Shown here: in pieces, positions 1 to 64,000 of the stretch | How positions within the stretch are numbered: the first letter of the stretch is position 1 | Layout of the letters: each line of letters begins with the position of its first letter | Origin: Flavobacterium enshiense | Lineage (GTDB): Bacteria > Bacteroidota > Bacteroidia > Flavobacteriales > Flavobacteriaceae | Assembly (NCBI RefSeq): GCF_022836875.1 | Contig: NZ_CP090376.1 | Span: 2,108,001 to 2,172,000 of the forward strand | Reading direction: 5' to 3' | Length of the DNA: 64,000 nt | Translations under genes and position numbers: made by a program | Notes under the pieces: model-generated | The model's input: the letters and a program-made list of their open reading frames with translations, nothing else | Told to the model about the DNA's origin: nothing | Databases searched by the model: none

Positions 1-329
1 TCTCTGAAATCTGATAGGTTAACCACATTTTCCAAACCTTCAGCTCCACAAAAACGATTTTGAGCAAATGGTAAGTCGCGAGAAATACATAATACTTTCG
101 TGTTTGTTAAGTTGCTTGCTGTTTCATTGAATTTACGAACCGAAGTAGCACAAGTGCTTGTATCAATACTTGGGAATATATTTAAAACCAATTTACTTCC
201 TTTGAAATCGGTTAATGAAACCGTTGATAAATCAGTTTTTACTAAAGTGAAGTCTAATGCAGGTGTACCTACCTGAGGTAATGAACCCGTTGTGTTTACT
301 GGGTTTCCTTTCAATTTTATCTGAGCCAT
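1..329 (-). CDS. tpx: Thiol peroxidase Tpx, 3' end outside the window
   Basis: The reverse strand encodes the first about 109 residues of an atypical 2-Cys peroxiredoxin that reduces hydroperoxides with thioredoxin. It starts [15 protein letters not shown]. The peroxidatic cysteine lies in [17 protein letters not shown], the usual Tpx signature with Thr three residues before Cys. A second cysteine follows in RFCGAEG, the Tpx resolving position. The start at 327-329 is the first ATG and gives the family's usual N-terminus. The gene is divergent from the arsR operon and close to ahpC and a thioredoxin, so this end of the window is a redox-defence neighbourhood. The C-terminal third lies beyond base 1. 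Confidence 0.93.
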
Positions 330-420
330 AATTCTGTTTTTTTAGAGTTTCAAAAGTAATGAATTTATTTTAGAATTGGTTTTTTGGCGAATTGCTTTTT
401 TATTTCATTTGTTTATTGTA

Positions 421-432
421 ATATTGCAATAT
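421..432. promoter_or_regulatory. Candidate ArsR operator
   Basis: A perfect 12-bp palindrome, ATATTGCAATAT, begins 25 bp before the arsR start codon, between the divergent tpx and arsR genes. ArsR/SmtB repressors commonly bind AT-rich palindromes of this kind over their own promoter. Its position suggests autorepression of the arsR operon; binding is inferred. Confidence 0.5.
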
Positions 433-445
433 AAAAATATATCAA

Positions 446-769
446 ATGGGAGCTTCAAAATCAGAATTCTTTTCGGAGCAGCAAAATGAAATGGCGTCAT
501 TGTTTAAAGCTATTTCGCATCCGGCAAGAGTGGCCATAATTGAGTATCTGCTAAAAGTGGATTCCTGTATTTGCGGTGATATCGTAAATGAATTACCCTT
601 GGCACAACCTACAGTTTCCCAGCATCTGAAGGAATTGAAAAGTGTTGGGATTATTAAGGGAAACATCGAAGGTACAGCGATTTGTTATTGCTTAAATCCG
701 GACACTATGAAAAAACTGGAAAATTATTTTTCAGGAATATCGAATAATCTAATAATGAAATGTTGTTAA
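446..769 (+). CDS. arsR: ArsR/SmtB-family metalloregulator
   Basis: A 107-residue winged-helix repressor, the usual length for the family. The ArsR helix-turn-helix is visible at about residues 50-70 (LAQPTVSQHLKELKSVGII). A metal-site-like CICGD sequence lies at Cys41-Cys43, just ahead of the recognition helix and close to the classical ELCVCDL site. Further cysteine pairs occur at 80/82 (CYC) and 106/107. Arsenite binding to such thiols would release the operator. It is first in a four-ORF plus-strand operon that ends in arsenate reductase, which supports arsenic sensing, although Sb(III) or another thiophilic metal is possible. A palindrome at 421-432 is the likely operator. Confidence 0.9.
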   Translation: MGASKSEFFSEQQNEMASLFKAISHPARVAIIEYLLKVDSCICGDIVNELPLAQPTVSQHLKELKSVGIIKGNIEGTAICYCLNPDTMKKLENYFSGISNNLIMKCC

Positions 770-786
770 TATAAAATACTGTAATT

Positions 787-1257
787 ATGAGACTATCAGA
801 AATTAAAGAAGTTTTGAAAACAGTTGAAACGGTAAACTTTAAATTGCCTGACGGAAGTTTCGTTCCGGAGCATTTTCACGTGACAGAAATAGGGGAGATT
901 ACCAAGAATTTTATCGACTGCGGAGGAACGGTTCGAAAAGAAACCGTAGTGAATTTTCAGCTGTGGGATGCCAATGATTATGAGCATCGATTAAAACCGC
1001 AAAAGCTGTCACACATCATCGAATTATCGGAAAGAATATTGAATATTGATGATAATGAAATCGAAGTGGAATACCAATCCACAACCATAGGAAAGTATGA
1101 TTTGGATTTTAACGGAACCGATTTTGTTTTGGTTGTTAAGAAAACGGCCTGTTTAGCGCAGGACCAATGCGGTGTACCGAAAGAAAAGATGAAAGTTTCT
1201 TTAAAAGATTTGCAGGAACAATCATCATGTTGCACGCCAAATTCATCATGTTGCTAA
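787..1257 (+). CDS. DUF6428 family protein
   Basis: A 156-residue cytoplasmic protein with no signal peptide or membrane segment. It matches the DUF6428 family, which in Bacteroidota accompanies arsR and arsC; its biochemical role is not established. The body is an alpha/beta domain. The tail is strikingly cysteine-rich, with two CC pairs in SSCCTPNSSCC at the extreme C-terminus and two more cysteines at about residues 119-125 (ACLAQDQC). Such thiols could bind As(III), but that is inference. It begins 17 bp after arsR stops, so it is cotranscribed and presumably controlled by the same repressor. Confidence 0.75.
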   Translation: MRLSEIKEVLKTVETVNFKLPDGSFVPEHFHVTEIGEITKNFIDCGGTVRKETVVNFQLWDANDYEHRLKPQKLSHIIELSERILNIDDNEIEVEYQSTTIGKYDLDFNGTDFVLVVKKTACLAQDQCGVPKEKMKVSLKDLQEQSSCCTPNSSCC

Positions 1258-1275
1258 TAATAATCTCAAATTAAA

Positions 1276-1401
1276 ATGAAAGAAAAGATTTTAAAGTATA
1301 AAAAGCCTATCATAATAACTACTTCAGTTATTGTACTTCAGCTTATTTTTGGCTTCGACCCAAAATTCTGCATCATCAATATGGTTTGGTTATTTGTTTA
1401 G
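1276..1401 (+). CDS. Possible 41-residue membrane peptide in the ars operon
   Basis: This short ORF starts with ATG after an A-rich stretch and ends TAG one base before the arsC ATG. It encodes a basic N-terminus (MKEKILKYKK) followed by a hydrophobic stretch of about 16-20 residues (PIIITTSVIVLQLIFGF), then a short tail with one cysteine and a Trp-rich end. The pattern is that of a single-pass inner-membrane peptide. The spacing fits translational coupling to arsC. It could instead be chance or a remnant of a permease. I recognise no family. It is supported only by position, start context and composition. Confidence 0.45.
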   Translation: MKEKILKYKKPIIITTSVIVLQLIFGFDPKFCIINMVWLFV

Positions 1402-1402
1402 G

Positions 1403-1822
1403 ATGATGAAAAAAAACATTTTAGTCCTTTGCACCGGTAACAGTTGCAGAAGTCAGATAGCTGAAGGGTATCTGCGTTACTTTTCAAAAGAGAAAGCAGA
1501 TGTTTACAGTGCCGGGGTAGAAACTCACGGTGTTAATCCGAAGGCTGTGGCAATCATGAAGGAAGACGGAATTGATATTTCCAATCATACTTCAAATAAT
1601 ATTAATGAGTATTACGGGATCCCGTTTGATTTTGTAATCACCGTTTGTGATAATGCAAAAGAACGCTGTCCGTTTTTCCCAAGCAATGCAGTGAAATTTC
1701 ATCACAATTTTACGGATCCTGCCAAAGCTATAGGAAATGAAGAAGAAATTTTGAACCAGTTCCGGTTAGTTCGCGGGGAAATAAAAATGTATTGTAAGCA
1801 ATTTGTGGAGGATAATTTATAA
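1403..1822 (+). CDS. arsC: Thioredoxin-coupled arsenate reductase ArsC
   Basis: With the start at 1403 the product is 139 residues. It has the low-molecular-weight phosphatase loop CTGNSCRS with Cys10 and Cys15. A second pair, Cys82 and Cys89, sits in VCDNAKERC, the same numbering as Staphylococcus aureus ArsC. This triple-cysteine relay reduces arsenate to arsenite using thioredoxin. A longer ORF opens at 1331, but its first 24 residues are unlike the family, and 1403 directly follows the stop of the small ORF before it. No arsenite exporter (ArsB or Acr3) lies in this operon, so arsenite efflux must be encoded elsewhere. Confidence 0.92.
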   Translation: MMKKNILVLCTGNSCRSQIAEGYLRYFSKEKADVYSAGVETHGVNPKAVAIMKEDGIDISNHTSNNINEYYGIPFDFVITVCDNAKERCPFFPSNAVKFHHNFTDPAKAIGNEEEILNQFRLVRGEIKMYCKQFVEDNL

Positions 1823-1845
1823 TTCAAATCGCTATTTTGGATACT

Positions 1846-1877
1846 AAAAAAGCCTTTCTTGTCAAAAGAAGGGCTTT
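1846..1877 (-). terminator. Convergent terminator between arsC and the ahpC-side operon
   Basis: A 12-bp stem (AAAGCCTTTCTT pairing with AAGAAGGGCTTT through one G-U pair) has a five-base loop. The T-run follows the stem on the minus strand, so it mainly ends the DUF6952 operon, but it lies between convergent genes and may serve both. Confidence 0.75.
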
Positions 1878-1890
1878 GGTATTAAAAATA

Positions 1891-2148
1891 TTATTTGTCG
1901 ATAGAACCCAAAACGCGTTGCATGAAAGTATTTAATGCTTCTTTTTTATCGGTTCCGTCCTTTATCATTTTGTTTACTTCCAGTGCTCCATACATATTGG
2001 AAAGTAATTCTCCGATAACGTCCAGTTCTTCATCTTTTAACGACGGAACTTCCGTTAAGGCTTCCAATACTTCGATGGTTTCTACAATGTAATCCTGATC
2101 GTTTTCTTCAATAAACTGAGTCAGTTGTTTTATTACCGGTAACTTCAT
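1891..2148 (-). CDS. DUF6952 family protein
   Basis: An 85-residue acidic, all-helical protein (MKLPVIKQLTQFIEEND...) without signal peptide. It matches the small flavobacterial DUF6952 family, which is typically found downstream of a thioredoxin-like protein and a peroxiredoxin, exactly the arrangement here. Its function is unknown. It starts 2 bp after the thioredoxin gene stops, so the two are translationally linked. A role as partner or regulator of the peroxide-detoxifying pair is only suggested by this context. Confidence 0.75.
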   Translation of the reverse strand: MKLPVIKQLTQFIEENDQDYIVETIEVLEALTEVPSLKDEELDVIGELLSNMYGALEVNKMIKDGTDKKEALNTFMQRVLGSIDK

Positions 2149-2150
2149 AA

Positions 2151-2459
2151 TTATACAATTTCGTTAACCAGTTCGGTCAAAACTTCCGCTTTGTTGGTCT
2201 GCGTTTCGTTTACCAGTTTCCCGTTTACGAAAGTTGCAAATGTTGGAAGGTTGGAAACATTTGCTAATTTTCTTGATTCCGGAGAATTTTCAGCATCGAC
2301 TAAAACAAAAGCAATATTTTCATTTTCAGTTGAAAGTTTTTTGAACTTCGGTTTCATGATTCGGCAGTTCCCGCACCATGAGGCAGAAAATTGTACTACC
2401 ACTTTTTCGTTTGTATCAACTATATTTTGAAGCGTGTCTTCGTTTAATTCTATTAACAT
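2151..2459 (-). CDS. Thioredoxin-family protein with CGNC active site
   Basis: A 102-residue single-domain cytoplasmic thioredoxin. The active site is SASWCGNCRIMKP with Cys29 and Cys32, so the usual Pro between the cysteines is Asn. The cis-Pro loop is present as SNLPTFATF. The CGNC site should shift redox potential or partner choice relative to CGPC thioredoxins. It lies just downstream of ahpC, across a strong hairpin, and is joined to DUF6952 by a 2-bp gap. The simplest reading is a dedicated reductant for the neighbouring peroxiredoxin, or a partner for ArsC. Confidence 0.85.
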   Translation of the reverse strand: MLIELNEDTLQNIVDTNEKVVVQFSASWCGNCRIMKPKFKKLSTENENIAFVLVDAENSPESRKLANVSNLPTFATFVNGKLVNETQTNKAEVLTELVNEIV

Positions 2460-2480
2460 GGCGTTTTTGATTTTTTAATT

Positions 2481-2520
2481 AAAACTCCAAATCCCAATTT
2501 TTATTGGAATTTGGAGTTTT
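2481..2520 (-). terminator. Hairpin terminator or attenuator after ahpC
   Basis: A long stem (AAAACTCCAAAT/ATTTGGAGTTTT extended by CCAAT/ATTGG) with T-runs on both sides lies between ahpC and the thioredoxin gene. It should end or strongly attenuate ahpC transcripts, keeping peroxiredoxin output above that of the downstream pair. Confidence 0.8.
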
Positions 2521-2536
2521 GTATAGGTTTTACTGA

Positions 2537-3172
2537 TTAGTTTTTGCTTAAGTAAGCAGCAGTACTTAATCTGTCAGCTGTCATAGCTTCTTTTCCGTTT
2601 TCCCAGTTTGCAGGACAAACTTCACCTTTAGTCTGAACGTGAGTGTAAGCGTCGATTAAACGTAAGTACTCACCAACATTTCTTCCTAGTGGCATGTCGT
2701 TTACGCTTTCGTGGAAAATTTTTCCAGTCTCATCAATCAGGTAAGTAGCTCTGTAAGGAACGTTTGAACCTTCGATTAAATAATCTCCTGTTTCTTCGTT
2801 GAATACTTCTTCAGCATCTAAAATTCCTAAAGCAGTAGATAAGTTTCTTGTAGTATCAGCTAATAAAGGGTAAGTAACACCTTCGATACCACCGTTGTCT
2901 TTGGCTGTATTTAGCCAAGCAAAGTGTACTTCGTTAGTATCACAAGAAGCACCGATTACGATAGTGTTTTTTGCATTGAACTCAGGTAAAGCAGCCTGGA
3001 AAGCGTGTAATTCTGTTGGACAAACGAATGTGAAATCTTTCGGATACCAGAATAATAATACTTTTTTATTGTTTTTTGTTGCTTCTTCAAGAATGTTGAT
3101 TCTTAAGTTATCACCCATTTCTGAAATAGCATCTACTGTAATGTTCGGGAATTTTTTTCCAACTAATGACAT
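2537..3172 (-). CDS. ahpC: Typical 2-Cys peroxiredoxin (AhpC/TSA)
   Basis: A 211-residue peroxiredoxin. The peroxidatic Cys51 lies in DFTFVCPTELHAF and the resolving Cys186 in GEVCPANW, both canonical for the AhpC/Prx1 group. It reduces hydrogen peroxide, organic peroxides and probably peroxynitrite, and is recycled through a thioredoxin-type donor. No AhpF is adjacent; the CGNC thioredoxin downstream is the likely local reductant. The start at 3170-3172 is the first ATG and gives the family N-terminus MSLVGKKFPN. Confidence 0.93.
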   Translation of the reverse strand: MSLVGKKFPNITVDAISEMGDNLRINILEEATKNNKKVLLFWYPKDFTFVCPTELHAFQAALPEFNAKNTIVIGASCDTNEVHFAWLNTAKDNGGIEGVTYPLLADTTRNLSTALGILDAEEVFNEETGDYLIEGSNVPYRATYLIDETGKIFHESVNDMPLGRNVGEYLRLIDAYTHVQTKGEVCPANWENGKEAMTADRLSTAAYLSKN

Positions 3173-3342
3173 AATGTATCGGTTTTTAAAGATTATTTTT
3201 TTTTAACAGTGCAAAAATAGCGATTCCTGAATTGCTTTACCATTACCCTTTATTATAATTTCTTATTTAATGATAACAAATAGTTATCGTAACGTTTTTT
3301 TAAATTTTCAAACCCAAAATGTTATTTATTCAATTGGTTTTA

Positions 3343-3350
3343 TATATTTG
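3343..3350 (+). promoter_or_regulatory. Bacteroidota-type -7 box before the amino acid permease
   Basis: TATATTTG fits the TAnnTTTG -7 element of the Bacteroidota housekeeping sigma factor. It is about 83 bp before the permease start. No clear -33 TTTG is seen at the usual spacing. Confidence 0.45.
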
Positions 3351-3432
3351 TTTACCTTAAAAAAAAGCAGGGATATTCTGTGATTTTGAAAGGTTTTTGC
3401 CGATAAACTAACACTATTTACAAAGAATTTTT

Positions 3433-5133
3433 ATGTCTTTTACCGATTTATTCAGAAGAAAATCAACATCAACTATATTGAAACAGGGTGGGGACGGAGA
3501 TCACGCCACTGGATTACACAAAGTTCTTACCGTTCGCGATTTAACCTTTTTCGGGATAGCAGCAATTATTGGTGGCGGAACTTTTTCTGCTATCGGGAAT
3601 GCCTGTTTTTCAGGTGGTCCGGGTGTAACGCTTTTGTATATTATTTGTGCAATCGCGTGCGGATTTACAGCTATGTGTTATGCCGAATTCGCTTCACGAG
3701 TGCCTGTTTCAGGTAGTGCTTATACGTATGCCTATGTTTCATTTGGCGAATTATTCGCATGGATTATCGGTTGGGCATTGATTATGGAATATTCCATCGG
3801 AAATATTTATATCGCCTTTTCATGGAGTGGTTATTTTACCAATTTGTTAGAGAGTTTCCACATTCATTTGCCGGAGTGGCTAACGATTAATTATCAGTCG
3901 GCTCATTCTGCTTTCCTTGAAAATAAAGCCGGGGAAGGTTTCAATGCATGGCAAAATGCACCAATGCTGGGGAGCCTGAAAGTGATTTTTGATTTACCTG
4001 CTGTGGTGATTAATTTGTTGATTACCTATTTGGTTTATAAAGGTACCAAGGAATCAAAAAACTTTAGCAATGTCATGGTAATCATTAAATTAGCTATTAT
4101 TGCTTTGGTAATTGCGGTAGGTGTTTTTTATGTGGATATCGACAACTGGACACCATTTATGCCGAATGGTTTTGGCGGTGTTATGGCCGGAGTATCGGCA
4201 GTATTCTTTGCATATATCGGTTTTGATGCCGTTTCGACTTTGGCAGAAGAAAGTAAAAATCCGCAAAGGGATTTACCGAAAGGAATGATTTATTCTTTAG
4301 TGATTTGTACCGTGATTTATATCATTTTGGCCTTGGTTTTAACCGGCATGGTAAAATACGATTTATTGGGTGTAACCGATCCGTTAGCTGAAATTTTTGC
4401 TTTAAAAGGGGTGAAATGGATGTTGTTCATTGTGTCCATTGCGGCCGTTGTGGCGATGACCAGTGTGATGCTGGTGTTTCAGATGGGACAGCCGAGAATC
4501 TGGATGACCATGAGCCGTGACGGACTGATGCCGAAGAAATTTGCGGAAATTCATCCGAAGCATAAAACGCCGGGATTTGCAACAATCGTGACCGGTTTAG
4601 TGGTAGGTCTGCCAATTTTCTTTACCGATGAGAATTTCGTGTTGGATTTTACAAGTATCGGTACTTTATTCGCCTTCGTATTGGTTTGTGGCGGTGTATT
4701 GCTGCTGTCTCCACAGAGCGAAGAAGAATTGGCTGAACGCAAAAGCAATGGTAAATTCAGAATACCTTACATAAATTCAAAGTTTATTTTCCCAGCCATC
4801 GTGGTGGGAACCATTTTTATCGTAAACTATGTTTTCCCAACTTTCTTTACCGATACGTTTGATTTCTCGGGAGACAAATTCGCGACAAATATTTCGATGG
4901 TGGTATTCTTTGTTTTATGTGGTGTGATGGCGGTGATGGCGTTCCTTAAAAACCTTTCGTTAATTCCGTTATTGGGATTGATTTCCTGCTGTTACCTGTT
5001 AACCGGGATGGCGGTTTCCAACTGGAAATGGTTCGGAGTTTGGCTGATAATCGGATTGGTGTTCTATTTCAGTTTCGGCTATAAAAACAGTAAACTGAAT
5101 TTCAACAGAATTAAAGCGACAATTGAAGATTAA
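3433..5133 (+). CDS. APC-superfamily amino acid permease (cationic amino acid transporter type)
   Basis: A 566-residue integral membrane protein with about 14 hydrophobic segments. The first segment carries the APC fingerprint GIAAIIGGGTFSAIG (residues 41-55), a discontinuous helix that binds the substrate backbone. The conserved YAEFASRVPVSGSAYTY and FFAYIGFDAVSTLAEESKNPQRDLP motifs of the CAT group follow. It imports amino acids, probably with protons or by exchange; the specific substrate cannot be read from the sequence. It is a single-gene unit with its own upstream -7 box and a strong terminator. Confidence 0.88.
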   Translation: MSFTDLFRRKSTSTILKQGGDGDHATGLHKVLTVRDLTFFGIAAIIGGGTFSAIGNACFSGGPGVTLLYIICAIACGFTAMCYAEFASRVPVSGSAYTYAYVSFGELFAWIIGWALIMEYSIGNIYIAFSWSGYFTNLLESFHIHLPEWLTINYQSAHSAFLENKAGEGFNAWQNAPMLGSLKVIFDLPAVVINLLITYLVYKGTKESKNFSNVMVIIKLAIIALVIAVGVFYVDIDNWTPFMPNGFGGVMAGVSAVFFAYIGFDAVSTLAEESKNPQRDLPKGMIYSLVICTVIYIILALVLTGMVKYDLLGVTDPLAEIFALKGVKWMLFIVSIAAVVAMTSVMLVFQMGQPRIWMTMSRDGLMPKKFAEIHPKHKTPGFATIVTGLVVGLPIFFTDENFVLDFTSIGTLFAFVLVCGGVLLLSPQSEEELAERKSNGKFRIPYINSKFIFPAIVVGTIFIVNYVFPTFFTDTFDFSGDKFATNISMVVFFVLCGVMAVMAFLKNLSLIPLLGLISCCYLLTGMAVSNWKWFGVWLIIGLVFYFSFGYKNSKLNFNRIKATIED

Positions 5134-5140
5134 AAGAAGA

Positions 5141-5169
5141 ATCCCGAGTTTAACGCTCGGGATTTTTTT
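5141..5169 (+). terminator. Terminator of the permease gene
   Basis: The stem ATCCCGAG/CTCGGGAT has a seven-base loop and is followed by six T. It begins 7 bp after the stop codon. Confidence 0.9.
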
Positions 5170-5229
5170 ATCATAGGACGCTCAGCGATTAAACTTTGAT
5201 GTATCTCCAATTAATTTTGCTCGGCGGAA

Positions 5230-5260
5230 TTAAAAAACCCTGAGTAAAGCTCAGGGTTTT
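5230..5260 (-). terminator. Terminator of the amidohydrolase gene
   Basis: An 11-bp stem, AAAACCCTGAG/CTCAGGGTTTT, has a five-base loop. On the minus strand it ends in a run of six T, 26 bp after the stop of the gene at 5286-6578. Confidence 0.88.
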
Positions 5261-5285
5261 ATTGATGATAAGAAGACAATAATTT

Positions 5286-6578
5286 TTAATTTGGTAAAAT
5301 TGATCTTGACATTTCTTCAAGTATATTTTTATTCAAATACTGATTGTTAAAGTAAATGCCTTCAATTTTTTCCAAAGCATCTAATCTTTCCAATGGGTTT
5401 TTTGAAACAATAAGGAAATCTGCATTTTTTCCGACTTCAATCGTTCCGTAATTTTCATTAAATAAATTGGCAAAATTTACTGTTCCAGTTTTTAAAACAG
5501 CATAATTTGTTAAACCGGCTTTTTGGTATGATTTCATTTCTTCGTGCATTGCAAAACCCGCCACGATGAATTTTGAACTGCTGTCCGGACTCAATAATAA
5601 AGGAACCCCTTCATCATTTAATCGTTTGATAACAGCATGACGTTCCTGTAATTCTTTAGCATAAAGGGCTACTTCTTCTTCAAACTCCTTTTTGCCCGTT
5701 TTTTCCCGATACAAATTTGTTTTCTCGGCCCATTCTTTTACTGTTTCAGGATTGATGAATTGCATTCCTTTTTGTTTTATCATATCCTCAACCGAATATT
5801 GTCCGTAACTAATTATGTACCATTGCAGGGTAGGGCAGACAAATAATTTTTTTTCCTTTATTGATTTTACTCGCGATTCAAAAGAATTTGGCTCACCGAT
5901 AAGTCCGCCCAAATGCTCGAAAGAAGTATAGTTTGATCCAAAAAAGCTTTCATCACTAATGATAACACCTTTTGGATTGCTCGGAAAATGACCGCCGATT
6001 TTCACATCGTATTCTTTACAAACTGCGTTTAATTCGTCAAATAATTCCTGATTTTTAATGCTCAGAACTTTTATGAAATCAAATCCGTTTTCTTTTGTTT
6101 CTTTTACGAATGTAACTATTTGCTCTTTTGTGAAGCTTAGATTTTTTGTGATAGGATTAGGAGAGAGGTATAATTTCGGATAATATGAATTCTCGGTGTT
6201 ATATTTCTTTTTCATTTCAATATGCTTCGAATCGCCTCGCATTGAACGAAGTTTTGTAACGCCGTTAATAAGGTTGAGTTTGAAATACTTCTCTAATTCT
6301 ACATCATTTTCCGGAAGATGAGCATGTGCATCGGCTAAGGAAGGAATTAAAAATTTTCCTTTACCATCAATGGTTTGTTTCGCTTTGGTTTTTAATTTCC
6401 TGTCATCGGTAATTTCAATGATTTTTCCGTTCTTAATTACAACTGACTTGTTTTTAAGAACCAGTTCAGTATTCATCGGGACTACAGAGACATTGGTAAT
6501 GATGAAATCGGCTTCTATATTTTGGCAAAAAGCGATTTGAAAACTAAGAATTATCAGAATGCAAAGAAATTTTTTCAT
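5286..6578 (-). CDS. Secreted amidohydrolase-family protein
   Basis: A 430-residue metal-dependent hydrolase with an N-terminal signal peptide ending near residue 19 (cleavage before QN). The metal ligand pair HAH is at residues 85-87 in ADAHAHLP. Later metal-site regions appear as GGHFPSNP, FEHLGG and LLSPDSS, and the typical amidohydrolase tail EVGKNADFLIVSKNPLE follows. Imidazolonepropionase-like and prolidase-like enzymes share this layout. The substrate is unknown. The signal peptide places it in the periplasm or outside the cell, and it is next to a secreted dipeptidyl peptidase, so a dipeptide or cyclic peptide substrate is plausible but unproven. Confidence 0.83.
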   Translation of the reverse strand: MKKFLCILIILSFQIAFCQNIEADFIITNVSVVPMNTELVLKNKSVVIKNGKIIEITDDRKLKTKAKQTIDGKGKFLIPSLADAHAHLPENDVELEKYFKLNLINGVTKLRSMRGDSKHIEMKKKYNTENSYYPKLYLSPNPITKNLSFTKEQIVTFVKETKENGFDFIKVLSIKNQELFDELNAVCKEYDVKIGGHFPSNPKGVIISDESFFGSNYTSFEHLGGLIGEPNSFESRVKSIKEKKLFVCPTLQWYIISYGQYSVEDMIKQKGMQFINPETVKEWAEKTNLYREKTGKKEFEEEVALYAKELQERHAVIKRLNDEGVPLLLSPDSSSKFIVAGFAMHEEMKSYQKAGLTNYAVLKTGTVNFANLFNENYGTIEVGKNADFLIVSKNPLERLDALEKIEGIYFNNQYLNKNILEEMSRSILPN

Positions 6579-6640
6579 TTTTCAGTATGATGCGTTGTAC
6601 TTGAATGTGATTCAAATTTATAAAACTTTTCTGTATAAAA

Positions 6641-6675
6641 ATATAAAATCCGCTGCTTTCACAACGGATTTTCTA
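6641..6675 (-). terminator. Probable terminator of the dipeptidyl peptidase gene
   Basis: An 8-bp stem AAAATCCG/CGGATTTT encloses a 12-base loop. The T-run on the minus strand is short (four T, then AT-rich). It lies between two minus-strand genes, about 45 bp after the upstream one stops. Confidence 0.55.
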
Positions 6676-6679
6676 ATTA

Positions 6680-6718
6680 TCTAAAATTCTTAGAATTCTA
6701 AGAATTCTAAGAAGTCTA
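6680..6718. repeat. TTAGAATTC short-oligomer inverted repeat after the peptidase stop
   Basis: On the minus strand, the DPP4 stop is followed at once by TAGACTTC, then TTAGAATTC twice, then the inverse sequence TCTAAGAATTTTAG. Within it, 6687-6704 is a perfect 18-bp palindrome (TTCTTAGAATTCTAAGAA). The oligomer resembles the TTAGA-type flanks of the four-helix-bundle element at 38101-38593, and its position directly after a stop codon is the same. It contains no reading frame. Confidence 0.7.
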
Positions 6719-8887
6719 TTACTTCAAATGCACATTAAAGTAATCAGCGATTTTTGCATACATGTGAATTCTGTCTCTACCTCCCACATTGTGTTCGTGG
6801 TTAGGATATAAGAAGTAATCCACCTGCTTGCCGGCTTTGATACATGCTTCGACAAAGTTCATACTCTGTTGTTGAACTACTACCGGATCCTGAGCTCCGT
6901 GAATAATCAACAATCTTCCTTTTAAGTCTTTTGCTTTATCCAATAATGAAGCTTTGGCATAACCTTCCGGATTTTCCTGAGGCGTGTCCATATAGCGCTC
7001 TCCGTACATTACTTCATAGTATTTCCAGTCGATTACCGGACCACCGGCAACACCAACTTTAAATACATTGTTCTGGCTGGTCATTAAAGAAGTAGCCATA
7101 AATCCACCAAAACTCCATCCGAAAACACCGATTTTATCAGCATCTACGAACGATTTCGATTTAAGGAATTCAATCCCTTTCATCTGATCGGCCATTTCAT
7201 TTACACCTAACTGACGGTGGTTTACATCACAGAATTTCTTTCCGCGTGCATCACTTCCACGGTTATCCAATGTAAATACCACGTATCCTTCCTGAGCCAT
7301 GTAATAATCGAAGTAACCTCCGCCGCCCATCCAACGGTTGTTTACCAATTGTGCATGCGAACCTCCGTAAACATAAAGCATTACAGGATATTTTTTAGTA
7401 GCATCAAAATTAGCAGGGTAGATGATTCTTCCGTTTAAAGGCGTTTTACCGTCTGCAGAAGTGATGGTTACCAATTCCATTTTTGGCATTTCCACTTTTC
7501 CTGTGAACGGGTTTTCAGCTTTTACTAAAGTGGTTGCTTTATTTGATTTTACGTCGATAACCGAAATTTCATTTGGAGTGGTAACATTACTGTATTGATC
7601 CAAAATCATAGTTCCGTCTGAAGAAACGGATGCATTGTGTGTTCCGGAAATCGATGTTAATTGAACTGTTTTTCCCGATTTGATATCGACCTGATATAAT
7701 TGTCTGTCTAAACCGTTGTTTGAAGTTCCGATGTAATTGATTTTTGTGTTTTTAGCATCAAAACCTAAAAAGTCTTTTACGATTACATCCTTATAAGCAA
7801 GGTTTTTCAATTGTTTACCGTCAGTGTTGTATAAATACATTTGGTTGAAACCATTGAAATCTGTCTGATAAATGAATTGGTTCGGATTATTAGGTACAAA
7901 AGTTAAAGCATGCTGAGGCTCAACCCAAGTTGCTGCTTTTTCTTCGAATAGTGTTTTTACGAAAGCTCCTGTTTTTGCATCGTATTTGTTGAATTTCAGG
8001 TGATTTTGCTCACGGTTTAATATTCCGATGAAAATGTATTTACCTGTCGGCTCCCATGAAACCATAGTCAAATACTGCTCTTTTGGTTCGCCGGTTTGAA
8101 CGGTAACTTTTTTACCTGTGGCAACATCATAAATTACAAGCGAAACATTCTCGCTCGTCATTCCAGCCATCGGGTATTTAACTTCTTTGTTTGCTGCTTC
8201 ACGCTCGTTCCAGTTAATGATAGGGTAGTTGCCCACCATGGTTTCATCTTTTCTGTAGTAAGCAAGTTGTGTTCCGGCTTCGTTCCACCACATACCGCGG
8301 TCGATACCAAATTCCTGACGGTGAACATAATCATTACCGTTCACAATTGCAGGGTTTTCATCGTTGGTTACTTCGATTATTTTTCCTGAAGCATCTGTAA
8401 TTCTGATGTTGTTACCTTTTAACCAGGCTGTATTGTTGTTTGAAGAAAATGCAGCGCTGGTGCCTTGAACATCATAAGCAATTGTGTTTGTGATTTGCTT
8501 AGAAGCTACATCGTAAATCACTTTATAATTGTTTTTTTTACCAGCTATTTCGGTTTCAAATGAATTGGTGGTTTTCCAGTTAATTGAAACAGGAAATGTT
8601 CTAACCGAAAACTCTTCGTTAGGGAATTTTGCTTTCAGAGCGCTTTCTAATTCAGCTTTTGTTGCTAACGTGGTTTCCTTCCAAGATGTTGCTGCACTTT
8701 TCTCAAATAATGTTGAAAAATCGGCACTTAAATAAGTTATTGACTTGGAGTCTTTACGCCATTGTTGCGCTGTTTGTGTGGTTGGAGCATATTTTCTTCC
8801 ACCCATTACAGTTTCTTCGATGGTCAGGTTTCGCTGGGCGAATGTCATTGATCCTGTCAGAAGAAAGAATAAAGTAAACTTTTTCAT
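6719..8887 (-). CDS. Secreted dipeptidyl peptidase IV (S9 family)
   Basis: A 722-residue serine peptidase that removes X-Pro or X-Ala dipeptides from peptide N-termini. A signal peptide (MKKFTLFFLLTGSMTFAQ) is followed by an eight-bladed beta-propeller (about residues 100-450) and a C-terminal alpha/beta hydrolase. The triad is visible: Ser592 in GWSFGGF, Asp667 in HGAQDPVV and probably His699 in PNHEHNV. The length and motifs match bacterial DPP4 enzymes such as the Porphyromonas one. It lacks a T9SS domain, so it is likely periplasmic. It probably works on peptides imported across the outer membrane. Confidence 0.92.
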   Translation of the reverse strand: MKKFTLFFLLTGSMTFAQRNLTIEETVMGGRKYAPTTQTAQQWRKDSKSITYLSADFSTLFEKSAATSWKETTLATKAELESALKAKFPNEEFSVRTFPVSINWKTTNSFETEIAGKKNNYKVIYDVASKQITNTIAYDVQGTSAAFSSNNNTAWLKGNNIRITDASGKIIEVTNDENPAIVNGNDYVHRQEFGIDRGMWWNEAGTQLAYYRKDETMVGNYPIINWNEREAANKEVKYPMAGMTSENVSLVIYDVATGKKVTVQTGEPKEQYLTMVSWEPTGKYIFIGILNREQNHLKFNKYDAKTGAFVKTLFEEKAATWVEPQHALTFVPNNPNQFIYQTDFNGFNQMYLYNTDGKQLKNLAYKDVIVKDFLGFDAKNTKINYIGTSNNGLDRQLYQVDIKSGKTVQLTSISGTHNASVSSDGTMILDQYSNVTTPNEISVIDVKSNKATTLVKAENPFTGKVEMPKMELVTITSADGKTPLNGRIIYPANFDATKKYPVMLYVYGGSHAQLVNNRWMGGGGYFDYYMAQEGYVVFTLDNRGSDARGKKFCDVNHRQLGVNEMADQMKGIEFLKSKSFVDADKIGVFGWSFGGFMATSLMTSQNNVFKVGVAGGPVIDWKYYEVMYGERYMDTPQENPEGYAKASLLDKAKDLKGRLLIIHGAQDPVVVQQQSMNFVEACIKAGKQVDYFLYPNHEHNVGGRDRIHMYAKIADYFNVHLK

Positions 8888-9092
8888 TGTTTGATTAAAT
8901 AATTTGATGGCTAATTTATATAAAGTTTATAATCTGATGTGGTAAAGGAATCCTAAAAATCAATTCTTATGTAAAATAGTTACAATTTTAACAAAATTGT
9001 TATAATGTGCAATTAAATATCAGGTGTTTAGTGAGTTATTTGTAATAAAAAAATGTTAATTTTAAAATTGTAAAATCTTAAATAAGAATAAG

Positions 9093-12080
9093 ATGGGAAA
9101 AAACTTTACTCGAATCGTGTTTCTTTTGTTTTTTCTTTTTCTGTCTATTCCAGGCAGATTAATGGCACAAATAAATTGTGAAACACCTGCTAACTTAACG
9201 GCAGCGAATATCAGTCCGACAGGAGCGGTACTTTATATAGGGACTACTGCGAACGCGGGGACATACAATATTCGTTACCATGGTCCGGGAACTACGACTT
9301 GGACTACACTGAACCATGTCATCGTTCCGTTTCAATTAGGAAATTTGATATGCAACACCGCCTATGAATGGCAGGCACAACGAGTTTGTGGTGTGACGCC
9401 TAATAATGCACCTATTTTAAGTGCATGGTCTTTAGGGTCAGCATTTACTACTTCAGCTTGCTCAACGCCAACTTGTCCGGTACCTACCAATTTGCACGCA
9501 ACAAACATTAGTCAGAATGGGGCTGTACTTTCTTTGGGAGTTGATGCAACAAATGGAGTGTATAACATTCGTTATCACGGTCCAAATTCTACAAACTGGA
9601 TTACTGTTAATAACGTAGCGATTCCTTATCAACTGGGTGATTTAACATGTGGTACTGCTTATGAGTGGCAAATGCAACAAGTGTGTGGTACTTCGGCTGG
9701 TACAGCTAATTTAAGTGCGTGGTCTGTCGGATCTGCGTTTACTACGATGGCCTGTACTACACCAACACCATGTCTGGTTCCGACTAATTTAACAGCAACA
9801 AACATCAGTCAAACGGGAGCTGTCCTTCATTTTGGAACGAATGCAACTTCCGGAAGATATAACATTCGTTATCATGGTCCGAATTCCACAACATGGGTTA
9901 CTGTAAACAATGTTACGGTTCCATTCCAGTTAGGCAATTTGACTTGCCATACAACTTACGAATGGCAGGCGCAACAGATTTGTTCTATTACCGGTGCTAC
10001 AAATTATAATCTAAGTGATTGGTCAGTTGAAGCAGTGTTTACAACAGCTGCCTGTCCGGCACCATCATGTCCTGTTCCTACTTATTTGTCAACTACGAAT
10101 ATCAGCCAAACAGGTGCAGTACTTAATTTAGGTACTCTTGCGAATACCGGAATTTTCAATATCCGTTATCGCGTTCCGAATGCTGCAAACTGGATTGTTA
10201 TCAATAATGTTATGATGCCGTACCAGCTGCATGAATTGACTTGTCATACGGCATATGAATGGCAAGCACAGAAAATTTGCTCTAACGCGGATAATTCCAC
10301 GATTATTTTAAGCGAGTGGTCTGCACCACTACCTTTCAGTACGACTGGGTGTCCGGTTTCTAATTGTCCGGTTCCTACTAATTTATCAGCAACAAATATT
10401 AGTCAATCAGGTGCAGTACTTAATGTAGGAACTACAAGCAATCCGGGAGTGTACAACATCCGTTATCATGGTCCAAATTCCACAACATGGATTACTGTTA
10501 ATAATGTTACAATGCCTTATCAATTGGGTAATTTGACTTGTCATGCAGTTTATGAATGGCAGGTACAAAGAGTTTGTGCCAATTCAGCAGGAACACCAGG
10601 TGCTTTAAGTGATTGGTCAACAGGGGCAGCTTTTACTACAGCTAATTGTCCAACGACTACTTGTCCTGTGCCGACTTATTTGTCAACTACAAATATTAGC
10701 CAAACAGGTGCAGTACTTAATTTAGGTACTCTTGCGAATACCGGAATTTTCAATATCCGTTATCGTGTTCCGAATGCTGCAAACTGGATTGTTATCAATA
10801 ATGTTACGATGCCTCATCAATTACATGGGTTGACTTGTCATACAGGTTACGAATGGCAAGCACAAAAAGTTTGTACTAATGCAGATAATTCCACAGCTAT
10901 TTTGAGCAATTGGTCTACAGCAGTGGCTTTCACAACAACTGCTTGTTCTGATCCTGCACCATGTTCAGTTCCGACTAATTTGGCAGCATCAAATATCACC
11001 CAAACCGGAGCTGTGCTTCATTTTGGAAGCAGTACAGTGACTGGAAGGTATAACATCCGTTATCATGGTCCAAACTCTACAACTTGGATTATGCTTAACA
11101 ATGTTACGGTTCCGTTCCAGTTGGGTAATTTAACTTGCCATACTACTTATGAATGGCAGGCGCAACAGATTTGTGCTACTCCGGGAACTGTAAACAATAA
11201 CTTAAGTCCTTGGTCAGTTGGAGCAGCATTCACAACATCTGCTTGTCCCGACACGGCTTGTCCTTCGCCGACTAATTTAACAGCAACGAATATCGGTCCA
11301 AATGGAGCAGTGCTTCATTTTGGAACGACTGCAACTGATGGAAGATATAACATCCGTTACCATGGCCCGAATTCCACAACCTGGATTACATTGAACAATG
11401 TTGCTGTTCCGTTCCAATTAAAAGAATTGAGATGCAATACAAGATATGAATGGCAGGCACAGAAGATTTGCGGCACAACGGCTAGCGGGGCACTTGCTTT
11501 AAGTCCGTGGTCTGTTGGAGCTGTATTTGCAACGGGTGATTGTCCGGCGCCAGCTTGTCCGGTTCCGACTAATTTATCTGCAATAAATATCAGTCAAAAT
11601 GGAGCATTACTTCAATGGAATGGTGTTGCAGGTGTAGCTGCTTATATTGTTCGATACAAGCCGGCTTATAGTGATGCGGCGTTTACAACTGTTACATCGA
11701 CAACCAATTCGGTTCAAATTGGTAATTTGACTCTTGGAGCAGTTTATGTATGGCAGGTGTCGGCTGTTTGTGCTAATGGAACTACTTTAGCCGCTAACTG
11801 GTCGATGGAATCTAGATTTGTGACTCGTTCTCAGTTGTTGGCATACCCTAATCCTGGTAATGGAACGGTTTCTGTTTCTTATTCTTCAAACAAAGTAGCT
11901 CCAGTTCAGGTTAAATTGTTGGATTTATACGGAAAAGAGATAATTGTACAAAACAGAGACGCTGTAGAAGGAACTAACGTATTTAATGTTAATACTTCAG
12001 AAGTGTCTGATGGATTGTATTTCATAGGAATTTATTCTGATGATGTATTGACTACTACAAAAGTTGTTATCAAACATTAG
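9093..12080 (+). CDS. T9SS-exported protein with nine fibronectin-III-like repeats
   Basis: A 995-residue cell-surface or secreted protein. A signal peptide ends near MAQ (residue 26). It is followed by nine units of about 95-100 residues, each opening with a Cys-Pro-x-Pro-Thr-x-Leu motif and Asn-Ile-Ser-Gln-x-Gly-Ala-Val-Leu. Each contains the fibronectin-III-like YNIRYHGPNSTTW and YEWQAQ strands, with paired cysteines near the strand ends. Residues from about 918 on are a type A T9SS sorting domain (AYPNPGNGTVSVSY ... GLYFIGIYSDD), removed at the cell surface. No catalytic domain is visible, so an adhesive or structural role is likely. Units 4 and 6 are nearly identical in DNA, as are large parts of 3 and 7, showing recent homogenisation. 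Confidence 0.88.
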   Translation: MGKNFTRIVFLLFFLFLSIPGRLMAQINCETPANLTAANISPTGAVLYIGTTANAGTYNIRYHGPGTTTWTTLNHVIVPFQLGNLICNTAYEWQAQRVCGVTPNNAPILSAWSLGSAFTTSACSTPTCPVPTNLHATNISQNGAVLSLGVDATNGVYNIRYHGPNSTNWITVNNVAIPYQLGDLTCGTAYEWQMQQVCGTSAGTANLSAWSVGSAFTTMACTTPTPCLVPTNLTATNISQTGAVLHFGTNATSGRYNIRYHGPNSTTWVTVNNVTVPFQLGNLTCHTTYEWQAQQICSITGATNYNLSDWSVEAVFTTAACPAPSCPVPTYLSTTNISQTGAVLNLGTLANTGIFNIRYRVPNAANWIVINNVMMPYQLHELTCHTAYEWQAQKICSNADNSTIILSEWSAPLPFSTTGCPVSNCPVPTNLSATNISQSGAVLNVGTTSNPGVYNIRYHGPNSTTWITVNNVTMPYQLGNLTCHAVYEWQVQRVCANSAGTPGALSDWSTGAAFTTANCPTTTCPVPTYLSTTNISQTGAVLNLGTLANTGIFNIRYRVPNAANWIVINNVTMPHQLHGLTCHTGYEWQAQKVCTNADNSTAILSNWSTAVAFTTTACSDPAPCSVPTNLAASNITQTGAVLHFGSSTVTGRYNIRYHGPNSTTWIMLNNVTVPFQLGNLTCHTTYEWQAQQICATPGTVNNNLSPWSVGAAFTTSACPDTACPSPTNLTATNIGPNGAVLHFGTTATDGRYNIRYHGPNSTTWITLNNVAVPFQLKELRCNTRYEWQAQKICGTTASGALALSPWSVGAVFATGDCPAPACPVPTNLSAINISQNGALLQWNGVAGVAAYIVRYKPAYSDAAFTTVTSTTNSVQIGNLTLGAVYVWQVSAVCANGTTLAANWSMESRFVTRSQLLAYPNPGNGTVSVSYSSNKVAPVQVKLLDLYGKEIIVQNRDAVEGTNVFNVNTSEVSDGLYFIGIYSDDVLTTTKVVIKH

Positions 12081-12110
12081 GAAAATTTCCCTGGAAATAT
12101 AACTCCCAAT

Positions 12111-12150
12111 AAAAAAAGTCGGTTGGAAAATAGTTCCAACCGACTTTTTT
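12111..12150 (+). terminator. Terminator of the repeat-protein gene
   Basis: The stem GTCGGTTGGAA/TTCCAACCGAC is flanked by A- and T-runs and so works on either strand. It lies about 30 bp after the stop of the 9093-12080 gene. Confidence 0.92.
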
Positions 12151-12178
12151 TATGATTTGAAAAACGCACAAAATGCAG

Positions 12179-12218
12179 AATAATAAAAAATCCGCTCATG
12201 ATTGCTCAAAAGCGGATT
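12179..12218 (-). terminator. Terminator, first copy of a 40-bp duplicated sequence
   Basis: A stem AATCCGCT/AGCGGATT with a 14-base loop and a minus-strand T-run ends the gene at 12240-13490. All 40 bases recur exactly at 13548-13587. Confidence 0.75.
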
Positions 12219-12239
12219 AATTGGTTGTGTAATTTTTGT

Positions 12240-13490
12240 TTACTTTTTAATAAACTTCTTCGTTATTTTTCCTTCGTTGGTAAAAATATCAGCAAAATAA
12301 ATACCCGCTGTCAAATCGGAGACTTCAAGATGTGAAATAGTAATATCATTCCTTTCCAGGGTTTTTATTTTCTGGCCAATACTGCTATAAATTTCAACCT
12401 TCTCTATATTTAAAGTATTGTCATGTGAAAAACTCAAAGTGCTGCTTACGGGGTTAGGGTACAGGGAGAGAGATGACTTGGCTTTAAACTCTTCTGAATT
12501 TAGATTAAGGAAATTTTTAATAATTATTACTTTGTTATTTGTTGTATTGAAAGCATAACATCCATTACCACACACTGTAATATTTTTTGCCTGTCCGTTT
12601 GCTTGAGGTATTGGTAAGCTATCTACCAATAAATAAGTTTCAGGATTATATCTCTTAAACGTAATTGCTCCGTTAGCGTCATTACTGGCAATACATACCA
12701 GTCCGGTAAAAGTGTCATAAATTGTCGGACCATTTGCGTTTGAAAAAGTTCCGGAAACGAAAGGAGAAAAGTTAAAATCGATTACAGTTCCGTTAGTAAA
12801 AAATGCCTTTTTGTTATACGCGCTAAAATTTAATCCAAATCCATGAACCAAGCTTCTTGATAAGCTTGTTTCAGTGACCCCGCCAGCGTTAATACTCATT
12901 CTTCTAAATCCATATTCCGTAGATTCATTATTATAACCTACCAGAGAAAATTCATCATCAAATTCAATTTGATTACTTCCTGAATGGTCTGGGGTGGTAG
13001 TCGCTCTCATAATTCCATTATCGTAAATCGCAACACCTTCATGTTTAGGTGAATAGCCTAAGTTTCTTCTTGCCACGGCAATTGTGTTCGGATTGTTAGG
13101 CATAACTTCAATATCTTCGGCATAAAATGCTCCTGAATAAGTATCTGAACCTAAAGAAAATTGGGTAGAGGCAGTGTTGTTTGTAGTATTGAATTTTCTT
13201 ACTGTTGAAGTTCCGTTGAAACCGCAATATATAGTCTGCCCATCTGAAGAAATTGCCATTACACTTGGCTCACTTCCAATAGGGGTTGTTCCTTCAAGTG
13301 CTGCAGTCAGTGGATTAATCCTCCCGATACTGTTGCCGTTGGTTCCATTTGCGCTTGGTACTGTAGCATAAAGTTTACTGTTATAAGTGCTGTAAACGAT
13401 ATCATTGGTAGTAATATTGACTACAGAGATTGTTTGGGCGAACCCTGTTGTATAAACGGATAGAATAAAAATAAGTAAGAATTTTTTCAT
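12240..13490 (-). CDS. T9SS-exported beta-propeller protein
   Basis: A 416-residue exported protein when started at 13490, where MKKFLLIFILSVYTTGFAQ is a clear signal peptide. An in-frame ORF extends upstream to 13568, but those 26 residues overlap the neighbour's terminator repeat and do not look like coding sequence. The central region (about 20-340) has YVTN/NHL-like propeller blades (INPLTAALEGTTPIGSEPS, SSDGQTIYCGF). The last about 75 residues are a type A T9SS sorting domain (LSLYPNPVSSTLSFSH ... AGIYFADIFTNEG). No enzyme motif is visible, so its function is unknown. Confidence 0.82.
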   Translation of the reverse strand: MKKFLLIFILSVYTTGFAQTISVVNITTNDIVYSTYNSKLYATVPSANGTNGNSIGRINPLTAALEGTTPIGSEPSVMAISSDGQTIYCGFNGTSTVRKFNTTNNTASTQFSLGSDTYSGAFYAEDIEVMPNNPNTIAVARRNLGYSPKHEGVAIYDNGIMRATTTPDHSGSNQIEFDDEFSLVGYNNESTEYGFRRMSINAGGVTETSLSRSLVHGFGLNFSAYNKKAFFTNGTVIDFNFSPFVSGTFSNANGPTIYDTFTGLVCIASNDANGAITFKRYNPETYLLVDSLPIPQANGQAKNITVCGNGCYAFNTTNNKVIIIKNFLNLNSEEFKAKSSLSLYPNPVSSTLSFSHDNTLNIEKVEIYSSIGQKIKTLERNDITISHLEVSDLTAGIYFADIFTNEGKITKKFIKK

Positions 13491-13547
13491 TTTATATATT
13501 TTTTGCGCAAATATATAAGAAAAATAAGAAAAATGTAAAGGCTTCAA

Positions 13548-13587
13548 AATAATAAAAAATCCGCTCATGATTGCTCAAAAGCGGATT
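13548..13587 (-). terminator. Terminator, second copy of the 40-bp duplicated sequence
   Basis: It is identical to 12179-12218. It lies 26 bp after the stop of the PLP-enzyme gene (13613-14842, minus) and here continues into a longer minus-strand T/A-rich tract. Confidence 0.75.
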
Positions 13588-13612
13588 TTACATTTAAACC
13601 AAAATAAACTTC

Positions 13613-14842
13613 TTAATTATTTAGAATCGAAAGTTCCTTATTTAAAATCGAAAGTTCCTCCATACATTGTTTCATCATTGTATAGGTTCTTTCAATATCA
13701 TTATCCAAACCGATTGAGAAACGAATTAATCCGTCGGTTAGACCCATTTCTTTTTGTTCGTCAAGCGGAATTTCAGAAGATGTTGAAGTTCCTGGTGCGC
13801 TGAATAAAGTTTTGTAAAACCCTAAACTCACGGCTAAGTAACCCAGGTTTCTTTCCTGCATTAATTCCATTAAAGCATTGGCGTTGTCTAATGAACCAAC
13901 ATCAATTGTCATCATACCTCCAAAACCGTATTCAGGATTAATCATGGTTTTGTAAATTTCATGACTTGGGTGTGATTTCAATCCCGGATAAACCGTTTTA
14001 ATTCCGTCTGCTTCAAATTTTTCAGCTAAATACTGTGCGTTTTGACTGTGTTGTTTTATACGGATATGAAGCGTGCGAAGGTTTTTCATTACAGACGCCG
14101 AACGCATGCTGTCCATTGTCGGACCTAATAACATACTGGCACCATCGTTTACATTTTTTAAAGCGTTGATGAATTCCTGCGAAGCACAAACCACACCGCC
14201 AACAGTATCACTGCTTCCGTTGATGTATTTTGTCAAACTGTGGATTACAATATCGGCACCTAATTTCGCAGGCGCAACCGATAATGGTGAGAACGTATTG
14301 TCTACCACCAATTTAATATTGTGTTTTTTCGCAATTTTAGCCAATGAAGCAATATCGGCTACTTCCAATAGTGGATTACTTACCGTTTCACAGTATAATA
14401 CTTTTGTGTCCGGAGTAATAGCTGCTTCAACTACATCTAATTTTGTAATATCAACAAAAGTGGTTTGTACACCCATACGTGGAGCGAAGTTCTTTAAGAA
14501 TGCATATGTTCCCCCATAAATAGTACGGCTGGATACAATATGGTCACCATTTCCGCATAATTGTAATAAAGTAGGAGTGATGGCACCCATTCCCGAAGCA
14601 GCGACGTTCGCGCTTTCAGTTCCTTCCATTGCTGCCAAAGCTTTGTCTAAGTATAAATTACTAGGAGAAGAATGACGGGAATATAAATAACAGCCTTCTG
14701 CATTACCTTCAAAGGTGTCAAACATTGTTTTTGCTGAAAGAAAAGTGTATGTTGAACTGTCAGAAATAGAAGGGTTTACGCCGCCAAATTCGCCAAAATA
14801 CTGTAAATCCTGAATTTTGTCTGCCGGATTAAATTTTTCCAT
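13613..14842 (-). CDS. Cys/Met-metabolism PLP enzyme (methionine gamma-lyase or cystathionine synthase/lyase type)
   Basis: A 409-residue fold-type I PLP enzyme of the Cys/Met metabolism family. The PLP lysine is Lys205 in HSLTKYINGSSD. The phosphate-binding SGMGAI loop and active-site YSRHSSPS are also seen. Members catalyse gamma- or beta-replacement or elimination on homoserine esters, cystathionine or methionine; the exact reaction cannot be settled from motifs. It is divergent from an Lrp/AsnC regulator starting 178 bp away, a layout typical of methionine or amino acid catabolism controlled by that regulator. The C-terminus ends in a near-perfect repeat (KELSILN twice) from a 21-bp tandem duplication just before the stop. 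Confidence 0.86.
   Translation of the reverse strand: MEKFNPADKIQDLQYFGEFGGVNPSISDSSTYTFLSAKTMFDTFEGNAEGCYLYSRHSSPSNLYLDKALAAMEGTESANVAASGMGAITPTLLQLCGNGDHIVSSRTIYGGTYAFLKNFAPRMGVQTTFVDITKLDVVEAAITPDTKVLYCETVSNPLLEVADIASLAKIAKKHNIKLVVDNTFSPLSVAPAKLGADIVIHSLTKYINGSSDTVGGVVCASQEFINALKNVNDGASMLLGPTMDSMRSASVMKNLRTLHIRIKQHSQNAQYLAEKFEADGIKTVYPGLKSHPSHEIYKTMINPEYGFGGMMTIDVGSLDNANALMELMQERNLGYLAVSLGFYKTLFSAPGTSTSSEIPLDEQKEMGLTDGLIRFSIGLDNDIERTYTMMKQCMEELSILNKELSILNN
13617..13658 (-). repeat. 21-bp tandem duplication at the end of the PLP-enzyme gene
   Basis: Two adjacent 21-bp copies differ at one base and add the residues ELSILNK and ELSILNN to the C-terminus. They keep the reading frame. Confidence 0.8.
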
Positions 14843-15020
14843 AAATAGGTATTTTTTGTATGTTGTTTCAGTTATATAGAAATCAAAATAAGTTTATTTA
14901 AGAAAAAAAATCAACCGATGTATTGATAATTAGATAATAAAACTATTAAAATTCATTTTTAAAGATGAAATTTGGATTCAGTTTGTTAAATTTGAACTTT
15001 AAACCAAAAAATAATCTCCG

Positions 15021-15479
15021 ATGACTTTTGATGCAATCGATAAAAAATTACTGAAATTACTGCAATCAGACAGTAAACAGACAACAAAAGAGCTTTCCCT
15101 GAAATTGAATCTTTCAGTTACTGCCGTGTACGAACGTATCAAAAAACTTGAAAAAGAAGGTATAATTGATAAGTACGTTGCTTTGGTCAATAGAAACAAG
15201 ATTGAAAAAGGGTTTGTGGTATTCTGTCATCTGAAATTATTACAACATACCAAAGAATTCATCAATCAGTTTGAGAAAGAAGTGGTTCAGCTGAATGAAG
15301 TTTTGGAATGCTTTCACGTAAGTGGTGATTACGATTATATTCTGAAAGTGTGCGTTAAAGACATGGAGGAATACCGCGAATTCATGGTTACAAAACTCAC
15401 TACGTTACAACATATTGGAAGTACACACAGTACTTTTATGATCGGCGAAGTAAAGAACACTACAGCTTTTTATATGTAA
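15021..15479 (+). CDS. Lrp/AsnC-family transcriptional regulator
   Basis: A 152-residue regulator of standard Lrp length. The N-terminal winged helix is MTFDAIDKKLLKLLQSD..., with the HTH at about residues 20-45 (TTKELSLKLNLSVTAVYERI). The C-terminal ligand-binding domain has the RAM signature (VLECFHVSGDYDYILKVCV). It is divergent from the Cys/Met-type PLP enzyme, so control of that gene in response to an amino acid is the natural inference. A TAAATTTG -7 box lies at 14987-14994, about 27 bp before the start codon. Confidence 0.9.
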   Translation: MTFDAIDKKLLKLLQSDSKQTTKELSLKLNLSVTAVYERIKKLEKEGIIDKYVALVNRNKIEKGFVVFCHLKLLQHTKEFINQFEKEVVQLNEVLECFHVSGDYDYILKVCVKDMEEYREFMVTKLTTLQHIGSTHSTFMIGEVKNTTAFYM

Positions 15480-15561
15480 AAGATTACATTTTTTGAAAAA
15501 TATTTGCGTGATGTAAATAAAAGATTACTTTTATACTTATTAATCAAAAAAAGTAATTTTT

Positions 15562-15759
15562 ATGAAAACAAGACTTCTAAACATTAAAGGTGTTGAAGTA
15601 CTTTCTAGAGAAAGTCAAAAAATGATTCAAGGATCCGGAAAAGGTAACCCGGATTTATCACTTTGCGGATGTTCATGCAGTGGAGCCGTTATAGGACCGG
15701 ATTATTGTGTGAAATATATAGCATGCCCGCAAGTGTATACTTGTAATGATGAGATATAA
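15562..15759 (+). CDS. Small Cys-rich peptide with a Bacteroidota-type leader (orphan natural-product or bacteriocin-like precursor)
   Basis: A 65-residue peptide with two parts. The leader MKTRLLNIKGVEVLSRESQK, then MIQGSGKG, resembles Bacteroidota peptide precursors with a conserved LxxKEQQxIxGG end; here the double-Gly site reads GSG at residues 24-26. The presumed core (about residues 27-65) has six cysteines at 35, 37, 39, 49, 55 and 61, starting with CGCSC. A double-Gly-type leader would be cleaved by a peptidase-containing ABC exporter. No such exporter or modifying enzyme is nearby. The unit is monocistronic, with a strong terminator 22 bp after the stop. Precursor status is inferred from leader form and composition. 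Confidence 0.7.
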   Translation: MKTRLLNIKGVEVLSRESQKMIQGSGKGNPDLSLCGCSCSGAVIGPDYCVKYIACPQVYTCNDEI

Positions 15760-15781
15760 TCATTTCCAATAAAATGCGAAG

Positions 15782-15809
15782 CCCTAAAAGAGATTTTAGG
15801 GTTTTTTTT
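15782..15809 (+). terminator. Terminator of the Cys-rich peptide gene
   Basis: The stem CCCTAAAA/TTTTAGGG has a four-base loop and is followed by a T-run of eight or nine. Confidence 0.92.
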
Positions 15810-15912
15810 ATGTGATTTTGTGTGATTTTTAATGCCTGGTTGAAATTCTGTCATAAAAAGAAATCATCTTTATTTTCCTAAAATAAACCGACTCGGTATA
15901 AACAAAATTCCT

Positions 15913-15920
15913 TAATTTTG
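15913..15920 (+). promoter_or_regulatory. Candidate -7 box of lpdA
   Basis: TAATTTTG matches TAnnTTTG, 41 bp before the lpdA start. No convincing -33 element is seen. Confidence 0.4.
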
Positions 15921-15960
15921 TCACTCGAATTTTTTAAAAACACATCATAAAATAAATACT

Positions 15961-17364
15961 ATGAGTTCATTTGACGTAGTTATTATTGGTTCAGGTCCCG
16001 GCGGGTACGTAGCAGCAATCCGTTGTGCACAGTTGGGAATGAAAACTGCCATTATCGAAAAATATTCAACCCTTGGAGGTACCTGTCTTAATGTAGGATG
16101 TATTCCGTCTAAAGCATTACTGGCTTCCTCTCACCATTACGAAGAATTACAGCACTTTGCAGATCACGGAATCGAGGTTTCAGGAGACGTAAAAGTGAAT
16201 TTAGAGAAAATGATTGCCCGCAAACAGGCAGTTGTTGACCAAACTTCAGGAGGAGTAAAATATTTAATGGACAAAAATAACATCACTGTATACAATGGTG
16301 TTGGTTCATTCGAAAATGCAACTACAATCAATGTGACTAAAGCAGATGGTTCAGTAGAGAAAATTGAAGCTAAGAACACTATTATTGCTACAGGTTCAAA
16401 ACCATCTTCTTTGCCTTTTATCAAAATTGATAAAGAAAGAATCATTACATCTACCGAAGCTTTAAAATTACCAAAAGTCCCAGAACACCTTGTAATTATT
16501 GGTGGTGGAGTAATCGGATTAGAGTTAGGACAGGTATACTTACGTTTAGGTGCTAAAGTTTCTGTTGTTGAGTTTATGGACAGAATCATTCCTGGTATGG
16601 ACGGAGGTTTGTCTAAAGAACTGACAAAAGTGTTGAAAAAACAGGGAATGAAATTCTACACTTCTCACAAAGTACAAGCTGTTGACAGAGCAGGAGAAGG
16701 TGTGGTTGTGAAAGCAGAAAACGCAAAAGGAGAAATTATCACTTTAGAAGGTGACTATGCTTTGGTTTCTGTTGGTCGTCGTCCTTATACTGATGGATTG
16801 AACGCTGAGAAAGCCGGAGTTAAAATTACAGAAAGAGGTCAGGTTGAAGTAAACGATCATTTACAAACATCGGCTTCTAACATTTATGCTATTGGTGACG
16901 TAGTTCGCGGAGCCATGTTAGCGCACAAAGCGGAAGAAGAAGGAGTAATGGTTGCTGAATATTTATCGGGTCAAAAACCACATATCGATTATAACTTAAT
17001 CCCTGGAGTTGTTTACACTTGGCCGGAAGTTGCTGCTGTTGGTAAAACCGAAGAGCAATTGAAAGAAGCAGGAGTAGCTTACAAATCAGGAAGCTTTCCG
17101 TTCAAAGCTTTAGGTCGTGCACGTGCAAGTGCTGACATCGAAGGTTTTGTGAAAATCCTTGCCGATGCTAAAACGGATGAAGTATTAGGTATCCACATGA
17201 TTGGTGCCCGTGCAGCAGATTTAATCGCTGAAGCAGTAACAGCTATGGAATTCCGTGCTTCTGCAGAAGATATCTCAAGAATGTCTCACGCGCACCCAAC
17301 GTTCGCTGAAGCTATCAAAGAAGCAGCTTTAGCAGCTACGGATAACAGAGCGTTACACGTATAA
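15961..17364 (+). CDS. lpdA: Dihydrolipoyl dehydrogenase (E3)
   Basis: A 467-residue flavoprotein disulfide reductase that reoxidises dihydrolipoyl groups of the pyruvate, 2-oxoglutarate, branched-chain or glycine-cleavage complexes with NAD+. Visible parts are the FAD-binding GSGPGGYVAA (10-19), the redox pair Cys42 and Cys47 in GGTCLNVGCIPSK, the NAD-binding IIGGGVIGLELG, and the catalytic dimer-interface His445 in HAHPTFAEA. Length and motifs are canonical. It stands alone, without E1 or E2 genes, and so may serve several complexes. Confidence 0.96.
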   Translation: MSSFDVVIIGSGPGGYVAAIRCAQLGMKTAIIEKYSTLGGTCLNVGCIPSKALLASSHHYEELQHFADHGIEVSGDVKVNLEKMIARKQAVVDQTSGGVKYLMDKNNITVYNGVGSFENATTINVTKADGSVEKIEAKNTIIATGSKPSSLPFIKIDKERIITSTEALKLPKVPEHLVIIGGGVIGLELGQVYLRLGAKVSVVEFMDRIIPGMDGGLSKELTKVLKKQGMKFYTSHKVQAVDRAGEGVVVKAENAKGEIITLEGDYALVSVGRRPYTDGLNAEKAGVKITERGQVEVNDHLQTSASNIYAIGDVVRGAMLAHKAEEEGVMVAEYLSGQKPHIDYNLIPGVVYTWPEVAAVGKTEEQLKEAGVAYKSGSFPFKALGRARASADIEGFVKILADAKTDEVLGIHMIGARAADLIAEAVTAMEFRASAEDISRMSHAHPTFAEAIKEAALAATDNRALHV

Positions 17365-17384
17365 TTCGGAATTATATTAAAATA

Positions 17385-17423
17385 AAAACCCGTCTCGTTG
17401 TTCGCAACGGGACGGGTTTTCTT
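17385..17423. terminator. Bidirectional terminator between lpdA and doxX-like gene
   Basis: A 16-position stem with one mismatch (AAAACCCGTC, CGTTG, loop TTCG, then the complement) has A/T-runs on both sides and lies between convergent genes. Confidence 0.92.
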
Positions 17424-17437
17424 TTTATAGAAAATAA

Positions 17438-17812
17438 CTAACTACCCAATATTCCTTTATAACTTTCCCAACTTCTGTAAATCAGAAAAATATTTCCCAA
17501 AAAGACAAACATCGCAATTGGAAGTCCCGCCGGAATCAAAAAAACATTCATAAGTAAAATATTTATTGAAACCGGTAAAAATACGAGACTGAATAGTTTA
17601 ATGAATTTCCCGGTAAGGAAAGACAGTCCGCTCAGTAATTCAATGATTTTTACCAATGTAAGCAAATACTTTGTGGCTTTGAATCCCTCAAAAACGGTTT
17701 TCAGGTCGCCTGCAAGTGCCGGTTGTTCCCCATAGGTCAAAAAGTACGAAATGGAAGCAAACAGCAACAGCGACCCCAAAAGTACCCTGATGATAATAGT
17801 TGCGACTTTCAT
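17438..17812 (-). CDS. DoxX-like small membrane protein
   Basis: A 124-residue protein with four hydrophobic helices (about 5-20, 45-65, 70-95 and 98-115), no extended loops and no signal for export. The size and the helix pattern beginning MKVATIIIRVLLGSLLLFASISYF match the DoxX/DoxD-like family. These membrane proteins have loose links to redox or sulfur metabolism, and no activity is known for this subgroup. It lies 64 bp downstream of the DUF4349 lipoprotein gene and may share its transcript. Confidence 0.7.
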   Translation of the reverse strand: MKVATIIIRVLLGSLLLFASISYFLTYGEQPALAGDLKTVFEGFKATKYLLTLVKIIELLSGLSFLTGKFIKLFSLVFLPVSINILLMNVFLIPAGLPIAMFVFLGNIFLIYRSWESYKGILGS

Positions 17813-17876
17813 AACTTTTATGATTTTAAAGGTTTATATTACAAAGTTAATGAATTAATTAACAGGGTGTTATGTT

Positions 17877-18779
17877 TTAGCTTTTAGTTTTGTAGTATTT
17901 TTTGTAGATAAAATAACCTCCGAAAAGAATCAGAATAAAGCCCCACAAACTAACTATAAAAGCAATGATATTCTCCAGGAAATACCAACCCGTTTTTAGG
18001 GAATCCAGCAGCTGTAAACCTATATGAGGTCTGTAAGCATCAATACTTTCTTCGCTGGCCAGCATTTCGTGTTTGATGGCTTCGTTCTGATAAATCTGAA
18101 GGGTCAAGGTGCTGAAATTAACCTGATCCTTTAACGAGAGATTCTTCAATTTACTACTGTCGTTCTGTTCTTTTTTGTCGGCTAGTGTCTGTTCAGCATC
18201 GATTACAGAATTAAGTTTCTTTCCTTTGGTATCAATGGCTTTCTCAAGTCTTTTTTCGTTGGACACAGATCGGTTTTGTTCCATCTGGTTGGCTAAGAAT
18301 TGCAGCGAAACATCATCGGCTTTGATTACCCTGAAATCAAGGAAATCAATCTGCTTGGCAATCGTTTTGATTACCGTATCCAATTTGGTATTGGGAACGC
18401 GAATAGTAATATCGTTCTTAACCTGATATTTTATAGTTTCTAAAATACTGTCTTTACTGACTTTAGTCTCGTTTCTTTCCGAAATTTCACTCTGCAGATT
18501 GGTATAAGTTACAAAGCCTCCAAATTTAGTCGTGGCATCTTCAATAGCATAAGTCGATTTAGCAACGTTTTTGACTTTGAATTTTATGTCGGCCGTCCTT
18601 ATGAATTTCCGGTCTGAATCTTTTTTTTCAACCGCCGCCGAAGATGAAACGACTTCGGGGGAAACGGTTTCTGTAGTTTCTGATGTGGGATAATCTACTT
18701 TTTCTTCCATTTTTTCCTTGCAGGAAACTGCTATGCCAATTACAAGCAAAGCCAGGGCAAGTCCGGTGACTGTTTTCAT
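17877..18779 (-). CDS. DUF4349 lipoprotein
   Basis: A 300-residue envelope protein. Cys20 in a lipobox (GIAVSC) ends the signal peptide. Residues about 60-285 are the DUF4349 domain: RKFIRTADIKFKVKNV, then a long coiled coil between about 150 and 215, then FSTLTLQIYQNE. A C-terminal transmembrane helix follows at about 270-292 with a basic tail. DUF4349 proteins are anchored envelope proteins of unknown role, and this architecture (lipid anchor plus C-terminal helix) is typical for Bacteroidota. Confidence 0.83.
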   Translation of the reverse strand: MKTVTGLALALLVIGIAVSCKEKMEEKVDYPTSETTETVSPEVVSSSAAVEKKDSDRKFIRTADIKFKVKNVAKSTYAIEDATTKFGGFVTYTNLQSEISERNETKVSKDSILETIKYQVKNDITIRVPNTKLDTVIKTIAKQIDFLDFRVIKADDVSLQFLANQMEQNRSVSNEKRLEKAIDTKGKKLNSVIDAEQTLADKKEQNDSSKLKNLSLKDQVNFSTLTLQIYQNEAIKHEMLASEESIDAYRPHIGLQLLDSLKTGWYFLENIIAFIVSLWGFILILFGGYFIYKKYYKTKS

Positions 18780-18928
18780 AAATTACTATTTAGAGGGTTA
18801 ATGTTACTTGATAAAGTTGCAATAGTAATTTTCAGTCAATAGGTTCTGGCTTTCGTTGGTTGATTTTATTGTTTTGGTTCCAATAAAAACCGTGCCAGAA
18901 AATTCGGAATCCGAATCAGATACTAAGT

Positions 18929-20653
18929 TTATTTTATTCTTGAGGATGTTAGCTTTATATCTGCTGTAGCCCAGCTTTTCGCAATAAGCTGTTCCATTTC
19001 TTTTACTTTCGTTTGGTTGTTCAGTTTCTCATAAGCCAATTTCAATCCGTGGTAAGCCCAGCCGTTTTTAGGTAATCGTTTTAGATCTTCTTCATAAACT
19101 TTAATGGCTTCATTATATTTGCCGTCTTCAATAAAAATGGCTCCCAAATGATGGCGGACAGAGAAAAACCAATCTGGTGGTTCATTGTAATTCAGACCGT
19201 CTTCAATAACGATGGCTTTTTGAAGTAAATGGATGCTTTGGGTATAATCTCTTTCGTGTGCTAAAATTTCGGCATTCAATACATTGGCCGCAATATTTGC
19301 GATGGAACTCATTGAATTGATTTGCCAAATGGTCATTTTCTCAAGCGATTTGTCGTTGGATAACACTTGTAGTCTCATCAATTCTGATTTGGCTTTGCGT
19401 AAATCGTTTTTTCCTAAATAAGCCATTCCTCTGGCATAGTGTGAAATGGCTTTCGGGTATTTTAAAGTGTCTGAAACCAATTTCATCTTCAGGATATCAT
19501 CCCATTTTCCAAATTTCACCGAAACGAAATATGGAATCATATAATAATGCTGTAAGGTTTCCAATCCAGGAATGATCATGTTTTCAGGATGCACTAATTT
19601 TGCAGTTTCAGTGGCGCCAACCATTGCCCATTTTGAGTTGCCTTCCAGCGTGGCTGTTCCCGCCATGAAATGATAATTGTGAGGGTAGTAGCTGATTGGA
19701 TAAGCGCCTTGCGCATGGCACATGGCCACATAATCGCTGTCTACTTTACAGGCATTAATGTTGGCCATGGTACCTTTATGATAATCACCAGTTCGGATGT
19801 AAATGTGCGAAGGCATATGTACCAAATGTCCGAAAGCAGCCGCATTTCCGTCGTCAAAGAATTTAGCTGAGGCATAACCTCGCTGTGGTTCATTAGAAGC
19901 CTCAACAGCGTGAATGTAAAAGTGGTTAGCACCAATGTGTTTAGGATCTTTCTTCAAAATTTTCTCCATCAGAGAAATGATTTCCGGAGTCCAGGGTTTT
20001 GGGGTGCCGTTCTTCTCGTATAAATCCCAAGGATGCAAATCCATCACCGATTCGGCATACAAAGCATTAATATTGATATCCTCTGGATATTTGCTGTTGA
20101 CTTCCTTCATCGCATTCGAATAGGTAATGTCCAATTTGCTTCGATCCTCAACCGGTTTGGCTACATATCTTTTTGATAATGCGTTGATTAATGCCTTTTC
20201 TTTTTCGCTGACTTTATCTTGTAGTTTTATTGCTTGCTGAATTGCTTTGTAGGCTCTTTCGTAATTGTCGGGTTCCATTCCGGCGTTGTAATTCGGGCCA
20301 AGCACATAAGCAAATCCCCAAAAAGCCATTGCGCATTCGGGATCAAGTTTTGTGGCATAATGAAAAGATCGGGCTGCTTCGGCATGATTAAAACCATAAG
20401 CCAGTGCTAATCCCTGATTAAAATACTTTTGTACTTCCGGATTCTTGGTAGTTATGGGATAATTAATAACATCCATGCCTTTGAAGAGCGGTGCTTTATT
20501 ATCGGACTCATACCATTTTGCATCAACAACCGGCGGGGCACAGCTCATGCTGTTTGTTCCAGTTTTTGCAGTTTCAACAGGTTTAGGAACTTCTTTTTTG
20601 CACGAAAGAAATAGGGCAAATGCAAACATCAGGAAGATAATTTGTTTTTTCAT
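18929..20653 (-). CDS. TPR-repeat lipoprotein
   Basis: A 574-residue protein with a lipoprotein signal peptide (Cys18 in FLSCKK). Tetratricopeptide helices are spread through the chain, for example QKYFNQGLALAYGFNHAEAA near residues 80-98 and IKVYEEDLKRLPKNGWAYHG near the end. Between them lies a His/Tyr-rich stretch (CHAQGAYPISYYPHNYHFM). No enzymatic motif is certain. TPR lipoproteins of this type are probably scaffolds in the periplasm or at the outer membrane. It is a single gene, divergent from the choice-of-anchor B gene. Confidence 0.75.
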   Translation of the reverse strand: MKKQIIFLMFAFALFLSCKKEVPKPVETAKTGTNSMSCAPPVVDAKWYESDNKAPLFKGMDVINYPITTKNPEVQKYFNQGLALAYGFNHAEAARSFHYATKLDPECAMAFWGFAYVLGPNYNAGMEPDNYERAYKAIQQAIKLQDKVSEKEKALINALSKRYVAKPVEDRSKLDITYSNAMKEVNSKYPEDININALYAESVMDLHPWDLYEKNGTPKPWTPEIISLMEKILKKDPKHIGANHFYIHAVEASNEPQRGYASAKFFDDGNAAAFGHLVHMPSHIYIRTGDYHKGTMANINACKVDSDYVAMCHAQGAYPISYYPHNYHFMAGTATLEGNSKWAMVGATETAKLVHPENMIIPGLETLQHYYMIPYFVSVKFGKWDDILKMKLVSDTLKYPKAISHYARGMAYLGKNDLRKAKSELMRLQVLSNDKSLEKMTIWQINSMSSIANIAANVLNAEILAHERDYTQSIHLLQKAIVIEDGLNYNEPPDWFFSVRHHLGAIFIEDGKYNEAIKVYEEDLKRLPKNGWAYHGLKLAYEKLNNQTKVKEMEQLIAKSWATADIKLTSSRIK

Positions 20654-20849
20654 GACAGCATTTTTTAGTGAATAGAAAATCTATATAAAGTTACTTAAAA
20701 TGAATGGTTTATGCGATTTTTCTTTTGTTTTAAGTTAAAGATTTCTGTTGTTTATTGTGGGAATAATTTCACATATAATACTTTGTGAATTAGTTTGTAT
20801 ATTAGCCGCAGCTAAACTAAATGGCAAAAAACATAACCTAACTAACCAA

Positions 20850-22277
20850 ATGAAAAGAATTTTACTTGCCGGCATTGTATTAATGTCTGAATTCATATTT
20901 GCCCAAACTCCATGTACAAATGGCTTGGCCGGAATCTTTCCGTGTAACAAAATTGATTTACAAGCTAACTTGAATTTTTCTCAGATTGGTGGAGATACTT
21001 CAACTAAAGGAAGTGGCTGCTGGGGATGGACAGACCCCCTGACCAATAAAGAATATGCGATAATGGGGTGTACAACTCACACTGCAATTGTTGATATTAC
21101 AGTTCCGCATGCTCCTGTTTATTTGGGTAAAATTAATTCGACTAATAATACTAGCAGCATTTGGAGGGAAGTTAACGTGTATAACAATTATTTATATATC
21201 GTTAGTGAAGCATCAGGACACGGTATGCAGATTTTTAATCTGACACGTTTAAGAGGAGTGACTACTCCTCAGGTTTTTACTCCGGATGGGCGTTATACCG
21301 GTTTTGGAAGTTGCCATACAGTAGCCATTAATGCTACTTCGGGGTACGCTTATTGTAACGGTTCCAATACTTACGGCGGTGGACCTCATGTTATAAGTCT
21401 GCAAAATCCGTTAGCCCCGACTTTATCGTTTGGATATGCAGCTCAGGGCTATACCCACGATGCTCAGATTGTAACCTACGACGGGCCAGATACGGATTAT
21501 ACAGGGCATGAGATTTTTATCGGAGCCAATGGCCGTGAAAATAAAGTGGTTATTTTGGATGTTACCAATAAGTCAAATCCGGTTTTAATCTCAACTTTTA
21601 CATACCCAAATGCTTCTTATACACACCAAGGCTGGTTTACTGCCGATAAAAAGTATTGGATGTTGGGAGATGAAATGGATGAAGTGGATTTAGGATTTAA
21701 TTCCAAAACGATAATTATAGACATGACTGATTTGAATAATCCTGTTTTAAAAGGGAATTATTTTGGACCAACCAAGGCTATAGAGCATAACGGTTATGTA
21801 GTAGGTAACGACTACTTTTTGGCAAATTACACTGCAGGAATACGTATTATTAATACTTCTAACATCACAGCAACAGGTACGATGAATGAAATTGGATATT
21901 TCGATACATATCCAAGTAATGATTCCGCTGCATTTGATGGAGTCTGGAATATTTATCCGTTTTTTCCAAGTGGTAACATCATCATGAGCGATATAAGTAG
22001 AGGGTTGTTCATTGTAAAGAAAAATACAGTTTTAAGTAATGATGATTTTGAGAAAAATGCAATAGGAATTTATCCTAACCCTACAGATAATCAGGTACGT
22101 ATTAGCTATGAAAAAGGCATTAAGCTGATAGAAGTTTTTGATCTTCTTGGAAAAAAAGTAAAAGAAATTTCAAATCTGGAGGTACAGGAATATTCGTTTG
22201 AGGTATCCAATTTGGATTCTGGAATTTATCTGATCAGAATAAATAATGAGATTTCTAAGAAACTGATAGTGAAATGA
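20850..22277 (+). CDS. T9SS-exported choice-of-anchor B family protein
   Basis: A 475-residue secreted protein when started at 20850, where MKRILLAGIVLMSEFIFAQ is a clear signal peptide. The ORF opens upstream at 20748, but those 34 residues are not signal-like. The middle (about 25-390) is a beta-propeller-like domain with the family's His- and Asp-rich motifs (GCTTHTAIVDIT, SGHGMQIF, GYTHDAQIVTYDGPD, YTHQGWFT). This matches the choice-of-anchor B family, whose C-terminal anchor varies by lineage. Here the anchor is a type A T9SS domain (IGIYPNPTDNQVRISY ... GIYLIRI). Its stop overlaps the start of the next gene by 4 bp. Confidence 0.84.
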   Translation: MKRILLAGIVLMSEFIFAQTPCTNGLAGIFPCNKIDLQANLNFSQIGGDTSTKGSGCWGWTDPLTNKEYAIMGCTTHTAIVDITVPHAPVYLGKINSTNNTSSIWREVNVYNNYLYIVSEASGHGMQIFNLTRLRGVTTPQVFTPDGRYTGFGSCHTVAINATSGYAYCNGSNTYGGGPHVISLQNPLAPTLSFGYAAQGYTHDAQIVTYDGPDTDYTGHEIFIGANGRENKVVILDVTNKSNPVLISTFTYPNASYTHQGWFTADKKYWMLGDEMDEVDLGFNSKTIIIDMTDLNNPVLKGNYFGPTKAIEHNGYVVGNDYFLANYTAGIRIINTSNITATGTMNEIGYFDTYPSNDSAAFDGVWNIYPFFPSGNIIMSDISRGLFIVKKNTVLSNDDFEKNAIGIYPNPTDNQVRISYEKGIKLIEVFDLLGKKVKEISNLEVQEYSFEVSNLDSGIYLIRINNEISKKLIVK

Positions 22278-23632
22278 GAATAGTTGCAGGGTTAAGTTTA
22301 GTGCTTTTATCGCTATCTTGTTCAAATGATGGTGCGGATTCCTACGAAAATAAATTTAAAGGCGAATTGGCTTGGACGAAATCATACGGAGGAAGCCTTG
22401 AGGATAGAATTACAAGTGTAGTGGAAACACCGGATGGTGGAAGTCTGGTTTTGGGATTTACCAACAGTAGCGATGGTAATATTGTTAAATCCAATGCCTT
22501 GATGGATATTTGGTTAGCAAAACTGGATGCTGAAGGGAATCTGGTTTGGACAAAAACTATTGGAGGTTCTCAGGACGATTTCGGGACCAGTATAATTGCA
22601 ACCAATGACGGAAATTATGTAATAGCAGGTTATACTGGAAGTAATGATGGTGATATACCCGGAAATATTGGTTTTCATGATTTTTTAATCACAAAAATTA
22701 CAGGAGAAGGCAATATTATCTGGAGTAAAAATTACGGATTTGTGAGCCACGATCATGCTCACAAAGTAATACAGTTGAAAGATGGTGGTTTTTTCATTGC
22801 AGGATACGCAGATTATGCTGGAATTGAAGGTACACCCGGAGATGGAAATCACGGGGAAGGACACTCTTTCAGACAGAATCAGAATGTTGCAAAACATGGT
22901 GTTGGCGAATATTTTGGGATTCGTTTGGATGCTAACGGTGATTTTAAATGGTATCGTTATTTCGGTGGAAGACAAAACGACAGAATCAACGATATTGCGG
23001 AAGCGAATGACGGCGGAATTGTTTTGGCAGGCTATTCGGAAAGTACCGATTATGACATCGACAACAACAAAGGAAGTTATGACTATTGGATACTAAAACT
23101 GGATTCGAACGGACATTTACATTGGAAAAAGAATTTCGGGGGTTCCGGTATTGATCAGGCTTTTAGTATTGTAAAGACCGATAATAATTCATATTTGGTG
23201 GCAGGTCGTTCCAATAGTGAGGACGGAGATGTATCAAATCCAAAAGGAGATTCTGATGCCTGGGTGATTCATATTAACGACCATGGGGAATTGCTATGGG
23301 ATAAATCTTTTGGGACTTCAGATTTTGATGTCGCTACATCAATTAAGAAATTAAAAAACGGTAAATTTGGGGTGGTCGGAAATACCAGAGGGAATGTTGA
23401 AAATAATTCCGGAAATGGGGAAAACGACTTTTGGTATTTTGAAATTGATATTCACCCAAATTCACCAATACATTTTCAGAAAACCTTAGGAGGTTCAGGA
23501 ATTGATATTGCTACAGATTTTATACAGACGAAAAATGATGAAATCCTACTCGTTGGAGAATCCCAAAGCAATAATCTGGACGTTCTTGAAAATAAAGGAG
23601 GTAATGATTTGTGGATGGTGAAATTAAAATAA
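22274..23632 (+). CDS. Beta-propeller repeat lipoprotein
   Basis: A 452-residue lipoprotein with Cys16 in LLSLSC. Seven or so repeats of about 55-60 residues follow, each built on WTKSYGGSLEDRITSVVETPDGGSLVLGFT-like units (Gly-Gly-Ser, Asp-Gly-Gly, W-x-K-x-[YF]-Gly). This is the pattern of a seven-bladed propeller with Asp/Asn-rich turns that could bind calcium. It has no T9SS tail. Translation is coupled to the preceding choice-of-anchor B gene through an ATGA overlap, so the two products probably act together in or on the outer membrane. Molecular role unknown. Confidence 0.78.
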   Translation: MRIVAGLSLVLLSLSCSNDGADSYENKFKGELAWTKSYGGSLEDRITSVVETPDGGSLVLGFTNSSDGNIVKSNALMDIWLAKLDAEGNLVWTKTIGGSQDDFGTSIIATNDGNYVIAGYTGSNDGDIPGNIGFHDFLITKITGEGNIIWSKNYGFVSHDHAHKVIQLKDGGFFIAGYADYAGIEGTPGDGNHGEGHSFRQNQNVAKHGVGEYFGIRLDANGDFKWYRYFGGRQNDRINDIAEANDGGIVLAGYSESTDYDIDNNKGSYDYWILKLDSNGHLHWKKNFGGSGIDQAFSIVKTDNNSYLVAGRSNSEDGDVSNPKGDSDAWVIHINDHGELLWDKSFGTSDFDVATSIKKLKNGKFGVVGNTRGNVENNSGNGENDFWYFEIDIHPNSPIHFQKTLGGSGIDIATDFIQTKNDEILLVGESQSNNLDVLENKGGNDLWMVKLK

Positions 23633-23641
23633 TTTCCTTTT

Positions 23642-24928
23642 TTGAGAGTTTCAGTTTTTAAACCGATTGCAGCGCCGGATTTGTTCAAAGCCAAACTATT
23701 GGCCTGGGCGCAGCAATTCAGAGAAATCGTTTTTCTGGACAGCAACAATTACCCGCAACATTACGGAAGTTATGATTGTGTTTTGGCCTGTGATGCTTTT
23801 ACTTCCATAAAAACAGATTATCACAATGCTTTTGAAGATTTAAAGCAATATCAGCAGCAAGCTAAAGATTGGCTTTTTGGCTATTTGTCGTACGATTTAA
23901 AAAACGACACTGAAGATTTGAAGTCTCAGAATTTTGATGGCCTGCATTTTCCGGATTTGTTTTTCTTTCAGCCAAAGAAACTTTTCCTGTTGAAAGGGAA
24001 TGAATTGGAAATCTGTTATCTGAACATGTGTGATGATGAATTGGAAGATGATTTTGTAAAAATAGTCGAAAGGGAAGAGGAAAAAGGGATAAGTCAGTCA
24101 TCAGTAACTATTCAGCAGCGTATTTCAAGAGAAAGTTATCTTGAAAAAGTAGGTGAAATGCTCAAGCACATTCATCGCGGGGATATTTATGAGGCAAATT
24201 TCTGCATGGAATTCTTTGCCGAAAACGCCCAAATCAATCCATTTGAAATTTATGAAAAACTAAATGCCATTTCGGAACCTCCGTTCGCGGTATTTTTTAA
24301 GAACAACACCAACTATTTGCTTTCAGCTTCGCCGGAGCGTTATCTCCGCAAGGAAGGTCTTAAAGTTATTTCTCAACCCATAAAAGGTACGGCAAAACGA
24401 GTTTTTGATTCGGAAATGGATGAACAGTCCAAAACAGAATTGTCTCAAAATCCCAAAGAACGTTCAGAGAATATCATGATAGTCGATTTGGTTCGCAATG
24501 ATTTGTCTCATACCGCTACAAAAGGTTCCGTTCAGGTAGAAGAACTTTGTGGTATTTATACGTTTAAACAAGTGCACCAAATGATTTCGACCGTGGTTTC
24601 CGAGGTTAAGGAATCGACATCTCCTTTGGAAATCATCAAAACAACTTTTCCTATGGGAAGTATGACCGGAGCTCCAAAAATTTCGGCTATGAAAATCATT
24701 GAAGAACTAGAGGAAACCAAACGCGGTTTATACAGTGGGGCAGTGGGGTATTTCACCCCAAACAACGATTTCGATTTCAATGTGGTGATCCGAAGTATTT
24801 TGTACAATTCCAAGGAGAAATATGTTTCGTTTTCCGTGGGAAGTGCTATTACGGCAGAATCCAAACCGGAAAGTGAATACGAGGAATGCCTGTTGAAGGC
24901 TAAAGCGATGAGGGAAGTGTTGAGTTGA
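23642..24928 (+). CDS. pabB: Aminodeoxychorismate synthase component I
   Basis: A 428-residue chorismate-binding enzyme that makes 4-amino-4-deoxychorismate for folate. The motif PIKGTAKR (246-253) carries Lys248; this Lys is characteristic of PabB, whereas anthranilate synthase TrpE has Ala (PIAGT). Other conserved blocks are SASPERYL, ENIMIVDLVRNDL, FPMGSMTGAPK and VGSAITAES. The start is TTG at 23642; no upstream in-frame ATG gives a better N-terminus, and the first residues align with the family as I know it. No pabA amidotransferase is adjacent. The stop codon is the first base contact of a repeat-flanked four-helix-bundle element. Confidence 0.88.
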   Translation: MRVSVFKPIAAPDLFKAKLLAWAQQFREIVFLDSNNYPQHYGSYDCVLACDAFTSIKTDYHNAFEDLKQYQQQAKDWLFGYLSYDLKNDTEDLKSQNFDGLHFPDLFFFQPKKLFLLKGNELEICYLNMCDDELEDDFVKIVEREEEKGISQSSVTIQQRISRESYLEKVGEMLKHIHRGDIYEANFCMEFFAENAQINPFEIYEKLNAISEPPFAVFFKNNTNYLLSASPERYLRKEGLKVISQPIKGTAKRVFDSEMDEQSKTELSQNPKERSENIMIVDLVRNDLSHTATKGSVQVEELCGIYTFKQVHQMISTVVSEVKESTSPLEIIKTTFPMGSMTGAPKISAMKIIEELEETKRGLYSGAVGYFTPNNDFDFNVVIRSILYNSKEKYVSFSVGSAITAESKPESEYEECLLKAKAMREVLS

Positions 24929-25012
24929 AAGGGATAAGGGAAAAGCGAAAAGCGAAAAGGGATCAGGGAAAAGAAGGAAGGGAGAAGAAGAGAACAAGAA
25001 ATAAATTTTAAA
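24928..25012 (+). repeat. Left (5') short-oligomer repeat flank of four-helix-bundle element 1
   Basis: A purine-only tract built from GGGATAAGGG, AAAAGCG and GAAGGGAG-like oligomers begins inside the pabB stop codon. AAAGGGATAAGGG at 24928-24940 is the exact reverse complement of 25380-25392 beyond the gene. Confidence 0.85.
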
Positions 25013-25024
25013 TTATATACGCCA
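25012..25024 (+). promoter_or_regulatory. Conserved 13-bp leader of four-helix-bundle element 1
   Basis: ATTATATACGCCA directly precedes and overlaps the ATG. The same 13 bases occur at 38523-38535 (minus) just before the second four-helix-bundle frame. Its role, perhaps as promoter, translation or element-end signal, is unknown. Confidence 0.55.
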
Positions 25025-25374
25025 TGAACAGTTATAGAGATTTGATAGTTTGGAAGAAGTCGATGTTGTTAGTGACTTCAATATATAAATTAGCAAGTAA
25101 ATTTCCCGATGACGAAAAGTTTGGGTTAATATCACAAATTAAAAGAAGTGCTGTTTCAATCCCTTCAAATATAGCTGAAGGATATGGAAGAAATTACAGG
25201 AAAGATTATTCAAGATTTCTTCAAATTTCAAAAGGGTCACTTTTTGAAAATCAAACACAATTAGAAATTGCAGCAAATCTTTCATTTCTAAATGAAGAAG
25301 AATTAAAAGAAATTAAGGAACTTTCTATAGAAGTAGAAAAAATGCTAAATTCGTTAATTAAAAAAATGGAGTAG
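25024..25374 (+). CDS. Four-helix-bundle protein (S23 intervening-sequence family), element 1
   Basis: A 116-residue all-helical protein of the TIGR02436 family, also found inside 23S rRNA intervening sequences and related to the Avd accessory protein of diversity-generating retroelements. The signature helix is QIKRSAVSIPSNIAEGYGR (about 39-57). The N-terminal YRDLIVWKKSM and the Arg/Lys-rich KDYSRFLQISKGS strip are typical; the pentameric barrel of this family binds nucleic acid. It is flanked by inverted short-oligomer repeats and lies between pabB and tilS, reading the same way. No reverse transcriptase or rRNA is near. Its function in protein-coding surroundings is not established. Confidence 0.88.
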   Translation: MNSYRDLIVWKKSMLLVTSIYKLASKFPDDEKFGLISQIKRSAVSIPSNIAEGYGRNYRKDYSRFLQISKGSLFENQTQLEIAANLSFLNEEELKEIKELSIEVEKMLNSLIKKME

Positions 25375-25379
25375 GCTTA

Positions 25380-25412
25380 CCCTTATCCCTTTTAGCTTAT
25401 CCCTTTTTCCTA
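25380..25412 (+). repeat. Right (3') inverted flank of four-helix-bundle element 1
   Basis: CCCTTATCCCTTTTAGC followed by TTATCCCTTTTTCC is the pyrimidine complement of the left flank. It ends 4 bp before the tilS start codon. It includes the perfect 13-bp inverted partner of 24928-24940. Confidence 0.85.
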
Positions 25413-25416
25413 TAAA

Positions 25417-26721
25417 ATGCTTCAAAAATTACAAAATCATCTGAATAAAGACCTTCCTTTCTTAAAAGGAAAAAAACTCCTTTTGGCTGTTAGCGGAGGT
25501 ATCGACAGTATGGTTTTGGTTCATCTTTTACATCAGTTACAATTTGATGTTTCGGTTGCGCATTGCAATTTTAATTTAAGACGTGATGAGAGTAATGGCG
25601 ACGAAGAATTTGTAAAATCATTTTGCAAAAATTTAAACATTGGTTTTTTTGTAAATAATTTTGATACAAAAAGATATGCTGATTTACATAAACTGTCTAT
25701 TCAGGTAGCTGCACGACAGCTTCGATATAACTGGTTTAATGAATTACTGGAAAAAGAAGGCTTTGATTATTTGCTAACAGCACATCATTTAGACGATTCC
25801 ATCGAAACGTTTTTAATCAATTTTACGAGAGGAACGGGCTTGGACGGATTAACCGGAATACCACAGCAAAATGATAAGATTATACGTCCGTTTTTGATTT
25901 TTACACGCGAAGAAATTGAAAATTACTCCAAAGAAAATCAAATAGAGTGGCGGGAAGATAGTAGTAATGTGTCAGACAAATATCTGCGCAACAAACTCCG
26001 CCACAAAGTGATTCCTATTTTAAAAGAACTGAATCCCGGTTTTTCAGATTCCTTTTTACAAACAATCGAAAATCTACAGCAATCGGAATCGATGATTGAT
26101 GACGCTTCACGGATTGTTTACCGAAAAGTGGTGGAGGATGTTGATGATCAGAAGAGAATAAATCTTTCGAAATTAATGGTTTTACCTAATTATCAGGCGT
26201 ATTTGTATCAATGGCTTAAGCCTTTCGGGTTTAAGGCCTGGAAAGATATTTATGATTTGGTTGAGGCACAATCCGGGAAACAGGTTTTTTCGGAACGGTA
26301 CCGACTGCTGAAAGACCGTGACACTCTCATTTTAACGGAAAAAAAAGAATTTGAAAAGGAAGTTTATGCTGTTTATGAAGAGGCTGAAAACAGTAAAATT
26401 CCATTGAAAATATCAGTTTGTGACAAAGAAGATATTGCTTACGGTAACAAAGACATTATCTTTGTTGATAAAGATACGTTAAAGTTTCCTTTAGAATTTC
26501 GCAAATGGGAAGAAGGTGATTATTTTTACCCCTTCGGAATTACCGGAAAGAAAAAGCTCAGCAAGTATTTTAAAGATGAAAAATTCTCGCTGATTGAAAA
26601 AGAAAATACGTGGCTTTTATGTTCTGAAAATCTGGTGGTTTGGTTGGTTGGAAAACGAGCCGACAGACGATTTTCAGTTAATGAAAAGACACAAACTATT
26701 ATAAAAATTGAATTAAAATAA
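25417..26721 (+). CDS. tilS: tRNA(Ile)-lysidine synthetase
   Basis: A 434-residue enzyme that converts cytidine-34 of tRNA-Ile(CAU) to lysidine using ATP and lysine, an essential step for AUA decoding. The ATP-pyrophosphatase loop SGGIDS is at residues 26-31, followed by AHCNFNLR, TAHHLDDSIETFLI and the RPFL motif. C-terminal substrate-binding domains contain the conserved RKWEEGDYFYP and GKKKLSKYFKDEK. Its stop overlaps the dsbD start by one base (TAATG), so both are co-translated. Confidence 0.95.
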   Translation: MLQKLQNHLNKDLPFLKGKKLLLAVSGGIDSMVLVHLLHQLQFDVSVAHCNFNLRRDESNGDEEFVKSFCKNLNIGFFVNNFDTKRYADLHKLSIQVAARQLRYNWFNELLEKEGFDYLLTAHHLDDSIETFLINFTRGTGLDGLTGIPQQNDKIIRPFLIFTREEIENYSKENQIEWREDSSNVSDKYLRNKLRHKVIPILKELNPGFSDSFLQTIENLQQSESMIDDASRIVYRKVVEDVDDQKRINLSKLMVLPNYQAYLYQWLKPFGFKAWKDIYDLVEAQSGKQVFSERYRLLKDRDTLILTEKKEFEKEVYAVYEEAENSKIPLKISVCDKEDIAYGNKDIIFVDKDTLKFPLEFRKWEEGDYFYPFGITGKKKLSKYFKDEKFSLIEKENTWLLCSENLVVWLVGKRADRRFSVNEKTQTIIKIELK

Positions 26722-28754
26722 TGAGGAAGTTAAGCGCCCTGCTGGTATTATTTTTTGTTTTTTTAAGTGCTCAGGCACAAATTCTTAACCCGGTTTCGTG
26801 GAAAACTTCGGTGGAAAAGAAATCGGATACCGAAGTGGTCCTGGTTTTTGATGCTGTTATCGAACACGAATGGCACATGTTTTCCCAGTTTACACCGGAA
26901 GGTGGTTCTTCACCATCTGTTTTCAATTTCAAAAATGCGAAAGGTAACTATGAATTAGTTGGAAAAACTAAGGAAAGTCCGTACAAAAAAGTCTACAGCG
27001 ATATTTTCGAAGTAGACGAATACATGTTTGAAAACAAGGCGCAATTCCGTCAGACGATAAAAGTTACTAATCCTAATTTGAAATCGGTTTCAGTTACTGT
27101 GGAATATCAGGTTTGTAAAGAAGCGTGTATTCAACAGGACAAGACTTTCGATATTAAATTGCCGGCTTTATCAGTAAAACCATCAGAGGTCGTTGCTGCA
27201 ACCGCGGTTGTAGATACTGCTTCAGCTGTTACCGAAGTAAAAACGGATTCAGTTCCTACATCAGAAAGTAAAGAAACTGCAACAACATCGATAGTGGAAA
27301 CAGAGCAACCAACTAAGAAAAAAGCGGAAGAGAAAGGTGTTTTCATGATTTTCATCCTTGCATTCTTTTCCGGATTTGCAGCATTACTTACTCCGTGCGT
27401 TTTCCCGATGATTCCAATGACAGTGAGCTTCTTTACCAAGCAGAGTAAAACGAAAGCACAGGGAGTTAAAAACGCCATTATTTATGGAATTTCAATCATT
27501 TTTATTTACGTTTTATTAGGTTCATTGGTTACCGCGATTTTTGGTGCCGATGCCTTGAACGCTTTATCTACAAACGTTTGGTTTAATCTTATATTCTTTG
27601 TTTTATTGGTGGTTTTTGCTGCGTCATTTTTGGGTGCTTTCGAAATCATGCTTCCAAATTCATGGGCAAATAAAGTAGACCGTCAGGCGGATAGAGGAGG
27701 AATTATCGGAATCTTGTTTATGGCATTGGCCTTGGCAATAGTTTCGTTCTCATGTACAGGACCAATCGTTGGAACATTATTGGTTGAAGCCGCTTCTAAA
27801 GGAGGATTTGCTCCAATCATTGGTATGTTGGGATTCTCAATGGCTTTAGCTTTACCTTTCATGTTATTTGCCATGTTCCCGGGTTGGTTGAATTCTTTGC
27901 CAAAATCGGGAGGTTGGTTAAATACAGTAAAAGTATTTTTAGGGTTTTTGGAATTGGCTTTAGCATTCAAATTCCTTTCCAATGCTGATTTAGTTCTTCA
28001 GATGCATTTATTGGAAAGAGAAATTTTCTTGGCAATATGGATCGTTATTTTCGGAACCTTAGCGTTTTATTTGTTCGGGAAGATTACCTTGCCGCATGAT
28101 AGTCCGCTTTCCCATATTTCTGTAGGAAGATTGTTTTTGGGATTATTGGTTTTATCCTTCACGATTTATTTGATTCCGGGACTTTGGGGTGCTCCATTGA
28201 AATTGATTTCAGGTTTCCCGCCACCAATGACTTACAGTGAAAGTCCTTATGGTTTAAGCGGTTCAAAAGGGAATGGAAATGCAACTGCACAGATTTTACC
28301 TGCTGGAGCACATTTAGGGGCTCACGACATCGTGGCTTTTGAAGATTATGAAAAAGGTATGGCTTACGCCAAATCAGTTAACAAACCGGTTCTTTTGGAC
28401 TTTACAGGATTTGCCTGTGTGAACTGTCGTAAAATGGAAGATTTCGTATGGTCAAAACCGGAAGTTCTTTCCATTTTGAAAGATAAAGTAGTTCTGATTT
28501 CATTGTATGTTGACGATAAACGCGAATTGCCTAAAAACGAACAATATACGTCCAAAGAAACAGGAAAAGAGATTGTAACCGTGGGAAACAAATGGAGCGA
28601 TTTTCAGATTACGAAATATAAAGCCAATGCCCAACCGTATTATATAGTTTTAGATACTGAAGCGAATAGTTTATCAGAACCTGTTGGATATACTCCGGAT
28701 GTGAATGAGTACAAAAAATGGTTAGAAGACGGGATTGCAAAATTCAAAAAATAA
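26721..28754 (+). CDS. dsbD: Thiol:disulfide interchange protein, DsbD family
   Basis: A 677-residue electron conduit moving reducing power from cytoplasmic thioredoxin to the periplasm. After a signal peptide (ending near AQAQ, residue 19), the N-terminal DsbD-alpha domain (20-150) has the cysteine pair VCKEACIQQ. A Thr/Ser/Glu-rich linker follows. The membrane domain with eight helices (about 205-500) has the core cysteines in LLTPCVFPM and VSFSCTGP. The C-terminal periplasmic thioredoxin domain has Cys566 and Cys569 in GFACVNCRKM. This is the full three-domain layout. It would feed periplasmic disulfide repair and cytochrome c maturation. Confidence 0.92.
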   Translation: MRKLSALLVLFFVFLSAQAQILNPVSWKTSVEKKSDTEVVLVFDAVIEHEWHMFSQFTPEGGSSPSVFNFKNAKGNYELVGKTKESPYKKVYSDIFEVDEYMFENKAQFRQTIKVTNPNLKSVSVTVEYQVCKEACIQQDKTFDIKLPALSVKPSEVVAATAVVDTASAVTEVKTDSVPTSESKETATTSIVETEQPTKKKAEEKGVFMIFILAFFSGFAALLTPCVFPMIPMTVSFFTKQSKTKAQGVKNAIIYGISIIFIYVLLGSLVTAIFGADALNALSTNVWFNLIFFVLLVVFAASFLGAFEIMLPNSWANKVDRQADRGGIIGILFMALALAIVSFSCTGPIVGTLLVEAASKGGFAPIIGMLGFSMALALPFMLFAMFPGWLNSLPKSGGWLNTVKVFLGFLELALAFKFLSNADLVLQMHLLEREIFLAIWIVIFGTLAFYLFGKITLPHDSPLSHISVGRLFLGLLVLSFTIYLIPGLWGAPLKLISGFPPPMTYSESPYGLSGSKGNGNATAQILPAGAHLGAHDIVAFEDYEKGMAYAKSVNKPVLLDFTGFACVNCRKMEDFVWSKPEVLSILKDKVVLISLYVDDKRELPKNEQYTSKETGKEIVTVGNKWSDFQITKYKANAQPYYIVLDTEANSLSEPVGYTPDVNEYKKWLEDGIAKFKK

Positions 28755-28783
28755 AAAAAGCCACTCGATTGAGTGGCTTTTTT
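28754..28783. terminator. Bidirectional terminator between dsbD and PH-domain gene
   Basis: The stem AAAAAGCCACTC/GAGTGGCTTTTT has a GATT loop and T-runs on both sides, between convergent genes. Confidence 0.92.
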
Positions 28784-28784
28784 G

Positions 28785-29162
28785 TTATTTAAGGATATGC
28801 TGACTTAAAATCTGATAAACCTCGTTGATATTATTGTCTTTGCCAAATTGTTTTTTGATTGGGAGTGTTTCTCCTGTTACCCAGATTTTCAACTCTGCGT
28901 CCAAATCCAATAAACCGGCGCTTTCTTTTGAGAATTTCTTAATGCTTGAATACGGGATCGACTGATAATCCACTTTTGAACCTGTTAACCCTTGCTTGTC
29001 AACCAAAATCAGGCGTTTGTTGGTAAATACGAACATGTCGCGAACAATTTTGAATGCTTTTTCAATGTGTTCTCCGTTAATAAGGATTGGTTGAAATTCT
29101 TGTGAAATTTTCTCAGTACTTACTTCCGAAGCGTTGCCCATGATGGCGTTAAATAATCCCAT
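28785..29162 (-). CDS. Bacterial PH-domain protein
   Basis: A 125-residue soluble protein that is almost entirely one bacterial pleckstrin-homology domain (YdjH/bPH_3-like). The pattern is MFVFTNKRLILVDKQGLTG ... YQSIPYSSIKKFSKES. There is no signal peptide or membrane segment. Such small stand-alone PH proteins are widespread and their ligands are unknown. It is convergent with dsbD and has its own upstream region. Confidence 0.8.
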   Translation of the reverse strand: MGLFNAIMGNASEVSTEKISQEFQPILINGEHIEKAFKIVRDMFVFTNKRLILVDKQGLTGSKVDYQSIPYSSIKKFSKESAGLLDLDAELKIWVTGETLPIKKQFGKDNNINEVYQILSQHILK

Positions 29163-29237
29163 TATTTTTTACGTTTTTAAATTTTTTTAAATGTATGAAA
29201 AAATAATAGACTAGGTCAAAAGGTAATATTATTTGGT

Positions 29238-29275
29238 TTGAAAGCCGCTGTACTCCGGTATAATGGCTTTTTTTG
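29238..29275 (+). terminator. Terminator-like hairpin in the 29163-29510 gap
   Basis: AAAGCC and GGCTTT pair around a long loop, followed by seven T on the plus strand. No plus-strand gene precedes it, so it may end an unannotated short transcript. The rest of this 348-bp gap holds the candidate small RNA described separately. Confidence 0.4.
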
Positions 29276-29350
29276 TTGTTATTATACAAGGAATGCGGAT
29301 TCAATAAAAATATTTATAAAATAAATAGCTGTTTTTTCAAATGCTTGACT

Positions 29351-29358
29351 TATATTTG
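29351..29358 (+). promoter_or_regulatory. -7 box of a candidate small RNA
   Basis: TATATTTG matches TAnnTTTG. Transcription would start about 5 bases downstream, directly before two stable hairpins. No reading frame follows it. Confidence 0.5.
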
Positions 29359-29362
29359 CACT

Positions 29363-29428
29363 CGAACGCACAGCAATGTGGTTACACGTTCAACCAAAAA
29401 GTCGGGGGCTCCACCTCGACTTTTTACT
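29363..29428 (+). ncRNA. Candidate small structured RNA
   Basis: About 65 nt between a good -7 box and a hairpin with T-runs. Hairpin 1 pairs GAACG/CGTTC with an inner CACA-gcaa-TGTG stem and a bulge. Hairpin 2 pairs AAAAAGTCG with CGACTTTTT around a GC-rich middle and serves as terminator. No ATG-led frame of useful length is present. I recognise no Rfam-type family (not tmRNA, SRP or 6S by eye). Alternatively, hairpin 2 is only the bidirectional terminator of the minus-strand gene that ends at 29511. Confidence 0.4.
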
Positions 29429-29510
29429 TTTATATAAGTCCGCTTTCAACTCTTTTTCCACAGAAATTTATTTTTTATTTTGTTGCCACCAGAACAATTT
29501 CGCGCTGAAA

Positions 29511-31055
29511 TTATTCGCTTGGGGGTGTTTGTGATTTCATATTGAATTTTGTGGAATACAAATCGGTTCTTTTATCCAACAGGTTTTTCACACTGCCATG
29601 AAAATGCAAATTTTCCAGCAGACTCAAATCGACATCCGATATTAGTATCATTTCTGTATTGGCTGTAGCTTCACTCTTAATTCCGTTAAAAGGAAAGGCG
29701 AAATCACAAGGGGTAAAGACAACAGCCTGTGAATAGTGCAAGTCCATCGCTTCCACTTGGGGTAGGTTTCCAACACTTCCCGTAATGGCAACAAAACATT
29801 CGTTTTCTATGGCACGGGCTGCGGCACAATGGCGGACTCTCATGTATGCATTATGCGTATCGGTCAGATAAGGAACAAACAAAATCTGGATTCTGTCTTC
29901 AGATAACAAACGCGCCAATTCAGGAAATTCGATATCATAACAGATTAATATGCCTATTTTACCGGCATCAGTATTATAGGATTGAATAGTATCTCCTCCT
30001 TTCAATCCCCAGTATTTTTCTTCGTCGGGTGTGATGTGAATCTTTTCGTAGTAATCTATTTTACCACTGCGATGACATAAAAAGCCAACATTTTGAAGTC
30101 GGCCATCTTCCACAAACGGCATACTTCCGGTAATGATATTCACATTATATTTAATGGCCCATTCGCTGAACTGATCTCGGATTTGTATAGTATATTCCGA
30201 AAGCTGACGCATGGCATCCGCTTCGTTCTTACTGTCCAGTAAAGCCATCATTGGAGCGTTAAAAAACTCCGGAAACATAGCAAAATCAGCTTTATATCCC
30301 GAAACAGAGTCGATAAAATATTCCGCCTGCTTGAACAATTGTTCTAAGGTAGTATAATATCGCATCTCCCACTGAATCAAACCTAAACGCACACTGCGGG
30401 TCAATCTTTTGGATTCGATTGCCTCTATGTCTTCATAATATACATTGTCCCATTGCAAAAGGGTTGCATATTCCCGGCTTTGAGAATCTCCAGGCATATA
30501 ATTGGTAAGCACTTTTTTTACGTGGAAATCATTGCTTAACTGAAACGTGAGAACCGGGTCGTAAATTTCTTTGTTCTTTACTTTAGTTATGTATTCCCGG
30601 GGCTTCATTTCTGTCACATGCTTATAATAGTTTGGGATTCTGCCTCCAAAAACCACAGCTTTCAGATTCATCTTTTCGCATAATTCCTTACGGACGTCAT
30701 ACAGTCTTCTTCCCAAACGTCTGCCTCTGTAATCGGGATGTATGAATATTTCAATACCATAGAGTACATCCCCGTCTTTGTCATGAGTAGAAAAGGTATA
30801 ATCTCCGGTAATATCCTTATAGGTATGACGATCTCCAAAGTTGTCATAATTCACGATGATGGATAAGGCACATCCTACAATTTTATTGTTGAAACAAACT
30901 ACCAGCTGTCCTTCGGGGAATTTTTGGATAAGGGTATCGATATTCGCGTATGTCCACATACCGCCGGCCCAATTTGTATAGGCGGCCTCCATGGTTTCAA
31001 TGAGTTGTTTGTAGTCTTCTAGTTTCAGCTCCCGTATTTCAACAATATCATTCAT
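29511..31055 (-). CDS. Acetyltransferase-nitrilase fusion (GNAT plus carbon-nitrogen hydrolase)
   Basis: A 514-residue two-domain protein when started at 31055, where MNDIVEIRELKLEDYKQLIE begins the GNAT fold. A longer frame to 31181 adds 42 residues outside the family. The GNAT domain spans about 1-200, with the acetyl-CoA loop HPDYRGRRLGRRLYD (107-121). The nitrilase-superfamily domain spans about 222-500, with catalytic Glu263 (FPEFF), Lys338 (YEKIH) and Cys372 (ILICYDIEFPE). This fusion is a known family in several phyla. It could acylate and hydrolyse an amide, but the substrate is unknown. Confidence 0.88.
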   Translation of the reverse strand: MNDIVEIRELKLEDYKQLIETMEAAYTNWAGGMWTYANIDTLIQKFPEGQLVVCFNNKIVGCALSIIVNYDNFGDRHTYKDITGDYTFSTHDKDGDVLYGIEIFIHPDYRGRRLGRRLYDVRKELCEKMNLKAVVFGGRIPNYYKHVTEMKPREYITKVKNKEIYDPVLTFQLSNDFHVKKVLTNYMPGDSQSREYATLLQWDNVYYEDIEAIESKRLTRSVRLGLIQWEMRYYTTLEQLFKQAEYFIDSVSGYKADFAMFPEFFNAPMMALLDSKNEADAMRQLSEYTIQIRDQFSEWAIKYNVNIITGSMPFVEDGRLQNVGFLCHRSGKIDYYEKIHITPDEEKYWGLKGGDTIQSYNTDAGKIGILICYDIEFPELARLLSEDRIQILFVPYLTDTHNAYMRVRHCAAARAIENECFVAITGSVGNLPQVEAMDLHYSQAVVFTPCDFAFPFNGIKSEATANTEMILISDVDLSLLENLHFHGSVKNLLDKRTDLYSTKFNMKSQTPPSE

Positions 31056-31329
31056 GATTTCTCTATTTTGCCTGATTTTAAAAGGCCGACTGTAAAAGTA
31101 TCTATTGAAAATCGCATTGCAGCCAAATGGTTGCAGCTCTATTGTTGCGGCGTTGAGCCTTACCGTGATGAGGAACAACAAATTTAAGAAATCTTACTCA
31201 TTTAATGAAGAATTTCTTGCGGTTTAAAAACGATAAACCGTTATTAAAGGGAACAAAATTGCTCCTTTTTTTATATCATAAATTTTAAAAATATAAGAAA
31301 AATACTATTTTTGATAAAATTTATACGCC

Positions 31330-32865
31330 ATGTTAGTTAAAGTATTTGGAAGCGCCGTATTCGGTGTAGACGCCACGACCATCACCGTAGAGGTAAACAT
31401 TGATAAAGGAGTAGGGTACCACTTGGTAGGATTACCTGATAACGCCATAAAAGAGAGCAGTTACCGCATTGCTGCAGCCTTAAAAAACAACGGTTATCAA
31501 CTTCCTGTTAAAAAGATCACCATCAATATGGCTCCCGCCGATTTAAGAAAAGAGGGTTCTGCCTATGATCTGCCTATTGCTATCGGTATTTTGGCTGCTA
31601 CAGGTCAGATAAAATCAGAAGAAGTTGGAAAGTATATTATCATGGGAGAACTTTCCTTAGATGGGGGAATGCAGCCGATTAAAGGAGCTTTATCAATCGC
31701 TATAAAGGCAAAAGAAGAAGGGTATAAAGGTTTTTTTCTTCCGAAAGAAAACGTCAAAGAAGCTGCAATCGTTGCCGGATTGGATGTGTATGGAGTTGAA
31801 AATGTGTTGGAAGTGATAGATTTTTTCGAAGGAAAAGGAACTTTGGAACCAACGGTGATTAACACTCGCGAAGAATTTTACAAAACCTTAGATTATCCCG
31901 AGTTTGATTTCGCCGAAGTAAGAGGACAGGAGTCTATCAAACGCTGCATGGAAATTGCAGCTGCTGGAGGACATAACCTTATTCTTATTGGACCACCAGG
32001 TGCAGGGAAGACCATGTTGGCTAAGCGCTTGCCGAGTATTTTACCGCCAATGACACTTAAGGAAGCACTGGAAACCACTAAAATTCACAGTGTTGCCGGG
32101 AAGGTGAAAGACACCGGGTTAATGAATCAGCGACCGTTCCGGAGTCCGCATCATAATGCATCAAGTGCCGCTTTGGTTGGTGGGGGAAGTTATCCGCAAC
32201 CTGGCGAAATATCATTGGCACATAATGGCGTTTTGTTTTTGGACGAACTGCCCGAGTTTAAGCGTGAAGTTTTAGAGGTGATGCGTCAGCCTTTAGAAGA
32301 TAGGGAAGTCACTATATCGAGGGCTAAATTTACCATAACATATCCATCTTCGTTTATGTTGGTGGCCAGTATGAATCCGAGTCCGGGAGGATATTTCAAC
32401 GATCCTGATGCGCCTATAAGTTCTTCTCCTGCTGAAATGCAACGATACTTGGGTAAGATATCCGGACCATTATTGGACCGAATAGATATTCATATCGAAG
32501 TAACTCCGGTTCCTTTTGAAAAATTGTCTGATACACGAAATGGGGAGAGCAGTGCGGAAATCAGAAAGAGAGTGACAAAAGCACGGGAAATTCAATCCAA
32601 ACGGTTTGAACTTTTTGAAAATATACATTACAATGCGCAGATGGGAACGAAACAAATCCGGGAACATTGTGTTTTGGATGAGACTTCTCTTCAATTGCTG
32701 AAAACCGCCATGGAAAGGTTAAATCTTTCTGCACGAGCCTATGACAGAATATTAAAAGTATCCCGAACCATTGCTGATTTGGATGGTTCTGAAAAAGTGG
32801 AATCCAATCATATTTCGGAAGCGATACAATACCGAAGTCTTGATAGGGAAGGGTGGCTAGGATAG
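31330..32865 (+). CDS. YifB/ComM-family Mg-chelatase-like AAA+ ATPase
   Basis: A 511-residue ATPase in three parts: an N-terminal ribosomal-S5-like domain (1-170), an AAA+ Mg-chelatase core with Walker A GPPGAGKT (221-228), Walker [11 protein letters not shown] and sensor [14 protein letters not shown], and a C-terminal Mg_chelatase_C helical domain. In other bacteria ComM/YifB is a hexameric helicase promoting branch migration during natural transformation and recombination. The ATG context, TATACGCCATG, resembles the leader before the four-helix-bundle frame at 25024. It stands alone. Confidence 0.93.
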
Positions 32866-33014
32866 GTTTGTGTATTTTCATTCATAAAGTTTTTGAAAGG
32901 ATTTTTTTGACATTTTAACGATTTTTCAAAATCATGTTATGTCTTTTGATACTTTGTTTTGTAAGTTTACTTGTGTAGTTGTTAAAAAACTTTAATGATT
33001 CAATAGAGAAAATT

Positions 33015-33611
33015 ATGAAACAAAAAATTTTAACTCTCGCTTTAATGGCATCTTTTCTAATATTCTCAGGATGCTACCCCGACGGAGCGGAAAATACGGA
33101 AGATTTTGATATTGTTTATTCGGATTATGATGAAAGTTATAATTTTCAGAATGCTTCTACTTATTCAATGCCTGATGAGATTGTAATTTTGGGAGACAGT
33201 GATGAACCAGAGTTCATTCCTGATATCTATGCTGATGAAATTATAGCTAATATTGAGCGTAATCTTTCAAATTTGGGATGGACCAGGGTAGCCAACGATG
33301 CTAATCCCGATGCACAGCTTTTACTGGGATCGTGGACCACTACAACTATTTCCTATTGGGGTGGTGGATATTGGTGTTATTGGGATCCATACTATTGTGG
33401 AGGAGGCTGGTACTACCCATATCCTGTAGTGACCAGTTATACCACGGGAACCTTAGTAATGAATATGATTGTTGATCCGACGACTGGAGGTAAAAAAGGG
33501 GTATGGACAGGTGCCCTCAATGGATTGTTTGAAGGTTCCTTTGATGGATCTAGAATTACTAAAGGGATTAACCAGGCTTTTGCACAATCTCCTTATTTAA
33601 AAATCAATTAA
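33015..33611 (+). CDS. DUF4136 lipoprotein
   Basis: A 198-residue lipoprotein when started at 33015 (MKQKILTLALMASFLIFSGC, Cys20). An ORF opens 36 bp earlier, but its extra residues precede the signal peptide. The DUF4136 domain covers most of the mature protein, with SDYDESYNFQNASTYSMPDE near the start and an aromatic Gly/Tyr/Trp-rich patch in the middle, typical of this outer-membrane-associated family. The function is unknown. The next gene, an outer membrane barrel, starts 11 bp later, so the pair is cotranscribed. Confidence 0.85.
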   Translation: MKQKILTLALMASFLIFSGCYPDGAENTEDFDIVYSDYDESYNFQNASTYSMPDEIVILGDSDEPEFIPDIYADEIIANIERNLSNLGWTRVANDANPDAQLLLGSWTTTTISYWGGGYWCYWDPYYCGGGWYYPYPVVTSYTTGTLVMNMIVDPTTGGKKGVWTGALNGLFEGSFDGSRITKGINQAFAQSPYLKIN

Positions 33612-33622
33612 TTGAAGCTAGT

Positions 33623-34204
33623 ATGAAAAAGATATTTTTTACACTTTTGGTTTTTGGATGTTTATCAACTTCCGTAACATATAGTCAGAGTAAGAAACAT
33701 GTTTATATCCTGGAATATTCAGTGGGATTGGGTACCGATTTTATTGATAATGCCAGTTTCAGAGGAATTGGATTTGAATATCGAAATATGATAAAACCCA
33801 ACATTGGCGTAGGGGTTGGTTTCGGATACAACTTCTTCTATGAAGAAAGAGATTATGAAACTTACACCGATGGGAGTCAATCATTTTCAGGAAAGCAATT
33901 CCGTTACCTGCACAATATCCCAATGATAGTAGCGGGTGATTATTATTTTAAACCGAATGAAAAAATCAACCCTTTCGTTGGATTTGGGATTGGAGGTAAT
34001 TATATCTTTAAAAGGACTGAAATGGGAGTTTTTCTAATCGATGATGAAGCCTTCCAGTTCGCAATGAGACCTGAAGTAGGAGCGATCTTTCAAGCCGGAC
34101 CAAATGCCAATATCTCATTTACTGCTAAATACCTTATAGGTACGGATGCTGATGATATTGATGCGGTAAACTACTTTGCATTGAATTTAGGATTTGTATT
34201 TTAA
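33623..34204 (+). CDS. Small outer membrane beta-barrel protein
   Basis: A 193-residue protein with a signal peptide ending at about residue 22 (VTYSQ). Its alternating strands end in aromatic residues and the chain ends FALNLGFVF, with a C-terminal Phe as usual for outer membrane barrels. Size and strand pattern suggest an eight-stranded OmpX/OmpA-type barrel (porin family). It is co-operonic with the DUF4136 lipoprotein, so the two may be physical partners. Confidence 0.78.
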   Translation: MKKIFFTLLVFGCLSTSVTYSQSKKHVYILEYSVGLGTDFIDNASFRGIGFEYRNMIKPNIGVGVGFGYNFFYEERDYETYTDGSQSFSGKQFRYLHNIPMIVAGDYYFKPNEKINPFVGFGIGGNYIFKRTEMGVFLIDDEAFQFAMRPEVGAIFQAGPNANISFTAKYLIGTDADDIDAVNYFALNLGFVF

Positions 34205-34285
34205 GGAAAAAAAGTGTACCAACACTAGTTTACATGGTTAAAAATGAATTAAATGTTTTCAATACTTTATTTGATTTAGTTAAAA

Positions 34286-34321
34286 AAAAAAAGTCTGGAT
34301 CTATTAATCCAGACTTTTTTT
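34286..34321. terminator. Bidirectional terminator
   Basis: AAAAAGTCTGGAT pairs with ATCCAGACTTTTT around a six-base loop, with long A/T-runs, between the convergent barrel and metallopeptidase genes. Confidence 0.93.
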
Positions 34322-34348
34322 ATGTTTAAAAGAAATTGAATAAACGAG

Positions 34349-35203
34349 TTATTTCAGTTCCTCTGCAAAAGTATCACCTTGTTTAATATCACCGGTTTTA
34401 TATCCTTTCATAAACCATTTCATTCGTTGTTCCGAACTACCATGCGTAAATGATTCCTGATTGACATGTCCCTGCATTTTGGATTGAATGGCATCGTCAC
34501 CAACAGCGTTGGCTGCGCTTAAGGCTTCTTCGATATCGCCCTCTTCTAAAAACTGTTTATTGTAATAAGCCCATACTCCGGCATAAAAATCAGCCTGAAG
34601 CTCTAAGCAAACCGATAATTTGTTAGCTTCGGCTTCACTTTTGCTGCTTTGTAGCTGTCTTACTTTCGCAGACGTTCCCAAAAGGGTTTGGACATGGTGA
34701 CCAACCTCATGAGCCATAACATAAGCTATCGCAAAATCTCCGCCTTTGGCACCAAATCGTGTTCTGAGTTCTTCAAAAAAAGCCATATCCATGTATACTT
34801 TTCTGTCTCCGGGACAATAGAACGGTCCGGAAGCCGAAGTTGCGCCGCCGCAAGCAGTCTGAACCTGATCAGTAAATAAAACCATTTTCGGCTTTTCGTA
34901 GGTCAAATTGTTTTCCTGAAATATATTAGTCCAGGTGTCTTCCATAAAGGCAAAATTGGTTTTTACGAAATCACCAATTTCAACTTCCTCCGAGGTAAGA
35001 GCCCTTTGTTCCGTCTGTTGGGGTTGGCCTTGTTGCATTTGCTCTAAAATAGGGGTCAGCTGTTGGGCGTTTTCTCCACCAAAAAGATTTACAAGTAAAA
35101 TTATGATACCGACAATTCCACCACCAACCAGGGTTTTACCGCCGGTAGACATTCCTCTGCGGTCTTCAACATTGTCACTTTTTCTGTTGCCTTGCCATTT
35201 CAT
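34349..35203 (-). CDS. YpfJ-family neutral zinc metallopeptidase
   Basis: A 284-residue membrane-anchored protein. A basic N-terminus is followed by one transmembrane helix (about 24-42), a Gln-rich linker, and the zinc-peptidase-like domain with HEVGHH at residues 165-170. The downstream SVCLELQADFYAGVWA supplies a third ligand region. Cys118 and Cys130 are placed as in family members. This family (annotated neutral zinc metallopeptidase, YpfJ) has no established substrate. It is the last of the run of minus-strand envelope genes at 34349-37366. Confidence 0.88.
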   Translation of the reverse strand: MKWQGNRKSDNVEDRRGMSTGGKTLVGGGIVGIIILLVNLFGGENAQQLTPILEQMQQGQPQQTEQRALTSEEVEIGDFVKTNFAFMEDTWTNIFQENNLTYEKPKMVLFTDQVQTACGGATSASGPFYCPGDRKVYMDMAFFEELRTRFGAKGGDFAIAYVMAHEVGHHVQTLLGTSAKVRQLQSSKSEAEANKLSVCLELQADFYAGVWAYYNKQFLEEGDIEEALSAANAVGDDAIQSKMQGHVNQESFTHGSSEQRMKWFMKGYKTGDIKQGDTFAEELK

Positions 35204-35241
35204 AGGAAAAAAGTTTAATGATTAATTTCTATAATTACCTT

Positions 35242-35991
35242 TTATTTTTCAAAACCTACACTGCGGTTATAAATAGAATAATACATACAATAAAGGTAAG
35301 GCATTGTAAAGAATAAACCTATGCAAAAAGCGAATAAACCTATAAATGAACCAATTGTGGCAAGTAATATGGCCAGGAATATAATCAGCGGTTGTTTGGA
35401 TACTACCATGATGCTATTGGCAATAGCATTCATGGCGGATAATCGTCCAAAGATAATTAATGGAACAGTTAAACACGTAAAGAAACCGATCAGATAACTT
35501 AATAAAGAACCGACAATGTCCAAATTAATCATCTGAAAACCAACCGTGATTGTGCTAGTAATTAAAGAAATTACTAAAGCTGATAACAGCAAATCTTTCA
35601 GATAGTCAGCCTTGTAACATTCGAAAATTGTTGAAAAGGAGATTTCATCCTGAGTTTCCACATCATGAGCAACTTTTATTAAACCTGCCGTAAATGGGGT
35701 AAGTATGATTGCCAATAGGGAAACTCCTCCAAAATATAATGCGATTTGTTCTGGAGTGAATGTAGAGAAATCCATTTTCAGCGTTTCTTCCGAAAGATTC
35801 TCTAAGTCAAAGAAATATGACATTCCGAAAACAGATACGATCAAAAGCGTTAAAATCACAATAAGCACTGCTAACCCTGATAAAAGAGCGATTTTTTTAT
35901 AACTCTCAAAACTTTCATTAATCAAGTCACCTAAATCAATCTGATAGCCGTTTTGTTTAATCTCTTTAAGACGATTATTTATGTAAGTCAT
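35242..35991 (-). CDS. Polytopic membrane protein of unknown function
   Basis: A 249-residue protein with six hydrophobic helices and a soluble N-terminal about 30 residues (MTYINNRLKEIKQNGYQ). Homologues in Flavobacterium are often labelled beta-carotene 15,15'-monooxygenase, but no carotenoid oxygenase motif is present and that name is not supported. The layout resembles glycerophosphoryl-diester or YciC-like membrane domains. It starts 10 bp downstream of the DUF5723 gene and is probably cotranscribed with it. Confidence 0.7.
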   Translation of the reverse strand: MTYINNRLKEIKQNGYQIDLGDLINESFESYKKIALLSGLAVLIVILTLLIVSVFGMSYFFDLENLSEETLKMDFSTFTPEQIALYFGGVSLLAIILTPFTAGLIKVAHDVETQDEISFSTIFECYKADYLKDLLLSALVISLITSTITVGFQMINLDIVGSLLSYLIGFFTCLTVPLIIFGRLSAMNAIANSIMVVSKQPLIIFLAILLATIGSFIGLFAFCIGLFFTMPYLYCMYYSIYNRSVGFEK

Positions 35992-36001
35992 ATTTTAAAA
36001 T

Positions 36002-37366
36002 TTAAAATCCGATTCGGAATCCTAAGTATAAATCGGCTTGTTTAGAATTATTTAGCAATGCTGTTACAACCGACCCGGAACCTAAGAAAAAGCCTCCTGC
36101 ACGGAACCCGAAACCTGCCGTAAATCCGGAAACCTCATTGTCGGAAAAAGGCATGTAGATTTCATAGTTTTCACTTGAAAATCGAGGAGTTAATGTTATA
36201 ATGTTTTGGATTGTCGTAAAATCATTTTGAGTGTCGTCAGATAATTTCTGTTGTGTGTATGCTGAAACCGACCATTTGTTGTGAATTTTATAATCTGCAT
36301 ACAAATTAATTACAGCAGGAAGTGTTACTTTAAAATCGGTACTTGAATTTTGTTGCGTCAGATAACCATTATCTTTTAAAATCTGTTCGATATCCCCAAC
36401 ACTTTCTGCATCATTAAATTCTTCCAGATTAAGCGGGTTGCTTGTTGGAATGTTAAGCGTATAATTGGCTGATTGATTATTCTCTGATTTAAAGGTCATG
36501 CTACCCATATTTCTGAATGAAAGGCCGGCATTCAATTTATATCCGCTTGTTTTTTGGGTTGTACCATCTGCAGCAACGGATGCTTTTTCTTTTAATTGAT
36601 AGTTAATACCAAAATCGGCCCCGAAGCCATTTAATCCGCCTGCGAAAACTTCATTATAATTAGAGCGGCTTTCATAGCTTTCAGCTAATGCTCCGGCATA
36701 TGAAAAATTCATTGTAGCAGTTGCATTATACAAATAAACATCTCCTGTGGCTGGATCAACAGTAACAGTCCCATGTAGGTTGTTTAATCCGAAATTTGAG
36801 TACGAGCCAGGGAAAAGTAATTTAAAAGTAGCGCCGGCATTGAACTTGTGTGCGTCATTTTCATACAGCGTTCGGGCCGCGGAAAGATTGATCTCTCCCC
36901 ATGTAGCGCCATTCATTCTCTGATTATAATCAGAGTTTATTTGTGCTGTTCCCAAAAATGAACTGTTAAGTGCGTTTCCTAAAGTAACATCAACATCAAT
37001 GGCATTTGCTTTAATGTTTGCTGCAGAAGTAACGGCAAAAGCCCATTTTTTTACTTTCATACCAAATGATGGCCCCAAAACTAAAGCGTCTACGCGCATA
37101 CTGACAGGTTCTGTTCCTGTAAAAATTTTGTCTTCAATGTTTTCGCCTCCAATAATGTCAGAAATTTTGATTTTGTTATTGGAAATATTAGTGCTCATGT
37201 TGAAAACATTCACGTCATATTTGGTGACCATATTATTTAATTCGGACGGATTAATGTAGGCATTAAGCAATCCGTTTCTTCTGGAAATATTGATTCCTGA
37301 AAAGTGTTCTTGTGAAAAAGCAGTAATAGAAAATAGTGAAAAGGCAAATAGTAAAGTTTTTCTCAT
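36002..37366 (-). CDS. DUF5723 outer membrane protein
   Basis: A 454-residue protein with a signal peptide (MRKTLLFAFSLFSITAFSQ). A long beta-strand-rich body follows and ends in LYLGFRIGF, with a terminal Phe as in outer membrane barrels. The N-terminal ISRRNGLLNAYINPSELNN and overall pattern match DUF5723, a Bacteroidota family of predicted FadL/PorV-like barrels of unknown substrate. The gene runs in the same direction as the six-helix membrane protein and the metallopeptidase that follow it. Confidence 0.8.
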   Translation of the reverse strand: MRKTLLFAFSLFSITAFSQEHFSGINISRRNGLLNAYINPSELNNMVTKYDVNVFNMSTNISNNKIKISDIIGGENIEDKIFTGTEPVSMRVDALVLGPSFGMKVKKWAFAVTSAANIKANAIDVDVTLGNALNSSFLGTAQINSDYNQRMNGATWGEINLSAARTLYENDAHKFNAGATFKLLFPGSYSNFGLNNLHGTVTVDPATGDVYLYNATATMNFSYAGALAESYESRSNYNEVFAGGLNGFGADFGINYQLKEKASVAADGTTQKTSGYKLNAGLSFRNMGSMTFKSENNQSANYTLNIPTSNPLNLEEFNDAESVGDIEQILKDNGYLTQQNSSTDFKVTLPAVINLYADYKIHNKWSVSAYTQQKLSDDTQNDFTTIQNIITLTPRFSSENYEIYMPFSDNEVSGFTAGFGFRAGGFFLGSGSVVTALLNNSKQADLYLGFRIGF

Positions 37367-37410
37367 GTTTATGATTTAATCTTGATTTAAGAGGGTAAAT
37401 AAACAAAAAG

Positions 37411-38100
37411 TTAGATACTTCTCCAAACCACATCATTTGGGACAGAGGCAATAATTTCTAAAATTTCCTTGCTTACGGGATGAGTGAAAACTAATTTTCT
37501 GGCATGAAGATGTATACCGCCATCAGGGTTGCTTCGGTCTGAACCATATTTCAAATCGCCTTTTATAGGGCAGCCAATGGCAGAAAGCTGACTGCGGATC
37601 TGATGGTGTCTTCCGGTATGCAGATTGATTTCTAAAGCATAATAATTATCCAGTTTTTTAATGATTTTATAATCCAAACTGGCTTTTTTGCTATCCGGAA
37701 CTTCTTTTATATGTGCCTTTGAGGTATTGTTTTTAGGGTTTCGTTTCAGAAAATGAACAAGAACATCTTCTGTTTTTGGAGGTTGGTTTTTGACTACGGC
37801 CCAATAGGTTTTTTGGGTTTCCCTTTTGCTGAACATCTCATTCAGTCGCGCCAAAGCTTTCGAAGTTCTGGCAAAAACAACGATTCCGGTTGTCGGTCGG
37901 TCCAATCGGTGGACAACGCCTAAAAAAACCTCTCCGGGTTTATTATATTTTTCCTTGATATATTCTTTGACAATATCCGACAATGGTTTGTCGCCGGTTT
38001 TATCACCTTGTACAATATCTCCAACACGTTTATTGACAATAATGATGTGATTGTCTTCGTGAAGGATTTGAAGATTGTCTTTTGTGGAAAGAATTTTCAT
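37411..38100 (-). CDS. RluA-family pseudouridine synthase
   Basis: A 229-residue enzyme with the catalytic Asp67 in HRLDRPTTGIVVFA, and LHTGRHHQIR and GDLKYG motifs. It lacks an N-terminal S4 domain, as in the short RluA/RluC-like group. It isomerises a uridine in rRNA or tRNA, but the site cannot be predicted. Its start codon abuts the right flank of four-helix-bundle element 2, so the element lies between it and panB. Confidence 0.9.
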   Translation of the reverse strand: MKILSTKDNLQILHEDNHIIIVNKRVGDIVQGDKTGDKPLSDIVKEYIKEKYNKPGEVFLGVVHRLDRPTTGIVVFARTSKALARLNEMFSKRETQKTYWAVVKNQPPKTEDVLVHFLKRNPKNNTSKAHIKEVPDSKKASLDYKIIKKLDNYYALEINLHTGRHHQIRSQLSAIGCPIKGDLKYGSDRSNPDGGIHLHARKLVFTHPVSKEILEIIASVPNDVVWRSI

Positions 38101-38161
38101 TTAGACTGCTTAGATTTTTAGACTTCTTAGATTGTTAGATGATCAGACTGACTTAGATTTT
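38101..38161 (-). repeat. 3' inverted flank of four-helix-bundle element 2
   Basis: On the plus strand it is a run of eight related 8-9-mers (TTAGACTGC, TTAGATTT, TTAGACTTC, TTAGATTG and so on). 38145-38157 (AGACTGACTTAGA) is the perfect inverted partner of 38579-38591. The tract fills the space between the element gene and the rluA start. Confidence 0.85.
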
Positions 38162-38515
38162 TTAGATTTTAAGTGTAGAACGGAATTTTGAAATCATTTT
38201 TATAATTTCATTAAGTTGATTAGATAACAATACTAATTTTTCTGAATCAATAAAACCTAAATCGGAAGGAATTATAAGTTGTGTTTCGATTTCATATGCA
38301 GAACCTATGGCAATTTCCAAAAACCTTGAGAAATCTTTGTTTGAATTTCGGGAAGAGCCTTCAGCTATGTTGGAAGGAATAGAAACGGACGCTCTTCTTA
38401 ATTGGTTGGTAAGACCAAATTTTTCTTCATTCGGAAAAGAGGCAGTGATGGAGTAAATGTCTGAGCAAAATACCCTGCTTTTTTTCCAAATACCTAATTC
38501 TTTAAATTGATGCAT
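38162..38515 (-). CDS. Four-helix-bundle protein (S23 intervening-sequence family), element 2
   Basis: A 117-residue member of the same TIGR02436 family as 25024-25374, with signature QLRRASVSIPSNIAEGSSR and matching N-terminal ELGIWKKSRVFCSDIY. The start at 38515 aligns with the family; an in-frame ATG at 38548 lies upstream of the shared leader and is less likely. Roughly half the residues differ from element 1, so the two are not a recent copy. It lies between panB and the pseudouridine synthase gene, in the same direction, enclosed by inverted TTAGA-type repeats. Role unknown; nucleic acid binding is expected. Confidence 0.88.
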   Translation of the reverse strand: MHQFKELGIWKKSRVFCSDIYSITASFPNEEKFGLTNQLRRASVSIPSNIAEGSSRNSNKDFSRFLEIAIGSAYEIETQLIIPSDLGFIDSEKLVLLSNQLNEIIKMISKFRSTLKI

Positions 38516-38522
38516 ATAATTT

Positions 38523-38535
38523 TGGCGTATATAAT
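38523..38535 (-). promoter_or_regulatory. Conserved 13-bp leader of four-helix-bundle element 2
   Basis: On the minus strand this reads ATTATATACGCCA, identical to 25012-25024, and ends 7 bp before the chosen start codon. Confidence 0.55.
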
Positions 38536-38593
38536 GTCTAATAATCAAAGTAATCTAACAAGCTAAAGTTCTAAGGAGTCTAAGTCAGTCTAA
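38536..38593 (-). repeat. 5' inverted flank of four-helix-bundle element 2
   Basis: On the minus strand this reads TTAGACTGAC, TTAGACTCC, TTAGAACTT, TAGCTTG, TTAGATTAC and so on. It begins one base after the panB stop codon and contains the 13-bp inverted partner at 38579-38591. Confidence 0.85.
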
Positions 38594-39412
38594 CTAATAT
38601 TGCTCATTAGCATTAGGGAAATCAACAGATTTTACATCATCTACATATTGCCCGATGGCTTTAGTCATGTCTTCGTAAAGGTTCATGTAACGTCTAAGGA
38701 AACGCGGACTGAATTCGTGAGTCATTCCAATCATATCGTGCAAAACCAAAACTTGACCGTCAACACCGCTCCCTGCGCCAATTCCAATTACAGGAATGGA
38801 AATGGTTTCAGCAACTTTTTTTGCCAATGCAGATGGGATTTTTTCCAAAACTAAAGCGAAACAACCAATTTTTTCTAGCATTTTAGCGTCTTCTAATAAC
38901 TTTTCTGCTTCTGCTTCTTCTTTGGCACGAACAGTATAGGTTCCGAATTTATAAATCGATTGCGGAGTCAGTCCCAAATGTCCCATAACCGGAATCCCGG
39001 CATGAAGAATCTTTTTGATACTTTCTTTAATTTCTTTTCCTCCTTCAAGTTTCACGGCATGGCCACCGCTTTCTTTCATAATTCGGATGGAAGAACGCAA
39101 CGCTTCTCTTGGATCCGACTGATAACTTCCGAAAGGCAAATCTACCACAACTAATGCTCTTTCTGCAGCTCGAACTACTGAAGAGGCATGATAAATCATT
39201 TGATCTAAAGTGATAGGAAGCGTGGTCTCATGTCCCGCCATTACATTACTGGCTGAATCACCAACTAAAATTACATCCACACCGGAACTGTCAACGATTT
39301 TTGCCATGGTGTAATCGTAAGCCGTCAACATGGAAATTTTCTCTCCGTTGGCTTTCATTTCGATTAATGATTTTGTGGTAATTCTTTTGTAATCTTTTTT
39401 GGCTACAGACAT
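38594..39412 (-). CDS. panB: 3-methyl-2-oxobutanoate hydroxymethyltransferase
   Basis: A 272-residue enzyme that adds a hydroxymethyl group from methylene-tetrahydrofolate to 2-oxoisovalerate, the first step of pantothenate synthesis. Family blocks seen are [20 protein letters not shown], the metal-site [36 protein letters not shown], and [18 protein letters not shown]. Length is normal. No panC or panD is adjacent. Short AGTTAGA repeats precede it, and a four-helix-bundle element follows its stop codon. Confidence 0.95.
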
Positions 39413-39420
39413 AATTTTAA

Positions 39421-39452
39421 AGTTAGAAGTTAGAAATTAGAGTTAGAAGTTC
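39421..39452. repeat. AGTTAGA tandem 7-mers upstream of panB
   Basis: AGTTAGA, AGTTAGA, AATTAGA, GTTAGA, AGTT lie 8 bp before the panB start codon, on the far side of panB from element 2. The 7-mer shares its TTAGA core with that element's flanks. Confidence 0.7.
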
Positions 39453-39572
39453 GTATTAAACTTTTAACAAGTGATTTTCTTCTTTATCAGAATGTAAAAT
39501 TACTACAATTTCCAGAATGACGTAACATTAATGAGATAAATGCTACTTATTTAGCAGATAAAAATAAAAATT

Positions 39573-40013
39573 ATGAAAAAGCTGATTTTATTGTTTGCCT
39601 TTTGTTTCGCATTCGCTGCAAATGCTCAGAAAACCGAAGTAGAAAATACAATTAAGACATTTTTTGAAGGGTTTCATGCTAAAGACACCTTGAAAATCAA
39701 ATCAGTCTGTAATGATAAAATGATATTGCAATCTATTTCAGAAGGGCAGAAGGGTAGCAGGTTGTCAGATGAAAAGGCATCCGAGTTTTACAAATCGGTT
39801 TCCACGTTTCCGAATGATATGAAATTTGAAGAAAGAATTTTAAGTTACAACATTCAGATTGATGGGAAAATGGCGCATGCCTGGACACCTTATGAATTTT
39901 ACCTAAACGGAAAATTTAGTCATTCAGGAGTAAATGCGTTTACGCTTTATAAAGAAAACGATACATGGAAAATCATTTATCTGATAGATACCAGAAGAAA
40001 AAGCAATAAATAG
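39573..40013 (+). CDS. Exported NTF2-like (SnoaL) family protein
   Basis: A 146-residue protein with a signal peptide (MKKLILLFAFCFAFAANAQ) and one NTF2-like cone fold, with FFEGFHAKDTLKIKSVCND in the first helix-strand region and WKIIYLIDTRRK at the end. This domain binds small ligands or acts as an enzyme in many unrelated proteins, so no specific function is called. The gene is divergent from panB and is its own unit. Confidence 0.75.
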   Translation: MKKLILLFAFCFAFAANAQKTEVENTIKTFFEGFHAKDTLKIKSVCNDKMILQSISEGQKGSRLSDEKASEFYKSVSTFPNDMKFEERILSYNIQIDGKMAHAWTPYEFYLNGKFSHSGVNAFTLYKENDTWKIIYLIDTRRKSNK

Positions 40014-40044
40014 GAATCTTTATAAAATCTTTATACATAGACGA

Positions 40045-40117
40045 TTTCATCTTATAAAATACTTACAACTTATGGCTTAACTTTGTGGTGTAAGTAATTA
40101 AGTCTTATAAGATGAAA
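40045..40117 (+). promoter_or_regulatory. Inverted-repeat-bounded promoter region of the porin gene
   Basis: A perfect 13-bp inverted repeat (TTTCATCTTATAA at 40045-40057 and its complement at 40105-40117) and an inner ACTTAC/GTAAGT pair flank a good -7 box, TAACTTTG (40078-40085). The porin start is 65 bp downstream. It could be an operator or, if transcribed from upstream, a stable hairpin. Confidence 0.5.
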
Positions 40118-40181
40118 AACTATCGCTTATCATGCCATTTCCAATATTGCTTTGGAACGAAAATCAAGTCAATTTACCTAA

Positions 40182-41264
40182 ATGAAGTATAGTAAAAACA
40201 AGGTGACTTTTATATTGTCATTTCTGATGAGCGGATTTCTTGTTTCAGCACAAGATACTATCCCTTCTTCAAAAGTGAAAATTGATTTTTCGGGATACAT
40301 AGAAACATTTTATACGTATGATTTCAACCGGGCTGAAACTGTAAAACGACAGGATTTCCTCTATAACCATAACAGACATAACGAGTTTAATGTTAACATG
40401 GCTTTGCTAAGAAGTGCTGTTTCTTATGAGAATTTTTACGCTAAGATTGCGATTCACGCTGGAACTTACGTGCAGGACAATTATGTAAATGAAGATATAA
40501 AGATTATCAACGAAGCTAATATTGGTGCTTATCTGGATAAGAATCAGAAAACGAGTATCGAAGCCGGAATTTTCGCTTCGCATGTCGGGTTTGAAACGGC
40601 TTCCTTGGCAAGTAATCTGAACCTGACACGTTCTCTTTTGGCAGAAGGTTCTCCTTACTTTTTAACCGGTGTAAAACTGAATTACAAACCGAACGAAAAA
40701 TGGGTTTTCACGGGGATGCTGAATAACGGTTGGCAACGAATCAGTAAGCCTAATCGAAATGCACTGCCGGCTTTTAGCAGTCAGATTGTCTATAAATCGT
40801 CTTCAAAAAGCACATTGAACTGGAGTACATTTGTTGGAGATGAACCAATAGGTAATAACCTTCGAACCCGTTATTTCAGTAATCTTTACTGGGATTATCA
40901 ATGGAATGAGAAATGGCGTACAATTGCAGGGTTCGATTATGGTTTACAAAAACGAATTGATGATGATGGTTATGCCAACTGGTACAGTCCGGTACTTATT
41001 GCACAATACGGAATTTCAGATAAATGGCAGATTGCTTATCGTTCAGAATACTATCAGGATAAGGAAAATATTGTGATTCCAGCATCTTACGGAAGTTTTA
41101 AGACCATCGGAAATTCATTGAATCTGGATTTTATTCCTAATTCAAAGGTGAAAATAAGAGGAGAGGCAAGATGGCTGCATTCTGATACCGGGAATCTTAA
41201 AACGCAAAGCGGTTATTCAAAGGACAATGTATTTGTAACCACAGCAATGTCGTTTGAATTTTAA
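40182..41264 (+). CDS. Outer membrane beta-barrel protein (BBP2/OmpL family)
   Basis: A 360-residue protein with a signal peptide (cleavage after VSAQ, residue 24) and a strand-rich body opening KIDFSGYIETFYTYDFNRAE, typical of the putative beta-barrel porin-2 family. The chain ends TTAMSFEF with a C-terminal Phe. No plug or TonB box is seen, so it is a passive pore of unknown substrate. It is followed by a strong terminator and has its own inverted-repeat-bounded promoter. Confidence 0.82.
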   Translation: MKYSKNKVTFILSFLMSGFLVSAQDTIPSSKVKIDFSGYIETFYTYDFNRAETVKRQDFLYNHNRHNEFNVNMALLRSAVSYENFYAKIAIHAGTYVQDNYVNEDIKIINEANIGAYLDKNQKTSIEAGIFASHVGFETASLASNLNLTRSLLAEGSPYFLTGVKLNYKPNEKWVFTGMLNNGWQRISKPNRNALPAFSSQIVYKSSSKSTLNWSTFVGDEPIGNNLRTRYFSNLYWDYQWNEKWRTIAGFDYGLQKRIDDDGYANWYSPVLIAQYGISDKWQIAYRSEYYQDKENIVIPASYGSFKTIGNSLNLDFIPNSKVKIRGEARWLHSDTGNLKTQSGYSKDNVFVTTAMSFEF

Positions 41265-41297
41265 AAAAAAAGGAAGCTATTAAGCTTCCTTTTTTTT
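41263..41297. terminator. Bidirectional terminator between porin and sdaA
   Basis: AAAGGAAGCT pairs with AGCTTCCTTT around ATTA, with A/T-runs of eight, between convergent genes. Confidence 0.93.
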
Positions 41298-42717
41298 AAC
41301 AGTCGGACATGTTTACAGCTACTGCCAGACCACCTTCCGAGGTTTCTTTATATTTATTATTCATGTCTTTAGCGGTTTGCCACATCGTGTCGACTACTTT
41401 GTCTAAAGGCACTTTTGCGTTTTTAGGATCGGTTTCCATAGCCAATTCTGCCGCGTTGATGGCTTTTATGGCTCCCATAGTATTTCTTTCGATACATGGA
41501 ATCTGAACCAAGCCGCCAATCGGGTCGCAGGTTAAACCTAAGTGGTGTTCCATTGCGATTTCTGCGGCAACTAAAACCTGTTCGGGAGTTCCGCCCATTA
41601 CTTCACATAATGCCCCGGCAGCCATAGCAGAAGAAACTCCGATTTCAGCCTGACATCCTCCCATAGCTGCTGAAATGGTAGCTCCCTTTTTAAAGATACT
41701 TCCGATTTCGCCGGCAACCATCAGGAATTGTTTGATATGTTCTTCGTTTGCTTCGTGGTTTTCAATTACAAGGTAATACATCAATACGGCAGGGATAACT
41801 CCGGCACTTCCGTTGGTAGGAGCCGTTACAACTCGGCCCAAAGAAGCATTCACTTCATTAACTGCCAAAGCAAAACAGCTTACCCATTTTAAGATCTGAC
41901 GGAATTTAACTTCGGTCATTCTTATGGTTTCCAGCCAGGATTGCGGATTGTCATATGGTAAAACGCCAATAAGGTTTTTGTGCATGTCATAAGCGCGACG
42001 GCGCACATTTAATCCGCCAGGTAAAGTACCTTCGGTATGACAACCAATGTAAATACACTCTAACATGGTATTCCAGATGCGCATCAGTTCATGACTGATT
42101 TCCTCTTCGGAACGCATGGATTTCTCGTTCTCCAATACGATTTCGGAAATCTTTTTACCTTCTTTTTGGCAATACTTCAGTAATTCGTCTGCCTTTTCAA
42201 TCGGAAAAGGGAAACTGCGCATTATTTTGGTGTTTTCTTTTGAGTTATTACTGTCTTCTTTTACCACAAATCCGCCACCAATAGAATAGAAGGTAGAGGT
42301 ATATTCTTCAGTATCAGTGATGACCGTAAATGTCAGTCCGTTTGCATGAAACGGCAGGAAGTTTTTATTGAAAACGATGTCCTTTTCGAAATCGAACGGA
42401 ATAATAATTTCATTTCCGAGGAAAATCTCCTTTTTGTTCTTAATGGCCGTGATGATCACATCAATGCTTTCCACGGGGATATATTCTGGATCAGCGCCAC
42501 TTAATCCGAGCATTACAGCTAAATCAGTAGCGTGTCCTTTTCCTGTCAGCGAAAGCGAACCATATAAATCTACTTTAATACGGTTGATATTATCAATAAG
42601 ATTGCGCTCACGGATTTCGGCAAGAAACTGCTCGGCAGCACGCCAAGGGCCTAAAGTGTGTGAACTTGAAGGTCCTACACCAATTTTAAGCATATCGAAA
42701 ACGGAAATACATTCCAT
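41296..42717 (-). CDS. sdaA: L-serine ammonia-lyase (iron-sulfur type)
   Basis: A 473-residue single-chain serine deaminase producing pyruvate and ammonia. The N-terminal beta domain starts [21 protein letters not shown], with the conserved SSSHT substrate loop. The C-terminal alpha domain has the three [4Fe-4S] cysteine contexts [16 protein letters not shown] and IPCIERN. Length matches E. coli SdaA. It is oxygen-sensitive by family. It stands alone, with convergent termination. Confidence 0.93.
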
Positions 42718-43077
42718 AATTTATTCTGAATTTATTCTGAAAATCGTTTGTTTAATACAAAGATAATTCGATAATTCCATTGTTCATAACGTTTTACTTT
42801 TTTATAACAATTAACGTTATACCTCTTATTTTAAAACAAGTAAACGTGGCCGTAATTTTTAAGAAATATCATTAACGTACCTGAAATTAAATGTCAAATA
42901 TAATTTTTTAAAGACTATTTATGTCCGGAAAAATAGAAATCAATGTCATCCTGTCAGTTATTTTATTTTGTTTTATTAAGAAATATGACATTTTATGTTT
43001 TTTTTCCGCTTGGCACAATCATTGTCATTTGCAACTCGAGTTTTGAACTTTTGAATTAAAATTAAACTATTATAAAA
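42718..43077 (+). promoter_or_regulatory. dnaK upstream region with a sigma-54-like element
   Basis: This 360-bp gap is AT-rich and holds no convincing ORF. At 43010-43026, TTGGCAC-N5-TTGTC resembles the -24/-12 sigma-54 consensus TTGGCAC-N5-TTGCW but has T at the key -12 C. TTTGC at 43028-43032 could instead belong to a housekeeping-type promoter. No CIRCE operator is visible. Confidence 0.35.
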
Positions 43078-44964
43078 ATGAGTAAGATTATTGGAATCGA
43101 CTTAGGAACAACAAACTCCTGCGTATCCGTAATGGAAGGTGGAGAGCCGGTTGTAATTGCTAATGCCGAAGGAAAAAGAACAACACCATCTGTAATTGCA
43201 TTTGTGGAAGGTGGCGAAATTAAAGTGGGTGATCCTGCGAAAAGACAAGCAGTAACGAATCCAACAAAAACTATCGCTTCTATCAAACGTTTCATGGGTA
43301 ATAAATACACTGAAAGCGCTAAAGAGGCATCAACTGTAGCTTACAAAGTTGTTAAAGGTGATAATGATACACCACGTGTTGATATCGACGGAAGACTTTA
43401 CACGCCACAGGAATTATCAGCAATGGTACTTCAGAAAATGAAAAAAACAGCTGAAGATTACTTGGGTACTACAGTTACTGAAGCGGTTATCACTGTTCCT
43501 GCTTACTTTAACGATGCTCAGCGTCAGGCTACAAAAGAGGCTGGAGAAATTGCTGGTTTAAAAGTACGCAGAATCATCAACGAACCAACAGCTGCTGCGT
43601 TAGCTTACGGTTTGGATAAATTAGGCCACGATCATAAAATTGCAGTTTACGATTTAGGGGGAGGTACTTTTGATATTTCCATCCTTGAATTAGGAGACGG
43701 AGTTTTCGAAGTATTGTCTACAAACGGAGATACTCACTTAGGAGGTGACGATTTCGACCAGGTAATCATCGATTGGTTGGCTAACGATTTCAACTCAGCT
43801 GAAGGTGTAGACTTGCGTAAAGATCCTATGGCTTTACAGCGTTTGAAAGAGGCGGCTGAGAAAGCAAAAATCGAATTATCGTCTTCTGCACAAACAGAAA
43901 TCAACTTACCATATATTACGGCTACAGCTTCAGGACCAAAACACTTGGTACAAACGTTAACCCGTGCTAAATTTGAGCAATTGGCTGATACTTTAGTGAA
44001 ACGTTCTATGGATCCGGTTGCTAAAGCGTTAAAAGATGCTGGTTTATCAACATCTGATATCGACGAAGTAATCTTAGTGGGAGGTTCAACTCGTATCCCT
44101 GTAATTCAGGAGCAGGTTGAGAAATTCTTCGGTAAAAAACCATCAAAAGGAGTTAATCCAGATGAGGTTGTAGCGATTGGAGCTGCAATTCAGGGTGGTG
44201 TATTAACAGGAGACGTGAAAGACGTATTGTTACTTGACGTTACGCCACTTTCATTAGGTATTGAAACTATGGGAAGCGTAATGACAAAATTAATTGACTC
44301 AAATACGACTATTCCAACTAAAAAATCACAGGTATTCTCTACAGCGGCAGACAATCAGCCATCAGTGGAAATCCACGTGTTACAGGGTGAGCGTCCAATG
44401 GCAAACGATAACAAAACTATCGGTCGTTTCCACTTAGACGGAATTCCGCCAGCACCAAGAGGTGTACCTCAAATCGAAGTAATTTTCGATATCGATGCTA
44501 ATGGTATCATTCATGTAACTGCTGTTGATAAAGGAACTGGTAAATCACACGATATTCGTATCGAGGCTTCTTCAGGATTGACTCAGGAAGAAATCGAAAG
44601 AATGCGTAAAGAAGCAGAGGTTAATGCTGAAGCTGATAAATTAGCTAAAGAGAAAGTAGATAAATTGAACGAGGCTGACGGAATGATCTTCCAGACTGAA
44701 AAGCAATTGTCTGAATTCGGAGATAAATTATCAGAAGGTAACAAATCAAACATTCAGACTGCTTTAGAATCATTGAAAAAAGCTTACGAAACTAAAGACG
44801 TTGAAACTATTCAACCTGCTTTAGATGCAATTAATGAGGCTTGGAAAAATGCTTCAGAGGAAATGTACAAAGCACAGGCTGAAGGGCAAACTCACGAAGC
44901 ACAGCCACAGGCAGATGCTTCAGGAGACACAACTCAGGATGTAGACTTTGAGGAAGTGAAATAA
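43078..44964 (+). CDS. dnaK: Molecular chaperone DnaK (Hsp70)
   Basis: A 628-residue ATP-driven chaperone of normal length. Nucleotide-binding motifs [22 protein letters not shown] and [13 protein letters not shown] are present. The linker is [13 protein letters not shown], followed by the beta substrate-binding domain and a helical lid ending [10 protein letters not shown], the acidic Hsp70 tail. No grpE or dnaJ is adjacent. Its promoter region has an imperfect sigma-54-like element. Confidence 0.98.
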
Positions 44965-44984
44965 TCTTTCCCAATTATACTTTT

Positions 44985-45012
44985 AAACCACGCTTAACGG
45001 CGTGGTTTTTTT
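44985..45012 (+). terminator. dnaK terminator
   Basis: AAACCACGC pairs with GCGTGGTTT around six bases, followed by more T. Confidence 0.93.
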
Positions 45013-45151
45013 TTATTATTCACATGCTTTATTTTAAACTGATTCGTTAAAATCTGAGCAATATGTTATAATTGTTTGAGGTTTTTTAAAAAATTTGTTT
45101 TTGCGAAAAAAAATTGTACTTTTCCAAAACCAAGAAACCTATTAAAAATTT

Positions 45152-45748
45152 ATGAAAAAGACACTTTTATTATTTGCTTTAGCAATAATGACCACTGTCG
45201 GGTATAGTCAGAAGAAGAAAAAAAACGGTTCAAATGCAGGCTCATCTTCTGAAGTTTTGGCTAAATCCGATAATCTTACCGCAGAAATGGGAAAGAATGC
45301 ATTTAATTTATATCTCAATGAAGGTGGTAAAAAGGAAGCTCTTTTTACGCGCCCTATAGATCCCAAAAGGAAATTGTCGGAATGCAAGATTACGAGTTAT
45401 AAAGCAAAGGATAGCAAACTGTATTATATTTCGTGGATAGAAAAAGGAACCAATAAGACCGATTTAAAAACAGAAGAAGTAACAAGTACTGTGTCCGAAA
45501 TCTGGGAAGTATCTACAAAAACGCAGGTTGCTGCAAACACACACACTATAACGAATATCACTGAAAAAGTCTTTTTGGATCAGGCAAAAGAGGTTTCTGA
45601 AACCCAGCAAAGAAGACGAGTTGAAGGATCCGAGTTCAAGTTATTGCCTAATGGAGATGCTATTCTAAAGGGGAAATCGGGGGAAACCAAATATACATTT
45701 GATCCTGTAACTAAAAAATATGTAGCGGTACGAGGAAAGAAAAAATAA
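45152..45748 (+). CDS. Exported protein of unknown function
   Basis: A 198-residue protein with a signal peptide (MKKTLLLFALAIMTTVGYSQ) followed by a Lys-rich, low-complexity segment (KKKKNGSNAGSSS). The rest is a soluble beta-rich domain (TSYKAKDSKLYYISWIEKG, LPNGDAILKGKSGETKY). The mature protein is strongly basic and ends in GKKK. I do not recognise a family. It forms a single unit between the dnaK terminator and its own hairpin. Confidence 0.65.
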   Translation: MKKTLLLFALAIMTTVGYSQKKKKNGSNAGSSSEVLAKSDNLTAEMGKNAFNLYLNEGGKKEALFTRPIDPKRKLSECKITSYKAKDSKLYYISWIEKGTNKTDLKTEEVTSTVSEIWEVSTKTQVAANTHTITNITEKVFLDQAKEVSETQQRRRVEGSEFKLLPNGDAILKGKSGETKYTFDPVTKKYVAVRGKKK

Positions 45749-45756
45749 ACCAATTA

Positions 45757-45784
45757 AACCAGTGATAATGTCACTGGTTTTTTT
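45757..45784 (+). terminator. Terminator after the basic exported protein gene
   Basis: AACCAGTGA pairs with TCACTGGTT around five bases, followed by a T-run. Confidence 0.92.
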
Positions 45785-45918
45785 AGTTACTATTTTTCTG
45801 TTTATTTCTTTACGTCTTTAATAGATTAATAAAATCGATTTAATAGTAACAATTTTTTTCAATGAATATAAAAAAGCGATATTTGTATTACAAAAAACCA
45901 ATTCTAAAAGTAGAAATT

Positions 45919-46098
45919 ATGATGAACAAAAATACTGTTTTAGGCTGGGCAACATTTATTATGATTGTTATGGGTTGCATATTGATAGGATTAGCAGTAT
46001 ACCGTTATGCTGATGTAGCCGGATGGGGTTTCGGAGCTGTAGGTATTGGTTTTTTTTCCATTGCATGGGTTTTTAACGCATTAAACGGAAGAGTGTAA
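45919..46098 (+). CDS. CAL67264-family small membrane protein
   Basis: A 59-residue protein when started at 45919 (or 58 from 45922; the codons are adjacent ATGs). It has two hydrophobic helices, AFIMIVMG-like at about 10-27 and VGIGFFSIAWVF at about 40-54, joined by YRYADVAGWGFG. It matches the small flavobacterial CAL67264 membrane family of unknown role. A frame opening at 45862 adds 19 lysine- and tyrosine-rich residues that are not family-like. Confidence 0.7.
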   Translation: MMNKNTVLGWATFIMIVMGCILIGLAVYRYADVAGWGFGAVGIGFFSIAWVFNALNGRV

Positions 46099-46185
46099 GC
46101 TAAATCATAAATGAAACAGAAAGTTCTTTTATGATTTACGTTAGCATTTAAAGATATTTTAAAATTATTTAAGAGCACTTAAATA

Positions 46186-46235
46186 ATCCAAAAGAAAGAG
46201 CCACAGTAATATTACTGTGGCTCTTTCTTTTGGAT
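46186..46235 (+). terminator. Perfect 50-bp palindrome, likely terminator
   Basis: Two 25-base arms (ATCCAAAAGAAAGAG then CCACAGTAAT, and their exact complement) meet with no spacer. In RNA the hairpin would be very stable, ending in CTCTTTCTTTTGG rather than a pure T-run. It lies 88 bp after the CAL67264-family gene and about 160 bp before the next gene. Confidence 0.6.
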
Positions 46236-46392
46236 GGATTCGATTTATTTATAAAGTACTACTTACAAAATGATATATTAACTTTCTTGTTTGTAATATT
46301 TTACTTCTTAACGATTATAGTTGCGGTTTATCGGACAAATATGTTAATTTTTTAAAAACTTTTTACTTTTATTCTACTAAAATCTTAAAAAC

Positions 46393-46623
46393 ATGAAGAG
46401 TATTTTAGTTATTATAGGGTTTTTCTTTTGTATTGTAATGTTGAATGCGCAGGACGAACCCAACAAAAAATACAATGGCAGGTGTGAGTTCCGGTGGGAT
46501 GACCGTGCAAACTTTCATAAAGGAAAAGTTCCCGATCTGATTGATGAGCCATTACACACAATCAGTTTTCCTTTAAGTACTATTTCAATGAGATTTAATA
46601 TAAAAAGAAGCAATAAAACATAA
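46393..46623 (+). CDS. Small exported peptide at the head of the asparaginase cluster
   Basis: A 76-residue ORF with a clear signal peptide (MKSILVIIGFFFCIVMLNAQ) and a mature part of about 56 residues containing one Cys, a KYNGRCEFRWDDRANFHKGK segment and a basic end. It ends 26 bp before the asparaginase start and probably opens its operon. I do not recognise the family, and the short mature chain may be a truncated remnant. Confidence 0.55.
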   Translation: MKSILVIIGFFFCIVMLNAQDEPNKKYNGRCEFRWDDRANFHKGKVPDLIDEPLHTISFPLSTISMRFNIKRSNKT

Positions 46624-46649
46624 TTAATCAACTTTTAATTCCATAAACA

Positions 46650-47726
46650 ATGAAAGCACTTATATTTTCAGCAAAAACAGCAAAAATAATGAGCCTTTTT
46701 TTAGGTTTATTTATAGGATTTAGTGTTCAGGCACAAAGTTTACCACGTGTAAAAATTCTTGCAACAGGAGGAACCATTGCCGGTGCCGGTGCTGCTGCAG
46801 ACCAGGCAGGATATAAGGCGGGCGCGCTTCCTATTGATCAGTTACTAAGCGCCGTACCACAGATTCATAAATATGCAACTGTTACCGGTGAGCAGATTTC
46901 GAGTATCGGAAGTCAGGATATGTCCATCGAAATCTGGATGAAGCTTAACAAACGCATCAATGAAATATTCAGTAAAAACGAAGCAGATGCTGTAGTGATT
47001 ACCCACGGAACCGATACTCAGGAAGAAACATCCTTTTTCCTTAATCTGACGCTTAGAAGCGACAAACCCGTAGTATTTACAGGATCAATGCGTGCAGCAA
47101 CGGCTATTAGTGCAGACGGACCTAAAAACCTGTTTGATGCTGTTGTGGTTGCCGCAAGTCCGAAAAGTAAAGGCAGAGGGCCTATTGTGGTATTCTCGGA
47201 AAGTATTTTTGACGGAAGGGATATCGTGAAAACAAGTTCCACTCACATGGAAGCCTATACTGCTCCAAATGCCGGTCCGATCGGACAGGTATATGATGCG
47301 AAACCGGTTTATTATCAGGAATCGGGACGTAAATCAGACAAAAACACGCCATTCGATATTTCAGGAGTAACAAAAATGCCTCGTGTGGAAATAGTTTATA
47401 TGTATGCCGATGCTAATCCTTCTCTGATCAATGCTTTAGTAAATGAAAAAGTAGACGGAATTGTTATAGCAGGTGTAGGAAACGGGAATTTCAACAAAGC
47501 GTATTATGATGCTATTGATGCCGCCGTGAAAAAAGGTGTGGTGGTTTGTAGAGCAACAAGATGTGTTTCCGGCCGTGTTGTACTTAAGGATGAGGTAGAC
47601 GATGATAAGTTGGGAACTATTGTAAGTGACGATTTGAATCCTCAAAAAGCACGTATATTATTGATGGTTGGTTTAACCAAAACCAAAGACAAAAAGCAAT
47701 TACAACAGTATTTCTTTGAATACTAA
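46650..47726 (+). CDS. ansB: Periplasmic (type II) L-asparaginase
   Basis: A 358-residue enzyme hydrolysing L-asparagine to aspartate and ammonia. A signal peptide covers about residues 1-29 (cleavage after VQAQ). The first catalytic Thr42 lies in ILATGGTIAGAG. The second motif VVITHGTDTQEET supplies the Thr-Lys-Asp relay, and FTGSMRAATAISADGP is also conserved. Exported, full-length type II enzymes have high affinity. It is followed 81 bp later by an exported aspartase, so its product has a local consumer. Confidence 0.93.
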   Translation: MKALIFSAKTAKIMSLFLGLFIGFSVQAQSLPRVKILATGGTIAGAGAAADQAGYKAGALPIDQLLSAVPQIHKYATVTGEQISSIGSQDMSIEIWMKLNKRINEIFSKNEADAVVITHGTDTQEETSFFLNLTLRSDKPVVFTGSMRAATAISADGPKNLFDAVVVAASPKSKGRGPIVVFSESIFDGRDIVKTSSTHMEAYTAPNAGPIGQVYDAKPVYYQESGRKSDKNTPFDISGVTKMPRVEIVYMYADANPSLINALVNEKVDGIVIAGVGNGNFNKAYYDAIDAAVKKGVVVCRATRCVSGRVVLKDEVDDDKLGTIVSDDLNPQKARILLMVGLTKTKDKKQLQQYFFEY

Positions 47727-47807
47727 TCGCTTAAATCAATAAGTGCGTCCTTCTAAAAAAACCATCGGAATGATTTTTAAAATTATTTCCGAGTAAAATA
47801 AAAAGTC

Positions 47808-49268
47808 ATGAGAAAAGTAAAATATATCTCTCTTATGTTGCTGATGATTGCTTCATCACAATATTCAATTGCTCAAACCCGAACAGAAAAAGATCTGTTG
47901 GGTGAAAAGCAAATACCCGCTGATGCTTACTACGGGATACAAACCCTCAGGGCATTGGAAAACTTTCAGGTTAGCGGAGTTAAAACAAATTTTTATCCCG
48001 ACTATGTAAAGGCTTATGCCATGGTAAAACTGGCAGCAGCAAGAGCCAACGGCGAGGTTGGTCGAATGAAAAAAGACAGACTTGCCGCCATAGAAAAAGC
48101 TTGTCAGGCTGTTATGGACGGGAAGTATCACGACCAGTTCCTGACCGATTTGTATCAGGGAGGTGCGGGAACTTCGGCTAATATGAATGCCAATGAAGTA
48201 CTGGCAAATATTGCCCTGGAAATGATGGGAAAAAAGAAAGGGGAGTATCAGTACATCGAACCTCATGACGATTTAAACATGGGACAGTCCACCAACGATG
48301 TGTACCCAACAGCAATACACATCGCTTTGATTCTGCATAACGATAAAGTGATGAAGGAAGCTCAACTGTTAGCGCAGTCTTTCCATAAAAAAGGAGATCA
48401 GTTTAATCATCTGTTAAAGATGGGTCGTACGGAAGGGCAGGATGCTGTACCAATGACATTAGGACAGGAATTTCATGCCTTCGGTTATCAGCTTGATGCA
48501 GCCATAGATGCCATGCGTAAATCGGAAGCCTATCTGTATGAGGTAAATATGGGGGCAACGGCTATCGGTACAGGACTGACAGCAACTCCGGGTTATGCTG
48601 AAAAATGTACGGCACAGCTGGCTAAAATCACCGGAAAACCAATTGTATTGGCCAAAGATCTGATTGCTGCCACAAGCAGTATGCAGGCTTTTGTTATGTA
48701 TTCATCTTCTTTAAAAAACTTAGCTGTGACACTTTCTAAAATCAGTAGCGATTTGATATTCCTTGCAAGTGGTCCGCGAACAGGTATTTTCGAGATCAAT
48801 TTACCGGCACTTCAGCCTGGCTCATCCATTATGCCTGGAAAAGTAAATCCTGTTATGCCGGAATTGATGAACAATATTTGTTTTAAAGTGATGGGTAATG
48901 ATGTAACGGTTGCATTCGCATCTCAGGACGGACTTTTACAGCTGAATCCTTACGAACCGGTCGTTGCAGTAGCTATTATGGAATCTCAGGCGTTATTTTA
49001 TAAATCAATGCCGTTATTCCGTAAAAATTGTATTGACGGAATTACTGCCAACGAAAAAGTACTGAAACATTACATTGAACGCAGCGTAGGTATTGTTACG
49101 GCTCTTAATCCGGTTCTTGGTTATGAAAAAACAACCGAATTGGCCAAAGAAGCCCTTGAGAAAGATAAGGGAATTCTTGAATTGATCCGAGAAAAGAAAT
49201 TGCTTACCGAAGATCAGATTAAGAAATTGTTAGATCCGGCAACAATGACCGGACAACAGAAAAAATAA
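47808..49268 (+). CDS. aspA: Exported aspartate ammonia-lyase
   Basis: A 486-residue fumarase/aspartase superfamily enzyme converting aspartate to fumarate and ammonia. The catalytic SS loop is seen in GSSIMPGKVNPVMPE, with GQSTNDVYPTA and GAGTSANMNANE also conserved; the latter fits aspartase better than fumarase. An N-terminal signal peptide (MRKVKYISLMLLMIASSQYS, then IAQ) precedes the normal start TRTEKDLLGEK. Aspartases are usually cytoplasmic, so export is unusual and fits the secreted asparaginase and glutaminase beside it. Confidence 0.9.
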   Translation: MRKVKYISLMLLMIASSQYSIAQTRTEKDLLGEKQIPADAYYGIQTLRALENFQVSGVKTNFYPDYVKAYAMVKLAAARANGEVGRMKKDRLAAIEKACQAVMDGKYHDQFLTDLYQGGAGTSANMNANEVLANIALEMMGKKKGEYQYIEPHDDLNMGQSTNDVYPTAIHIALILHNDKVMKEAQLLAQSFHKKGDQFNHLLKMGRTEGQDAVPMTLGQEFHAFGYQLDAAIDAMRKSEAYLYEVNMGATAIGTGLTATPGYAEKCTAQLAKITGKPIVLAKDLIAATSSMQAFVMYSSSLKNLAVTLSKISSDLIFLASGPRTGIFEINLPALQPGSSIMPGKVNPVMPELMNNICFKVMGNDVTVAFASQDGLLQLNPYEPVVAVAIMESQALFYKSMPLFRKNCIDGITANEKVLKHYIERSVGIVTALNPVLGYEKTTELAKEALEKDKGILELIREKKLLTEDQIKKLLDPATMTGQQKK

Positions 49269-49367
49269 TTGTGGAATCTTTTTCGGAGTAATTCGGAAAT
49301 AAAATGTGTCCCAATGAAATTACTTGAAATTGAAGGCGAAAGCCAAGCAAAACAATCGAATATCATT

Positions 49368-50624
49368 ATGAAAACCTTGTTATCACTGCTTTTTGTGGTA
49401 ACAGGGTTTGTTTCGTTTGCACAAGATGTTCCTAAAGAACAGAGGCTTGACGGAACTGAAGGTGAAATTTTTAAGGAAAAGGATACGATTGTCCCAGAAA
49501 AGAAAATCTCAAGAGGTAACGAATTTGAAAACGATCTAACTACATTAAGGTTTGGGGGAGGTTTTATGTATGAACATGCGTTTTACAGTCAGGATGATGA
49601 GAGTAAAAACCAGGTACAGCTATCTCCCGGCTTTATTGTGAGGGATTTTAGGGTTACGCTATCAGGAAAGTTAAAAACCAAAAGAGACATAAGCTGGAAA
49701 GTCGGAATCATGTATGATGGTAATTCCAGAATCTGGCTCGCAAGGGAAAGTGGTGTCATGTTTGGGGTTCCGAAATTAGCAGGGCATATTTTTGTTGGGC
49801 GGACCAAAGAAGGGTATTCAATGAGTAAGGTCATGAATGGATATTCCATGTGGCATATGGAAAGAAATATGTCTATAGATATTATTCCAATATTGGCAGA
49901 TGGTGTGAAGTATATGGGGTTTCTTCCAAAACAAAAAATAAACTGGAATATTGGCGCTTATACAGATGTACTGTCTAAAGCACAGAGTTTTTCAAAATAC
50001 AAATGGCAATTTGTTTCCAGAATAGGTTATCTCCCGATTTATACAGATGCTTTAAAACCGGTAATGCATGTTGGCCTTAATTACAGATATGGAGAGGTTA
50101 AAGATCATAAGTTGCAAGTACGTTCACGCCCAGAGGCTAACCAGGCACCTTATTTCTTAGATACCGGCGTATTTTCTGTATTTAATTCGAATCATGTTGG
50201 AGGTGAATTTTATTACAGATCAGGTGCTTTCCTTTTAGGTTCTGAATACAATTTTCATATGATGAATTCGACCGAAACAAATAATCCTGTATTCCATGGG
50301 GGTGAAGTGTTTGTGGCTTATTCGATTACAGGTGAAGTACGTCCTTACTTGAGTAATCCGGGAATATTTTCATTCCTTAAACCAAAAAAATCTGTTTTTG
50401 ATGGGGGATACGGAGCTGTTGAAGCAATTCTTCGTTTTTCATCGCTCGATCTCACTGATGGAACGTTACAGGGTGGCGAATTTTGGAGAATTACGCCGAT
50501 GGTTAACTGGTATCTTTCTGAAAATATCCGATTCTATTTTGCTTACGGATATGGAGTTTTGGATAAGGATAGTCAACAAGGTGTCACTAACTTTTTTCAA
50601 AGCCGAGTATTGCTAATGTTATAG
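49368..50624 (+). CDS. Outer membrane porin (OprO/OprP-like)
   Basis: A 418-residue protein when started at 49368 (MKTLLSLLFVVTGFVSFAQ signal peptide). Frames to 49314 or TTG 49269 put extra residues ahead of the signal. The body is strand-rich with aromatic girdle residues (TLRFGGGFMYEHAFYSQDD ... FRVTLSGKLK) and ends FFQSRVLLML. It is like the phosphate-selective porin O/P family in layout. Within this cluster it may admit amino acids or release products, but selectivity cannot be read. Confidence 0.77.
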   Translation: MKTLLSLLFVVTGFVSFAQDVPKEQRLDGTEGEIFKEKDTIVPEKKISRGNEFENDLTTLRFGGGFMYEHAFYSQDDESKNQVQLSPGFIVRDFRVTLSGKLKTKRDISWKVGIMYDGNSRIWLARESGVMFGVPKLAGHIFVGRTKEGYSMSKVMNGYSMWHMERNMSIDIIPILADGVKYMGFLPKQKINWNIGAYTDVLSKAQSFSKYKWQFVSRIGYLPIYTDALKPVMHVGLNYRYGEVKDHKLQVRSRPEANQAPYFLDTGVFSVFNSNHVGGEFYYRSGAFLLGSEYNFHMMNSTETNNPVFHGGEVFVAYSITGEVRPYLSNPGIFSFLKPKKSVFDGGYGAVEAILRFSSLDLTDGTLQGGEFWRITPMVNWYLSENIRFYFAYGYGVLDKDSQQGVTNFFQSRVLLML

Positions 50625-50688
50625 CGGATTTAACGCACTATCTGAAGGTATGAAGACTGCATGATGAATTTAAAATAAATACATTATC

Positions 50689-51726
50689 ATGAAAAAAAAC
50701 TATTTTGGAAAAAGGATAATGTCTTTATCGTTGTTGTTAGTTACTGCTCTGATTTACGGTCAATCAAAAGAAAAATCTGCCAATATCATGTCTAAAGAAA
50801 ATATAGAGGCTGTACTGAAAGAAGCATACTCAAAATTTAAAGACATAAAAGAAGGAAAGAACGCCGACTATATTAAAGAATTAGCCAATGTAGATCCGAA
50901 TATTTTTGGGATTGCCCTGGTAACTACATACGGTAAGGTATACACAGTCGGTGATTACAATGCTATGGTGTCCATACAAAGCATAAGCAAGGCTTTTGTG
51001 ATGGCTCAGATTATCGAGGAGAACGGGCATCAGGCCATTCAGGACAAAATTGGGGTAGATGCAACCGGTATGCGCTTTAATTCGATCGTTGCAATAGAAG
51101 AGCACAATGGAAGGGAAATTAATCCATTGGTAAATCCGGGAGCCATAGCTGCAACAAGTATGGTAAAAGGCAACGATTCTATTGCCAAATGGAAAAGCAT
51201 TCTTACGAAGCAAAGTGAATTTGCCGGTCGGGCCCTATCATTGAACAAGCCTGTATATATCAGTGAAGCCAGTGATAATCTCCGAAATCAGGCAATCGCC
51301 CATTTGCTTTTTTCTTATGGCAGATTGTATTTCGACCCGGTTCAGTCAACCGATATTTACACGAAGCAATGCGCCCTTAATGTAAGCGCAAAAGATCTTG
51401 CTGTAATGTCGGCCACTTTAGCCAATGGCGGTGTTAACCCAGTGACCAAAAAGAAAGTAGTATCTCCCGAAACGGTAATGTACACGCTTCCGGTTATGGC
51501 AACAGCCGGTCTATATGATGACTCGGGAATTTGGTTTTACAATTCAGGTTTACCGGCAAAAAGCGGTGTTGGGGGAGGTATTATAGCGGTCTGTCCGGGT
51601 AAATTCGGAATCGGAGTCGTTTCTCCGCCATTAGATGCCGCAGGCAATAGTCTGAAATCCCAGTTGGTAATTAAATATGTGGTAGAAAAGCTAAAGGCTA
51701 ATCCATATTTAATTCAGCCTAAATAA
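50689..51726 (+). CDS. glsA: Exported glutaminase A
   Basis: A 345-residue serine-dependent glutaminase of the beta-lactamase fold, giving glutamate and ammonia. The catalytic pair Ser98 and Lys101 lies in SIQSISKAF. NPGAIAATSMV and ASDNLRNQAIAHLL are conserved, as is the closing SGVGGGIIAVCPGKFGIGV. The N-terminus (MKKNYFGKRIMSLSLLLVTA, then LIYGQ) is a signal peptide, which most cytoplasmic glutaminases lack. It lies 64 bp after the porin in the same operon-like run. Confidence 0.92.
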   Translation: MKKNYFGKRIMSLSLLLVTALIYGQSKEKSANIMSKENIEAVLKEAYSKFKDIKEGKNADYIKELANVDPNIFGIALVTTYGKVYTVGDYNAMVSIQSISKAFVMAQIIEENGHQAIQDKIGVDATGMRFNSIVAIEEHNGREINPLVNPGAIAATSMVKGNDSIAKWKSILTKQSEFAGRALSLNKPVYISEASDNLRNQAIAHLLFSYGRLYFDPVQSTDIYTKQCALNVSAKDLAVMSATLANGGVNPVTKKKVVSPETVMYTLPVMATAGLYDDSGIWFYNSGLPAKSGVGGGIIAVCPGKFGIGVVSPPLDAAGNSLKSQLVIKYVVEKLKANPYLIQPK

Positions 51727-51803
51727 TTTAATCGTATCAGGCCTGTTGTGTATTTGGAAACCAGCAGGTTTTATTTTGTGTTTAAGTTTTTAATAAAAAA
51801 GGG

Positions 51804-53030
51804 ATGTTTAGTTATTCAAAAATAGTGATGGTCTTATTGCTGGTCTTTCCATTGTTTTTGTATGCCCAAATCCCTGAAAAAAAGAAAACTGATTCCATTC
51901 CTTCCGTAGAACACGATACAGTACAAAAAGTTTTAGAAGTAGAAGTAGATACCACACTTTCAGAAAGTGAAAAAAAAGTCAGAAAAGAGGCTTTTACCCC
52001 GGATATTTTACACTTGATAAACGGCGACAGGTTAACCGGTAAAATTTTATCGTTCCAACAGGGGAGATTAAGTTTTGATGCACAGGGGCCAGGTGTTGTT
52101 TCCATAAAATGGTACAAAATATTTTCCATTGACGGCGGAAGTAAAATATATAAAGTGGAAAATATTTACGGCGAAATTTTCATCGGGAAAATAGCCAAAT
52201 CTGATATGATGGGAGAAATAATTGTTTTAACAGGACCAGATGAAATAATCGAATCAAGTGTAACAGCCGAGTCCAGCGCAACAGCCGAGCTAAAAAAAAG
52301 TGTGCCAAAAGGAACAACAATTAAGTTTGAAGAAATTTTAAGAATTTTTCCTCTTGAAGAAAAATGGTATGAGGGATTTAAGGGCGATATAGGAGCAGGG
52401 GTGAGTTATACAAAGTCTTCTGAAGTACTACGTATTAGCGCGGAAAGTAACCTTTTTTACGTCATTTCACGATGGCGCTTTGTTAACGATTTCTCATATA
52501 TGGCGACTTCAACAGAAAGTTCGGATTATTCGGTGAGAATACAGGAAAATTTGCAGGAGTTTTATTCATTGTACAGGAAATGGGTACTGTATCAGGCGAA
52601 TTCCTTCAATAGGAATGACGAATTGGGTATCGATGCAAAACTATCATTCGGTTTCGGAATCGGAAATAATCTCATTATTACCGAACGCCAGAGATTACTG
52701 GTGTTCACAGGTTTTTTGCAGAACTTTGAAGATAATATAGATACGGATAAGTTTATTGCAAACAGTGAATGGCCTGTAACATTGCAGCATACAGTTTACA
52801 GTTTTATAAGTCCGAATCTTTCCTCAACATTAAAAGCGGGTTCTTATGTCGGACTCACTGAAAAAGACAGATATCGTTTCGATGTGAGCGCCGATCTTAC
52901 TTGGGAGATATTCAACGATTTCAAAATACAATTCAGTTTTTATTATAACTATGACAATAAAAACATAGTCGGAAAAAACACAAAAGAAGATAGCGGTACA
53001 GAACTGTCTTTTTTATTAGAACTCAAGTAA
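51804..53030 (+). CDS. DUF481 outer membrane protein
   Basis: A 408-residue exported protein (signal peptide ending LYAQ, residue 22). An N-terminal beta-sandwich segment (HLINGDRLTGKILSFQQGRL, VSIKWYKIFSI) is followed by a DUF481 beta-barrel from about residue 190. It lies 77 bp after glsA and is the last gene of the run. A 21-bp repeat array starts one base after its stop. DUF481 proteins have no known activity. Confidence 0.8.
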   Translation: MFSYSKIVMVLLLVFPLFLYAQIPEKKKTDSIPSVEHDTVQKVLEVEVDTTLSESEKKVRKEAFTPDILHLINGDRLTGKILSFQQGRLSFDAQGPGVVSIKWYKIFSIDGGSKIYKVENIYGEIFIGKIAKSDMMGEIIVLTGPDEIIESSVTAESSATAELKKSVPKGTTIKFEEILRIFPLEEKWYEGFKGDIGAGVSYTKSSEVLRISAESNLFYVISRWRFVNDFSYMATSTESSDYSVRIQENLQEFYSLYRKWVLYQANSFNRNDELGIDAKLSFGFGIGNNLIITERQRLLVFTGFLQNFEDNIDTDKFIANSEWPVTLQHTVYSFISPNLSSTLKAGSYVGLTEKDRYRFDVSADLTWEIFNDFKIQFSFYYNYDNKNIVGKNTKEDSGTELSFLLELK

Positions 53031-53031
53031 A

Positions 53032-53272
53032 AAACTCCTTACTGCGGAGTTAAAACTCGCTACTGCAGAGTTGAAACTCGCTACTGCGGAGTTGAAAATC
53101 GTTACTACGTGGTTAAAATTCCCTACTGCAAAGTTGAAACTTGTTACTGCAAAGTTAAAACTCGTTACTGCAGAGTTAAAACTTGTCACTGCGAACTTGA
53201 AACTTGCTACTGCAGAGTTAAAACTCATTACTGCAAAATTAAAACTCGCTACTGCGGAGAGAAAACTCGCTG
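53032..53272. repeat. 21-bp tandem repeat array (11 full units)
   Basis: Units start at 53032 and follow every 21 bp to 53262, with a partial twelfth. The approximate consensus is AAACTCGTTACTGCAGAGTT(A/G). Each unit carries AACTC ... GAGTT, so it can form a 5-bp hairpin, and junctions read GAGTTAAAACTC. Copies differ by one to seven bases. Both strands are open in one frame (heptads such as LKLVTAE), but these frames lack start signals, so I treat the array as non-coding. The rest of the gap to 53520 holds only a -7 box for ettA and AT-rich DNA. Confidence 0.92.
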
Positions 53273-53449
53273 ATCTAACGTATAAAAAAAGATTTTCACT
53301 ACGTTTTCTTAAAAAATGTAATCTGAGAAAATCTGCATAATCTGCGAGAAATTAATTTATACGGTTTCTAATGCCGATCAGGGATTAAATTATCCGAAAA
53401 TGCATTTACAGAATTGCAAAATCATCTTTTAAATTCTTTTATTTAACCT

Positions 53450-53457
53450 TATATTTG
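53450..53457 (+). promoter_or_regulatory. -7 box of ettA
   Basis: TATATTTG matches TAnnTTTG, 64 bp before the ettA start. TTG at 53414-53416 lies farther upstream than usual. Confidence 0.45.
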
Positions 53458-53520
53458 TCGGTATCTTTTTTAGGATACATATTCAGTTCAAAATCAAACA
53501 ATAATCATAAACATTAAAGT

Positions 53521-55212
53521 ATGTCAGACGATAAGAAAGTGATATTTTCGATGTCGAAAGTAAGTAAGACTTACTCAAGCACGAATAAGCAGGTTTTAAA
53601 AGATATTTACTTAAGTTTTTTCTACGGAGCTAAAATTGGTATCCTTGGTTTGAACGGTTCAGGTAAATCGTCATTATTGAAAATTATTGCTGGTGTTGAT
53701 AAAAACTACCAGGGAGATGTGGTATTTGCACCAAATTATACAGTTGGTTATTTAGAGCAGGAGCCGCATTTGGATGAAACCAAAACAGTTATTGATGTTG
53801 TTCGTGAAGGAGTTGCCGAAACAATGGCAATTTTAGACGAGTTCAATAAAATTAACGATATGTTCGGACTTCCGGAGGTGTATGAGGATGCTGATAAGAT
53901 GCAGAAATTAATGGATCGTCAGGCGGAATTGCAGGATAAAATCGATGCTGCAGGCGCTTGGGAAATCGATACTAAACTGGAAATCGCAATGGATGCTTTA
54001 CGTACTCCGGATGCCGATACGCCAATCAGCGTGCTATCAGGAGGAGAGAAGCGCCGCGTAGCTTTATGCCGTTTACTATTACAACAACCGGACGTTCTAT
54101 TATTGGATGAGCCTACCAACCACTTGGATGCTGAGTCAGTATTGTGGTTAGAGCAGCACTTGTCACAATATGCGGGAACAGTAATTGCAGTAACGCACGA
54201 CCGTTATTTCCTTGATAATGTTGCAGGTTGGATTTTGGAACTCGACAGAGGAGAAGGTATTCCATGGAAAGGAAATTATTCATCTTGGTTGGACCAGAAA
54301 TCAAGCAGAATGGCTCTGGAGGAGAAAACAGCTTCAAAACGTCGTAAGACTTTAGAGCGTGAGTTGGACTGGGTTCGTCAGGGAGCGAAAGGACGTCAGA
54401 CAAAGCAAAAAGCACGTTTACAGAACTATGACAAGTTATTGAACGAAGATCAAAAAGAACTTGACGAAAAATTGGAATTATACATCCCGAATGGACCGCG
54501 TTTAGGGACAAATGTTATCGAAGCGAAAAACGTTGCGAAAGGATACGGAGACAAATTGTTGTATGATAATCTGAACTTCACTTTGCCGCAAGCCGGTATC
54601 GTTGGTATTATTGGGCCAAATGGTGCCGGTAAAACAACGATCTTCAAAATGATCATGGATGAATTGAAACCGGACAGTGGGGAATTCCACACCGGTGAAA
54701 CAGTGAAAATCGCTTATGTGGATCAGTCGCATGCGAATATCGATCCGAACAAATCTATCTGGGAAAACTTTTGCGACGGTCAGGAACTGATTATGATGGG
54801 AGGCCGTCAGGTAAATTCAAGAGCTTATCTGTCACGTTTTAATTTCGGAGGAAGCGAACAGAACAAAAAAGTGTCTACGCTTTCAGGAGGAGAACGTAAC
54901 CGCTTACACTTAGCCATGACGTTAAAAGAAGAAGGAAACGTATTGTTACTGGATGAGCCAACGAATGACTTGGATATCAACACGCTTCGTGCTTTAGAGG
55001 AAGGTTTGGAAAATTTTGCAGGATGTGCGGTGGTTATTTCGCACGACCGTTGGTTCTTAGACCGAATCTGTACACATATCCTGGCATTTGAGGGTGATTC
55101 TCAAGTGTACTTTTTCGAGGGAGGTTTCTCTGAATATGAAGAAAACCGTAAAAAACGTTTGGGAGATGTTGCTCCAACACGAATCAAGTACAAAAAACTT
55201 ATCAGAGGATAA
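53521..55212 (+). CDS. ettA: Energy-dependent translational throttle protein EttA (ABC-F)
   Basis: A 563-residue ABC-F protein with two ATPase domains and no membrane part. Walker A motifs are GLNGSGKSS and GPNGAGKTT, signatures LSGGEKRRVALCRLL and LSGGERNRLHLAM, and Walker B LLLDEPTNHLD and LLLDEPTNDLD. The arm between the domains (RRKTLERELDWVRQGAKGR) is typical of EttA. It gates the first peptide bond on the ribosome according to ATP/ADP. A monocistronic unit with promoter and terminator. Confidence 0.96.
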   Translation: MSDDKKVIFSMSKVSKTYSSTNKQVLKDIYLSFFYGAKIGILGLNGSGKSSLLKIIAGVDKNYQGDVVFAPNYTVGYLEQEPHLDETKTVIDVVREGVAETMAILDEFNKINDMFGLPEVYEDADKMQKLMDRQAELQDKIDAAGAWEIDTKLEIAMDALRTPDADTPISVLSGGEKRRVALCRLLLQQPDVLLLDEPTNHLDAESVLWLEQHLSQYAGTVIAVTHDRYFLDNVAGWILELDRGEGIPWKGNYSSWLDQKSSRMALEEKTASKRRKTLERELDWVRQGAKGRQTKQKARLQNYDKLLNEDQKELDEKLELYIPNGPRLGTNVIEAKNVAKGYGDKLLYDNLNFTLPQAGIVGIIGPNGAGKTTIFKMIMDELKPDSGEFHTGETVKIAYVDQSHANIDPNKSIWENFCDGQELIMMGGRQVNSRAYLSRFNFGGSEQNKKVSTLSGGERNRLHLAMTLKEEGNVLLLDEPTNDLDINTLRALEEGLENFAGCAVVISHDRWFLDRICTHILAFEGDSQVYFFEGGFSEYEENRKKRLGDVAPTRIKYKKLIRG

Positions 55213-55220
55213 ATGATATT

Positions 55221-55249
55221 AAAAGCGACCTTTTCAGGTCGCTTTTTTT
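55221..55249 (+). terminator. ettA terminator
   Basis: AAAAGCGACC pairs with GGTCGCTTTT around six bases, then T-run. Confidence 0.93.
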
Positions 55250-55330
55250 ACAACATTTTTTAATTATTTTTTGATTATTTGTAGCCGTTATTTGGTTTTT
55301 GTTTATTAAATTAACACTTTGAAATTTTTG

Positions 55331-57559
55331 ATGAGCAAAAACATATTAAAATTCTCACTTCTGTTTATTCTGCTGGCTTTTCAGGGGGCGCTTGCTCAAT
55401 CTGAATCAGTTAGCCATAAAAGTATTTCAAAGCTTTTATCGAAATCAGCTGAGCATTTTAATAATCTTGAAAATGGAAAGTCATTATCATATGCTAAAAA
55501 GGCATTAAATGAAGCCAGTAAGATTGAAGATAATCAGTTGGTCGCCAAAGCGTATAATCTGATAGGATTGAACTTTGAAGAGTTTTCAGACTACGATAAA
55601 GCCGCTGGTTATTATTCAAAAGGATTAAAATTCGCCAACCTTACAACTAATGATTCCTTAAAAGGATGGCTGCACAATAATCTCGGGAATTTATACTGTT
55701 ACAGAAAAATCAATTTTGATAAAGGAATAGCTTCTTATAAGAGAGCTCTTTTCTATAAACAAAAAATAAAGGATTCAACCGAAATTATGTTTACGAACCT
55801 GAATATTGCCTCGGCTTATTTTGCCAAAGAGGATTATGTTTCAGGATTTCCCTATTTAAAACTTGCTGAACCGTTTGTTAAGAAGTTGAACATAATGGAA
55901 TCGACCTTGGCGATGAATTCAATGTACGGTTCCTATTTCACCTTTAAAAATGAATATGCAAAAGCGGAGTCTTCCTTCAAGGAAGCACTAAAAGTTTGCC
56001 AAACCAACGATGTTGAAATTCTTGAAACCAATGTGGCGGAGTTGTATGGGGACATATCCAAGTATTATCTGAAAATAAAGGATTACAAGAATGCCTACCT
56101 ATATTTAGAAAAGCACAATACATTAGAAGAAAAAATTTATAATGAAGCACGTGCCGATGAAGTAAAAATAGCCGGTTCTCATATAGAAGTAGACGAATAT
56201 AAAAGAGAAATCGATAAAATAGAGAATGAAAAACTTGTGCAGATGAGCAGGTTGCAACATACACGATTAATAGTAGTAATGTTTATATTCATTTTTTTCA
56301 TTCTTCTACTGTTAGTATATACGCTTTATAAAAATAATCAGCTTAGAAAGAAAACAAACAAGAAATTAAAATTGGCCAATGACGAGCTTATGATTGCCAA
56401 AGAACAGGCGGAAGAAGCTTCGCTGTTAAAATCTCAGTTTATTTCTACAATCACTCATGAGCTCCGAACTCCTTTGTATGGTGTGGTCGGAATTACCGAC
56501 ATGATTGCTGATGAGCACAGAGAACTTAAGAACAGCACCTATCTTAAATCCTTAAAGTTTTCTGCCAAGTACTTACTGTCATTAGTAAATGATATTCTTC
56601 AGGTTTATAAAATTGAAGAAAAGAAAATAGTCCTGGAAAATTCCATATTTAATCTTTCCGATGAATTGAATTCAATCGTTGACAGCCTACAATTCTTAGC
56701 AATAAAAAACAATAATCAGTTACTATTGGAAGTAGACGATTCAATCCCTGAATTTATTATTACGGATAAGGTGCGATTATCACAGATTTTCATGAATTTA
56801 GTGAGTAACTCGCTGAAATTTACTAAAGATGGTGAAGTGAAAATCTGCGCGAAGTTGGAACGTTATGAGGCTTCTTATTGCTTTATTACTTTCAAAGTGA
56901 TAGATGACGGAATCGGAATTGCAAAGGAGCATCAGAAAAAAATATTTGAAAAATTTGTCCAGATTGAGCGAAAAGAGGACGATTATCAAGGAACCGGTTT
57001 GGGATTGTCCATCGTTAAGCAATTGATTTCTTTGTTTGGAAGCGAAATCCATTGTGAGAGCGAAGAGAATTTAGGTACGCAAATGATTTTTACGATTGGT
57101 TTTGATACGGATGAAAATCATCGCAATGACTTACTCAAAAACCTTGAAGTTGATTTTTCAGAAGAACATACCTATAAAGTATTGGTTGTTGAAGACAACA
57201 AGATTAACCAGATTGTGACGAAGAAAATATTGGATATCCGCCATTTTGAAAGTGTTATTGTTGATGATGGCTATGAAGCGATCAAGATATTGGAAAACAA
57301 TACTTTTGATGTTATTCTGATGGATATCAATATGCCTAAAATAAATGGTTTTGATACTTCAAAACTTATCAGAAAAATGGGGATTAATACTCCTATAATT
57401 GCCGTAACCGCTTTCGATAAGCAGGAAATTATGGAGCAGATAGTGGCTTCCAAAATGAATGAAGTTATCGTGAAACCTTTTGATCCGAATCATTTGTATA
57501 GAATGATCAAGCATCTTTCCGAAAAAAAAGACGAGATAGTAAAGACGAAAATGAAATAG
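55331..57559 (+). CDS. TPR-containing hybrid histidine kinase with receiver domain
   Basis: A 742-residue sensor kinase when started at ATG 55331 (a TTG at 55319 is less likely). Order of parts: signal peptide (to about 22), periplasmic TPR-like repeats (about 30-280), a coiled linker, a transmembrane helix (about 313-333), a HisKA domain with phospho-accepting His376 in TITHELRTP, the HATPase (NLVSNSLKF, DDGIGIA, GTGLGLSIVKQ), and a receiver domain with Asp665 in ILMDINMPKING. There is no DNA-binding domain, so phosphate must pass on to a separate partner. No partner is adjacent. Confidence 0.92.
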   Translation: MSKNILKFSLLFILLAFQGALAQSESVSHKSISKLLSKSAEHFNNLENGKSLSYAKKALNEASKIEDNQLVAKAYNLIGLNFEEFSDYDKAAGYYSKGLKFANLTTNDSLKGWLHNNLGNLYCYRKINFDKGIASYKRALFYKQKIKDSTEIMFTNLNIASAYFAKEDYVSGFPYLKLAEPFVKKLNIMESTLAMNSMYGSYFTFKNEYAKAESSFKEALKVCQTNDVEILETNVAELYGDISKYYLKIKDYKNAYLYLEKHNTLEEKIYNEARADEVKIAGSHIEVDEYKREIDKIENEKLVQMSRLQHTRLIVVMFIFIFFILLLLVYTLYKNNQLRKKTNKKLKLANDELMIAKEQAEEASLLKSQFISTITHELRTPLYGVVGITDMIADEHRELKNSTYLKSLKFSAKYLLSLVNDILQVYKIEEKKIVLENSIFNLSDELNSIVDSLQFLAIKNNNQLLLEVDDSIPEFIITDKVRLSQIFMNLVSNSLKFTKDGEVKICAKLERYEASYCFITFKVIDDGIGIAKEHQKKIFEKFVQIERKEDDYQGTGLGLSIVKQLISLFGSEIHCESEENLGTQMIFTIGFDTDENHRNDLLKNLEVDFSEEHTYKVLVVEDNKINQIVTKKILDIRHFESVIVDDGYEAIKILENNTFDVILMDINMPKINGFDTSKLIRKMGINTPIIAVTAFDKQEIMEQIVASKMNEVIVKPFDPNHLYRMIKHLSEKKDEIVKTKMK

Positions 57560-57574
57560 AATAGTAAAATAAAA

Positions 57575-57615
57575 AACCGTGAAGTTTATGATTTTAAATT
57601 TCACGGTTGTTTTTT
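57575..57615. terminator. Bidirectional terminator between kinase and hsp20
   Basis: AACCGTGAA pairs with TTCACGGTT around a 16-base loop, with T/A-runs on both sides, between convergent genes. Confidence 0.85.
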
Positions 57616-57633
57616 AAATTCCAATCTGAAAAA

Positions 57634-58083
57634 TTAGTGGATTGGAATGTTTTTTTTAGATTTCGTACTTCTGTTGTTGTTTTTTGGAATAGTCACATGT
57701 AAAATTCCGTCTTTGTAAACAGCGTCAATTTTTTCTTTTTCGGCGGCATCAGGGAGATGGAAAGAACGATGGAATGAACTGTAATTAAACTCTTTTCGTG
57801 TATAATTACCTTTTTTGTCAGTTTCCTCAATTCGCTCTTCTTTCTCCGAAGCAATGGAAATTATTTTATCTTCAATTTCAACTTTAAAATCTTCTTTTTT
57901 CATTCCCGGAGCAGCCAAATCAATATGATATTCCTCTTCTGTTTCGGATAAATTAACAGAAGGAATCGTGGTACCCATATTTCCAACATTTTTTAACCCC
58001 CATTCTAACATGTTTTTAGGAAAGAACTCTTCTAAAAAGGTATATGGGGTAGGTATAAAATCTTTTTTAGCTAATAGTCCCAT
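57634..58083 (-). CDS. Hsp20/alpha-crystallin small heat shock protein
   Basis: A 149-residue ATP-independent holdase. An N-terminal arm is followed by the alpha-crystallin domain (about 42-140), with SETEEEYHIDLAAPGMKKED, ISIASEKEER and the late DGILHVTIPKNN, the canonical GxLxxxxP region. The tail ends KSKKNIPIH, close to the I-x-I anchoring motif. Single gene. Confidence 0.93.
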   Translation of the reverse strand: MGLLAKKDFIPTPYTFLEEFFPKNMLEWGLKNVGNMGTTIPSVNLSETEEEYHIDLAAPGMKKEDFKVEIEDKIISIASEKEERIEETDKKGNYTRKEFNYSSFHRSFHLPDAAEKEKIDAVYKDGILHVTIPKNNNRSTKSKKNIPIH

Positions 58084-58298
58084 AATTTTTAGATTTAAAT
58101 TAAAAAATAATTCATTTTGCCAAATTTACTAAAAATGATGGATTGCTAATATTAATGAAATATTAAAATGTTGATATTTAGTGATTTGTGATTTTTGAAG
58201 TTAGATTTGCTAAATTTTGAAGCCGATGTTTCTGAAGTGAAAACGGACTATATGATTAACAAACATCTCTTTTTCCTGAAACATATACAATTAAGTGA

Positions 58299-59567
58299 CT
58301 AATACCAGCGTTTTTTCTTTTTCTTGGACGCTTCTGATTTTCGCGAATTAGAACTTTCTTTTTTATTCGAGTCCTGCGGTTTCTTTTTATTTCTGAAATC
58401 AGGTTTAGCATCCGGATTCTTTTCCTGTTCGGTCCATTGGAAAGGATGGTCGGTAACTACTTTTATTTTTTGACGAGTTAGTTTTTCTATATCCTGCCAA
58501 TAGGTTTTTTCGTCTTTGGAACAAAATGAAATGGCCATACCCGAATTACCGGCACGACCAGTACGCCCAATTCTGTGTACGTAGGTTTCGGGGATATTCG
58601 GTAAATCGAAATTAATTACATATGGCAACATTTCAATATCGATACCTCTGGCAGCAATATCAGTAGCTACTAAAACGGTAGTTTCGTTTCTTTTAAAGCT
58701 TTCCAGTACTCGTTGTCTTGCACTTTGTGATTTATCTCCGTGAATAGCCTCTGCGTTAATATGGTGTTTCTTTAGTGCCTTTACCACATTGTCAGCGCCG
58801 TGTTTCGTACGCACAAAAACCAATACGCTTTCCAGTTTCTCCCCTTCAATAATTTGGTAAAGAAGGTTTCTTTTATTTTCTTTATCAACAAAATAAACTT
58901 TCTGATTTACTTTTTCGGCTGTACTGGAAATGGGGGTAACGGAAACATATTCAGGTTTTGTTAAAAAACTGTCGGCTAATTCACGGATGGCAATCGGCAT
59001 TGTCGCAGAAAATAATAACGTCTGACGATTATCCGGCGTTAGTTTGATAATTTTCTTTACATCATTGATGAATCCCATATCCAGCATCAGATCAGCTTCA
59101 TCCAAAACCAAATGGTGCAAGTGATCCAAATTGATAAATCCCTGTTTGTTCAAATCCAATAAACGTCCCGGAGTGGCTACAAGTACATCAACACCTTTTT
59201 TTAACTGATCTACTTGTGACGTCTGGTTTACACCACCAAAAATTACCAGCGATCTTATGTTGGTATATTTTCCATAGGTATCAAAACTTTCGCCTACCTG
59301 AATGGCTAATTCACGCGTAGGAGTAACTACTAAGGTGCGAATGTGCTTTACTTTGCTGGAAGAGCCTACAATGCGGTGTAAAAGATTCAGAATCGGAATG
59401 GCGAAAGCCGCTGTTTTTCCGGTTCCTGTCTGTGCACATCCTACCAAATCAAATCCGTCAAGGATAATCGGAATGGATTTTTCCTGGATGGGAGTAGGAT
59501 TGGTATATCCTTCATCGTTAATGGCGTGCTGTATATTTTTGAATAAATCGAGTTCGTTAAAAAGCAT
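58299..59567 (-). CDS. DEAD-box RNA helicase (RhlE type)
   Basis: A 422-residue ATP-dependent RNA helicase. All core motifs are visible: Q motif NPTPIQEKSIP, AQTGTGKTAAF, PTRELAIQ, VATPGRLLD, DEAD, SATMP, ATDIAARGIDI and HRIGRTGRAG. The C-terminus is a Lys/Ser-rich low-complexity tail (SNSRKSEASKKKKKRWY) expected to bind RNA. It likely acts in ribosome assembly or RNA turnover. It lies 62 bp downstream of hutG, separated by a hairpin terminator. Confidence 0.93.
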   Translation of the reverse strand: MLFNELDLFKNIQHAINDEGYTNPTPIQEKSIPIILDGFDLVGCAQTGTGKTAAFAIPILNLLHRIVGSSSKVKHIRTLVVTPTRELAIQVGESFDTYGKYTNIRSLVIFGGVNQTSQVDQLKKGVDVLVATPGRLLDLNKQGFINLDHLHHLVLDEADLMLDMGFINDVKKIIKLTPDNRQTLLFSATMPIAIRELADSFLTKPEYVSVTPISSTAEKVNQKVYFVDKENKRNLLYQIIEGEKLESVLVFVRTKHGADNVVKALKKHHINAEAIHGDKSQSARQRVLESFKRNETTVLVATDIAARGIDIEMLPYVINFDLPNIPETYVHRIGRTGRAGNSGMAISFCSKDEKTYWQDIEKLTRQKIKVVTDHPFQWTEQEKNPDAKPDFRNKKKPQDSNKKESSNSRKSEASKKKKKRWY

Positions 59568-59568
59568 A

Positions 59569-59600
59569 AAAAAAACGATAGTGTTTAGTGACTATCGTTT
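59569..59600 (-). terminator. Terminator of hutG
   Basis: AAACGATAGT pairs with ACTATCGTTT around eight bases, with a minus-strand run of eight T that reaches the helicase start region. Confidence 0.85.
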
Positions 59601-59628
59601 ACAAAAGTACTCTAAAATTTCGAGATTG

Positions 59629-60663
59629 TTATTTATTCGATTTCGCTTTCATGAAATCGGTTATCAGATAGGCGATTAATTTACCGACAAGATGGTTGTT
59701 TTTATCAAAATCCAAATCGGGAGCACCTTCACAAATATGTAGGTAAGAAGCATTGTCATTCTGTCCGAAATAATGCAGAAACTGTCGCAACTGCTCAACT
59801 GAAAAACCGCTCAATGTCATGGCGCTGCTCGGAATGTTTGGTACAGCATCCAAATCGATTTCAATACCGAATGGGTCGCTACCGACATGTTTTTGGGCCA
59901 GTTCCATTTCTGTTTCGAAGTTTTTCTCTTTTCGAACAGCTATTTCTTCATAAGTATTGAATTTGATTTTGTCTTCAGTTCTTTTGATGCTTTCCAAAAT
60001 ACTCTTGGAAGTATAGCTTTCATGTAAACCGAAAATGAAATATTTTTTCAGGAAACCTTCTTCGTAAGCATAGGAAAATCCGTTTCCACTATGTCTTCCT
60101 TCCAATGCTCTAAAATCGGTATGAGCATCGAAATTAACTGCATTTACCGGTTTTCCTTTTGCTAAGGCCAGGCCTTTGATATTCCCGTAGGCGTTATTAT
60201 GTCCGCCACCAATTACAATCGGAGTTTTTCCTGCTTTGATAATCTGACAGATAATATGCGATACTTCTTTGTCGATTTTATCAATAAGTTTAAAAAATAC
60301 CTTTTTGTCGTCTTTATTGGTAATGTCCAGATTGGCTGCAGCTTCCATTTCTTCCCTTACGTTGAGCGTACCAAGAAGAATAACCCGACTTCCTTTGCAG
60401 AATTTATTGTTTTGGATGTTTACAAGACTTTTTACAGCGCTTTCCCAAGCCGAAGCCGTTCCCCGACGCCCTAAATTAGCCCGTACTCCAATATCTTCCG
60501 GAATTCCTAAAAGAACAAATTCGGCAGAACTTGTTTTAAGGAATTCAATAATATCGATTTCTTTCGGAACTGTTTGAATCCGTTCTCCAAACTTGATTTC
60601 TGTATTTCTGTGATTGGTGATTTTTGTCAGATCACTTACTGTAAAACGGATGAGTTTCTCCAT
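59629..60663 (-). CDS. hutG: Formimidoylglutamase (arginase family)
   Basis: A 344-residue ureohydrolase-fold enzyme hydrolysing N-formimidoyl-glutamate to glutamate and formamide in histidine breakdown. Manganese-site motifs are GGGHNNAYGNIKG, NFDAHTDFRALEGRHSGNG and EIDLDAVPNIPSSAM. The length and the presence of hutI 1.1 kb away favour HutG over arginase or agmatinase, which share the fold. The coiled-coil gene between the two hut genes reads the opposite way. Confidence 0.85.
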   Translation of the reverse strand: MEKLIRFTVSDLTKITNHRNTEIKFGERIQTVPKEIDIIEFLKTSSAEFVLLGIPEDIGVRANLGRRGTASAWESAVKSLVNIQNNKFCKGSRVILLGTLNVREEMEAAANLDITNKDDKKVFFKLIDKIDKEVSHIICQIIKAGKTPIVIGGGHNNAYGNIKGLALAKGKPVNAVNFDAHTDFRALEGRHSGNGFSYAYEEGFLKKYFIFGLHESYTSKSILESIKRTEDKIKFNTYEEIAVRKEKNFETEMELAQKHVGSDPFGIEIDLDAVPNIPSSAMTLSGFSVEQLRQFLHYFGQNDNASYLHICEGAPDLDFDKNNHLVGKLIAYLITDFMKAKSNK

Positions 60664-60771
60664 AAAAAAGCTAAAATGATGCTCCCAAAAATACTATTTT
60701 ATCCAAAACTACCGTTTAGGAATTAGGTTTAAATAAAAAAAAAATTAAATTTGAAGAAAATCTAGTTAACT

Positions 60772-61647
60772 ATGGAAAATCAAAAAAGTAATTCAAGCTT
60801 AAAAGCTATTATCGTTGTTTTAGTACTATTGTTATTGGGAAGTTTAGGGTATATGTACAAGATGAGTACTGATAATCAGACTTCTGAAAATAAAATGATG
60901 TCAGAAAAAGAAAAGTTGAGCGAAGAGTTGCAAGCTTCCATTGCAAAATATGATGAAGCGATTGCAGCTAATACAGAGCTTTCCGATGAACTGTCAGCAG
61001 AAAGAGAAAAATTAGTACAATTAAAAGCCGAATTAGAAAAATCCCAGGGCGATGTAGCTTCGTTGAGAAAATTTAAGGATAATTATGCGCGCTTAAAACG
61101 CGAAATGGACAACTTAATGAAAGAAAACGATGCATTGAAAAAAGAAAATACAGTGCTTACAACTCAGCGTGACAGTACTCAGGTTGTATTGGAAGATACC
61201 CGTAAAGTGCGTGATACTTTAGTTGCTAAAAACGATAACTTGGCAAAAACGGTGGAAAGAGGTTCAAAACTTTCTGTTTTAAATCTTCAGACAACGGCTG
61301 TGAAACAAAGAAGTTCTGGAAAACAGATCGATACAGACAAAGCAAGCAGAGCTGATGTGTTAAAAATCAGTTTTATGATCGCAGAGAATCAGATTGCTAA
61401 ATCTGGAGATAAAACATATCATATCCAGGTTATTGACAGCAAGAATAATGTTTTAGGAGATAAAAAGACAGAGTCTTTCGGTGAAAAAACGCTAACCTAT
61501 AGTTTTGAGAAAACAGTTAAATACGAAAACAAAACGGTTCAGGTATCACAAGATTTACCGGTTAAAGATATTGAAGGCGGTATTTTCTACGTAAATATCT
61601 TTGATAAAGGAGAGTTGGTTTCTAAAACAAGTTTTACATTGAGATAA
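60772..61647 (+). CDS. Membrane-anchored coiled-coil protein
   Basis: A 291-residue protein with an N-terminal transmembrane helix (about 11-27, AIIVVLVLLLLGSLGYMY). A long coiled coil covers about 35-165 (heptads such as SEELQASIAKYDEAIAANTE), followed by a C-terminal globular domain (LNLQTTAVKQRSSG ... FDKGELVSKTSFTLR). Flavobacterial homologues are sometimes labelled chromosome partitioning protein, but no ATPase motif is present. Probably a periplasm-facing structural protein; function unknown. Confidence 0.75.
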   Translation: MENQKSNSSLKAIIVVLVLLLLGSLGYMYKMSTDNQTSENKMMSEKEKLSEELQASIAKYDEAIAANTELSDELSAEREKLVQLKAELEKSQGDVASLRKFKDNYARLKREMDNLMKENDALKKENTVLTTQRDSTQVVLEDTRKVRDTLVAKNDNLAKTVERGSKLSVLNLQTTAVKQRSSGKQIDTDKASRADVLKISFMIAENQIAKSGDKTYHIQVIDSKNNVLGDKKTESFGEKTLTYSFEKTVKYENKTVQVSQDLPVKDIEGGIFYVNIFDKGELVSKTSFTLR

Positions 61648-61670
61648 TTAACTATACTTAGTTTATAAAT

Positions 61671-61697
61671 AAAAGGCTGTCATTTGACAGCCTTTCT
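61671..61697 (+). terminator. Terminator of the coiled-coil gene
   Basis: AAAGGCTGTC pairs with GACAGCCTTT around a short loop, followed by CTTATT. Confidence 0.88.
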
Positions 61698-61807
61698 TAT
61701 TGTGTTTTATTCTTGTTATTTTAGGTGTTTCGCCGCAGACTTGCAGATTTTTTATCTTTTTAATCTTTGAATCCGTGGTTGTTATTTTTAACCTGGACAT
61801 TTTTTGA

Positions 61808-63043
61808 TTAAATCAATTTTCCGTTGATGATAACCTGTTCAATCAAATTGGTTCCAAAAGCATATGGCAGTTGATAATAGGAGGTAAGCGGTTTGGTGAT
61901 TATAATACTCGCAGATTTTCCTTTGGTAATACTCCCGTGTGTTTCGGAAATTCCCATGGCATATGCTCCGTTGATTGTTGCTGCATTAATTGCTTCTTCG
62001 GGAGTCATTTTCATTTTGATGCAGGCAGTTGCTACTACAAAATTCATATTTCCTGAAGGAGTTGTTCCCGGATTGAAATCGGATGCCAGCGCTAATGGTA
62101 ATCCAGCCGAAATCATTCTTCGTGCCGGAGTATAAGGAATACTTATAAAGTAAGAACAGCTTGGTAAGGCAACTGGCATGGTTTTGCTGTCTTTTAAAGC
62201 TGTGATATCATCGTCGGTTACAATTTCTAAATGATCGACCGATAAGGCATCATGCTTTACGCAGGCTTTAATTCCGTCGATTGTTGTAAACTGATTTACA
62301 TGGATTTTTGCTCTCAGTCCGAATTGTTTTCCGGCTTCCATAATCCGTTCTGTTTCTTCTATTGAGAAATAGCCTGTCTCCAGGAAAGCATCAATATAAT
62401 CAGCTAAATTTTCTTTCGCAATTCTTGGAAGCATTTCGTTGATAATTAGATCGATGTAAGCAGAATGGTCTTCTTTGTATTCCATCGGAAAAGCATGCGC
62501 TCCAAGAAAAGTAGACTTGATTTTTATCGGAAAGTTTTCGGAAAGCCTTTTGATAACTCTTAGCATTTTCAATTCGCCTTCAACAGTTAAGCCGTAACCG
62601 GATTTAATTTCCACAGCACCGGTTCCCTGTTGCATAACTTCTTCCAGGCGCACTTTCGATTGGTTGTAAATTTCTTCTTCGGAAGTGGCGTTAAGTTTTT
62701 TTGCCGAGTTTAAAATCCCTCCGCCACGATTTGCAATTTCTTCATAACTCAGCCCGTTGATGCGATCTACGAATTCTTGTACACGATTACCGGCATAAAC
62801 AATATGGGTATGACTGTCGACCCATGTTGGAAGTACTGCTTTTCCGGCAGCATCAATAACTTTGTCAAAATGACCATCCGGACAGTTGCGCATTGTTCCG
62901 AAATCGGCAATAAGGTTGTTTTCAATAATTAAAAAAGCATTTTCAATTTTTGGTAAAACTGCCATTTCGGCACCCGAAACTTTGTCGATGTTGCTTTCGC
63001 GAACCTGTAAAAGTTCTTTTATATTTTTGATAAGTATTTTCAT
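61808..63043 (-). CDS. hutI: Imidazolonepropionase
   Basis: A 411-residue amidohydrolase that opens imidazolone-5-propionate to N-formimidoyl-glutamate, the substrate of HutG. Metal and substrate residues lie in PTWVDSHTHIVYAGNR, VEIKSGYGLT, LGAHAFPMEYK, KIHVNQF and ALASDFNPGT. Length is normal. With hutG nearby, two successive steps of histidine degradation are present; hutU and hutH are not in the window. Confidence 0.95.
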   Translation of the reverse strand: MKILIKNIKELLQVRESNIDKVSGAEMAVLPKIENAFLIIENNLIADFGTMRNCPDGHFDKVIDAAGKAVLPTWVDSHTHIVYAGNRVQEFVDRINGLSYEEIANRGGGILNSAKKLNATSEEEIYNQSKVRLEEVMQQGTGAVEIKSGYGLTVEGELKMLRVIKRLSENFPIKIKSTFLGAHAFPMEYKEDHSAYIDLIINEMLPRIAKENLADYIDAFLETGYFSIEETERIMEAGKQFGLRAKIHVNQFTTIDGIKACVKHDALSVDHLEIVTDDDITALKDSKTMPVALPSCSYFISIPYTPARRMISAGLPLALASDFNPGTTPSGNMNFVVATACIKMKMTPEEAINAATINGAYAMGISETHGSITKGKSASIIITKPLTSYYQLPYAFGTNLIEQVIINGKLI

Positions 63044-63113
63044 CGCCTTAATTTTTTGGTAAATGTAAAATGGAATTTTAAAAACTCCTATCTTTATATC
63101 AAATTATTCGGTT

Positions 63114-64000
63114 TTGAGGAAGATTAAATACAAGAAAGGACGTAAAGCGCAACCTAATTTTTACGAATACACGGGGGTTCACAGAACGCATCCTGTGGAA
63201 ATGCAGTTGTTTGTATATGATGAAAATCGCTATGAAGAATACCAGAAAGTACAGTTAAAGAAGGTAGATGAGGAGCTTAAAGATAAACGTCAGGTAAATG
63301 ATGTTAAGTGGTTAAATATACACGGTTTGCATGATTTGGAACTGGTGAAAAACGTTGGTAATCTCCTGCAGGTGGAGCCCTATATAATCGGTGATATTCT
63401 GAATACCACGCGTCGTACAAAAATGGAAGAACTTAATGATACATTGTTCTTCAGTATTAAATCGATTTTACCGGAAGAAGATTTATACAGTGTCCGTGTA
63501 GAACAAATCAGTTTTATCCTTAAAGAAAATCTTTTGGTTTCTTTTCAGGAAAAAAAGAGTGACTTTTTCACGCATATCCGCGAGCGTATCAGAACCAATT
63601 CCGGAATAGTATGCAAAAAAAAAAACGATTACCTTTTGTATCTTTTGCTGGATGCTGTCATGGAAAATTTCTATATCACTATTGAGAATTATGAAGACCG
63701 TATTGAAGCGCTAATGGTTGAATCTAAAACGAATCACCGTCAGGATGTTTTGATACGAATAGAAAATAACCGTGAAAATCTTAATTTCCTGAAACGTTCT
63801 ATTGTTCCGCTAAGGGATGCCTTGTTCAGTCTGAAGAGTTTTCAGGACGACAGGGATTACAATGGAATAGAAGTTGCCAATTATACTTTTTTCGCCCGTT
63901 TGCATCAAAAATGCCTCGAGCTTCTGGAGCAGATAGATTACGATTTGAATTCGTTGGATAGTGCTTCTCATTTTCATTTTTCGGCGCAGAGCCAGCGAAT
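63114..64000 (+). CDS. corA: CorA-family magnesium/cobalt transporter, 3' end outside the window
   Basis: The first about 295 residues of a CorA-type divalent cation channel. The start is TTG at 63114 (LRKIKYKKGRKAQPN), since no in-frame ATG lies near and the N-terminus then matches family form. The cytoplasmic funnel domain is visible (PYIIGDILNTTRRTKMEE, EQISFILKENLLVSF, long acidic-basic stalk helix). The two membrane helices and the GMN signature lie past the window end. It is divergent from hutI. Confidence 0.88.
   Translation, partial: MRKIKYKKGRKAQPNFYEYTGVHRTHPVEMQLFVYDENRYEEYQKVQLKKVDEELKDKRQVNDVKWLNIHGLHDLELVKNVGNLLQVEPYIIGDILNTTRRTKMEELNDTLFFSIKSILPEEDLYSVRVEQISFILKENLLVSFQEKKSDFFTHIRERIRTNSGIVCKKKNDYLLYLLLDAVMENFYITIENYEDRIEALMVESKTNHRQDVLIRIENNRENLNFLKRSIVPLRDALFSLKSFQDDRDYNGIEVANYTFFARLHQKCLELLEQIDYDLNSLDSASHFHFSAQSQR

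Follow-up and report, generated by a model that had tools for sequence, protein, structure and literature searches.

A four-helix-bundle (S23) gene enclosed by mirrored heptad arrays in operon gaps of Flavobacterium and other bacteria

In the 64,000-nucleotide stretch of Flavobacterium enshiense DNA analysed here (the window), the gap between pabB and tilS holds a small gene of the S23 / four helix bundle family between short repeats that mirror each other. Is this arrangement peculiar to one gap, and if it is not, what holds gene and repeats together? A preliminary description had taken the locus for a counterpart, placed in an mRNA, of the intervening sequences (IVS) of 23S rRNA, and the pabB-tilS gap does contain an element of that build, an S23 gene with inverted arms. 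Judged from its sequence, the window element is one instance of a widespread element of operon gaps, in which an S23 gene lies within inverted arrays of a 7-8-nt unit. The element is real, recurrent and rule-bound, and may represent a so far unrecognised kind of tiny genetic element that resides in messenger RNAs; its excision from them would follow by analogy. Most surprising are the strand polarity of the arms and the sharing of one unit by S23 kin at different sites.

The element at pabB-tilS and its second copy

The upstream host gene, pabB (aminodeoxychorismate synthase component I; 23642-24928, + strand), was identified as an open reading frame with profile matches, and the last base of its TGA stop codon (24926-24928) is the first base of the left array (24928-24983, + strand). 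This array consists of 7-nt units (AAAGGGA TAAGGGA AAAGCGA AAAGCGA AAAGGGA TCAGGGA and so on) with its best-paired stretch at 24937-24971, and is followed by a leader up to the start codon (24984-25023, + strand) that contains TTATATACGCC at 25013-25023. The S23 gene (25024-25374, + strand) encodes 116 amino acids and is intact, scoring 131 bits against TIGR02436 (cut-off 24) and 139 bits against PF05635 (cut-off 33.8); the Xanthomonas S23 structure 2gsc (XCC0516) matches its protein at 2e-25. The right array (25377-25412, + strand) is inverted and of the same unit family (TTACCC TTATCCC TTTTAGC TTATCCC TTTTTCC), and the downstream host gene tilS (25417-26721, + strand; open reading frame and profile matches) starts 4 bases past it. 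The coordinates agree with the earlier statement that the flanks start in the pabB stop codon and end 4 bases before tilS, and AAAGGGATAAGGG (24928-24940) and CCCTTATCCCTTT (25380-25392), which had been described as perfectly complementary, are exact complements.

The best-listed pairing of the arms joins 24937-24971 with 25377-25411 over 35 nt at 83% complementarity, and the same arrays pair in other registers too (e.g. 37 nt, 78%). RNA folding of 24915-25420 gave z = -2.7, with 2 of 100 shuffles as good, and the single arms show hardly any self-folding (-2.3 and 0 kcal/mol). When flank complementarity was scored for 54 genes of the window, the two S23 genes came out on top with 25 and 23, the next gene reaching 15. 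The arrays are tandem 7-nt units in intergenic DNA, as in heptameric intergenic (STRR-like) repeats, and a period-7 intergenic array was detected in the window at 24921-24975. Besides the S23 frame, no open reading frame of at least 80 amino acids lies wholly within 24928-25412 on either strand, hence there is no transposase inside. No Rfam family reached its gathering score (the one match, E = 0.97, lies inside tilS), and a phage search gave no match. The element is placed between two protein genes, pabB and tilS, and not in a helix of 23S rRNA.

The genome has two S23 matches in all. The other one, absent from the preliminary description, lies 13 kb off in the same window, between panB (identified by TIGR00222) and a downstream pseudouridine synthase gene (37411-38100, PF00849). 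Just after panB comes the paired part of its left array (38536-38583, - strand; unit TTAGACT/CTTAGA), then an S23 gene of 117 amino acids (38162-38515, - strand) and a right array of AGTCTAA units (38101-38148, - strand) that ends at the ATG of the next gene. Its arms are mirrored as in the first copy but built from a different unit (the TTAGACT family), while the leader word TTATATACGCC is common to both copies (25013-25023 and 38524-38534).

Relatives have empty sites at both pabB-tilS and panB-rluA. The 30 pabB-tilS loci, the own genome included, comprised 5 with S23, 17 with a short empty gap and 8 of other kinds; the site is empty in the nearest relative by TilS (90%). The pabB tail is identical in close filled and empty species, and the insert abuts the stop codon. 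All 17 short empty gaps carry TAnnTTTG, a promoter word of the Bacteroidetes, ahead of tilS, versus 0 of the 5 filled ones and 2 of the 8 others (short empty versus filled, Fisher 4e-5), and it is absent before tilS from the filled window site. At tilS, which makes lysidine in tRNA and is held essential in bacteria, the insert occupies the place of the promoter word of the empty sites. In the pabB-tilS copy of one genome (G009) S23 is, by eye, seemingly frameshifted and the arrays are retained. At panB-rluA, 30 loci (own included) were divided into 14 filled, 14 empty and 2 other; by eye, the empty gaps L294, L312, L315 and L321 carry a heptad array without the gene, and the S23 element at the filled site L314 has an arm unit of about 15 nt rather than 7-8 nt. 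In a comparison by eye of filled and empty sites at two gaps, where the arrays blur the borders, no target-site duplication was seen.

Recurrence, polarity and placement of the arms

The S23 family is present in 293 of 299 genomes of the genus. The loci taken were the best genus matches, with 109 of the 125 matches in 14 complete genomes, 30 tilS loci and one tandem pair, plus the 80 best among 545 confirmed loci from named GTDB species, which include Nitrospirae, Verrucomicrobia, Planctomycetes and Deltaproteobacteria. The resulting 236 matches were reduced to 231 without duplicates and to 219 without short or ambiguous flanks and weak hits. As control, 1095 positions with equal spacing were taken from these loci, and their 99th percentile served as the arm threshold. 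Left-right complementarity exceeded it in 160 of the 219 S23 copies, compared with 8.4% for swapped arms and with 42 of 768 control genes (800 kb, two relatives), two of these 42 being S23 genes themselves. Arms are about 13 times commoner at S23 genes than at other genes, and the earlier proposal passed the refutation test it had set, that complementary flanks might be no commoner here than elsewhere. The design recurs with S23 in several phyla, with differing units.

The view that the arms are amplified short units was borne out by their period of 7-8 nt, which is echoed at 14-15, none of the other periods from 4 to 13 being prominent; identity at lags 7 and 8 in the arms of the 160 copies was 0.47 and 0.50, versus 0.27 and 0.26 in the control. 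Within reach of the pairing alignment an arm has a median of 4.6 units, and the element a median size of about 490 nt (94 copies). Direct arms only were found in 9 of 219 copies, and 50 of 219 had neither inverted nor direct arms above threshold. On a cyanobacterial plasmid (L323), S23 likewise has long heptamer arrays (AAAAGCT / AAAAGCC) on both sides that are direct and not inverted. At L251 the whole S23 element is present as a tandem duplicate with a period of about 545 nt and direct arrays of an 8-nt unit, which suggests recombination between arrays.

The sense strand of the left arm has G > C in 148 of the 160 armed copies, and 117 of these 160 left arms have AG repeated two or more times at a spacing of 7-8 nt. 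The purine-only left arm noted previously is correct for the pabB-tilS copy and does not hold as a rule, the rule being G > C. In the best-paired stretch of 765 other genes, G > C occurred in 362 and phased AG in 2, and the 40 other genes that pair as well as the S23 arms gave 17 with G > C, 19 with C > G and 0 with phased AG. The left array starts at a median of 0 nt past the upstream stop (quartiles -7 and 6), in line with the suggestion of insertion after stop codons, and the right array ends at a median of 7 nt ahead of the next start (quartiles 2 and 14).

The complete-genome set contained 96 copies, both window copies included, of which 70 are armed and 26 are not. Between two co-directional genes lie 67 of the 70 armed Flavobacterium copies against a background of 403 of 513 junctions (p = 3e-11, assuming that the copies are independent); the 70 copies form 30 site groups, 27 of them wholly co-directional. 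Since 23 of the 26 copies without arms are likewise between co-directional genes, this placement is a trait of the S23 genes and not of the arms. The S23 protein is, by comparison of coding sequences, under purifying selection: the median dN/dS was 0.095 for same-site pairs (648 pairs, dS median 1.2) and 0.115 for different-site pairs (21 pairs, dS median 1.9), both rough values from overlapping pairs. TAnnTTTG occurs in 9 of 94 S23 leaders, near the shuffled rate (6.5%), and before 40 of 183 other genes, for which reason a promoter belonging to S23 itself was rejected. As the word is not in excess in the leader, we infer transcription of S23 by read-through from the host operon.

Inheritance of the repeat unit and arrays away from S23 genes

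The proposal that arms are made de novo was not borne out in its original form by comparison of the copies, as S23 kin at least 75% identical share their unit across sites (17 pairs). For these different-site pairs, drawn from 4 families, the median normalised arm similarity was 1.0, versus 0.39 in the 1285 pairs under 35% S23 identity. The Mantel correlation between S23 and arm similarity was 0.28 (0 of 2000 permutations), and unit sharing is limited to pairs above about 55-65% S23 identity. A smooth relation of unit to S23 distance was rejected, since S23 identity and arm similarity showed no rank correlation across the 1773 different-site pairs that had a match (rho 0.03, p 0.15). A unit common to close S23 kin at different sites implies that the arms move with the gene and then drift, and are not made fresh at every insertion.

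What keeps the two arms alike was approached through their mismatches and their changes. Among the stem mismatches of the 160 copies, A.C (212) outnumbered G.U (153), as in the swapped control (A.C 1041, G.U 940), and per copy 44 lean to G.U, 68 to A.C and 48 are tied. This lack of a G.U excess means that a sense-RNA stem is not what selection visibly preserves, and such a stem was rejected as the sole constraint. Comparison of related species showed changes to the same base in both arms at about five times the expected frequency (11, 20 and 57 parallel changes in register, versus 2.0, 4.2 and 10.5 expected). One unit out of register the excess is nearly as large (8, 14 and 52 versus 2.5, 4.6 and 10.6), so strict pair-by-pair covariation was rejected as well. 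Parallel change is likewise seen between neighbouring units of a single arm (ratios 2.9, 1.6 and 4.7), and single-arm changes are more numerous than paired ones. The two arms of a copy share a unit class at the site ahead of the gene starting MINLFNTHIE (rho 0.90, 46 copies), an agreement given little weight because the S23 tree needs only about three label changes, and which was accordingly rejected as a case of many concerted changes; own arms at this site score 22.6 versus 17.1 for arms swapped within the site (45 copies). The arms are thus kept alike as unit families, and only loosely base by base. With arms alike by unit family, protein recognition or DNA homogenisation would be no worse a fit than an RNA stem.

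Arrays were also surveyed away from S23 genes, in five genomes at 400 kb each. Three S23-rich genomes had 14, 8 and 9 intergenic period-7/8 arrays per 400 kb and two S23-free genomes 2 and 0, that is 31 arrays in 1.2 Mb versus 2 in 0.8 Mb, a difference that we treat as a lead, five genomes being too few, several arrays being copies within one tandem block, and one S23-free genome having a higher GC (0.477) and less intergenic DNA. Other periods gave at most two arrays, except for ten period-11 arrays in 400 kb of one S23-free genome (G219, loci L354-L373). Units away from S23 were compared with the arms of S23 copies in their own genome; 18 of 30 were above the other-genome mean and 5 of 30 were best overall; a match of remote arrays to same-genome arms is weak at 18/30 and was not retained. 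At L269 (G240:C1, about 354150-355600) a gene starting MKFDLITKDPNSKARAGKITTDHGVIETPIFMPVGT, which we take to be tRNA-guanine transglycosylase, has hairpin-like heptad arrays on both sides and no S23. At L381-L382 (G284:C1, about 159600-166300) a segment of more than 6 kb with several genes, and with no S23 match listed, has mutually inverted GTTTCAG arrays at both ends.

Candidate explanations and known relatives

The explanation that we tentatively put first, at a little under an even chance, is an mRNA-dwelling relative of the 23S rRNA IVS, whose transcription, pairing and array binding are posited, with RNase III excision added by analogy. The element would be inherited, and occasionally moved, as one piece and, with no evident promoter of its own, would be transcribed within the host operon. 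The G-rich left arm and the C-rich right arm could then pair across the S23 cistron into a long irregular duplex, and a double-strand nuclease such as RNase III would cut the element from the polycistronic mRNA, as in 23S rRNA, after which the pabB and tilS messages would be separate; S23, which has a pentamer-forming relative, may bind its own arrays. In its favour are the complementary arms (160 of 219 copies, versus 42 of 768 genes) with their period and strand polarity, the co-directional placement, the scarcity of the promoter word in S23 leaders and its absence from filled tilS sites, the low dN/dS, the unit shared at different sites, the near lack of self-folding in the arms and the build of the Coxiella IVS. 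The 50 copies without arms and the 9 direct-only ones count against this explanation, as do the remote heptad arrays without S23, the equally frequent co-directional placement of copies without arms, the nil rank correlation over all different-site pairs and the parallel changes that are nearly as frequent one unit out of register; with no G.U excess in the aligned stems, selection on the sense stem alone is disfavoured. An interaction of S23 with its own arrays as cognate sites fits about equally well. S23 might, with no RNA excision, recognise its own unit in double-stranded DNA or on one RNA strand, an account we take seriously while thinking it somewhat improbable; the inverted arrays would then be putative cognate sites, alike because the same protein must fit both, and could label the element's ends so that it is moved, replicated or protected. 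The unit common to close S23 kin at different sites, agreement of the arms in unit rather than in strict register, the mismatches without G.U excess, the direct orientation tolerated in 9 copies, the median of 4.6 units per arm (near a pentamer) and the 31 arrays in 1.2 Mb of S23-rich DNA versus 2 in 0.8 Mb of S23-free DNA all argue for it. It is weakened by the nil rank correlation over all different-site pairs, by the remote units' lack of a clear match to same-genome arms (18/30; 5/30 best) and by the make-up of the survey itself, namely five genomes of 400 kb each, several arrays from one tandem block and an S23-free comparison genome with a GC of 0.477 and less intergenic DNA.

That the arms are a functionless mutational by-product, the heptads growing by slippage and being mirrored by template switching at stalled forks in gaps that S23 genes merely tolerate, is improbable. 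Arrays do occur without S23, neighbouring units in one arm change in parallel too and single-arm changes outnumber paired ones, as this account would have it; however, it has to contend with arms about 13 times commoner round S23 than round other genes, with a strand polarity absent from the 40 other well-paired genes (17 G > C, 19 C > G) and with the unit shared by close kin at different sites. Very unlikely, and disfavoured already, is a regulatory hairpin or terminator of the ordinary kind in an operon gap, the small gene trapped inside being unrelated to it: the arms are able to pair and are situated between genes, and the filled tilS sites are without the promoter word, but the arms enclose about 400 nt with a conserved gene and are found again with S23 in several phyla, built from different units, and no Rfam family reached its gathering score. 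A broader reading, possible though doubtful, would make S23 elements a minimal self-marking class, a pentameric protein with a coevolving end repeat code. Their termini would be a unit family legible to their own protein and not a fixed sequence, and S23 would wrap about five heptads per arm, either as DNA or as the G-rich, AG-phased RNA of the left arm, for which the ring protein TRAP is a model of RNA wrapping. The heptamer arrays of Bacteroidota, Cyanobacteria and Xanthomonas would be S23 sites or their relics, and the rRNA intervening sequence the special case that landed in 23S rRNA.

The nearest kin of the element is the 23S IVS of Coxiella, which in the excerpted text of PMC4990558 comprises an S23 ORF and a 28-bp terminal stem, is excised by RNase III and measures 428 nt, with GACAGAT heptamers ahead of the ORF; the same excerpt gives Xanthomonas S23 as a homopentamer and S23 proteins as without known function. 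On that account, both have an S23 ORF, inverted termini that form one long stem, heptads before the ORF and a similar size; the Coxiella IVS lies in an rRNA helix, whereas our element lies in the gap between operon protein genes. S23 is under purifying selection here, in contrast to the coding segment of the Coxiella IVS, called expendable in the excerpt, and the unit varies between S23 families here, unlike in 23S IVS. Excerpts of PMC4692102 describe heptameric intergenic repeats in Xanthomonas and Nostoc, with inverted pairs in Xanthomonas (70 and 75 cases), and an excerpt of PMC4679880 TAACTGA repeats in Beggiatoaceae, Cyanobacteria and Bacteroidetes. As far as these excerpts go, they resemble ours as period-7 intergenic arrays, inverted pairs included for Xanthomonas, and differ in that our arrays bracket one gene and have a unit common within its protein families. 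X. campestris, denoted XCC in excerpts of PMC4990558 and PMC3936711, has heptamer arrays according to that of PMC4692102 and also encodes an S23 protein of known structure. In the available main texts of PMC4692102 and PMC4679880 the terms 'four helix' and 'intervening' are absent and no S23 link was found; in the open-licence literature, by titles and abstract starts, nothing joins operon-gap S23 genes to heptad arms, and other work could exist.

Avd, the accessory protein of diversity-generating retroelements, is a distant match (NCBIfam AVD 23.9 bits, Pfam bAvd 33.4 bits), but the window S23 is below the cut-offs of both families (80 bits for AVD), and our element has flanking arrays where those retroelements have a template repeat. 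The window's genome gave no match to RVT_1. Of the 21 genomes searched, 18 bear S23; 11 of these had such a match and 7 (the window's own included) had none. A reverse transcriptase in trans as a need for persistence was rejected on these 7, though one may have helped movement in the past. MITE/REP-like elements are short and have terminal inverted repeats. The S23 element is likewise short, with inverted ends and no recognised recombinase inside, yet its ends are arrays of a variable unit and not one fixed terminal sequence, and it carries a conserved gene, in most cases reading in the same direction as the adjacent genes.

In the excerpts of PMC4692102 and PMC4679880, the heptamer arrays of Xanthomonas, Nostoc, Beggiatoaceae and Bacteroidetes have no known maker or reader, and tying S23 to heptad arrays gives each a testable partner. 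If the element is excised from mRNA, it would define a bacterial messenger class in which one cistron can be removed; should S23 prove to read its array, it would be a protein with a changing sequence code, many natural variants of which are directly comparable.

In cyanobacterial plasmids, 7 of the 12 S23 loci examined (of 32 plasmid records hit) pass the score threshold of the main set. At L322, L323 and L332, S23 lies between cas genes with heptad arrays alongside, in the order cas6-S23-cas4 twice and cas10-S23-cmr3 family gene once; a position of the S23 family between cas genes is already noted in the excerpt of PMC3936711.
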